Position numbers and translations under genes: made by a program. A stretch of DNA of 36,339 bases, taken from Coriobacteriia bacterium (GTDB lineage Bacteria; Actinomycetota; Coriobacteriia; Anaerosomatales; PHET01). Within the stretch, counting starts at the first letter, position 1, and every line of letters starts with the position of its first letter. The notes beneath the pieces were generated by a model. It did no database searches and was not told the DNA's origin. It saw only the letters and a program-made list of their open reading frames with translations. The stretch covers positions 1-36,339 of the forward strand of contig WRDS01000008.1 in NCBI GenBank assembly GCA_009779675.1, in the 5' to 3' direction. Below, piece after piece: positions 1-36,339 of this stretch.

Positions 1-400
<400 letters not shown>

Positions 401-627
401 AATGTTCACAAGCCATTTAGGCTTGTGGTTCACGAAGTTAAGATCCGGATCTATCCGGAGTTGGCTCACCTTCATCACCCAAAAACGAATCTAGGGGTCT
501 TATGCGACCCTTAATAAAGATACCGCCTGTAGATGATGCGGTTTGAACCTAAAAGGAAGTCATTCGGTTTGGTCCGTTGATTGACCCTCTCGAAATGACG
601 GGTTCATTTCTGGCTTGTCACAGTATC

Positions 628-645
628 CGGTTTTCAAGGTTCAAG
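628..645 (-). promoter_or_regulatory. boxA-like antitermination element in the rRNA leader
   Basis: On the minus strand the leader contains TTGAACCTTGAAAACCGG, resembling the boxA antitermination signals (…CTTTGAAAACT…) found in bacterial rRNA leaders. It lies between the promoter and the 16S 5' end, about 230 nt upstream of the gene, where boxA is expected. The assignment rests on similarity by eye and position only. Confidence 0.45.
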
Positions 646-720
646 CTGCGGCAAGACACGCGCAACAACTGTTGCTGTGCCCGCCGCACGCCGCCAAACG
701 GATTTAGACGGCGAGGAGGT

Positions 721-749
721 ACATTACGCGCTCGGCGTTGGAGTGTCAA
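721..749 (-). promoter_or_regulatory. rRNA operon promoter, sigma-70 type
   Basis: The minus strand reads TTGACA, a 17-nt spacer, then TAATGT: a perfect -35 box, ideal spacing and a -10 with one mismatch each at positions 3 and 5 of TATAAT. It lies about 320 nt upstream of the 16S gene and just downstream of the terminator that ends tyrS transcription. It is the strongest promoter-like sequence in the window. Confidence 0.7.
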
Positions 750-807
750 CACCATTCTGCAACTTTTTCAACGCACTTGAAAAAGCAGGCCGGGAAAGGT
801 CTGGTGA

Positions 808-835
808 TAGAAAAGCCCCCCAGACCCGGGAGGCT
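808..835 (-). terminator. Rho-independent terminator after tyrS
   Basis: On the minus strand AGCCTCCC and GGGGGGCT form an 8-bp stem (one T-G pair) around a GGGTCT loop, followed at once by TTTTCT. It lies between the tyrS stop and the rRNA promoter, so it most likely insulates the rRNA operon from tyrS readthrough. Confidence 0.7.
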
Positions 836-1017
836 CGATACGCGGCCATCTGCCGCGGGTATTTAACAAACCTACGGTAGCTTCCGGCATCGCCTCACTT
901 CGGAGAACTCTATTATCAACCAGCACCCCGATCCGACAGTCTCAATCTCGAGCGGTTTTTCAGTGTATCAAAAGATGGTGTGAAGGGGAATAGGTTTCTG
1001 CGTAATTGTCACAGGTT

Positions 1018-1049
1018 TTTGCGCAATGTTTTTGCGGGTTTTGCGCAAA
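1018..1049. repeat. 9-bp inverted repeat downstream of tyrS
   Basis: TTTGCGCAA at 1018-1026 and TTGCGCAAA at 1041-1049 are perfect inverted repeats separated by 14 nt. Each arm also contains the 8-bp palindrome TTGCGCAA. It sits 46 nt past the tyrS stop. The minus strand has no U-tract after the stem, so it is not a clear terminator. It may be a 3' end stabilising hairpin or a protein site. Confidence 0.4.
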
Positions 1050-1094
1050 GTGCTGATTTTCCCGATTTTCCGAGCATTCCTCCGAGCAGTTTCC

Positions 1095-2303
1095 CTAGCC
1101 TTTGGCAATGACCCGCGCAAAACGCCGTTTCCCGACTTGAAGCACTTTGCCTTCCACGCACACGCGCGCGAGGTTGTAGCAGCGGGCGGACAGCTGCTCG
1201 CCATCAGCGCGCACCCCTCCTCCATCGATCATGCGGCGGCCCTCCCCTGCCGAGGCAACGAGCCCGAGCTCGTGCAACAGCCCGGGGAGGTAGACATCCT
1301 CAGCGAGGGAGACGGCGACCTCGGGTATGTCGCTCGGCAGCTGGTGGCGCTTAAAGACCTGGTCGAACGCCTCCTCGGCGGCAACCGCCTCATCCATTGA
1401 GTGGTAGAGGGCGACGATCTCGCGGGCGAGGCGGCGCTTCGTCTCGTTGGGGTGTAGGTCCCCGCTTGAGAGCCGCTGCTCGATCGAGTCGGCCTCGGCG
1501 ACGGGAAGCAGCGTGCAGAGGCGGTAGTACCTGGGCACGAGCCCGTCGGGGATCGACATCACCTTGCCGAACATCTCGCTCGGTGCGTCGGTGAGCCCGA
1601 TGTAGTTGCCGTAGCTCTTGCTCATCTTTTGCAGGCCGTCTGTCCCTTCGAGCAGGGGCAGCGTGAGGCAGACCTGCGGCTCCAGCCCTGACTTCTCCAT
1701 GAGCTCGCGCGCCGCGAGCAGGTTGAAGAGCTGGTCGGTGCCGCCGATCTCGACATCGGCGGAGACCGCAACCGAGTCATACGCCTGCGCCATCGGGTAC
1801 AGGAGTTCGTGCAGCGAGATGCTCACGCCGCTCTTGTAGCGGTTGGAGAAGTCGTCCCGCTCAAGGATGCGGGCGACCGTGAAGCGGCTGGTCACGCGCA
1901 GGAGGTCGGCAAAGCCGAGGCCCGCAAGCCATTCGGAGTTGCGCCGCAGCTCGGTCTTTTCGGGGTCGAGTATCCGGAACACCTGGTCGATATAGGTCGC
2001 CGCGTGCGCCTCGACCTCTTCCCGGGCGAGCGCGGGTCGGGTGGTGTTGCGCCCCGAGGGATCGCCGATGAGCGCGGTGAAATCCCCGATAATCAACACG
2101 ACCTGGTGCCCGAGGTCTTGGAAGCTGCGCAGCTTGCGCAGGGACACGGCGTGGCCGAGGTGCAGGTCTGGCGCGGTCGGGTCGGCACCGAACTTGATGC
2201 GGAGCGGAGCCTGCCGGGCCAGCTTCTTCTTGAGGTCGGCCAGGGGGGTTATGTCCGCCGCGCCGCTTCCAATGATGTGCACCTGCTCGTCTACAGAAAG
2301 CAA
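1095..2303 (-). CDS. tyrS: Tyrosyl-tRNA synthetase
   Basis: Class I tyrosyl-tRNA synthetase, 402 aa. It charges tRNA-Tyr in the cytoplasm. The HIGH signature appears as HLGH (residues 48-51) in a Rossmann catalytic core, and the second signature is KMSKS near residue 226. That marks the KMSKS-type TyrRS rather than the KFGKT type of E. coli. The last 60 or so residues form an S4-like RNA-binding domain. The start is a TTG: the reverse strand has GGAGGAG about 5 nt upstream and no better ATG. It stands alone, divergent from the PBP gene at 2576, and is terminated before the rRNA operon. No T-box motif is visible upstream. Confidence 0.95.
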   Translation of the reverse strand: MLSVDEQVHIIGSGAADITPLADLKKKLARQAPLRIKFGADPTAPDLHLGHAVSLRKLRSFQDLGHQVVLIIGDFTALIGDPSGRNTTRPALAREEVEAHAATYIDQVFRILDPEKTELRRNSEWLAGLGFADLLRVTSRFTVARILERDDFSNRYKSGVSISLHELLYPMAQAYDSVAVSADVEIGGTDQLFNLLAARELMEKSGLEPQVCLTLPLLEGTDGLQKMSKSYGNYIGLTDAPSEMFGKVMSIPDGLVPRYYRLCTLLPVAEADSIEQRLSSGDLHPNETKRRLAREIVALYHSMDEAVAAEEAFDQVFKRHQLPSDIPEVAVSLAEDVYLPGLLHELGLVASAGEGRRMIDGGGVRADGEQLSARCYNLARVCVEGKVLQVGKRRFARVIAKG

Positions 2304-2339
2304 AAGTCTCCTCCGAAACGTAAACGCCGACGACAGCCG

Positions 2340-2401
2340 CGGCAGTTGGCGGCGGCACCGTCAACGGCGGCGGCAGTTGGCGGCGGGCATCGGTAACGCC
2401 G
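2340..2401. repeat. Imperfect 31-bp tandem duplication upstream of tyrS/PBP
   Basis: GGCAGTTGGCGGCGG occurs at 2341-2355 and again at 2372-2386, as part of two imperfect adjoining 31-bp units. It lies in the divergent gap between tyrS and the PBP gene and has no recognised function. It belongs to a wider set of short intergenic repeats in this window. Confidence 0.6.
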
Positions 2402-2575
2402 CCTTAACGGATCCAAGCGTACAGGCCCTGCCTGCGGCCCAGAGTGTCATACTATCAGCTGAACCGTTTTGTGGGCAGACAACGGGCAACTCCATGGGCA
2501 TTGCGTGGATGTTGGGACAAACGATGGGCGGCCTCATGGGCATTGGCCGTGCAGACAATATGGCATGGGGGACTG

Positions 2576-5329
2576 ATGAGCGACTCCCGTAAAAACAACA
2601 GTGCTGGGATGCCTCGGCGGAAAAGGCCTGCCAAGCAACCGCGCCAAGGCGTGCCCCGAAGCGCATCGGGGGCAAAGCCCAAAAGCGCCAGCCAACGTCC
2701 GCCGAGCAGAAAGCGCCAACCGGCCGCCTCGCAAAGGCCGCAGCAGAGGCCGCCCCAACAAACAGGTCAGCGGGCGGGTCAGCAAGCGGGTCGGCGGGTG
2801 CCTCGGCAGGCAGGCCAGCAGGCGGCTCGGCAACCGGGAGTCAAAAGGAGGAGGCCGGGGCCGGGCGGCGGCGGAGCGGGACCCAGGTCTGTCGCAGCGC
2901 GCACGGCGCGGAGGCGTCGTGCCCTCAAGGCCACCCTGCTCGTTATCCTGCTCGTCTTTGTCGCGCTGGCAGCGACCGGCTGCGCGGTCTACGCCTCCAT
3001 CTCATCAGGCCTTCCCGACCCCGACATCCGCAAGGCACGCGGCAGGGACCAGTCGACGATCATCATGGACCGGGACGGGAAGCAGATCGCCCGCCTGTTC
3101 GCCGAGCAGAACCGCCAGGACGTCCCCCTAGACAAGATGCCCAAACACCTGCGCGACGCGGTCATCGCCACCGAGGACAAGCGTTTCTACGCGCACGAGG
3201 GCGTCGACCTGATGGGCATCACGCGGGCGCTTGCCGTCGACATCGCCAAGCGGGACAAGGCCCAGGGCGGCTCGACCATAACGCAGCAATACGTCAAGCA
3301 GGCATTTGTCTCCTCTGACCGGACACTCAAGCGCAAGATCTCCGAGGCGCTGCTCGCGCTCAAGGTCGAGAAGCGCTACTCGAAGGACGAGATCCTCGAG
3401 TTGTACCTGAACACGATCTACTTCGGGCATGGCGCGTATGGGGTCGAGGCCGCCTCGCGGGCGTATTTCGGGAAGAGCGTCGAGAAGCTCAGCGTGGCCG
3501 AGGCGGCGATGATCGCGGGGGTGATCAAATCACCTGGCAGGTACTCGCCATACCTCAACCCAGAGAACGCGCTCGATCGGCGCAACACTGTCCTAAAACA
3601 GATGCGCGACCAGGACTTCATCGATCAGGCGACCTGGCAGGAGGCGCGTGAGACGCCTGTCGAGGTCACGGGGCTGAGCCCGCTTGCAAACACCGCCCCC
3701 TACTTCCTTGAGTGGGTCAAGGAGGGGCTGGTCGGCGAGTACGGGAAAGACGAGGTCTACCGTGGCGGCCTGCTCGTCCGGACCACTTTGGACCGCTCCA
3801 TGCAGGAGGCCGCTGAGAAGGCCGTTGCCGATGTGCTGAACCGCGAAGGCGATCCCTCGGCAGCACTTGTCGCCATACAGCCGAGCACCGGCGAAGTGCT
3901 CGCGATGGTCGGTGGCCTCGACTTCAAGACCCAGCAGTTCAACGTTGCCGTCCAGGGCAAACGCCAGCCTGGCTCGGCATTCAAGCCCTTTGTGCTTGCA
4001 ACCGCGCTGGCCGAGGGCGTGAGCCCTGAGAAGACCTTCCCGTCTGCGGCACGCAGCTTTGATGTCAATGGCAAGCCGTGGAAGGTGACGGGGAGCAGCG
4101 CTGGCACGAACGGGATGATGCGCCTGCGGCAGGCCACCGAGCTTTCGGTGAACTCCGTGTATGCGCAGCTGATCTTGGACGTGGGTGCCGACAATGTGGT
4201 GCGCACCGGAGAAAAACTCGGGCTGCACAAGGGCATCACGCCTGTTCCTGCGATCGCGCTTGGCGGGCTTGAGGACGGCGTCTCCCCCCTTGAGATGGCC
4301 CAGGCTTACGCGACCCTTGCGAACGGCGGCGTGCGGACCACCCCGTATGGCGTGTCAACGGTGAAGCTGCCTGACGCTACGGTCTTGGGCGAGACGAAGC
4401 CGAGCGCGGAAAAGGCCATCGACCCGGGCGTGGCATACCTCACGACAGACATACTGCGTGGCGTGATAGAGCGCGGGACCGGCACCTCGGCGAAGATCGG
4501 CAGGCAGGCGGCGGGCAAGACGGGCACCACCCAGCAGTATCGCGATGCCTGGTTCGTGGGGTACACGCCCGACCTGGTGTGCGCGGTCTGGGTTGGCTAC
4601 CCCGACTCCCAGCGCGAGATGAAGGGTGTCCACGGCGTGAACGTGAGCGGCGGCACGCTGCCGGCGGCCATATGGGGCCGCTTCATGAAGGATGCCCTCA
4701 AGGACACTCCGAAAACGGAGTTCAAGCAGCCAAAAGGGCTCACGCATATCGAGGTCTGCTCGGAGAGCGGCCTGAGTGCCACCGAGTTCTGCCCGACGCG
4801 CATGAGCGCCCTTGTCCTGGCGAACAACCTCCCGCCAGCCTGTGAGGCCCACATGGAATCGGCCGAGGTGACGGTCCCGAACCTTGTCGGGATGGCGAAA
4901 GCGGCCGCTGTGAGCGCCCTTGAGGAGGCCGGGCTCAAGGCGAAGACCGTCGACCAGGCGGCAGCTGCGGACGCAGAGCCAGGAACCGTCATCTCGCAAG
5001 ACCCCAAGGCGGGCACAAAGGTCGAAGCGGGCTCGACGGTCACTGTCACGGTCGCTTCCTCCGCGGGAGGGTCGGCGAAAAGCCCGACACCGACATTCTA
5101 CCTACCGGTAAAGGCCGCTGTGGGAGACCCGATAAAGCTCGTCGCAGGCTCATCCGGCGGCGGTGGGTCGGCGGCCACCTATTACTGGGAGTTTGGCGAC
5201 GGCACGGATGCCACCGGGCAAAAGGTCTCCCACGCATGGGACGCACCAGGCACGTATGAGGTGACGCTTTGGGTGACCGAGAGCAACGGGGCACGCGGCT
5301 CGCTCACCAAGAAGATCGCGATCAAGTAG
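2576..5329 (+). CDS. Class A penicillin-binding protein with PASTA and PKD domains
   Basis: Bifunctional peptidoglycan synthase: it polymerises lipid II and cross-links the stem peptides outside the membrane. From the N-terminus (917 aa): a Pro/Gln/Arg-rich cytoplasmic tail of about 110 residues; one membrane helix (about 118-143); a GT51 glycosyltransferase with catalytic Glu in ATEDKRF (about 198) and GGSTITQQ; a transpeptidase with SAFK (about 468), SVN (about 523) and KTGT (about 647); one PASTA repeat (about 762-828); and a PKD-like beta domain (about 842-915) with WEFGDG and a GTYEVTLWV strand. The ORF track starts 44 codons earlier at a GTG, but the ATG at 2576 follows a GGGGGA ribosome site. 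A terminal PKD domain is uncommon in PBPs. The gene stands alone and is followed by a gap and the accessory island. Confidence 0.93.
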   Translation: MSDSRKNNSAGMPRRKRPAKQPRQGVPRSASGAKPKSASQRPPSRKRQPAASQRPQQRPPQQTGQRAGQQAGRRVPRQAGQQAARQPGVKRRRPGPGGGGAGPRSVAARTARRRRALKATLLVILLVFVALAATGCAVYASISSGLPDPDIRKARGRDQSTIIMDRDGKQIARLFAEQNRQDVPLDKMPKHLRDAVIATEDKRFYAHEGVDLMGITRALAVDIAKRDKAQGGSTITQQYVKQAFVSSDRTLKRKISEALLALKVEKRYSKDEILELYLNTIYFGHGAYGVEAASRAYFGKSVEKLSVAEAAMIAGVIKSPGRYSPYLNPENALDRRNTVLKQMRDQDFIDQATWQEARETPVEVTGLSPLANTAPYFLEWVKEGLVGEYGKDEVYRGGLLVRTTLDRSMQEAAEKAVADVLNREGDPSAALVAIQPSTGEVLAMVGGLDFKTQQFNVAVQGKRQPGSAFKPFVLATALAEGVSPEKTFPSAARSFDVNGKPWKVTGSSAGTNGMMRLRQATELSVNSVYAQLILDVGADNVVRTGEKLGLHKGITPVPAIALGGLEDGVSPLEMAQAYATLANGGVRTTPYGVSTVKLPDATVLGETKPSAEKAIDPGVAYLTTDILRGVIERGTGTSAKIGRQAAGKTGTTQQYRDAWFVGYTPDLVCAVWVGYPDSQREMKGVHGVNVSGGTLPAAIWGRFMKDALKDTPKTEFKQPKGLTHIEVCSESGLSATEFCPTRMSALVLANNLPPACEAHMESAEVTVPNLVGMAKAAAVSALEEAGLKAKTVDQAAAADAEPGTVISQDPKAGTKVEAGSTVTVTVASSAGGSAKSPTPTFYLPVKAAVGDPIKLVAGSSGGGGSAATYYWEFGDGTDATGQKVSHAWDAPGTYEVTLWVTESNGARGSLTKKIAIK

Positions 5330-5720
5330 GCGCGGCTGGGGCTGGCGGGCAGGCTGCAGCCTCCTGAGTGGGGGTTGCGGCCTAAACGATAGGTCGCCGA
5401 GTCATAACTGGCCTCTTGCGCTTACAGCGCATGTGCTGAAACGCACCCTGTCGAAGTGCGCACGGCAGTCGCCGAACATGCGACCCAGCGACGGAACGTG
5501 CCTTTTGCTTGTGGCAGTCAGCTGCATGAGGGTTTATCTTGTGCACAGTACGCTATCAGGGAAGATGCTGAGTTTCCCGGATCCATGCCCCTAACAAGGA
5601 CAGAATCGCGAAGAATGTCCCGCTCGCGAGATAGAACAGTATGAACAACATTAAGCCCGTGACCCAGCTCCTAGCAGCTCGTCTTGCCTAGCGTCACAAA
5701 AAACGGATACTGCTCACACG
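5330..5720. other. Gene-poor gap before the accessory island
   Basis: No convincing conserved gene is visible here. It holds a 12-bp palindrome AGGCTGCAGCCT just after the PBP stop (no T-tract, so not an obvious terminator), a GCGC-rich patch near 5420-5445, and one short hydrophobic ORF on the minus strand that is listed separately. The 62-aa plus-strand ORF at 5456 has no recognisable features. Confidence 0.5.
5556..5651 (-). CDS. Possible 31-aa hydrophobic peptide (not in ORF track)
   Basis: An ATG on the minus strand at 5651 opens a 31-aa frame made almost entirely of one predicted membrane helix (starting MLFILFYLASGTFF), with a short polar tail IRETQHLP. The frame is also open a little upstream, to a TAG. 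No good ribosome site precedes the ATG. It could be a small membrane protein, a type I toxin-like peptide or a fragment of a lost membrane gene at the edge of the island. Family unknown. Chance hydrophobicity in a U-rich strand cannot be excluded. Confidence 0.2.
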   Translation of the reverse strand: MLFILFYLASGTFFAILSLLGAWIRETQHLP

Positions 5721-5735
5721 CCCTTTCGATATACC

Positions 5736-5971
5736 CTCTAAGAAAAGCTCTGCCATATATTGTTGGGCAAGGACTTGAAAAAAGAAGAGCTTGGTTATGT
5801 TTGTGGAGGTACGCACATGCACCGTCAGCAAATTCGCTCGCGGCAAGAACATCACCGTCAACGTGCTTCAAAAAAATCTGCAAGTCGTTGGGGTGCGACA
5901 TCGGCAACATTATGGAGATTCTGCCGGACGGAGAGAACGGCACGACGGCACGAAGAGGAATTGACACATGA
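5736..5971 (+). pseudogene. Frameshifted XRE-family (HTH_26-like) transcriptional regulator
   Basis: Three reading frames together spell a short Cro/CI-type regulator of about 75 aa. One frame gives KLCHILLGKDLKKEEL (from 5745), another gives TVSKFARGKNITVNVLQK (up to about 5875), and a third gives KICKSLGCDIGNIMEILPDG to the stop at 5971. The last block is the typical C-terminal signature of small HTH_26/XRE proteins. The shifts fall near an AAAA run before 5745, between about 5785 and 5820, and at a seven-A run at 5870-5876. The stop overlaps the next start as ATGA, so this was once the first gene of the restriction-like operon, probably its controller. Sequencing error in A-runs could explain some but probably not all three shifts. 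Confidence 0.6.
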
Positions 5972-6888
5972 ATGAAATGCGACAAGCGCACGAGAAGATA
6001 GCAGCCTCGTCATCCGATGTGCTGGAGAACGACATCGGAATAAGTATGCCTCGCATACTTGAAATTCTGTTGTTGGATAGGACTACTTCAACACTGAACA
6101 CCCCCAAGAATATCATCTGGGCGAACGGCAACTATAAGTATTACGACGCAACTGTTTATGCCCCGACGGCACAAATACTGCCGGAGCTTATAACTAACAA
6201 GAGAGGCTCTTTGATAAGGCCGAGGGCATTGAAGGCGACGGCATTACAAAAAGAGCGCACGCGGAAACAGGCCGAGGTATTCACGCCCATTTGGGTCGTG
6301 AAAAAGCAAAACGATGCAGTAGACGAGGGATACAAGAACGATGACTTGGAGACCTACACCCGCCGCAAGTGGCTTGAAATCACCTGTGGCGAAGCCCCCT
6401 ACATGGCTACCCGCTACGACATGGAGACTGGCGAGCTTGTGCCGATTGCCGAGCGTGTCGGCTTCGTTGATAGAAAGCTCGCACGGATAAACAACGAGAT
6501 AACCGACAAAGCCGAGTGGCAGCGGTTGGTGGAGCTTGCCTACAAGTCCTGCTACGGCTTCGAGTGGAACGGCGATTCGCTGCTGCTCGCCCGTGAGAAC
6601 CTGCTCTACACTTACCGTGACTACTGCCTTACTAAGTGGAGCAGCGAGCCATTATACGGCCTGCTCGAGGAAATCGCGGTTATCATCAGCTACAACGTCT
6701 TCCAGATGGACGGATTGAAATACACCATCCCGCTCACAGAGAAAAGGGAGAAGGTCGAGGTAACACAACCGTCGTTGTTCGACATAGACGAGCCGAAAGA
6801 GGAATGGCGAATCACACCCGGAAAGCGGGTCAGGATTATGAATTGGGACACGAGCAAAATGGAGTATTTCGACAGAGAGACAAAATGA
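5968..6888 (+). CDS. N6-adenine methyltransferase-like protein of a restriction system
   Basis: 306 aa; start ATG overlaps the stop of the regulator remnant (ATGA). The middle resembles the front half of gamma-class N6-adenine DNA methyltransferases: a motif X-like AEVFTPIWVVKKQ (about residue 92), a motif I-like EITCGEAPY (about 137) and a GFEWNGDSLLLARENLL block (about 198) that resembles the motif II/III region. No NPPY/NPPF catalytic motif IV is visible, so it may bind S-adenosylmethionine or DNA without methylating alone. Similar small proteins, as I recall, are annotated as restriction endonuclease subunit M next to GIY-YIG/helicase genes. Its stop overlaps the next start (ATGA), pointing to coupled translation and a complex with that protein. 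GC is clearly below that of the flanking housekeeping genes. Confidence 0.7.
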   Translation: MNEMRQAHEKIAASSSDVLENDIGISMPRILEILLLDRTTSTLNTPKNIIWANGNYKYYDATVYAPTAQILPELITNKRGSLIRPRALKATALQKERTRKQAEVFTPIWVVKKQNDAVDEGYKNDDLETYTRRKWLEITCGEAPYMATRYDMETGELVPIAERVGFVDRKLARINNEITDKAEWQRLVELAYKSCYGFEWNGDSLLLARENLLYTYRDYCLTKWSSEPLYGLLEEIAVIISYNVFQMDGLKYTIPLTEKREKVEVTQPSLFDIDEPKEEWRITPGKRVRIMNWDTSKMEYFDRETK

Positions 6889-9800
6889 GCATGAATAACA
6901 ATACGGTCATCAGAACCACGAAGATCATTTACCCGCAAATCTACGCCTATATTCTACCCACATTTGAGCCGAAGGACGGTTGGGTAAAAATTGGCTATAC
7001 AGAGCGGCAAGACGTTGACAGTCGTATCAAGGAGCAGACGCATACAGCGGCGGTCAATTTGGAATACTCCAAGCTGTGGTCAGAACCTGCCAAGTTCACG
7101 GGTTCCGATGTATGGTTCAAGGACAAGCAACTCCACACCTACCTACGTAAGTTCAAGGGGATTGAGCAGGAGCCGAACACGGAGTGGTTCTACTATGACG
7201 GAACACCGCAACAAGCGCATGATGACTTCGATGATTTTAGAAGTAACTGCTTGGGCAACTCCGTTCAGGCGGGCAGCCAACTTGAATACCAGCTTCGCCA
7301 CGAGCAAGAACTGGCCGTGGAAAGGACACTTGCATATGCAAAAGCACACCCTAACGGCGAATTTTTGTGGAACGCAAAGCCTCGCTTCGGTAAAACGCTG
7401 ACTACCTATGACTTAGCCCGCCGGCTAGATGCGATGAAAGTTTTGGTCGTTACAAATCGTCCAGCTATCGCCAACTCATGGCACGACGATTTCGAGACCT
7501 TCATCGCTTGGCAGACAAACTACTTCTTTATCTCTACCGCGGATTCATTGAAAGAGAGACCCGTCCTTACGAGGGAGCAGTATTTAGACCAGAGCATTGG
7601 CAAGCCCCAAGATTCCGGGTTCATCGCTTTCATTTCCTTACAGGACTTGAAAGGGTCGCTCTATTTCGGCGGCGGCTTCAATAAACTCGAATGGGTCAAA
7701 GGTCTGAAATGGGATTTACTTGTCATCGACGAAGCACACGAAGGCGTTGACACCTTCAAGACCGATGTTGCCTTCAACAATATAAAATGCGACTTCACTT
7801 TGCATTTATCAGGCACCCCGTTCCAAGCGGTTGCCTCTGGTAGATTCGCCGAGGAACAGATATTCAACTGGACGTATGCAGACGAGCAAGACGCAAAAGT
7901 CGCATGGTCGGACGCAGAGCAAAACAACCCTTATGAGAGACTGCCGCGCTTGAACCTGTTCTCATATCAGATGAGCCAGATGATTACCGACGAGGTAAAC
8001 AAGGGAGCCAATATCGAAGGCAAGGATGTAGACTTCGCCTTCGACTTGAACGAATTTTTCGAGACGAACGACAGCGGCAATTTCGTCCATGAGGCCGAAG
8101 TGAGCAAGTGGCTTGACACGCTCTCTGAGAACGAGAAGTACCCATTCTCCACCAAGGAACTGCGCGACGAGTTGAAACACACTTTTTGGTTGCTCAATCG
8201 TGTTGCAAGCGCAAAGGCTCTTGCCAAGCTCTTGAAGCAGCACCCCGTCTTTGAGAACTACGAAGTCATCTTGGCAGCGGGCGACGGCAGGATGGAAGAC
8301 GACCAGACCGCCAACGAAAAATCGTTCGACAGGGTTCGCACAGCGATAAAGAAGCATGACAAGACCATCACGCTTTCCGTCGGACAGCTCACAACGGGCG
8401 TGACCGTCCCAGAGTGGTCAGCAGTCCTCATGCTCTCCAACGTGAAGTCGCCGAGCCTTTATATGCAAGCGGCTTTCCGGGTGCAGAACCCATGGGACTA
8501 CGAGGTAGATGGCGAGAGGCGCCAGAAGCAGAATGCTTACGTCTTTGACTTCGCGCCGGAACGCACACTCATCATCTATGACGAGTTCGCAAACAACCTG
8601 AACAGCAAGACTGTATCTGGCGGCGGCACCACGATTGACCGCGAGGACAACATCAAGACGCTGCTCAACTTCTTCCCTGTCATCGCCGAGGATGACGAGG
8701 GCAAGATGGTGGAGCTTGACGTTCGGCAGGTTCTGACCATCCCGAAAGCATTAAAGGCAAGAGAAGTTGTCAGGCGCGGTTTCATGTCGAATCTCTTGTT
8801 CCAGAATATCTCCGGCATTTTCGCCTCAACGGAAGCACGCGAAATCTTGGAGCAGCTCAACCCCGTCGATGTGGGTAAGGTCACGCCACGTCAAACGGAC
8901 GATACCATCGACACACAAGGCGTTCAGGTTGATGGCTACGGTGAAGTGGTCGTGCCGCCGCCTATGGTTCTAAAAGAGACCGAGGCTCGTTTTGGTGAGA
9001 AGGTCTATGCCGATATTGCCGGAGCTGTACAACAGGCAGCAGAACAATCTGTGCCTAACCTAACCAGCACGGTCGCTACGGCTTTCACTCAAAATGTGCT
9101 TGACGCCGTGAAAGAGCTTGCGAGGGACAACGCTATCACGATGGCGCAAGCGGAGCAGGTGATAAAGCAAAATGCAAACGTCATCGCCCGCGAGGTTGAG
9201 ATCGTACAGAAGCAAGCTGAAATCAAACAAGCCGAGGCAAAGATTGAGTTCGAGCGTCAGGTCGCCGCCGCCAAAAGCGACAAGACGGCTGTCGCCGAGG
9301 CGAAGGCGAAATTCGAGGCAACGACGCAGCAGATACAGGACGATTTCAAGAAAGGCGTTACCTTAAAGGTCGAGGAGAAGACCAAGAAACTTACACAGAA
9401 ATCGACCGAATCCATCTTGAAAGAAGCTGAGGAAAAGAAAAAGGCGACTGTCGAGGATGATGTCCGCGCCAGACTGCGCGGCTTCGCCCGCACCATTCCG
9501 TCGTTCCTAATGGCATACGGCACAGTTGAGACAACGCTGAAAAACTTCGACGAAAACATCAAGGACGAGGTTTTCAAAGAGGTGACCGGCATAACGCTTG
9601 ACCAGTTCCGTACCCTGCGGGACACCTATGAGTTCTTCGATGGCGTTGTCTTCGATGAGTCCATACAAGAGTTCCTGCACAAGAAGGAGCAGCTCGCAGA
9701 CTACTTTGACGACAGCCAAACCGAGAACATATTCGACTACATCCCGCCGCAGAAGACCAATCAGATTTTCACGCCGAAGAAGGTTGTGAAGCTGATGATC

Positions 9801-11126
9801 GACAAGCTGGAAGAAGAAAACCCCAATATATTCGCGGACAAGGACAAGACCTTTGCAGATCTGTATGTCAAATCAGGCTTATACCTGACAGAAATCGTCA
9901 CACGTTTGCACACGGGATTGGCCGAGCAGATACCTGATGAGAAGCAGAGGATAAAGCACATCCTCGAAAATCAGATATTCGGATTCGCGCCGAGCGAGAT
10001 TATCTACAACATCGCCAAGAACTACGTCTATGGTGGGTTTGCTGATATTGACAGCTCGCACCTCGAGTGCCGCGACTTAACCGATACAGCTAAAAGCGGA
10101 GGAGATTCAAAAATGAAATTTGATGTTGTTGTTGGCAACCCACCTTATCAGGAAAGCGGCGAGGCAAGGGACGAGCCTGTTTATCACTATTTCTATGACC
10201 TTGCCGAAAAAGCAGCACAGAGATATTGCTTAATTTCACCCGCGCGATTCTTATTCAATGCAGGGCAAACGCCAAAGACATGGAATGCCAAAATGCTTAA
10301 TGATGAGCATTTGAAAGTCGTGTATTACGAGCAGAATAGCGCCAGCGTCTTTGCCAATACTGACATAAAGGGTGGGGTAACAATCATCTACCGAGATGAT
10401 GAACAGGATTATGGAAGCATCGGCGTTTTCACACACTACGATGAGCTGAACTCTATCGTTAGCAAAGTCGCCAGTGTAAGGGAAGTGGATTTTTCTTCTA
10501 TTGTTCAGCCACAAGGAATATATCGCTTTTCGGAGCGATTCTTCTTAGATTTTCCACAGGCCGAAGCCATGCAAGGCAAAGGTACAAAGAGCAAAATTGT
10601 CTCAAAGTCATTCTCGCAGATGGATTTTGTATTCCATACGTCGAAAATGGCTGATGATGACATAAGCATGCTTGGCTTAGACGGCGGCAAGCGAGAGTAT
10701 AAGTGGATTTCATCGAAGTATCTTGCCCTGCCGGAATCCTTTGAAAAGTACCGCGTGATAATCGCTGAAACCAACAATACAGGCGTTCTCGGCGAGACTT
10801 TGAGTAGCCCTCTCATTGGCGTTCCTCATATCGCACACACCGACACTTTCTTAACTGTAGGTGCTTTCGATACAAAAATGGAAGCTGAGGCGGTTCTGAA
10901 ATATATCAAGACCAAATTTACCCGCGTGTTGCTGGGGGTTCTGAAAATCACGCAGCATAACTCACGCTCCACTTGGGCAAAAGTCCCCCTGCAAGACTAT
11001 ACGCCGCAGAGCGACATCGACTGGACAAAGCCTGTCGCAGACATCGACAAGCAGCTCTACACTAAATACGGATTGAACAAAAAAGAAATCTCCTTCATCG
11101 AAGAAAAAGTCACGGCAATGGAGTGA
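6885..11126 (+). CDS. GIY-YIG nuclease / SF2 helicase / Eco57I-type methyltransferase fusion
   Basis: 1413-aa multidomain protein that looks like a single-chain restriction-modification enzyme. Domains in order: a GIY-YIG (T5orf172/MUG113-like) nuclease at about 11-100 with IYAYIL, VKIGYTER, DSRIKEQ and EWFYY; a superfamily 2 translocase with Walker A PRFGKT (about 168), DEAH (about 284) and SGTP (about 309), and a second RecA lobe with QLTTGVTVPEW (about 503); a lysine/glutamate-rich coiled-coil coupler (about 760-860); a gamma-class methyltransferase with FTPKKVV (about 962), a degenerate motif I DLYVKSGLYLTE (about 990) and intact NPPY (about 1085); then a probable target-recognition region to the end. 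The layout parallels Type ISP enzymes (LlaGI type), with GIY-YIG in place of the Mrr-like nuclease. The ORF track begins 83 codons early; the ATG at 6885 overlaps the upstream stop as ATGA. Likely acquired by transfer. Confidence 0.85.
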   Translation: MSMNNNTVIRTTKIIYPQIYAYILPTFEPKDGWVKIGYTERQDVDSRIKEQTHTAAVNLEYSKLWSEPAKFTGSDVWFKDKQLHTYLRKFKGIEQEPNTEWFYYDGTPQQAHDDFDDFRSNCLGNSVQAGSQLEYQLRHEQELAVERTLAYAKAHPNGEFLWNAKPRFGKTLTTYDLARRLDAMKVLVVTNRPAIANSWHDDFETFIAWQTNYFFISTADSLKERPVLTREQYLDQSIGKPQDSGFIAFISLQDLKGSLYFGGGFNKLEWVKGLKWDLLVIDEAHEGVDTFKTDVAFNNIKCDFTLHLSGTPFQAVASGRFAEEQIFNWTYADEQDAKVAWSDAEQNNPYERLPRLNLFSYQMSQMITDEVNKGANIEGKDVDFAFDLNEFFETNDSGNFVHEAEVSKWLDTLSENEKYPFSTKELRDELKHTFWLLNRVASAKALAKLLKQHPVFENYEVILAAGDGRMEDDQTANEKSFDRVRTAIKKHDKTITLSVGQLTTGVTVPEWSAVLMLSNVKSPSLYMQAAFRVQNPWDYEVDGERRQKQNAYVFDFAPERTLIIYDEFANNLNSKTVSGGGTTIDREDNIKTLLNFFPVIAEDDEGKMVELDVRQVLTIPKALKAREVVRRGFMSNLLFQNISGIFASTEAREILEQLNPVDVGKVTPRQTDDTIDTQGVQVDGYGEVVVPPPMVLKETEARFGEKVYADIAGAVQQAAEQSVPNLTSTVATAFTQNVLDAVKELARDNAITMAQAEQVIKQNANVIAREVEIVQKQAEIKQAEAKIEFERQVAAAKSDKTAVAEAKAKFEATTQQIQDDFKKGVTLKVEEKTKKLTQKSTESILKEAEEKKKATVEDDVRARLRGFARTIPSFLMAYGTVETTLKNFDENIKDEVFKEVTGITLDQFRTLRDTYEFFDGVVFDESIQEFLHKKEQLADYFDDSQTENIFDYIPPQKTNQIFTPKKVVKLMIDKLEEENPNIFADKDKTFADLYVKSGLYLTEIVTRLHTGLAEQIPDEKQRIKHILENQIFGFAPSEIIYNIAKNYVYGGFADIDSSHLECRDLTDTAKSGGDSKMKFDVVVGNPPYQESGEARDEPVYHYFYDLAEKAAQRYCLISPARFLFNAGQTPKTWNAKMLNDEHLKVVYYEQNSASVFANTDIKGGVTIIYRDDEQDYGSIGVFTHYDELNSIVSKVASVREVDFSSIVQPQGIYRFSERFFLDFPQAEAMQGKGTKSKIVSKSFSQMDFVFHTSKMADDDISMLGLDGGKREYKWISSKYLALPESFEKYRVIIAETNNTGVLGETLSSPLIGVPHIAHTDTFLTVGAFDTKMEAEAVLKYIKTKFTRVLLGVLKITQHNSRSTWAKVPLQDYTPQSDIDWTKPVADIDKQLYTKYGLNKKEISFIEEKVTAME

Positions 11127-11169
11127 GTGGGGTAACGTCCCCATTAATCTTCAATGTCTTTGAGGAAGT

Positions 11170-11300
11170 CGCCTTCGTGGCACGCTCGGGAACGGCTAAA
11201 AGGAGCGTGCGGCCTAAAGGGACCAGACCGTGCAGTCTGGGAGCGAAGCCCAGGGACACACGAACCGTACGATTCAAGTGCATCTCAATCGTACGATTGG
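11170..11300. repeat. Hairpin and palindrome cluster at the 3' end of the island
   Basis: Within 130 nt there are: GCACGCTC/GAGCGTGC, an 8-bp perfect inverted repeat (11180-11187, 11203-11210); CCAGAC/GTCTGG (11223-11228, 11235-11240); CTGGG/CCCAG around AGCGAAG (11237-11253); and the 14-bp perfect palindrome CAATCGTACGATTG (11286-11299). The core CGTACGATT also occurs at 11266, 24 bp before. No T-tract follows, so these are not plain terminators. The cluster sits exactly between the last island gene and the U32 gene, a position that could suit a transcription end, a structured RNA or a recombination site. Confidence 0.55.
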
Positions 11301-11356
11301 GGCTCATGATCGAGCCGTCGGCGAAAAGGAACCGCGTCTACCAGGTCAGCTACAGC

Positions 11357-13945
11357 TCACGCAAGTCCGCGGAAGAAGTGCCCTGTGGTGGTCTCGCCTG
11401 CCTGGGGCGGGGCTGCTCGGCCAGCGAGCGCCAGTTTGACCGCCGAGCACACACGTGAGACCTCGGCAGCTGCTGTCGGGGCATCCAGCATCTCCAGGTC
11501 CAGGCGCACCGCATCGACGCCCGCCTCTATGAGCGCAGGCAGTGCACGCGTCGCATCAAGCGTCACCGAGTTGTACACACGGGTGCGCCCGAGCGGATCA
11601 GGCATGATCGGAAAGACGTACTCCTTGCGGTCTTTGATCGCATACGCGGGCGTGCCGCGGGCGGGCGTGCCGCGTCCTGGTATGGTGTGTTTTTGCGCGT
11701 CGCGCCCCTCGTCGTGGGCGTGTGCGCCGCGCCCTTCTCCGACGGCCGCTATATCGTGCTCGGTCACCATCACCTCTTGCCTGCCCGCCACGGCGACCCC
11801 GACCGGCAGGCCTGCAGACTCGGCGATCTCGCACACCTGGGCAAGCGACAGCTCCGGCGAGAGCCAGACGAACGCCGCCCCCATGTCACCGGCCTGCGCC
11901 ACCGAGCACGCGTTCGTCACATTAAGCGACCAGTGCGCCTGCACGCTGCAGCCTTCCTCGGCAAGTCGCGTGAGCGCGCCGAGCGACCCGGCAACCGCCT
12001 TCCCACTCCGCCGTGAGGGGGCGAGCAGCATCTCGGCCTCGGCATCGTGGCAGACGCGGGACACGACAGGGACGATGCCTTCCGGGACTTCCGGGGCCCC
12101 CAACGCCCCCACCGTCCCAGGCGCTCCGAACTGCTTGGCCGCTCCAGGAGTCCTGGCCACCGGGCGTGCCTCCCCGAGCGCCCATGACTCGACATGCACC
12201 TCGTCCGCACCGGCGGCAAGACATGCGCGGGCGCACTTGAGATCCCTGGCCACGGCGACCACGCGGGGTGCCTCCCTGCGCGGCCGCTGCGGTGTTTCCG
12301 GTCGCTGCAGTGTTTCCGGTCGCTGCGGCACCTCCGCCCGCGGCGCTTGTTGCCCGCGCTCCTCCCACGGGCGCAAAACCTCCTGCTCGAGCGCAAGGAC
12401 CGCCGCCTGCCGGACCCGATGCAGCTGCGAGAACCCCACCCCTGCCCCAGGCGAGAGCGCGCAGTCGAACTCGGCCATCTCATATGCCGTGCTGCCGAGG
12501 CGCCCCACATGCTCGGCGACCTCCTCGGCGGTCACCGCCTTGGTCCTGGCAGGCTCGACCACCTCGCCAAAGGCGGCCCCCCTCCTGCCGGAAGCATCGG
12601 TGACCGCAACCTCGAGCGGCTTGCCGATCACCACCGAGGCGAAGACCGACACCGGCATCCGTCGGCCTCCCGGCTGCGCGTAGAGCCGCTCGGCGGCGGC
12701 GGCTAAGGCCGCATTCCGCACGCGGAAGACGCGGTCGCCGACTGATGCGGGCCTCTCGGCGAGTATGGAGACCTGCGCGCCGCCGGGCGCGGACGAGACG
12801 GTCTTTTGCCCGAACCGCATCGGCCCGATCTTTTGCGCGTGCCTGCCGCGGGAGGTCCATACCTCGATGGTGTCGCCGGCATCCACCGCTTTCTCAAGCT
12901 TGAGCGTGGCCCTTTCGGGTGACGTTGCGATGATGCGGCCCACCCGCACGCCGCGGTTGTTCGGTCGGCTGTAGCCGATGAGCCCGCTCCCACGCTCGCC
13001 GGTAAGGTGGCCTGTGGTGAACCCGCGCGAGAATGCCTCGGCAAGCACCGACCGCTCGCCCTCGCGCACCTCCCAGCTGCCGGAGGAAAGCCAGGTGGGC
13101 AGGTCGCGGGCCGCCCGGTCGAGCGCGCCGCGATAGATGCCGGTGACGAGCCCGACATACTCGGGGCTCTTCATCCTGCCCTCGATCTTGAGCGAGTCCA
13201 CGCCGGTTGCCACGAGCTCTGGGAGCACGTCGATGCCCGCGAGGTCTTTGGGCGAGAGCAGGTATTCGCCCGGTGCCTCGATGCCGCCGCCTCTGGCGTC
13301 CACCAGGCGATAGGGCAGCCTGCAGGGCTGGGCGCACATCCCGCGGTTCGCCGAGCGGCCGCCGGCCATCGACGAGAGCAGGCACTGCCCCGAATAGCAG
13401 ACGCAGATCGCGCCATGGACAAACGCCTCTGTCTCCACCCCGGCCTCATGGGCTACCGAGGTGAGCGAGCGTATCTCGGCTAGGGAGAGCTCGCGCGAGA
13501 AGGTTATCCGCGACGCGCCGAGCGAGGCCAGCGCCCGAACGGTGTCGGAGGAGTGAGCGTTCACCTGCGTGGAGATGTGCATGCGGATGCCGGGCAGCTC
13601 GCGGGCAAGGAGCCGCATGAGCCCCAGGTCTTGCACGATGACCGCGTCGATGCCTGCGCTCCAGGCCTTCTCGATAAGGCCGAGCACCACGGGCTCCTCC
13701 GACGGCAGGATGACGATGTTTGTCGTCAGGTAGACCTTGGTGCCGCGCAGGTGGGCGAAGCGGCAGGCCTCGGCGAGCGTCTCGACGGTGAAGTTCTTCG
13801 CCCCCCGCCGGGCGTTGAAGCCCTCCACGCCCAGGTACACCGCATCGGCACCTGCGGCCACCGCCGCCCGGAGGGACTCGGGAGCCCCTGCGGGCGCAAG
13901 CAGCTCGGGCCTGGTGTCGCGGCTCTGTGCTCGGTCTGTTGTCAC
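11357..13945 (-). CDS. U32 family peptidase / RlhA-like RNA hydroxylation protein with DUF3656
   Basis: About 862 aa. The N-terminal third is a U32 TIM-barrel domain: LLAPAGAPESLRAAVAAGAD and VYLGVEGFNARRGA at the start, then the cysteine block CVCYSGQCLLS…RGMCAQPCR, where U32 proteins such as RlhA and TrhP bind an iron-sulfur cluster. RlhA hydroxylates 23S rRNA C2501 and TrhP acts on tRNA wobble uridine; which applies here is unknown. A DUF3656-like middle follows, then a low-complexity linker with repeats of QRPET (about residue 555), and a second barrel-like C-terminal part (VEAGVDAVRLDLEML near the end). The track starts at a TTG at 13969, but AGGAGGG lies downstream of that codon, so GTG at 13945 is preferred. 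Transcribed alone, against its neighbours. Confidence 0.85.
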   Translation of the reverse strand: MTTDRAQSRDTRPELLAPAGAPESLRAAVAAGADAVYLGVEGFNARRGAKNFTVETLAEACRFAHLRGTKVYLTTNIVILPSEEPVVLGLIEKAWSAGIDAVIVQDLGLMRLLARELPGIRMHISTQVNAHSSDTVRALASLGASRITFSRELSLAEIRSLTSVAHEAGVETEAFVHGAICVCYSGQCLLSSMAGGRSANRGMCAQPCRLPYRLVDARGGGIEAPGEYLLSPKDLAGIDVLPELVATGVDSLKIEGRMKSPEYVGLVTGIYRGALDRAARDLPTWLSSGSWEVREGERSVLAEAFSRGFTTGHLTGERGSGLIGYSRPNNRGVRVGRIIATSPERATLKLEKAVDAGDTIEVWTSRGRHAQKIGPMRFGQKTVSSAPGGAQVSILAERPASVGDRVFRVRNAALAAAAERLYAQPGGRRMPVSVFASVVIGKPLEVAVTDASGRRGAAFGEVVEPARTKAVTAEEVAEHVGRLGSTAYEMAEFDCALSPGAGVGFSQLHRVRQAAVLALEQEVLRPWEERGQQAPRAEVPQRPETLQRPETPQRPRREAPRVVAVARDLKCARACLAAGADEVHVESWALGEARPVARTPGAAKQFGAPGTVGALGAPEVPEGIVPVVSRVCHDAEAEMLLAPSRRSGKAVAGSLGALTRLAEEGCSVQAHWSLNVTNACSVAQAGDMGAAFVWLSPELSLAQVCEIAESAGLPVGVAVAGRQEVMVTEHDIAAVGEGRGAHAHDEGRDAQKHTIPGRGTPARGTPAYAIKDRKEYVFPIMPDPLGRTRVYNSVTLDATRALPALIEAGVDAVRLDLEMLDAPTAAAEVSRVCSAVKLALAGRAAPPQAGETTTGHFFRGLA

Positions 13946-13980
13946 GCGGCCTCTGACCCTCCTTAGCAAGATTCGGACTG

Positions 13981-14065
13981 ACGGTTACGGTAAGGTGGCA
14001 GTTACAGCAAGGTGACAGTCACGGCAAGGTGACAGTCACGGTAAAGCGACAGTTACAGCAAGGTG
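13981..14065. repeat. Five 17-bp tandem repeats in a divergent promoter gap
   Basis: Five adjoining 17-bp units follow the consensus ACAGTYACRGYAAGGTG: 13981-13997, 13998-14014, 14015-14031, 14032-14048 and 14049-14065, with a partial sixth copy after. At unit junctions they create GTGACAGTCAC, a palindrome with one central base. Because 17 is not a multiple of three and the tract is intergenic, this is not a coding repeat. It lies between the U32 start and the candidate promoter of the second PBP, so operator-like or simple replication-slippage origins are both possible. Confidence 0.85.
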
Positions 14066-14088
14066 ACAGTTTTCCTTTGGCCGATGCC

Positions 14089-14117
14089 TTGAACCGGCGC
14101 TTTAGAGACAATATTGT
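14089..14117 (+). promoter_or_regulatory. Candidate promoter for the second PBP gene
   Basis: TTGAAC, a 17-nt spacer and TATTGT lie 24 bp downstream of the 17-bp repeat tract. The spacing is ideal and the boxes match in four positions each. It would give a leader of about 140 nt before the ATG at 14265. The -10 overlaps a 10-bp palindrome ACAATATTGT. Confidence 0.45.
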
Positions 14118-14264
14118 ATTGTGGGATATTACGGCAAGACGTTACGACATCAAGGCATCGTGGCAGAACGGCAAGAGGCATCCCAGCAAAGGGCGTCGTG
14201 GCGGGGTAATATGTGTGGGAACACGACATCCGCCGCCAAGTAACCGCCCGTGGTTCGGAGAGAC

Positions 14265-16373
14265 ATGTCATCTCATCGTAAACGCACCAAACAACGGCGC
14301 AAGCGCAGCCAGAGGAAGATCATCGCCCTAGAGATCACCGGCGCTTTGGTCTTAAGCGTGCTGCTCGTCATCCTCATGAGCGCCTCAGCGGTAGCAGCAA
14401 CGGTCCAGCACTGGCTCAAAGACCTCCCCGACGCAGGTGCCCCGGGGGCGTTCGACGTTGCCGAGGCGACCGAGATCTACTCGGCTGACAACAAGCTCCT
14501 TGCGCGGCTGTACCTGGAGAACCGCACGGTGGTGCCCCTCTCGAAGATCTCGACCGACCTTGCAGACGCGATCGTCGCGATCGAGGACGAGCGCTTCTAC
14601 CAGCATAACGGGATCGATATCCATGGGCTTGGCCGGGCCGTCGTCGTCAACCTGCGCGATGGCTTCGGCGAGGAGGGCGCCTCGACGATCACCCAGCAAT
14701 ACGTCCGCAACACCATCCTGCTCGACGAGGCGACCGAGATCTCGCTCGGCAGGAAAGTGCGCGAGGCGTACCTGGCCATGGAACTCGAGAAGCGCTGCGA
14801 AAAAGAGGAGATCCTCGAGCTGTATCTGAACGCCATATATTTCGGCGCGGGCGCCCATGGAGCGGAGGCGGCATCTAAGACGTACTTCTCCAAGCATGCG
14901 GACGAGCTCACGCTGGCGGAGGCCGCGCTGCTCGCGGGACTTCCGCAGCAGCCCCTGCGCCTGGACCCGTTCCAGTACCCGGACCGCGCCGTTGCGCGGC
15001 GCAACCTTGTGCTCGGCTCGATGCTCAAGAACGGTTACATCACCCAGGCCGAGCACGATGAGGCGCGTGACACCCCGCTGGAGCTTGAGAAGACCGCGGA
15101 TCCCGAGGACGGCATCTATCGTGCGCACTTCTATGTCGCGCATGTGAAGAAGCTGCTTCAGTCAGAGTTTGGCAAAGACATCGTGTTTGGCGGCGGGCTG
15201 CGCGTGTACACGACCCTCGACACCCGGTTGCAGGGGCTGGCCGAGGACGCGGTAAAGAGTCGGCTGCCCAGTGGTCCTGAGGCCGCGCTCGTCTCGCTCG
15301 ATCCCAGCAACGGCTATGTGAAAGCACTCGTTGGAGGCCGGGACTATAGTACGAACAAGTTCAACTTGGCCACGCAAGGACGCAGACAGCCGGGGTCGTC
15401 TTTCAAGACGTTTGCGCTTGTGACCGCCCTTGAGGAGGGCATGCCCCCCTCGTACATGATCGACGGCTCCTCCCCCGCCCTCATCCCCACCAGACCGAGG
15501 CCCTGGCGCGTATCGAACAGCGAGGGAAGCAGCCGCGGGGCGATGTCGCTGGATGCGGCCACCCGGGCATCGGTGAACACCGTTTACGCTCGGCTTTCCT
15601 GGGGGCTCGGTGCCGAGAAGATCGCGGCAACCGCAAACAAGATGGGCATCGAGAGCAAGCTGGAGCCCTATCCCTCGATAGCCCTCGGAGCCCAGAATGT
15701 CACCCCGCTTGAAATGGCCTCGGCTTACGGCACGCTCGCAACGAACGGCCTGCACGTCGATCCGGTATTCGTGACAAAGATCGTCGACTCAAGAGGGAAA
15801 ACGGTTTACACCAACCAGACCAAAGGGACTCAGGCCCTTGACCCTTCCGTCGCTTACGCGGCCACAAAGGTCTTGAAGGGCGTCATCACCGGTGGCACTG
15901 CGCGCCGAGCAGCGATAGGACGGCCAGCGGCCGGCAAGACCGGCACCAGCCAGAGCAACCGAGATGTCTGGTTTGTGGGCTACACGCCCCAGCTCGTCAC
16001 ATCAGTCTGGGTCGGCTACCCCACCGAGAGAACGATCATCGTGCGCGGCGCACGCGCTTTTGGCGGGACCGTGTGCGCTCCGATATGGGCCGCATTCATG
16101 CGCCCTGCCATGGCGGATATGCCGGTGAAAGACTTCCCCTCGCAACCCGCCCCCAAATACTCGTCCAAGCGCTTCAAAAACATCCCTTCAGGCAGTGTCG
16201 CACCTGACGACAAGGAACCGCCCATCAAAGACCCTCAACAACCAGCGCCCACTCCGCCAACGCAACAGCCGCCCACCCCACCGAAGCCGCCGACACCTAC
16301 CCCGCCAAAGCCGCCGAAGCCCGATCCCCCAGAGGAAGGCGGCGGGGGTGATCCGGCTACCCCGGACCCGTAG
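14265..16373 (+). CDS. Class A penicillin-binding protein with proline-rich tail
   Basis: 702-aa bifunctional peptidoglycan glycosyltransferase/transpeptidase. After a basic N-terminus (SSHRKRTKQRRKRSQRK) comes one membrane helix (about 19-45), then GT51 with catalytic Glu in AIEDERF (about 105), ASTITQQY and LELYLNAIYFG, then a transpeptidase with SSFK (about 378), SVN (about 435) and KTGT (about 557). The last 60 residues are a Pro/Thr/Lys tail of the PPTPPKPP type, which may span the wall. Unlike the PBP at 2576 it has no PASTA or PKD domain. The track starts at a GTG five codons earlier; ATG at 14265 has GGAGAG just upstream. A basic N-terminus of this kind may bind cytoplasmic partners, which is inference. 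Confidence 0.94.
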   Translation: MSSHRKRTKQRRKRSQRKIIALEITGALVLSVLLVILMSASAVAATVQHWLKDLPDAGAPGAFDVAEATEIYSADNKLLARLYLENRTVVPLSKISTDLADAIVAIEDERFYQHNGIDIHGLGRAVVVNLRDGFGEEGASTITQQYVRNTILLDEATEISLGRKVREAYLAMELEKRCEKEEILELYLNAIYFGAGAHGAEAASKTYFSKHADELTLAEAALLAGLPQQPLRLDPFQYPDRAVARRNLVLGSMLKNGYITQAEHDEARDTPLELEKTADPEDGIYRAHFYVAHVKKLLQSEFGKDIVFGGGLRVYTTLDTRLQGLAEDAVKSRLPSGPEAALVSLDPSNGYVKALVGGRDYSTNKFNLATQGRRQPGSSFKTFALVTALEEGMPPSYMIDGSSPALIPTRPRPWRVSNSEGSSRGAMSLDAATRASVNTVYARLSWGLGAEKIAATANKMGIESKLEPYPSIALGAQNVTPLEMASAYGTLATNGLHVDPVFVTKIVDSRGKTVYTNQTKGTQALDPSVAYAATKVLKGVITGGTARRAAIGRPAAGKTGTSQSNRDVWFVGYTPQLVTSVWVGYPTERTIIVRGARAFGGTVCAPIWAAFMRPAMADMPVKDFPSQPAPKYSSKRFKNIPSGSVAPDDKEPPIKDPQQPAPTPPTQQPPTPPKPPTPTPPKPPKPDPPEEGGGGDPATPDP

Positions 16374-16446
16374 GGGCGAGGGGCGCAGGTACGCGGGGCG
16401 CAGGTGCAGGCGATGTGCAGGTTCACATGCGGGGTCGGATCCCTGT

Positions 16447-16467
16447 AGCCTGGCTCCAATCCGGGCT
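16447..16467 (+). terminator. Weak terminator-like hairpin after the second PBP
   Basis: AGCCTGG and CCGGGCT form a 7-bp stem (one T-G pair) with a 7-nt loop between the convergent PBP and lipoprotein genes. The following sequence is only moderately T-rich (GCTTCTTTA begins 7 nt later), so the call is tentative. Confidence 0.3.
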
Positions 16468-16480
16468 GGCAAATGCTTCT

Positions 16481-17278
16481 TTAAAAATCCGCCTTATCGT
16501 ATGTGTACCACTCTGCGTCAGGTTTTTTGTCCCACTCGCTGAAATACTCTGCAACCGCTATTACATCGACCTCTTTTCCATCTATGCGGTAATTGATGCG
16601 GCCTGTGTAGCCATCCCAATCAAAACCACATAGCTCATTGAAAGCAACTTTCCCTTTTGAGAACCGCATCTTCGATATCTGATCATAGCCCGTATCAGCA
16701 TCCCGGAACGACCCATCCGCCTTTATGTCTTTGAAGCCCCTCCACCCAATGTCAAAGCCGTACACGACACCGTCCTCGTAATGGAATAACAGCCTATTGC
16801 CGTGGAAGGGGCTCTCCAGTATCAACTCCGGATCACCCATTCCGTCCATGTCGATCACGCAGAATCGGTCATAGGGCCTGTTTGTCTCCTCGCTGTCACC
16901 AAAACAATATTCCACATCTCCTTCTTCGTTAACGGACGAGAACTCGTCAGAACAGAAGTCCTTGAGATGCGTACGCCGACCGACCACATCGCCACCCCAG
17001 TCGACGTAGAAAAACTCCCTCTTGTTCCAGATAACGTCTCGTATCACGGGATTAATGCTTTGAATGATGCCCGGCGGCGGCGGCGAGAGCTGTGATTCAG
17101 AAAGCACGTAATGATAAGGTAGGTGATACACAGAGAAAGACGTATAAGTCGGTACTTCAGATGCTGCCCCGTGCTCAGATGCGTCTTTTGGGTCAGAAGC
17201 ACCGTCAGGTCTCGGACTGCACGCCGAAAGACACAGCGTCAACAGCACGAGCAGACAGGCTATGTGATGTCTTTTCAT
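16481..17278 (-). CDS. Putative lipoprotein of unknown function
   Basis: 265 aa, not recognised. It begins with a lipoprotein signal peptide: KRHH, a hydrophobic stretch, and lipobox LSAC with the lipidated Cys at about residue 20. A short disordered linker follows (DGASDPKDASEHG). The mature part is rich in aromatic and acidic residues and contains CVIDMDGMGDPELILES, which resembles the calcium-binding D-x-D-G loop of FG-GAP/VCBS-type beta-propeller repeats. Such proteins are surface exposed. GC and codon use look lower than in the neighbouring PBP and arg genes, so it may have been acquired. It is monocistronic and convergent with the PBP gene. A sensor or binding role is only a guess. Confidence 0.65.
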   Translation of the reverse strand: MKRHHIACLLVLLTLCLSACSPRPDGASDPKDASEHGAASEVPTYTSFSVYHLPYHYVLSESQLSPPPPGIIQSINPVIRDVIWNKREFFYVDWGGDVVGRRTHLKDFCSDEFSSVNEEGDVEYCFGDSEETNRPYDRFCVIDMDGMGDPELILESPFHGNRLLFHYEDGVVYGFDIGWRGFKDIKADGSFRDADTGYDQISKMRFSKGKVAFNELCGFDWDGYTGRINYRIDGKEVDVIAVAEYFSEWDKKPDAEWYTYDKADF

Positions 17279-17538
17279 GCCCTCATCAGATGCTTTCTCG
17301 TCCTCATCGCGCCCGCATCAATTGCCCGCGCTAATGTGCTGCGGAGATCCTTGGGCAAGCAGTCTGCTCTGCTGCCATAACCCGGCTATGCACGCCGAGG
17401 TCACGCCAGACCCTGCTTGTGTCCTTCAGCGTAACACGCGAACTCATCTCAGAGATCCGTTCCCATCATGTGGATCCCATGTAGATCCGTTTCACCGCAT
17501 GTTTCATCATATGCTGCTTTTGCGTCACTCGGCATCCC

Positions 17539-18210
17539 TTATCGCTTCGATTTCAAATGCGCACCGGTGCGCCCCCGTGAGACATAGGGCGAACCGGCCT
17601 CATAAAAGCGATAGGGCAGCTCATGCCCCTTTGACAGGCCGATCCGTCCCGATACACGGATCTTGTCTCGCGCTACCGGAGTCCCGGCATACACGCTGAG
17701 CCTGTCCGTGCCGAGCGCGATCCCGTTGTCTGACAGGTCGACCGCAAGCGCCGCTGCCAGCTTCCCCGGGCCGCTGCAAAGCTCGGCTTCCTGGTTTTTG
17801 CCTCTTCGGCGGCTCATGGCATCTTGCCCGACAATCGGCTCAAGCGCTCTCAGCAGGACCGCTCCTGCCGTGCCCTCTGGCCCACAGACAAAGTTGAGCA
17901 TATGGTGTGCGCCGTAAGTGAAGTACACGTACGCACATCCGCAGGGGCCGTACATGACGGCATTGCGCACGGTCATCCCCTTGGTTGCGGCATGGCTTCC
18001 CGGATCGTCGCGCCCCAGATACGCCTCGGTCTCCACTATGCGCCCTGCGACGAGTGTTCCCTCGGCGGTGCTCGCGACTATGCAGCCGAGAAGATCGGGG
18101 GCGACCTCAAGCGGGCTGCGCTCGAAGAATGCCTGGCTGAGGCTTACGCCGAAGCGCTCGGGATCGAGGCCGACAGGACGGACATACCGCGCAGGGAGCC
18201 GACCGGTCAT
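17539..18210 (-). CDS. 3-methyladenine DNA glycosylase (AAG/MPG family)
   Basis: 223 aa, the usual size of bacterial alkyladenine DNA glycosylases. The enzyme removes alkylated purines (3-methyladenine and hypoxanthine in related proteins) to begin base excision repair. Family features are clear: FFERSPLEVAPDLLGC at the start, GRIVETEAYLGRDDPGSHA holding the catalytic Glu, the DNA-contacting block MYGPCGCAYVYFTYGAHHMLN, then LCSGPGKLAAAL, and RIGLSKG near the C-terminus. Its ATG overlaps the argH stop (ATGA), making it the last, translationally coupled gene of the arginine cluster. A repair gene has no obvious link with arginine synthesis; the coupling probably reflects shared expression. Confidence 0.93.
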   Translation of the reverse strand: MTGRLPARYVRPVGLDPERFGVSLSQAFFERSPLEVAPDLLGCIVASTAEGTLVAGRIVETEAYLGRDDPGSHAATKGMTVRNAVMYGPCGCAYVYFTYGAHHMLNFVCGPEGTAGAVLLRALEPIVGQDAMSRRRGKNQEAELCSGPGKLAAALAVDLSDNGIALGTDRLSVYAGTPVARDKIRVSGRIGLSKGHELPYRFYEAGSPYVSRGRTGAHLKSKR

Positions 18211-19637
18211 TCAGGGTCCTGCGTGGCCTCCAGCCACGCTTCATCGCCCGCAATCGACGTACGCATCTGCGCGATCTGCTTGCGCACGGGGTCGTGCCCC
18301 GTGCCCCCTGCGCTTCCTCGGCGACCGACCTGCCGGTCCACGTCGGTTATCTCGGATACATCGGGGTCGAACTCGCAAGAGAACCCGGCGAACCCCTCTG
18401 CGGAGAGGTCGTGCAGCGAGCGTCCGCTTTTCTCCAGCTCAAGGACCATCTTGCCCACAACCTCATGCGCCTCACGGAACGGCATCCCCTTGCCAACGAG
18501 ATAGTCGGCCAGGTCAGTCGCCGCCATGAACCCGCTATCGGCGGCCTCGCGCATCCTCGCGGTGTTAAACGAGAGACTGCCGAGCATCCCCTGCACGACC
18601 TGCAAACAGTCCGCCAGCGTGTCGATGGCATCGAACGCAACGCGCTTGTCCTCCTGCATGTCCTTGTTATATGCAAGCGGAAGCCCCTTGAGCGTCACCA
18701 GCAGCGCGACCAACGAGCCGATGACGCTGCCCGTTTTCCCACGCACCAGCTCGGCAAAGTCAGGGTTCTTCTTCTGCGGCATGATGCTTGAACCCGTCGA
18801 ATACGCATCATCCATCACGACAAAGCCGAACTCCTCGCTCGACCATAAGATGAGCTCCTCGGCAAGCCGCGAAAGATGCGTCTGGCACATCGCGCACGCG
18901 TACACGAGGTCCACCAGGAAGTCCCGGTCGCTCACCGCGTCCATGGAGTTCTCGCTGACCGCTGAGAAACCCAGCTGGCCTGCCACCATGTCCCGATCGA
19001 TCGGATAGGTGGTGCCTGCCAGCGCCGCCGCGCCGAGCGGGCATGCGTCCGCCGCCTCAAACGCATGCCTCATGCGCGTGAAGTCCCGCGACAGCATCCA
19101 GCCATACGCCAGGAGATGGTGGCTCAAAAGCACCGGCTGGGCACGCTGCAGGTGCGTATAGCCTGGAACGACACAGTGGGCATGCTCCTCTGCGGCAGCG
19201 AGCAACTCCTCGCGGACACCGGAGATGCGGTAGGCGATGTCCCGGGCGCGTTTTTTCACATAGAGCCGCGTGTCGGTCGCGACCTGGTCGTTGCGGCTGC
19301 GCCCCGTGTGGAGGCGGGCACCAGCGGGCCCGATCCGCTCGGTGAGGACGCGCTCGATCGCCATGTGGACGTCCTCGTCGGCGATGTCCCACTCGAACTC
19401 ACCGGCTTTGATCTCTTCGCGTATCCCGAAAAGCCCTGAGACGATCTCCTCGGCATCCTCGGGCGTGATGATACCTTGCGCGGCAAGCATGCGCGCATGC
19501 GCAACGGAGCCGCGGATATCCTCCTCCCACATGCGTCGGTCGACGGGGAGAGAGGCCCCGAACTCCGTTAGGAACCGCCCGGGGCTTCTCTCGAACCGCC
19601 CCCCCCACAGTGCTTTTAAGTTTTTTGACCCGCCCAT
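18207..19637 (-). CDS. argH: Argininosuccinate lyase
   Basis: Last step of arginine synthesis: splits argininosuccinate to arginine and fumarate, as a cytoplasmic homotetramer. 476 aa, slightly longer than the usual 455-465. Seen in the sequence: KALWGGRFE at the N-terminus, HTGRSRNDQVATD, the general fumarase-family signature GSSIMPQKKNPD with the catalytic serine loop, and LPLAYNKDMQEDK. The C-terminal 20 or so residues (QMRTSIAGDEAWLEATQDPE) look like an extra tail. The start ATG is 3 nt after the argG stop, and its stop overlaps the glycosylase start, so the three are expected to be co-translated. Confidence 0.97.
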   Translation of the reverse strand: MGGSKNLKALWGGRFERSPGRFLTEFGASLPVDRRMWEEDIRGSVAHARMLAAQGIITPEDAEEIVSGLFGIREEIKAGEFEWDIADEDVHMAIERVLTERIGPAGARLHTGRSRNDQVATDTRLYVKKRARDIAYRISGVREELLAAAEEHAHCVVPGYTHLQRAQPVLLSHHLLAYGWMLSRDFTRMRHAFEAADACPLGAAALAGTTYPIDRDMVAGQLGFSAVSENSMDAVSDRDFLVDLVYACAMCQTHLSRLAEELILWSSEEFGFVVMDDAYSTGSSIMPQKKNPDFAELVRGKTGSVIGSLVALLVTLKGLPLAYNKDMQEDKRVAFDAIDTLADCLQVVQGMLGSLSFNTARMREAADSGFMAATDLADYLVGKGMPFREAHEVVGKMVLELEKSGRSLHDLSAEGFAGFSCEFDPDVSEITDVDRQVGRRGSAGGTGHDPVRKQIAQMRTSIAGDEAWLEATQDPE

Positions 19638-19640
19638 TGC

Positions 19641-20867
19641 CTAGACTTCGCCCTCTTTTCCAACCTTGCGACGCTGGTGCGCCCATACTTTTATGGGAAG
19701 CCCGTGCAGGTCGATGAAGCCCTTTGCAGCACGATGGTCAAAGCTGTCAGAGGCATCATATGTCGCAAGGTCGTAGTCGTAAAGCGAGTATGGCGAGCGA
19801 CGGCCGACGGTCACGCAGCTGCCCTTGAAGAAGCGGAGCCTCACGTCACCCGTGACCAGCTGCTGTGTTGTCTCAATGAACCCGTCGAGCGCCTCTTTGA
19901 GCGGAGAGAACCACATGCCGTTGTAAACGAGTTCGGACCACTTCTGCTCAACGCCGAGCTTGTAATGCAGCAATTCGCGCTCAAGGCAGAGATCCTCTAG
20001 GGCCTTGTGAGCAGTGATAAGGGTGAGCGCGCCCGGGACCTCGTAGACCTCACGCGACTTCAGGCCGACAAGACGGTTCTCGATCATGTCGATACGGCCA
20101 AAACCATGCTTTCCCGCAAGCTCGTTCATGCGGTTGATAATCTCGTGGAAACCGGTCGGCTCACCGTCCAAGGCCACCGGAAGGCCTTGCTCAAAGCTGA
20201 TGACCGCATACCCTGGCTCACCACATGTCTCACCACGCGCATCGCTAGTGAGCGTGTAGATGTCATCAGGCGGCTCAACCCAGGGATCCTCCAGCACGCC
20301 ACACTCGATTGCGCGACCCCACAGGTTGTCATCGATTGAGTACGGGTTTGCTTTTGTGGTCGGCACCGGAATGCCCCGCTCGGCAGCCCAATCCATCTCC
20401 TGCTCACGCGTTTTAAGATCCCACTCTCGAACCGGCGCGAGCACCTGGATGTCCGGGTCGAGCGCGGCGATCCCGACCTCGAACCGGACCTGGTCGTTGC
20501 CCTTCCCGGTACACCCATGCGCGATGTAGCCTGCACCGCACTCATGGGCCTCATCCACGAGGTGCTTCACGATGATGGGGCGACTAAGTGCCGAGACAAG
20601 CGGGTATTTGTTCTCGTACAAGGCATTCGCTTTGAGCGCACGGGAAAGATAGTCGTTCACGTACTCCTCGCGGACGTCCTTGCAGGTCGACTCGACAGCG
20701 CCGATGCTCAGGGCCTTTTCCCGCACGAAATCCAAGTCCTGACGTTCCTGCCCGACATCGACAACGAGCGCAATGACATCCAGGCCGTAATTCTCCTGGA
20801 TCCATTTGATCGCCACCGAGGTATCCAGACCGCCAGAGTACGCGAGCAGACACTTACTGCGAGCCAT
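19641..20867 (-). CDS. argG: Argininosuccinate synthase
   Basis: Joins citrulline and aspartate with ATP to give argininosuccinate. 408 aa, standard length. The N-terminal adenylation loop reads AYSGGLDTSVAIKW (the PP-loop SGG-D-T/S), and GYIAHGCTGKGNDQVRFE is the family's second signature. The ATG at 20867 follows AGGAGGG at good spacing. It is separated from argR by about 140 nt that contain a 22-bp tandem repeat; argH follows after 3 nt. It probably shares the arg transcript, though the gap could hold a secondary promoter. Confidence 0.97.
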   Translation of the reverse strand: MARSKCLLAYSGGLDTSVAIKWIQENYGLDVIALVVDVGQERQDLDFVREKALSIGAVESTCKDVREEYVNDYLSRALKANALYENKYPLVSALSRPIIVKHLVDEAHECGAGYIAHGCTGKGNDQVRFEVGIAALDPDIQVLAPVREWDLKTREQEMDWAAERGIPVPTTKANPYSIDDNLWGRAIECGVLEDPWVEPPDDIYTLTSDARGETCGEPGYAVISFEQGLPVALDGEPTGFHEIINRMNELAGKHGFGRIDMIENRLVGLKSREVYEVPGALTLITAHKALEDLCLERELLHYKLGVEQKWSELVYNGMWFSPLKEALDGFIETTQQLVTGDVRLRFFKGSCVTVGRRSPYSLYDYDLATYDASDSFDHRAAKGFIDLHGLPIKVWAHQRRKVGKEGEV

Positions 20868-20921
20868 TCTTTCCCTCCTGCCTCGTTAAAACACCAGTGA
20901 CCCAGCGAGCTTGGAGCCAGC

Positions 20922-20987
20922 GACCGACGGCCCGGCAGACCCTGACCAGCGACCCGGCAGACCCTGACCGACGGCTCGGCAGAGACC
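20922..20987. repeat. Three 22-bp tandem repeats upstream of argG
   Basis: Three adjoining copies of about 22 bp with the theme GACCGACGGCCCGGCAGACC occupy 20922-20943, 20944-20965 and 20966-20987 in the argR-argG gap. The third copy is the most diverged. No role is evident. They lie just upstream of the argG ribosome site on the transcribed strand, so an RNA-level effect is possible. Confidence 0.7.
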
Positions 20988-21004
20988 CGGCGTTCCGTCT
21001 TTGC

Positions 21005-21433
21005 CTAGAACCCGCGGAACTTGTTCAGGGTCTCCACGACCGAGGACCCGTGATCCTCGTCTTTCATGACAACCAAGACCGTGTCATCCCCAGAAACGCT
21101 GCCGATGATCCCTGCGAGTTCCGTTGCATCAAGGGCCGCGGCCACACCTGGAGCGGTTCCCGCCTGCGCTTTGACGAGCACCAGGTTCCCTGCCTGCCGC
21201 ACATCGTGCACAAGGTCCCGCACCATTCTTTGCAGATGCAGATCCTCGGCAAGTACGTAAATACCTTCCGGAAGCTTGCGCAACCCCATCTCGGTGATAT
21301 CCCGCGAAACGGTTGCCTGCGTGCACACGTAACCCTCCGCCTTCAGTCGATCAACAAGTGTGCGCTGAGTACGCACCCTCTCGTCCCTGATGATCAGCCT
21401 GATTGCTTCTTGCCGTCGTTGTCGCTTCCTCAT
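21005..21433 (-). CDS. argR: Arginine repressor
   Basis: ArgR-family regulator, 142 aa with the chosen start. It is expected to bind ARG boxes as a hexamer when arginine is present and repress this cluster. The N-terminal winged helix contains RRQEAIRLIIRDE and the recognition region TQATVSRDITEMGL. The C-terminal oligomerisation and arginine-binding domain contains the GTAPGVAAALD and GSVSGDDTVLVV motifs. The track starts 17 codons earlier at 21484 with no ribosome site; ATG at 21433 is preceded by GGGAGGGCGGAGACAG, so it is preferred. Position inside the operon it should control, between argF and argG, implies autoregulation. Confidence 0.95.
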   Translation of the reverse strand: MRKRQRRQEAIRLIIRDERVRTQRTLVDRLKAEGYVCTQATVSRDITEMGLRKLPEGIYVLAEDLHLQRMVRDLVHDVRQAGNLVLVKAQAGTAPGVAAALDATELAGIIGSVSGDDTVLVVMKDEDHGSSVVETLNKFRGF

Positions 21434-21490
21434 CTGTCTCCGCCCTCCCTGTTGCGAGTAACTTGCTTGCCCAAGATCGGCCATAGCAGC

Positions 21491-22435
21491 CTACACGATA
21501 ATCAACTCTAGCAACGCCTGTTGAGCATGCAGCCGGTTCTCGGCTTCATCAAATACCACCGATTGCCGCCCGTCAATAACAAAATCGGTGACCTCCTCAC
21601 CACGGTGCGCGGGCAGGCAGTGAAGAAAGATCGCCGAGCTATCAGCATACGCCATAAGCGCCTCGTTGACTTGATAGCACGCAAACGCGTCGGCGCGGTC
21701 ATCGTGCTCGCCCTCCTGACCCATCGACGCCCAGGTGTCTGTTGCGACCACCGAGGCCCCCGACACGGCTCTTGCGGCATCCGTGCACACCGAGACACTC
21801 CCCCCGCTCGCGTCCGCCAGCCCACGTGCACGTGCAAGCACCTTTGCATCGGGCTGATAGCCGATCGGGGTCGCAACTGACACGTGCATGCCGCATAGCG
21901 CTCCGCCAAGCAGATAGGTGTGCGCCATGTTGTTGCTGCCATCCCCAACAAATGTGAACGCCAGACCGGAAAGCGTGCCGAAGCGTTCTTTGATTGTCAA
22001 GAGGTCTGCAAGGCCCTGGCACGGGTGGTGCTCATCTGAAAGCGCGTTCACCACAGGCACCGATGCCGAGGACGCGAACCCCTCAAGCACACTTTGCTCA
22101 TAGGTGCGCAGCACAATGGCATCGACGTAGCGCTCCATCACACGTGCGGTGTCTGCAATGCTCTCCCCGCGTGAGAACGCACCGTCCGGACCCGTCATAA
22201 CAACCGGATGGGCACCCAGACGGGCGCATGCGACCTCAAAACTGATGCGCGTCCGAAGCGAGGGCTTTTGCAGCACAATGGCCACTGCCCTGCCTGCAAG
22301 CGGGGCCGAGCGCTCGCCAAGACGCCAGGCGGACTTGGCCTCGGCCGCCCGGTCCAAGACATATGCAAGCTCTGCAGAAGTGAGATCGTCTATGGCAAGC
22401 AGGTCCCTGCCGCAAAGCCCCGCTCGGCTGCTCAC
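21491..22435 (-). CDS. argF: Ornithine carbamoyltransferase
   Basis: Converts ornithine and carbamoyl phosphate to citrulline in the cytoplasm, as a trimer. 314 aa. Conserved residues are present: SLRTR for carbamoyl phosphate (the STRT-type loop), HPCQGLADL, DTWASMGQE (the ornithine loop, normally D-W-SMG-E) and FLHCLPAHRGEEV with the catalytic Cys. The track begins 13 codons earlier, but GTG at 22435 overlaps the argD stop as GTGA and has GGAGG 7 nt upstream. Catabolic and anabolic versions look alike; placement in a full biosynthetic cluster supports the anabolic role. Confidence 0.96.
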   Translation of the reverse strand: MSSRAGLCGRDLLAIDDLTSAELAYVLDRAAEAKSAWRLGERSAPLAGRAVAIVLQKPSLRTRISFEVACARLGAHPVVMTGPDGAFSRGESIADTARVMERYVDAIVLRTYEQSVLEGFASSASVPVVNALSDEHHPCQGLADLLTIKERFGTLSGLAFTFVGDGSNNMAHTYLLGGALCGMHVSVATPIGYQPDAKVLARARGLADASGGSVSVCTDAARAVSGASVVATDTWASMGQEGEHDDRADAFACYQVNEALMAYADSSAIFLHCLPAHRGEEVTDFVIDGRQSVVFDEAENRLHAQQALLELIIV

Positions 22436-23652
22436 GCGCACACCTCCACAAGTACTTCTTCGAGATTGGCACAAAGTGTATCAACCTCAGCAGTTTTGCA
22501 CAAAAGCGGAGGAAGAAAGCGTATAATATTTGCTCCTATATTGTTTACCAGGAGGCCTCGCCTCAGTAGCATGCCGACAACCTCGGCGGCAACCGGCTCT
22601 GTCAGGGAGCAGCCCACCATAAGCCCGGCTCCGCGCACATCGCTTATGAGGGGGAAGCCCTGCATCAGCTCGCCGAGGCGCGCCTGAAGGTAAGCGCCTG
22701 CACTGAGCGCGTTCCTGCCACACTGCTCGTCGCTCAGCGCACGGAGTGTGGCGCGAGCGGCAGCGCATACGAGCGGGCCGCCGCCGAAGGTAGAGCCGTG
22801 GTCGCCGGGCATGAATGCCTCGGCAACCTCCTCGCAGGCGATGACCGCGCCCACCGGCAGCCCGTTCGCCATCGCTTTTGCGACGGTCACTACGTCTGGC
22901 ATCAGCCCGAATGCTTGATGCGCAAAAGCAGGGCCGGTGCGGAAGAAACCCGTCTGCACCTCGTCGATCATCAGCAGTATCCCGCGCTCGCGGCAAAGCT
23001 GCTCGGCAGCGGAAAGATATCCGGCGTTTGCCGGGAATACCCCTCCCTCCCCCTGCACGACCTCAAGCAGCAAGGCGGCAACGGTTTCGTCAAGCGCTGC
23101 GTCCAGCGCGTCTATATCGTTTAAGGGGACGTGGGAAAACCCCTCGGGAAGCGGCAGGAACCGCTCTTGCTTCGCCGCCTGCCCGGTAGCGGCAAGCGTC
23201 GCAAGCGTCCTTCCATGGAATGACCGCTCTGCAGTCACGACCTTGAATGCCCCAGGGTGCCTGTCCTGGGCAAAACGACGGGCCAGCTTGATTGCGCCCT
23301 CGTTCGCCTCTGTCCCGGAGTTCGAGAAGAACACCCGACGCGTCCCGCCATCAAAGAGCCCGCTCAGTTCCTCTGCCAGCTCTGCGCGATGCTCAACGTA
23401 GTAGAGGTTGGAGACATGCGTGAGCCTCTTGCCCTGGCGCGCAATCGCCTCGCAGACGGCCGGATGGGAGTGGCCGAGGTTGACCGCCCCGATCCCAGAG
23501 ACGAAATCGAGGTACTCGGCACCCTCGTCGTCAAAAAGCCGCATCCCCTTTCCTGATACAAACAGGATGGGCTTGCGTGCGTAGGTCTGCATCACGTACT
23601 TCGCGTCGAGCCCAAATGCCGCGGTTGCCTTCACTCCCATGTCCTTTGTCAC
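22432..23652 (-). CDS. argD: Acetylornithine aminotransferase
   Basis: Class III PLP aminotransferase, 406 aa, converting N-acetylglutamate semialdehyde to N-acetylornithine with glutamate as amino donor. Visible landmarks: DFVSGIGAVNLGHSHP near the start, SNSGTEANEGAIKLAR for phosphate binding, FHGRTLATLAATGQ, the LLMIDEVQTGFFRTG aspartate region, and the PLP lysine in TVAKAMANGLPVGA. GTG at 23652 overlaps the argB stop (GTGA). An ATG four codons later is an alternative because the GGAGGG site is only 3 nt from the GTG. Its stop in turn overlaps argF. Confidence 0.96.
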   Translation of the reverse strand: MTKDMGVKATAAFGLDAKYVMQTYARKPILFVSGKGMRLFDDEGAEYLDFVSGIGAVNLGHSHPAVCEAIARQGKRLTHVSNLYYVEHRAELAEELSGLFDGGTRRVFFSNSGTEANEGAIKLARRFAQDRHPGAFKVVTAERSFHGRTLATLAATGQAAKQERFLPLPEGFSHVPLNDIDALDAALDETVAALLLEVVQGEGGVFPANAGYLSAAEQLCRERGILLMIDEVQTGFFRTGPAFAHQAFGLMPDVVTVAKAMANGLPVGAVIACEEVAEAFMPGDHGSTFGGGPLVCAAARATLRALSDEQCGRNALSAGAYLQARLGELMQGFPLISDVRGAGLMVGCSLTEPVAAEVVGMLLRRGLLVNNIGANIIRFLPPLLCKTAEVDTLCANLEEVLVEVCA

Positions 23653-24530
23653 TTCCCTCCGACCCTGCCCCTGATGAAGTCGCCCGTGATCATCGTCCCT
23701 ACCCCTTCATCGGTATAGACCTCGAGTAACAGGGCGTGCTCGACGGTCCCATTCAGGATATGCGCACGCCGCACCCCTGATCGGATGGCACCAAGGCACG
23801 CGGTCACTTTGGGGAGCATGCCGCCAGCGATCTCATCGGCCGCCATCATCGTCTCGATCTGCTCGGGCGTAAGCACGCTCAAAAGCGACGCTGGATCGTC
23901 GACATCACGGTAAAGCCCGTTGACATCCGTGAGGAAGATAACCTTGTCCGCGCCAAGCGCACTGGCAACCTCGCCTGCCACCAAGTCAGCGTTCACGTTG
24001 AGGCTCGCCCCGTCGTCCCCGTTCGCAACCGAGGCCACCACCGGTATGAACCCGCTGTCGATGAGATTCTCGAGTATCGTTGTGTCTATGGATACGACAT
24101 CGCCGACCCTGCCGAACTCCGGTGAGCGCGGTGTGGCGACAACAAGGTTGCCATCCTCGCCTGAAACGCCGATCGCAAGCCTGCCGTGCATGTTGATGGC
24201 ACCTACAAGCTCCTTGTTCACCTTGCCGACAAGAACCATCCTGACGATGTCCATCGCCTCTTCGGTCGTCACCCGCTGCCCGTTCAAGAAGCGGACCGGC
24301 ATCCCCAGACGCTCCATCAGGCCCGTGATCTCCGATCCCCCGCCGTGAACCACAATTGGATTCACCCCGACGAGTTTCATGAGCACGATATCTGCCGCAA
24401 TCTGCTCGCGGAGCACAGGGTCTTTCATTGCTGCGCCGCCGTACTTGATCACGACTTTGCGGCCCCATGCCTCTTTGATCCAGGGAAGGGCCTCCATGAG
24501 CGTGCCTGCTTTGTCGAGTAGGTCTTTCAT
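23649..24530 (-). CDS. argB: Acetylglutamate kinase
   Basis: Phosphorylates N-acetylglutamate, usually the committed and arginine-inhibited step. 293 aa. Amino-acid kinase fold with KYGGAAMKD at the phosphate-binding start, VVHGGGSEI, NVNADLVAGEVA and TDVNGLYRD. The length and the N-terminal helix preceding the kinase core (residues 1-24) fit the arginine-sensitive hexameric type, although feedback cannot be proven here. The track starts at TTG 24533; ATG 24530 with GGAGG four bases upstream is preferred. Upstream is a 140-nt gap containing degenerate repeats, downstream a GTGA overlap with argD. Confidence 0.96.
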   Translation of the reverse strand: MKDLLDKAGTLMEALPWIKEAWGRKVVIKYGGAAMKDPVLREQIAADIVLMKLVGVNPIVVHGGGSEITGLMERLGMPVRFLNGQRVTTEEAMDIVRMVLVGKVNKELVGAINMHGRLAIGVSGEDGNLVVATPRSPEFGRVGDVVSIDTTILENLIDSGFIPVVASVANGDDGASLNVNADLVAGEVASALGADKVIFLTDVNGLYRDVDDPASLLSVLTPEQIETMMAADEIAGGMLPKVTACLGAIRSGVRRAHILNGTVEHALLLEVYTDEGVGTMITGDFIRGRVGGK

Positions 24531-24569
24531 CAATCCTCCGTCGGGTCGGGCACAAAATGTGGGAATCTC

Positions 24570-24660
24570 TCAGTCAAAGCGGGGTCAAACGGGTTTGGCG
24601 AACTCAGCTTGGCGAACTTGGTTTGACGAACGGGGCTTGAGGAACGGGGTTGGCCGGGCC
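24570..24660. repeat. Degenerate 14-18-bp tandem repeats upstream of argB
   Basis: The argJ-argB gap contains four or five rough copies of a GGTTTGGCGAACTTG-like unit (GTTTGGCGAACTC, GCTTGGCGAACTTG, GTTTGACGAACGGG, GCTTGAGGAACGGG). The spacing varies from 14 to 18 bp. Function unknown; similar in style to the repeats upstream of argG and the second PBP. Confidence 0.6.
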
Positions 24661-24674
24661 CCAAAAACAGGGCC

Positions 24675-25910
24675 CTAGGTTCGGTAGTCACCGTTGATCT
24701 GTACATAGCCATGGGTCAGGTCGCATGTAAAGACCTTGGCAGCATAGCCGCCAGTGCCAATCGACACGCTGATCTCAATCTCGTCTTCAGCGAGGGCGAC
24801 GGCCGCTTCCTCCTCGTCAAAGGGGACCGAGACCCCCTTCTCACAAACGGCGATCCCCGCAAACGCAATCGACAGGTCATCGGGGTCGAACGGGACACCC
24901 GACCTGCCCACGGCCATAGCAACGCGCCCCCAATTTGCGTCTTGCCCGAACACCGCGGTCTTGACAAGCGGGGAATCGGCTACGGTGCGGGCTGCCTGCT
25001 CGGCAGCCTCTTCGCTTAAAGCGCCTGCGACCGTCACGGTCACCAGTTTTGTGGCACCCTCCCCATCACGGGCGAGCAGCCGGACAAGCGCCGAGCACAC
25101 CTCGAGCACCGCATCCTCGATCACCGAGAGCCTGGGATCGCCTTTGGTGATCACGGGCCCTTTTGCCTTGCCGCTGGCCATAAGGACTACCGTGTCGTTG
25201 GTTGAGGTATCAGAGTCGATCGTCAGCCGGTTGAAGGTCGAAGACACCGCTCGCTTGAGCACCGCGCTGCAGGTCTCAGGTGTAAGCGGGGCATCCGTGG
25301 TGATGACCGAGAGCATGGTCGCCATGTCGGGGGCTATCATCCCGGATCCCTTGGCCATTCCGCCCACCGTATAGCAGCCGCCGTCAACCGGCACGCTCAC
25401 CGCAGCCTGCTTGGCAAAGGTATCGGTGGTCATAATCGCCTCGGCAGCAGCGGTCCCATCAGCGCTGCCAAGCGCCTCGCACGCCTCCGTGATCCCGGAA
25501 AGCACGTTTTTCATGGGCAGGAAGGCCCCGATGACACCGGTGGAGCACACAAGGACATCGGTAGGGGCTTGACCCAGCCGCTCGGCAACCGCTGCGGCCA
25601 TCGAACGGGCATCGGCTATCCCCTGCGCACCGGTGCATGCGTTGGCCCCGCCGGAATTTATCACGACCGCCGCGCACGTGCCTGAGGCGATATGCTCCCG
25701 TGAGACGGTGACAGGGGCAGCAGCCATTATGTTGCCGGTAAAGCACGCAGCCGCCGGTACCGGCCCGGAGTCGGAGGCTACGATTGCCAGGTCTTTGCAG
25801 CCCGCAGCTTTGAGCCCGCAGGCCACCCCCGCGCACACGAAGCCCTTGGCTGCCACAACCCCGCCTTTGGCAGACTCAAGACCTTTTTGTCCCCGCATCA
25901 GTTCCTGCAT
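24675..25910 (-). CDS. argJ: Ornithine acetyltransferase / N-acetylglutamate synthase
   Basis: 411 aa. It transfers acetyl from N-acetylornithine to glutamate, recycling acetyl groups; bifunctional members also use acetyl-CoA to start the pathway. The self-cleavage site is visible in GSGMIAPDMATMLS, where the Thr after MA becomes the N-terminal nucleophile of the beta chain. Other blocks: CSTGVIGAFLPM (oxyanion region), IMTTDTFAK and QDANWGRVAMAVGRSG. No argA is in the window, so this could be the bifunctional type, but sequence alone does not settle that. The first ATG has only a weak GGAT upstream; the ATG four codons later has AGGA and is a possible start. It lies 96 nt after argC. Confidence 0.95.
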   Translation of the reverse strand: MQELMRGQKGLESAKGGVVAAKGFVCAGVACGLKAAGCKDLAIVASDSGPVPAAACFTGNIMAAAPVTVSREHIASGTCAAVVINSGGANACTGAQGIADARSMAAAVAERLGQAPTDVLVCSTGVIGAFLPMKNVLSGITEACEALGSADGTAAAEAIMTTDTFAKQAAVSVPVDGGCYTVGGMAKGSGMIAPDMATMLSVITTDAPLTPETCSAVLKRAVSSTFNRLTIDSDTSTNDTVVLMASGKAKGPVITKGDPRLSVIEDAVLEVCSALVRLLARDGEGATKLVTVTVAGALSEEAAEQAARTVADSPLVKTAVFGQDANWGRVAMAVGRSGVPFDPDDLSIAFAGIAVCEKGVSVPFDEEEAAVALAEDEIEISVSIGTGGYAAKVFTCDLTHGYVQINGDYRT

Positions 25911-26006
25911 CAGCGCTATCCAACCGTCCCGGCCCTAAACCACCCTGGCCTCAAACCGCCAGTGCCGCTTGATCCCAAAACGCCCGCTCTCAGTACCACC
26001 TCGGTC

Positions 26007-27044
26007 TTAGACCACCCCTGACCACGCATTCAGGCCCTCTGTTTCCGGCAGACCAAAAACCGTGTTCAAGCACTGGATCGCCTGACTTGCAGCGCCCTTT
26101 CCCAAATTGTCAATTGCGCAGGTCGCAACAAGCGTGTCAGTGCGCTCGTCCACCATCACGCCGATAGCCGCCCTGTTTGTCATCCGGACCTCTGAGGTCG
26201 ATGGCATGACCCCGGCTGAATGCACATGCACAAACGGCTCATCGCGGTAGCGACCACGGTAAAGCCCGACCGCCTTGGCGGTAGTAAACCCCTTTTCGAC
26301 TCTAATATACACCGTTGCAAGCAAACCCCTTGCCATTGGTATCAAATGTGGAGCAAATACTACACTTATTTCCTCGTATAAGGCTAGACTGAGCACCTGT
26401 TCGATTTCAGGGATGTGCCGATGCTTGCAGTCCCCGTATGCGGAAACCGACTCGCTCGCCGAGCAATAATGCACTTTCGCCGAGGGGGTCCGCCCCGCTC
26501 CCGAGATACCCGATTTGGCATCAACAACGATGTGGGAGTCTACAGCGGGCCCCTCAAGGGCAGGAAGCGCCGCAAGCACGGTCGCCGTCGGGTAGCAGCC
26601 TGGACAGGCCACGAGCCTGGCTCCAGCAAGCTTGCTGCGGTTAAGCTCGGGCAGCCCATATACCGCCTCGGCCAAAAGCCCGGCGGCCGTATGTGGGGTC
26701 TCGTACCACTGCTCATAGACACCCGCATCGGTAAGCCGGAAATCTGCCGAGAGGTCGATGACGGTCAGTCCGGCCTCAAGGAGACCCGGCACGATCCCCA
26801 TGGCAGCAGTGTGGGGAACAGCCAGCAGCGCTACTTTGGATTTTCTGGCTATTGCTTCAGGGTCCGGCTCAGAAAAAACGACATCGGTCAGACCGGTGAG
26901 CGCAGGATAAGACGCGCTCACTGGCCGACCCGCATCCGTTCCCGACGTTGCGCACGTGAGGAAGAGCCCCGGGTGCGCGAGCACCCAGCGTACCGCCTCT
27001 ATCCCCACATAACCTGCAGCACCGACTACTGCGACATCTATCAC
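26007..27044 (-). CDS. argC: N-acetyl-gamma-glutamyl-phosphate reductase
   Basis: Third step of arginine synthesis, NADPH-dependent reduction of acetylglutamyl phosphate to the semialdehyde. First gene of the cluster. About 345 aa, type 1 length. Features: the dinucleotide-binding VVGAAGYVGIEAVRW at the N-terminus, the catalytic cysteine in LVACPGCYPTATVLA (about 145), and the histidine region HLIPMARGLLAT. The track starts at TTG 27056; GTG at 27044 is preferred because TTGGAG sits 6 nt upstream of it. It follows an AT-rich promoter region that separates it from pheT. Confidence 0.96.
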   Translation of the reverse strand: MIDVAVVGAAGYVGIEAVRWVLAHPGLFLTCATSGTDAGRPVSASYPALTGLTDVVFSEPDPEAIARKSKVALLAVPHTAAMGIVPGLLEAGLTVIDLSADFRLTDAGVYEQWYETPHTAAGLLAEAVYGLPELNRSKLAGARLVACPGCYPTATVLAALPALEGPAVDSHIVVDAKSGISGAGRTPSAKVHYCSASESVSAYGDCKHRHIPEIEQVLSLALYEEISVVFAPHLIPMARGLLATVYIRVEKGFTTAKAVGLYRGRYRDEPFVHVHSAGVMPSTSEVRMTNRAAIGVMVDERTDTLVATCAIDNLGKGAASQAIQCLNTVFGLPETEGLNAWSGVV

Positions 27045-27078
27045 GTGATTCTCCAACCCTTAGTTTGTAGCAAGATAG

Positions 27079-27108
27079 ATTCTATTCGTAATTTAGCATA
27101 TTAGTCAA
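27079..27108 (-). promoter_or_regulatory. Promoter and likely operator region of the arg cluster
   Basis: On the minus strand TTGACT, an 18-nt spacer and TAGAAT lie about 35 nt upstream of the argC start. The surrounding 27057-27140 is strikingly AT-rich for this genome, as ArgR operators usually are, with partial dyads such as AATAGAATCTAT over the -10. I could not align a convincing 18-bp ARG box, so the repressor site is inferred from context. Confidence 0.5.
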
Positions 27109-27197
27109 TATAGATGCAGATTTTTTAGTTAGCTATACATTTGCAAGTACGGGGATCAGCTGCGAGGTCCGCCTCCAGTAGCGGCAAATGCCCGTGG

Positions 27198-29699
27198 TCA
27201 GCTGCGCAACCCTCCCCCCGTGGCGGCAAGCACCTTGCGCACGATCTTACTATGGACAGCCTCCACCTCTTTTGACGTGAGGGTCCTATCAGGCAACCGG
27301 TAGGTAAGGGAGAACGCCATCGATTTCTTGCCTTCGGGCACACCCGTTCCCCGGTACACATCGAATAGATGTGCGCTTTCCAGGAGCTTCCCGCCAGCAG
27401 AGGTGATTATCTGCACGAGCTGCTCGGCGGTGGTCTTCTCTTCTACGAGGACGGCAAGGTCAAAAGAGACCGCTGGAAACCTTGGAGGCTCCACGACGCT
27501 ACGCTCAATGACCGAGGAGCGGATAAGCCTGTCGATCTCCAGCTCGAACGCGATCACCGGGCCGCTGCATTCGAACTTCTTGAGCACGCCCGGGTGCACA
27601 TCGCCAAGCCACCCGATCACATCGCCAGATACCAACACCTCGGCGGCCCGACCGGGCTGGAGCCAGGGCAAGGCCGTGGGCCGGAGCTTGAACTTTGGTG
27701 CCGCAAGATCCCTGGCCAGCGTTTCAAGCACACCTTTACCATCGAAGAAATCAAGCCCTTGCGCGGACGCGTTCCACTGCTGCCGGTTCCAGGACCCGGC
27801 AAGCACCCCGGCAACGCGCTCGCGCTCCTTCGCAAGCCTGCGGCCAGGGGCGGTCCAAAACACCGTTCCCGTCTCGTAAAGATGGATGTTATCGACCCCT
27901 CTGCACTGGTTATAGCTGACCATGCGCAAAAGCCCCCCTAAAAGGGTCCGGCGCATCACGCCCTGCTCTACCGACATGGGGTTAAGTATCTCCACCACGC
28001 ACTCATCAAGCGGAAGCTCGAAGCCGAGCAGCTCAAGATCGTGCGGATCGGTGAACGAGTAGGTCATCGTCTCGCTAAGCCCTGCAGCACGAAGCAGCGC
28101 GCCCACATGCTCCCGCATCCTCTGCCCGCGTGTGAGCAGGCCCACACGCTCTCGGCCCGCGGGAAGCGTAGGCTCGATCTGCCCCATGCCGTAAATACGG
28201 AGGACCTCTTCGATGAGGTCGATCTCGCGCTCAAGGTCGGGGCGGAACGAGGGGGTGCCGACCTTAAGGTGAGCGTCGAGATAATCGCCCGAGCGGCTCC
28301 CAGGGCGATCATCAGAGGAGTCGTCAGGACGACCCTCGGGGCGAGCGCCCGCGCCGCCCAGGTGCTTCTCGACCGAGCAGCCGAGCCTTTCCAGGATGCT
28401 GGCAGCCTCCTCGGCAGGTATCTCGGCCCCGATGATCTGCGTCAACCGGCTGAGCCTGAGCGTGAGCGTCCGCTCGGCAAGGGGCTCGGGGAAGACATCC
28501 ACGAGCCCTGTTGCTACCTCTCCACCTGCGATCTCGGCCATGAGCGCTGCTGCCCGGTCGGCGGCAGCAGCACACCCGCTGCGGTCGACCGTGCGCTCGT
28601 AGCGCATGGAGGACTCGCTGATGAGCCCGAGTTGACGGCTGGTCCGGCTGATCGACTCGGCATCAAAGGATGCCGATTCCAGCAGGATATCCACAGTCTT
28701 GTCTGAGACCTCTGTGGCCTGGCCGCCCATCACGCCTGCTAAGGCCACAGGCCCGTCCAGGTCACAGATGCAAAGGGTGCGGGGAGCGAGTTCTCGCCGT
28801 GTCCCATCGAGCGTGGTGAGCTCCTCGCCCTCAGCAGCCAGCCGGACGATGATCTCTGCCTTGCCGTCCAGCCCCTGCTTGAGCATGCCCATATCAAACG
28901 CGTGAAGCGGCTGACCCAGCTCAAGCATGATGTAGTTCGTTATATCCACGATGTTGTTGACGGGGCGCAATCCGGCTGCCACCACCCGCTCGGCAAGCCA
29001 GCTTGGCGAAGGGCCGACGCGCACGCCCTTTATGATGCGCGCCGTGTAGCGTGGGCACAGGCGATCGTCCTCGATGCGGACATGGCACTGCTCGGCAGCC
29101 GCCGGCCCGGCCTCATCAAGGGTTGTAGCCGGAAGCTTCACGGGCACGCCGAGGACCGCCCCCACCTCGCGTGCGATGCCCGACACCGAGAGGCAGTCCG
29201 GTCGGTTAGGGGTGACCTCGAGTTCAAGCACGATGTCGGAAAGACCCGCGTACTCGGCAAACGGCGTACCTATCGGGGCATCCTCGGGCAGTATGAGGAT
29301 GCCATCATGGTCGTCGCCTAAGCCGAGTTCCTTCGCCGAGCAGTTCATCCCCTCGCTCACCACACCCCGCAGCTTCGACTTCTTGATCTCGAAGCCGCCA
29401 GGCAGCACCGCCCCCGGGAGCGCAACCGCCACACGGTCGCCAGCCTCGAAGTTCTGCGCACCGCAGACGATGGCCCGCAGCGCGTCCTCGCCGGCATCGA
29501 CCGCCGTTACCCAGAGCTTGTCGGCATTCGGGTGGCGGTCCTTCTTAGTGATCTGCCCGATGACGACGTTTTCAAAAGCATCCCCAACCATGTGAACCGT
29601 CTCAACAGCGGTGCCGGTCATATCCAGACGATCGACAAACTCGGGCACGGGCACTGAGACCGGCACGAGCTCGGTAAGCCATTTCATCGAAATGCGCAT
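27198..29699 (-). CDS. pheT: Phenylalanyl-tRNA synthetase beta chain
   Basis: Large subunit of the heterotetrameric PheRS. About 833 aa, full length. Domains in order: N-terminal catalytic-like and EMAP-type tRNA-binding fold (VVIGQITKKDRHPNADKLWV at about 45), the LELEVTPNRPDCLSVSGIAREVGA region, the B3/B4 editing domain, B5 (about 390-510, with an acidic low-complexity insertion RPDDSSDDRPGSRSGD), a catalytic-like fold and a C-terminal FDX-ACB anticodon-binding domain (FPAVSFDLAVLVEE onward). The track starts at TTG 29708; ATG at 29699 with GAAAGGA about 10 nt upstream fits better. It lies 93 nt after pheS under the same T-box. Confidence 0.95.
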   Translation of the reverse strand: MRISMKWLTELVPVSVPVPEFVDRLDMTGTAVETVHMVGDAFENVVIGQITKKDRHPNADKLWVTAVDAGEDALRAIVCGAQNFEAGDRVAVALPGAVLPGGFEIKKSKLRGVVSEGMNCSAKELGLGDDHDGILILPEDAPIGTPFAEYAGLSDIVLELEVTPNRPDCLSVSGIAREVGAVLGVPVKLPATTLDEAGPAAAEQCHVRIEDDRLCPRYTARIIKGVRVGPSPSWLAERVVAAGLRPVNNIVDITNYIMLELGQPLHAFDMGMLKQGLDGKAEIIVRLAAEGEELTTLDGTRRELAPRTLCICDLDGPVALAGVMGGQATEVSDKTVDILLESASFDAESISRTSRQLGLISESSMRYERTVDRSGCAAAADRAAALMAEIAGGEVATGLVDVFPEPLAERTLTLRLSRLTQIIGAEIPAEEAASILERLGCSVEKHLGGAGARPEGRPDDSSDDRPGSRSGDYLDAHLKVGTPSFRPDLEREIDLIEEVLRIYGMGQIEPTLPAGRERVGLLTRGQRMREHVGALLRAAGLSETMTYSFTDPHDLELLGFELPLDECVVEILNPMSVEQGVMRRTLLGGLLRMVSYNQCRGVDNIHLYETGTVFWTAPGRRLAKERERVAGVLAGSWNRQQWNASAQGLDFFDGKGVLETLARDLAAPKFKLRPTALPWLQPGRAAEVLVSGDVIGWLGDVHPGVLKKFECSGPVIAFELEIDRLIRSSVIERSVVEPPRFPAVSFDLAVLVEEKTTAEQLVQIITSAGGKLLESAHLFDVYRGTGVPEGKKSMAFSLTYRLPDRTLTSKEVEAVHSKIVRKVLAATGGGLRS

Positions 29700-29792
29700 T
29701 TGATCCAAGTCCTTTCGCGCAGCAAACAGGGCAGGTGACTAGCTGACGTACGCACCGGCACCGAAGAGGTCGTCGGCAACCGGCAGGCCACA

Positions 29793-30854
29793 TCAGAACT
29801 GACGCAAAAACCGCATATCCCCTTCGACCAGCATGCGCAGGTCCGGGATGTTGTACTTGAGGGCAGCGATCCGCTCGATGCCTAAGCCAAATGCAAACCC
29901 GGTGTAGCGTTCTGGGTCAATATCCACGTAGCCAAAGACATTAGGATCGACCATGCCACAGCCGAGTATCTCGAGCCAGCCTGTCTGCTTGCAGAAGCGG
30001 CATCCCTTTCCATCGCATATCCCGCAGCTCACATCGACCTCTGCCGAAGGCTCGGTGAAGGGAAAGAAATGCGGGCGGAACCTTGTCTTACGCTCGGAGC
30101 CAAAGATCGCTTTCACCACATGGTCAAGCGTCCCTTTGAGGTCGGCGAAGGTGATCCCCTCATCGACCACAAGCCCTTCGATCTGCGTGAACTGCGGCAG
30201 GTGGCTGGGGTCTGCAATATCCCGCCGATAGACCCTGCCGGGCGCAAGGATGTAAATAGGAGGATCCTGTTTCTCCATCGCACGGACCTGCACCGGAGAG
30301 GTGTGGGTGCGCAACAACGCGTCACTTGGGACGGACCCGTCAAAACCCTTGCCGGTCATATCGCGCACGTAAAAGGTGTCTGTTGCGGCTCGGGCAGGGT
30401 GTTGAGGGGTGTGGTTGAGCGCAGTGAAGTTGTAATAGTCGAGTTCGACCTGGGGGCCTTCGGCCACCTGGTATCCGAGCCCTAAGAATATCTCGATGAC
30501 CTCGGCGGTGATCGCCGATATCAGGTGGCGGCTGCCGACCGGTCGCCCTCTTCCCGGAAGGGTCACGTCAACAGCCTGTGCTGTGAACTGCGCGGCTAGC
30601 GCGTCTTGCTCAAGCAACGATTTCCGGGACTCAAGCGCCTGCTCGATAGTAGCGCGGACCTCATTTGCGACCTTGCCGGCGATGGGTCTTTCCTCGGCAG
30701 AAAGCGCTCCCAGTCCTTTGAGCACCTGGGTAAGCGAGCCTTTTTTCCCTAAAACCGACACACGGACAGCGTCAAGCCCGGCAAGGTCACCCGCCGCCTC
30801 GATTGCGCCCAGCGCCTCACCGTATAACCTGTCAAGCTCCTCAGTTACTCCCAT
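29793..30854 (-). CDS. pheS: Phenylalanyl-tRNA synthetase alpha chain
   Basis: Catalytic subunit of PheRS, a class II synthetase that charges tRNA-Phe. 353 aa. An N-terminal coiled coil (about 1-85) contacts tRNA. The catalytic core contains GRGRPVGSRHLIS, FRPHFFPFTEPSAEVDV (motif 2) and GFAFGLGIERIAALKY (motif 3). A CGICDGKGCRFC segment before motif 3 looks like a four-cysteine metal site, seen in a subset of PheS proteins. The track starts at TTG 30878; ATG at 30854 follows GAGAGGGGAG by about 11 nt and is preferred. Controlled by the T-box leader immediately upstream. Confidence 0.96.
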   Translation of the reverse strand: MGVTEELDRLYGEALGAIEAAGDLAGLDAVRVSVLGKKGSLTQVLKGLGALSAEERPIAGKVANEVRATIEQALESRKSLLEQDALAAQFTAQAVDVTLPGRGRPVGSRHLISAITAEVIEIFLGLGYQVAEGPQVELDYYNFTALNHTPQHPARAATDTFYVRDMTGKGFDGSVPSDALLRTHTSPVQVRAMEKQDPPIYILAPGRVYRRDIADPSHLPQFTQIEGLVVDEGITFADLKGTLDHVVKAIFGSERKTRFRPHFFPFTEPSAEVDVSCGICDGKGCRFCKQTGWLEILGCGMVDPNVFGYVDIDPERYTGFAFGLGIERIAALKYNIPDLRMLVEGDMRFLRQF

Positions 30855-30901
30855 GCTTCGCGTTACTCCCCTCTCCAATGCCTGCTGCTAGCTCGCTGCC
30901 T

Positions 30902-31209
30902 CAAAACGAAAAGGGAATCTGACCCCGCCCTGGCTATCGCCCAAGGACGGGAGCAGACTCCCGCGGTACCACCTCGGTTGGCCACGCATTGCTCGCGTGA
31001 CCCGCTCATGCAAGCCGCAGCGCAGCCCGCTTTAGCGTAGCTTGCGCTACGCATCTCCGATAACGGGGAGAACCGGCTTCCCTACTGCGCAACTAAGCGG
31101 TTCAGGTCACAGCTGCTGGAGTGAACCGCATATGCGTAAGGCCGTCGGGCTTTTCCAGCACACGCAAAGCCCTTCTCTGGCCGACCACAGAGTGCAGATG
31201 CGCCTCTCC
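30902..31209 (-). promoter_or_regulatory. T-box riboswitch leader of pheST, specifier UUC (Phe)
   Basis: The minus strand contains the conserved T-box AGGTGGTACCGCGG (30961-30974). At the 5' side, GGAG/CTCC and GCAT/ATGC helices flank an internal loop, AGGC opposite GGTTCA, which fits the Stem I specifier loop and presents UUC, a Phe codon. The 3' end folds as a long terminator: GGGAGTCTG pairs with CAGATTCCC and the inner TCCCGTCC with GGGCGGGG, ending in TTTTCGTTTT at about 30902-30911. Uncharged tRNA-Phe would favour the antiterminator and pheST expression. Stem I begins two nucleotides after the sipW stop codon, so the promoter must lie within or upstream of that gene. Confidence 0.88.
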
Positions 31210-31210
31210 G

Positions 31211-31630
31211 TCATTGCCTTATTTGTTGTTGATCCAGAAGTGTAGCGGACGTTTGCTGTTCTCGCCAGCGTGCAATAACCACGCCGAGAGGCACGACCGC
31301 TGTTACCTTCCCCGCAATGTGGCTTGGGTCGACACTTCCAAGATCATCGAACTGGTTAGCATCGCCCCTGGTTGTCACTGATCCATTTTGCGACACGCCC
31401 ATCACCCGGTGCAGCACGGCCCCATGACCCGGTTCCCTCACCAGGGCAACGTCCCCCGTGCAGACCTTCGCCCCTTTTCTCACGATAGCTATATCTCCTG
31501 TGATAAACGCCGGCCTCATGGAATCGCCAACGACCCTAAGCGGCTCCCAGTAGCGAAGCGCCAAGCCCCCAGCAAGCAGGATCACCGCTATTACGCCCAA
31601 CGAAAGCAGCATTGATGCGAAACGCCTCAT
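31211..31630 (-). CDS. SipW-type signal peptidase I (S26 family)
   Basis: 139-aa membrane peptidase. One N-terminal membrane helix (LLSLGVIAVILLAGGLALRY), the nucleophile in GDSMRPAF (Ser about 38), a GD-VALV strand, then VLHRVMGV with His where bacterial SPases of the LepB type have Lys. The Ser/His arrangement is that of the ER-like SipW subfamily, which processes TasA and camelysin-type proteins. It is shorter than B. subtilis SipW and shows no obvious second helix. The ATG overlaps the preceding stop as TGATG, so it is co-translated with the TasA-like protein, its likely substrate. The stop abuts the pheST T-box. Confidence 0.85.
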   Translation of the reverse strand: MRRFASMLLSLGVIAVILLAGGLALRYWEPLRVVGDSMRPAFITGDIAIVRKGAKVCTGDVALVREPGHGAVLHRVMGVSQNGSVTTRGDANQFDDLGSVDPSHIAGKVTAVVPLGVVIARWREQQTSATLLDQQQIRQ

Positions 31631-32118
31631 CAATGGGCCTGTTCCGCATCGACGTACAGCGAGATCCTGGCGTAGTCGCTAGAGAACGTGTTAGCGACGC
31701 TGGCAGGCAGCCCAACGTCAAAGACGAGCTCGCTCCGTGCACCCGGGACCAAGCGGAGCGGCGTGGTGCGCATCTGGCTTAGCGGGCCAACATACAACGG
31801 AACGCCACCGCAGCTCGCGGTACACTCCAGCGACTCATAAAACTTCGTGATGCCTGCTTTCCTCGATGCAGAGACAACAATGTCAGCAGGAAGCATCCCC
31901 GTGTTAACGACCGTCATAGGACGGCTCACTGTCTGACCAGGCGCAAGTGGGTCCACCGAAAGCGGAGCGCTTGTCGGCTCAGCAGACACCGCCACATTCC
32001 CCGCCCGGATCATACTGTCAGGCACTTGGACCTGAGCAGTGAAGTAGGCCGTTGCCGCACCCATGCTAAGCGCAAGCAACGCACCGGCAGCCATGCAGAT
32101 AACTCGTTTTATCCCCAT
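31630..32118 (-). CDS. TasA/camelysin-like secreted protein, SipW substrate candidate
   Basis: 162 aa with an N-terminal signal/anchor helix (VICMAAGALLALSMGAATAYFT) of the type cleaved by SipW, where a short hydrophobic run is followed by AYFTA-x-V. The mature part is a single beta-rich domain with PGQTVSRPMTVVNTGMLPADIVV, a conserved pattern of TasA/CalY proteins, and two closely spaced cysteines (CTASC) that may form a disulfide. In other bacteria such proteins form matrix fibres or act as surface proteases; no protease motif is visible here. ATG at 32118 follows GAGGAGG. It is coupled to the signal peptidase and follows rplT by 144 nt. Confidence 0.75.
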   Translation of the reverse strand: MGIKRVICMAAGALLALSMGAATAYFTAQVQVPDSMIRAGNVAVSAEPTSAPLSVDPLAPGQTVSRPMTVVNTGMLPADIVVSASRKAGITKFYESLECTASCGGVPLYVGPLSQMRTTPLRLVPGARSELVFDVGLPASVANTFSSDYARISLYVDAEQAH

Positions 32119-32165
32119 CGTTCCTCCTCGACAAAAAGGCCGCCGAGGGGAAGCGACAGCTGAAC

Positions 32166-32195
32166 TATCCGGTCGATAACCTGTACCGACCGGAT
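32166..32195. repeat. 9-bp perfect inverted repeat upstream of the TasA-like gene
   Basis: ATCCGGTCG (32166-32174) and CGACCGGAT (32187-32195) are perfect inverted repeats 12 nt apart, in the rplT to TasA-like gap. A GACAGCT direct repeat flanks them on both sides (about 32155 and 32220). No T-run follows on the transcribed strand, so it reads more like an operator or an RNA hairpin than a terminator. Confidence 0.55.
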
Positions 32196-32262
32196 ATCAG
32201 CCTATAGGCATGTTGTGACCGACAGCTAACCGTATTCTTAACAGAAAAGCTCAGAAAAACTT

Positions 32263-32619
32263 TTAGGCAGCTTGCTCCTTTGCCAACTCGGCAAGCTTGG
32301 CAAAAGACTCGGGGTCGTTGATGGCCATATCGGAAAGGATCTTACGATCGAGATCCACTCCGGCAAGTTTAAGGCCGTGCATGAACCGCGAATATGAGAT
32401 GTCGTTTAGGCGCGCCGCAGCATTGATCCTGGCGATCCAGAGACGACGGATCTCGCGCTTCTTGTTGCGGCGATCACGGTATGCGTACTGAAGTGAGTGC
32501 TGCACCTGTTCTTTTGCCGCTCGGTAGCTCCGGCTTTTGGCACCGTAATAGCCCTTGGCGCGAGCAAGAACGGTGCGGCGCTTCTTTTTGGCGGTAACAG
32601 CTCTCTTAACGCGAGGCAT
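32263..32619 (-). CDS. rplT: 50S ribosomal protein L20
   Basis: 118 aa, standard length for bL20, an early assembly protein of the large subunit that binds 23S rRNA. The sequence is unmistakable: [19 protein letters not shown] with the basic N-terminal extension, [18 protein letters not shown] and [17 protein letters not shown]20 also represses its own operon in several bacteria by binding the infC leader. The ATG is preceded by AAGGAG. It follows rpmI by 73 nt. Confidence 0.98.
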
Positions 32620-32692
32620 GGGTAATCACTCCTTGAGGGGTTAGACACGATCATGGCTATCGCTCGGTTAGCTCTACTTTGCTTATGGGTTA

Positions 32693-32890
32693 TCAGCCGA
32701 GGCCGAGGTTCTTTCTTACGACGTTCGTATCACTTGCTGCAAGCTCGGTCTCCTGTCTGAAGCCGCGTTTTCTTTTGGGGGACTTCTTCTCAAGGATGTG
32801 GCTTTTGAACGCCTTGCCACGCATGATCTTGCCCGACCCAGTCAGCCGGAATCGTTTTGCTGTCCCTTTGTGGGTTTTTTGCTTAGGCAT
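32693..32890 (-). CDS. rpmI: 50S ribosomal protein L35
   Basis: 65 aa, standard length for bL35. It starts [20 protein letters not shown], the classic L35 N-terminus, and ends in a short basic tail. Its ATG lies inside the end of infC (overlap of 8 nt), with AGGAGG in the infC coding region as ribosome site, so translation is probably coupled. Confidence 0.98.
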
Positions 32891-33485
32891 CGTTTGCCTC
32901 CTGCCTTTCCTCGGCCGCCGAGTCGACCCTGCTCACCTCGGGAGTCTCCTCTGCAACTGCCTTGCCCTCTTTTTTCTTGAGCGGGGCAAGCAGCATATGC
33001 ATATTGCGCCCTTCGACTTTTACTTGCGTCTCGATTATTGCGAGGTCCTCAAGCTCTCTTGCAAGCTTTTCTAAGATGTTGTACCCCTGCTCCGGATGGG
33101 CCATTTCCCGCCCCCGGAACATAATTGTCACTTTGACTTTGGCACCGGTATCCAGAAAACGCAGGATATGGCGCTTTTTGGTCTCGTAATCGTGCTTATC
33201 GACCTTGGGTCGGAACTTCATCTCCTTGATCTCGATCTTGGACTGGTTCTTTCGAGCAGCCTTTTCTTTCACAGACAGCTCATACTTGAACTTACCGTAA
33301 TCCATGATCTTGCAGACCGGTGGATCTGCGTTGGGCGCAATCTCGACCAGGTCAAGACCCTGGTCGTCGGCGATCCTCAAAGCCTCGCTGGTAACAAAGA
33401 TCCCAAGCTGGCTTCCATCAATGCCGATAAGACGGCACCTCTGGCCACGGATCCGTTCATTGACCCGATAGTCCACGCTGCTGAT
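32883..33485 (-). CDS. infC: Translation initiation factor IF-3
   Basis: IF-3 keeps 30S subunits free and proofreads start codon choice. The N-domain begins [16 protein letters not shown], and the linker and C-domain contain [32 protein letters not shown] and the [14 protein letters not shown] motif. An acidic tail of about 25 residues follows. The track start at 33563 adds an unlikely leader. I prefer an AUC at 33485 (200 aa): GGAGGT lies 9 nt upstream, the N-terminus then matches the family, and there is no ATG, GTG or TTG at that point. Rare AUU/AUC starts are a known self-control device in infC. The first in-frame alternative, a GTG three codons on, is also possible. Confidence 0.92.
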
Positions 33486-33561
33486 AGGCAGCTCACCTCC
33501 GTAACCTCTTTTGGCTGCAACCGCAACCTTGTATAAAACCGCAGCCTTGCATATCAGGCTC

Positions 33562-33600
33562 AAACAAAAACAAAACTCCCGGCGGCACAGCCGACAGGAG
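33562..33600 (-). terminator. Attenuator in the infC-rpmI-rplT leader
   Basis: On the minus strand CTCCTGTCGGC and GCCGCCGGGAG form a strong GC-rich stem (two interruptions) around a TGT loop, followed by TTTTGTTTTTG. It stands about 75 nt upstream of the infC start and downstream of its candidate promoter, so it acts as a leader terminator. In Firmicutes this operon is attenuated by L20 binding its leader; the same type of control is likely here but the exact L20 site is not identified. Confidence 0.75.
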
Positions 33601-33737
33601 CATAACCTCCGAGAAGCCCAAGGCTTTCGTGTTACATCTCATCGACCAGGCAGCTACCGCTTGGTGCCGCTGTGGTGGGAGCCTCCTCTCTTGATGAGAG
33701 CGAGAGTCCTCTTGACCCGTATTTAGTTAGCCGGTAG

Positions 33738-33766
33738 ATTTTAGGCGTTCACCCGCTATCTGTCCA
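33738..33766 (-). promoter_or_regulatory. Candidate promoter of infC-rpmI-rplT
   Basis: TGGACA, a 17-nt spacer and TAAAAT on the minus strand (one mismatch in each box). It would start a leader of about 245 nt that contains the attenuator at 33562-33600. Confidence 0.55.
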
Positions 33767-33819
33767 CAACTCGTCATAAATACTGCCCAAACGCTCTTGC
33801 CGATTGCCCCTAGGCGCTT

Positions 33820-33885
33820 TTATGAAGCATTTGTCAAGCAATTGTTAAGCAGAGGTTTAGTATATTTCAAGCAATTGTCAGGCAC
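33820..33885. repeat. Iterated TTGTCAAGCA repeats upstream of infC
   Basis: Five related decamers occur: TTATGAAGCA, TTTGTCAAGCA, ATTGTTAAGCA, then after a 13-bp break TTTCAAGCA and ATTGTCAGGCA. Period is 10 to 11 bp, one helical turn. The 12-mer TCAAGCAATTGT is repeated exactly at 33834-33845 and 33867-33878, 33 bp apart. They lie about 60-120 bp upstream of the infC -35 box in AT-rich DNA. Helical phasing suggests a multi-site protein target, or simple slippage. Confidence 0.6.
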
Positions 33886-34068
33886 TATGGACGATAGCGC
33901 TGCGGGGATAGTTCTGGCACCGCTTGCGCTGCCGCTGGCGATCAGCCCACCGGGAAAACAGGGCGTGCGCCACACATGGGCCCGCAACTCTTTCGTGAGC
34001 TGCAACCCCATGTTGCTGTCTCTCTGTGATACCGTGCCTTCTATGTCCAGGTTTACTCCATGCCAGCC

Positions 34069-34972
34069 TTACCGGTACCGAACCCACAGTAAGAGGTCCC
34101 GCAGTTTGTTCATGACGTTGTCGGAGACCACATTATCTCCCCCATAGATCTGGATGTCCGGCTTGGTGCTTCCGTACGCACTCGGCAGGTAGACGACCCA
34201 GTTCGCCGCGAGCGCAGGAAGGGCGGTCGGACAGGTAAGGATGACCAGGGTCTTGTTGCGGTAGGCCAAAGGCGAGACCGCAAGGCCGTCCGCAAAGTTG
34301 TTGCCGCGGGCCAAGAATGCCTTCTTAGCTTAGCAAACGACGCGTTCTCAAGGGCCGCGACCTTGGCCGCGATAGCGGCGCTCGCGCCGTAGCGGTCGGC
34401 TCCTTGGATGCGCTCCACTGAAAGCCCTGCGCTGGCAAGCGAGCCCTCCACCGCGTCAGAGGCCGCTGCTGTGGAGCCCATGATGTACGCCTTCTTCGCG
34501 CCGAGGCGCTCTATCTCCGTGAGCACGCCGGGGCTCAAGACATCCGGCTTTGTGAGGAGGAGCGGTGCCTTCTCCGAGCCTGCAAGCGCGCTTGCAGAGA
34601 GCACGTCGGCGTAGTTCATGCCGGTGGCTATGATGACGGCATCCGCAGGCGTGAAGTTCGCCTTACTCACCGCGATGGCGGTCGCAAAGCGGTCCGCGCC
34701 GGCGATACGGGTGATGGAGCCGCCGGGCAACGGGCCGTCAACGAGGGTGGGGGCGTCCTTGTCGGTGCCCGGGTCGTTCGTGCCGATGCCGAGCTGGCCG
34801 TAGTAGTTGTCCCCCACGCCCAGAGCGAGCCGTCCTCCTTGATGCCGAGGGAGTGGCTGTCCCCTGCAGCGATCATCTCCCAGTCCATGCCGGTGCCTAC
34901 CTGGACAGGGGTGCTATAGGGACAGGACAAGGGTGGTCGGCATGTTCCCCGTCCAAGAGCCGTTGCCGATGG
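34069..34972 (-). pseudogene. Remnant of an RCC1-repeat / cell-wall-binding repeat 2 surface protein
   Basis: Pieces in different minus-strand frames form one decayed gene. In order: an RCC1-like unit (MIAAGDSHSLGIKEDGSLWAWG), then after a lost base in a G-run at 34811-34815, DNYYGQLGIGT; two cell-wall-binding repeat 2 (CWB2) units with the RIAGADRFATAIAVS, ADAVIIATGMNYADVLSA and ERIQGADRYGASAAIA signatures; then after a shift near 34320-34333, ARGNNFADGLAVSPLAY to the stop at 34069. A further stop (TAG) near 34916 breaks the 5' part. No signal peptide or start remains. Such proteins attach non-covalently to the wall in Gram-positive bacteria. Confidence 0.75.
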
Positions 34973-35028
34973 CCGCTTGATGGCCTGCCTGGGATTATGT
35001 TGTATGTTGAGATTCAATATATTTTATT

Positions 35029-35052
35029 TGAGGCACTACGTGAGGCACTACG
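35029..35052. repeat. Exact 12-bp tandem duplication upstream of mobA
   Basis: TGAGGCACTACG occurs twice in direct contact (35029-35040, 35041-35052), following an AT-rich stretch that might include the mobA promoter (TATATT near 35018 with a poor -35 box). No function is apparent. Confidence 0.6.
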
Positions 35053-35121
35053 GGCAACCGGGATGCTACACTTCGGGCTAAGACGCGAACGGGGATTACA
35101 GGGAAAGGGACACTGCATTAC

Positions 35122-35847
35122 ATGGAGGCAGATCCTCGGACAGCCCCTTGCGGGACAGGAAGCCCCTCGGCAGCGGCGCTTCCTTTGACGGTGATCGTCC
35201 TTGCAGGCGGTCGGTCAGTGCGCATGGGTGCCGACAAGGCGCGGATCGACCTTAATGGAAAGCCCCTCCTTGTGTGGGCGGTCAATGCCGTCGCCCCTTA
35301 CGTCGGACAGGTAATCGTAGCCGCTAACCGCCCAGATGTCGTGCCACTCGATGCTTTTGATGTTCCCGTTGACATCACCACCGATGAGATCGCTCACCAG
35401 GGACCCCTTAGCGGCATGGCAACAGCCCTCAAAGCCGCACGTCAGCAATGGGTGCTGGTCCTGGCCGCTGACATGCCCTGGGTTTCCCGGGAAGTCGTCA
35501 CAGCCCTTTGGCAACAGCGCGAAGGCTACGATGTTGTTGTGCCCATAGAGAAAAACGGCCCGGAACCCCTGCTCGCCCTGTATCGCCGAGATACCATGCT
35601 CGCCGCCGCAGAGAAAACGCTGGCCACCGGCAAGCGCAGGATCATCGCCGCTTTCCCTGCCCTAAAAGTCCGTGAGGTGCCGCTTGGAGAGCTTCGCAGG
35701 GTCGACCCGCATCTGACTTCTTTCTTCGACATCAACACACAAGCAGACCTCCAGGCTGCCCGTCGCTTCGAACAGACTCGCAACAGGGTCTCCAACACGG
35801 CTCCCGACACAGCCTCCGACGCTGCCCCAGAGGCGCAAGAGAGATGA
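35122..35847 (+). CDS. mobA: Molybdenum cofactor guanylyltransferase
   Basis: 241 aa. MobA adds GMP to molybdopterin, giving the guanine dinucleotide cofactor of DMSO-reductase family enzymes such as formate dehydrogenase. Nucleotidyltransferase fold with IVLAGGRSVRMGADKARID (the LAGG-S-RMG-DK signature), HQGPLSGMATAL, the metal-binding DMPW, and PEPLLALYRR later. The ORF opens about 22 residues ahead of the core; ATG 35122 has only AAGGGA at long spacing, so a later start is possible. The C-terminal 25 residues are low complexity (NTAPDTASDAAPEAQER). The stop overlaps the selB start (ATGA), a functional pairing with selenoprotein synthesis. Confidence 0.93.
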   Translation: MEADPRTAPCGTGSPSAAALPLTVIVLAGGRSVRMGADKARIDLNGKPLLVWAVNAVAPYVGQVIVAANRPDVVPLDAFDVPVDITTDEIAHQGPLSGMATALKAARQQWVLVLAADMPWVSREVVTALWQQREGYDVVVPIEKNGPEPLLALYRRDTMLAAAEKTLATGKRRIIAAFPALKVREVPLGELRRVDPHLTSFFDINTQADLQAARRFEQTRNRVSNTAPDTASDAAPEAQER

Positions 35848-36339
35848 GCATCGGCCCAGACACACTCCCTTCATTTGTCCTGGGAACAGCTGGGCATATT
35901 GACCACGGGAAATCCACGTTGGTCCGCTATTTGACCGGGGTTGACCCTGACCGCTTGAGCGAGGAGAAACGGCGCGGCATTACTATCGAGCTCGGCTTCG
36001 CGGAGCTCGTGTTACCCGATGGGCGGCACCTCGGCGTGGTGGATGTGCCAGGGCATGAGCGCTTTGTCCGGCATATGGTCGAGGGGGCGACCGGTGTCGA
36101 TGTGGCGCTGCTTGTGGTGGCAGCAGATGACGGCGTTATGGTACAGACCCGCGAGCATATAGCGATCCTTGAGCTGCTCGGCGTGAGCCATATGGTGGTT
36201 GCTGTGAGCAAAGCCGATGCTGCCACCTCTGAATTAGTCGAGTTGGCTTGCCTTGATGTCGCTGAGCTGCTTGCCAAGACCCCCTTTGCAGAGGCCGAAG
36301 TGGTAGCGGTCTCCGGCATAACAGGCATGGGCGTGGACG
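35844..36339 (+). CDS. selB: Selenocysteine-specific elongation factor, N-terminal part (cut by window end)
   Basis: First 165 residues of SelB, which carries Sec-tRNA to the ribosome at UGA codons with a SECIS hairpin. GTPase motifs: G1 GTAGHIDHGKSTL, switch I RRGITIELGFAEL, G3 VDVPGHERFV and G4 SKAD. The combination GHIDHGKSTLVR with LGFAEL separates SelB from EF-Tu. The missing part would hold domains 2-3 and the winged-helix SECIS-binding arm. The start overlaps the mobA stop (ATGA), so both should be made together. Selenoprotein genes and selA/selC are not in the window. Confidence 0.95.
   Translation, partial: MSIGPDTLPSFVLGTAGHIDHGKSTLVRYLTGVDPDRLSEEKRRGITIELGFAELVLPDGRHLGVVDVPGHERFVRHMVEGATGVDVALLVVAADDGVMVQTREHIAILELLGVSHMVVAVSKADAATSELVELACLDVAELLAKTPFAEAEVVAVSGITGMGVD

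Follow-up and report, generated by a model that had tools for sequence, protein, structure and literature searches.

Here, we present an analysis of a two-gene island in which an adenine methyltransferase appears to be distributed over two proteins. Based on sequence comparisons, we consider it probable, at roughly 0.6, that the island encodes an ATP-dependent restriction-modification system in which the methyltransferase is formed by a small protein (S) together with a catalytic half (C), while a second N-terminal half (N') ties C to a translocase-nuclease. According to this model, S would be the SAM-binding half of an N6-adenine methyltransferase; the large protein (L) would comprise a GIY-YIG nuclease, an SF2 translocase, a coupler, and N' as a degenerate second N-terminal half; and C would comprise the NPPY catalytic half and the target-recognition domain. 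More importantly, comparisons of relatives revealed that (i) C is a cassette that is swapped, with NPPY as the joint, among systems that are otherwise almost identical; and (ii) C relocates repeatedly between the genes for S and L.

The window, i.e., the whole 36,339-nucleotide stretch of DNA that was analyzed, is contig 8 in a 1.9 Mb genome. The two genes lie in a low-GC island (Table 1) that is flanked by core genes for tyrosyl-tRNA synthetase, class A penicillin-binding proteins, and a U32 peptidase; because the GC content of the island is below that of its surroundings and the island is positioned between core genes, its sequence indicates that it was acquired horizontally. The genes for the class A penicillin-binding proteins, two in number and one of them ending in PASTA and PKD domains, flank the region at 2444-5329 and 14250-16373. 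The reading frame of the 1413-aa chain is open throughout from its start ATG, which overlaps the TGA of the gene for the 306-aa protein (ATGA); an alternative ATG is present at 6891. A scan of genomes for relatives gave 80 loci, and further samples came from 14 viral contigs as well as from dozens of plasmids. Among the plasmids, one of Pediococcus pentosaceus has a gene pair that is about 65% (S) and 62% (L-C) identical to that of the window. The presence of homologous systems in all of these argues that the 1413-aa gene is not a chance open reading frame. The family is spread over Bacillota, including streptococci and enterococci, Actinomycetota, Pseudomonadota, Bacteroidota, and others.

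Table 1. Coordinates of the features of the system in the window
Feature	Residues	Position	Strand	Remarks
Low-GC island		5401..11400	none	44-55% GC versus mostly 60-70% around; core genes on each side
S subunit, 306 aa, predicted N-terminal half of adenine methyltransferase		5968..6888	+	PADLOC MTase_II PDLC03390 match; motifs
L-C subunit, 1413 aa		6885..11126	+	Translationally coupled to S by the ATGA overlap
GIY-YIG (T5orf172) nuclease domain	20-105	6942..7199	+	Pfam E 1.6e-4, above gathering threshold; GIY-YIG clan
SF2 ATPase/translocase	135-536	7287..8492	+	Walker A 163-171, DEAH 282-285, SGTP 309-312, motif VI R532
Charged, proline-free, probably helical coupler	735-860	9087..9464	+	Coiled coil not significant
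N', second methyltransferase N-half	955-1072	9747..10100	+	QIFTP; motif I DLYVKSGLYL, K996 at the first Gly position; beta2 end A1035, no acid
C half: NPPY (motif IV), remainder of the catalytic half, recognition domain	1077-1413	10113..11123	+	Portable, exchangeable module
NPPYQ, catalytic motif		10137..10151	+	In relatives, recurrent 5' breakpoint of C-module exchange

The initial annotation had read the 1413-aa chain as a GIY-YIG-type N-terminus, SF2 translocase motifs, a long coiled-coil coupler, and a gamma-class methyltransferase with NPPY and a C-terminal region, and most of this was borne out. In the T5orf172 domain identified by Pfam, Y20, K35, G37, T39, R47, H84, and E100 are 100% conserved among 75 aligned sequences and intact in the window; with its conserved Tyr, Arg, and Glu (Y20, R47, and E100), the large chain belongs, by its sequence, to the GIY-YIG nuclease superfamily. 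Similarly, Pfam matched ResIII to residues 135-313 (E 7e-13), and the Walker A motif and R532 are 100% conserved in the same 75 sequences and intact in the window copy. The coupler is proline-free, charged, and probably helical; however, its heptad periodicity was not above that of shuffled sequences, 24% of which reach the observed value, and a long coiled coil is therefore no more than plausible. The methyltransferase at the end of the chain is supported by both Pfam (N6_Mtase/Eco57I, residues 959-1156, E 4e-16; residues 955-1413 overall) and an AlphaFold model. Because motif X, motif I, and NPPY are present in that order on a Rossmann fold, it is a gamma-class N6-adenine methyltransferase, in which motif I of N' is degenerate (KSG). 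NPP is 100% conserved and Y1088 99% conserved among the 75 aligned sequences, both are intact in the window, and this NPPY-containing C is the only catalytic half in the window system.

The small 306-aa protein is half a METHYLTRANSFERASE. S contains motif X (EVFTP), motif I (LEITCGEAPY), and a beta2 strand (YGFE) and lacks NPPY; its chain ends where motif IV (NPPY) would come next. A Pfam search of S gave no match, while the PADLOC profile listed in Table 1 matched with an E value of 3.7e-69. Many relatives have a shorter S with a canonical motif I (LEPAAGEGAFL or LEPACGSGNFL), and profile alignment related the long and short forms with a probability of 99.2%. In addition, for a distant form (G042), Pfam gave matches to MmeI_Mtase and N6_Mtase in their SAM-binding part. 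E137, G141, and E199 are kept by S in 100% of rows and GxG is kept by short S; because GEAP replaces GxG in the window S, SAM binding by this protein stays putative. The initial annotation mentioned S as an extra small subunit. A second protein is indeed present, and its co-occurrence with the large chain was seen in essentially every intact homologous locus collected; however, a half-methyltransferase in all of these is not a generic extra subunit.

N' and S are homologous as judged by profile comparisons. N' aligned with short S in hhalign with a probability of 94% (E 1.4e-7), and, when run against 75 N' halves and 75 helicase controls, the S profile matched 69 of the former and none of the latter. 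In class I methyltransferases, SAM is normally held by the first motif I Gly and by an acidic residue that closes beta2. In N', this Gly is replaced by Lys in 100% of rows, also in distant relatives, in which the motif reads DPxCKSG or DPxTKSG, and the end of beta2 is Ala (96%) versus an acid in S (100%). Because the SAM-holding positions are kept in S and replaced in N', these residues suggest that SAM competence resides in S and that N' is a pseudo-half. Nevertheless, S and N' are each strongly conserved, arguing that both matter.

The gene arrangement varies among the 80 genome loci. C is fused to S beside a separate L gene in 26 loci; the window form, with C on the large chain, was found in 23 loci and in two more with S downstream; S, L, and C are separate genes in the order S, L, C in 13 loci and in the order S, C, L in nine; and a few others are cut or split. 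Thus, with 26 fusions to S and 22 free proteins, at least 48 of the 80 loci do not carry C on the large chain. Essentially every intact locus has S, N', and a single C: all parts (S, helicase, N', and C) are present in 74 of the 80, and the remainder are truncated, contain a split C, or run into the edge of a contig or of the retrieved stretch. At least eight changes of arrangement are required on the helicase tree, and 23 are needed on the C tree to explain the arrangement label. More distant relatives have a three-gene layout of S, N'-C, and GIY-YIG-helicase, and S adjoins the N'-C gene in all five such loci with full flanks. In the viral contigs, S, C, and N' are unbroken in 11 of 14, and one more has a broken large gene. 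On plasmids, the searches for the methyltransferase and for S gave largely the same records; for the single apparent exception examined (Variovorax), an unannotated adjoining S was recognized by its motifs.

Within this set, S, N', and the helicase vary in concert, while C does not follow. Pairwise identities of S, N', and the helicase covary with r values of 0.66-0.81 versus 0.24-0.34 for C. We then set each tree against the 32 well-supported helicase branches: 17 recur in the S tree, which conflicts with four; 13 recur in the N' tree, which conflicts with two; and one recurs in the C tree, which conflicts with 31. At the level of individual loci, the helicase, N', and S are 98, 97, and 93% identical between L119 and L122, while C is 28% identical; the corresponding values are 94, 100, 94, and 25% for L102 and L106 and 95, 92, 81, and 36% for L083 and L099. 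In all three pairs, which represent three different gene arrangements, NPPYQ is the point where identity ends, and in L083 and L099 identity returns over the final ~45 residues. S or its partner has been exchanged too: in locus L010 (7920-13129, on an Enterococcus faecium plasmid, listed with L009), S is 72% identical to that of the window, but the large protein, with a different and longer N-terminal region, is just 34% identical.

Several loci carry disruptions or additional genes. A sister system on contig 43 of the same genome (L006, 6000-17793) has a GIY-YIG-helicase of 960 aa (6696-10960, minus strand) that is 33% identical; it adjoins a RhuM-family gene and is broken, its methyltransferase C-terminus being reduced to a 134-aa remnant. 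In three relatives, single-base shifts break the S-C gene within C (L042 3359-3386, L043 2709-2730, and L044 5702-5885). We considered phase variation of C; however, each relative is hit at a different site, and the homopolymers at or close to these sites are just 4-6 bases long, and therefore decay or sequencing error fits as well. An IS256 element lies between S and a C without NPPY on a Bifidobacterium longum plasmid (L011 2571-3755), and another lies beside a truncated remnant of the system on pTEF3 of E. faecalis V583 (L149). In several streptococci, a 1-kb insert separates S-C from L; it is an Abi_2 gene (L085 7173-8123; same place in L089 and L093), which ruled out a silent C cassette. 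An AbiH gene is found between S-C and L in S. suis (L098 3191-4495). On plasmid pL8 of E. faecalis (L008), the system is carried together with the resistance genes optrA, erm(A), erm(B), and ant(9), and it may therefore be a plasmid-borne defence or stabiliser.

AlphaFold models support that either N-terminal half can complete C. The window N'-C (C-terminal 557 aa) was modeled as a methyltransferase with a recognition domain (pLDDT 88, pTM 0.80), and a natural S-C fusion of Streptococcus australis gave a pLDDT of 82.5 and a pTM of 0.74; in both models, which consist of covalent neighbors and are thus biased to cis pairing, class I methyltransferase strands lie on both sides of the joint. CamA was the best fold match of both N'-C and S-C, followed by PglX/BrxX, DrdV, MmeI, LlaBIII, and LlaGI, and this resemblance to whole adenine methyltransferases on both counts is the basis for the notion that either half may serve. 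From the fold, S and N' would bind C through one and the same face, such that a given C could accommodate just one of them at a time.

Because C is covalently beside N' in the window and the modeled N'-C is complete, C may instead work with N', leaving S in an accessory role. In this scenario, which we regard as rather unlikely, N'-C alone is the active methyltransferase, with the Lys of motif I still allowing SAM binding, and S is a dead partner for assembly or DNA binding, in the way that METTL14 is the catalytically dead partner of METTL3. The contiguity of N'-C and its complete fold agree with this, as does the perfect conservation of KSG, which argues that N' is functional in some way. 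However, the loci with C on S or free argue that contiguity of N' and C is dispensable, and it is S that keeps the motif I Gly and the beta2 acid that N' is missing.

Returning to the S plus C model, we suggest that the SAM pocket is provided by S and the catalytic motif by C, the two pairing in trans in the window and in cis in the S-C fusions, while N' as a SAM-incompetent copy of S would link C to the motor and nuclease. In Type ISP and Type I enzymes, which use other nucleases, unmodified sites trigger ATP-driven translocation and cleavage; by analogy, unmodified sites may here lead to ATP-driven translocation and cleavage by the GIY-YIG nuclease. C would recognize the target for both activities, and its exchange would re-target modification and restriction together. 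More tentatively, S and N' may compete for one C, such that S-C binds SAM and methylates, while N'-C on the motor-nuclease chain engages this same target in a SAM-free state and sets off restriction. If true, the choice between cutting and modifying would be a half-domain swap on a shared recognition module, and we know of no restriction-modification type that uses such a switch. The family offers a direct test of one recognition module serving both modification and restriction, and the conserved joint, which occurs in cis and in trans, may be a natural split-enzyme scaffold.

The domain order of the large chain, i.e., nuclease, helicase, coupler, methyltransferase, and recognition region, is that of the Type ISP enzymes LlaGI and LlaBIII (PDB 5FFJ and 4XQK), whose hallmark is directional ATP-driven translocation followed by cleavage once two enzymes converge. 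The order proposed in the initial annotation was found in Pfam and AlphaFold analyses, as was the T5orf172 nuclease in place of Mrr; its interpretation as a Type ISP variant with a swapped nuclease did not hold. That this is a Type ISP enzyme in which GIY-YIG replaces Mrr, plus an accessory subunit, is very improbable. Although the one-chain order is the same and LlaBIII and LlaGI are among the methyltransferase fold matches with a similar fold, CamA and PglX match better, the nuclease of LlaGI/LlaBIII is of the Mrr (PD-(D/E)XK) type, and the LlaGI/LlaBIII PDB chains gave no match to the window proteins (phmmer E≤1, profile E≤10). Moreover, LlaGI/LlaBIII are single proteins, while here the single chain is one among several arrangements of a split, rearranging methyltransferase, and a half-methyltransferase such as S is foreign to Type ISP. 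Because of the nuclease type, the absence of a sequence match in these searches, and the split chain, we do not file the system under Type ISP. Searches of solved structures by sequence identified no relative of L, S, or S-C. The best fold matches of N'-C and S-C, CamA and PglX/BrxX, are to our knowledge complete single-chain methyltransferases with neither a GIY-YIG nuclease partner nor a half-domain partner.

Type IIG enzymes combine nuclease and methyltransferase in one chain and cleave in a SAM-stimulated manner without ATP. The fusion is present here and PADLOC assigns the Type IIG label; however, the intact SF2 ATPase argues for ATP dependence. PADLOC represents the fused large chain by REase_MTase_IIG PDLC03626, S by MTase_II PDLC03390, and C by PDLC03375, keeping the three profiles as unlinked Type IIG and Type II enzymes and not recording the half-and-half relation. 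Such labels count the halves as separate methyltransferases and would mislead methylome assignments. The proposal that the system is possibly uncharacterized stands insofar as no matching description of the operon or of a split adenine methyltransferase was found in the open literature, with prior naming, e.g., in REBASE, possible, but close homologues, for which we likewise found no characterization, already carry labels: PADLOC uses "Type IIG" or "Type II methyltransferase," and NCBI uses "Eco57I restriction-modification methylase."

In content, the nearest characterized operon is DnmA-YeeB-YeeC of B. subtilis, with homologues in Vibrio crassostreae, which likewise combines an adenine methyltransferase, an SF2 protein, and a T5orf172 protein (PMC9973331). 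DnmA is reported to be a full-length MmeI-like methyltransferase that alone is sufficient for GACGAG, and it is encoded with the SF2 helicase YeeB and the T5orf172 protein YeeC (PMC9973331, PMC7261158). By description, the two systems are set apart: there, three separate proteins and no reported S half; here, SF2 and T5orf172 fused and the methyltransferase halved. The idea that the window system is a relic or orphan modification system that methylates without restricting is the least probable reading. In its favor, the B. subtilis locus methylates GACGAG and restricted neither phage nor DNA uptake in published tests (PMC9973331, PMC7261158), although deletion of the Vibrio homologues raised phage sensitivity (PMC9973331), and frameshifts or an insertion sequence disrupt C in several relatives. 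Against it, the residues of the nuclease and the ATPase do not vary among relatives and are intact in the window, and carriage on plasmids and proviruses together with the embedded Abi_2 and AbiH genes points, indirectly, to a role in defence.

For the exchanged unit, i.e., half a methyltransferase core that is severed at the catalytic motif and joined to one subunit or another, we found no case in the open literature, and the C cassette would represent a new natural means by which restriction specificity changes. The closest parallel is in Type I systems, in which specificity changes by "domain movement" and exchange of recognition modules re-targets both modification and restriction (PMC3077401, PMC3983042). 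There, HsdS or its recognition domains are exchanged; here, the exchanged unit starts at NPPY and takes half the methyltransferase core with it, and, unlike the Type I units, the exchanged C also changes the subunit to which it is attached.
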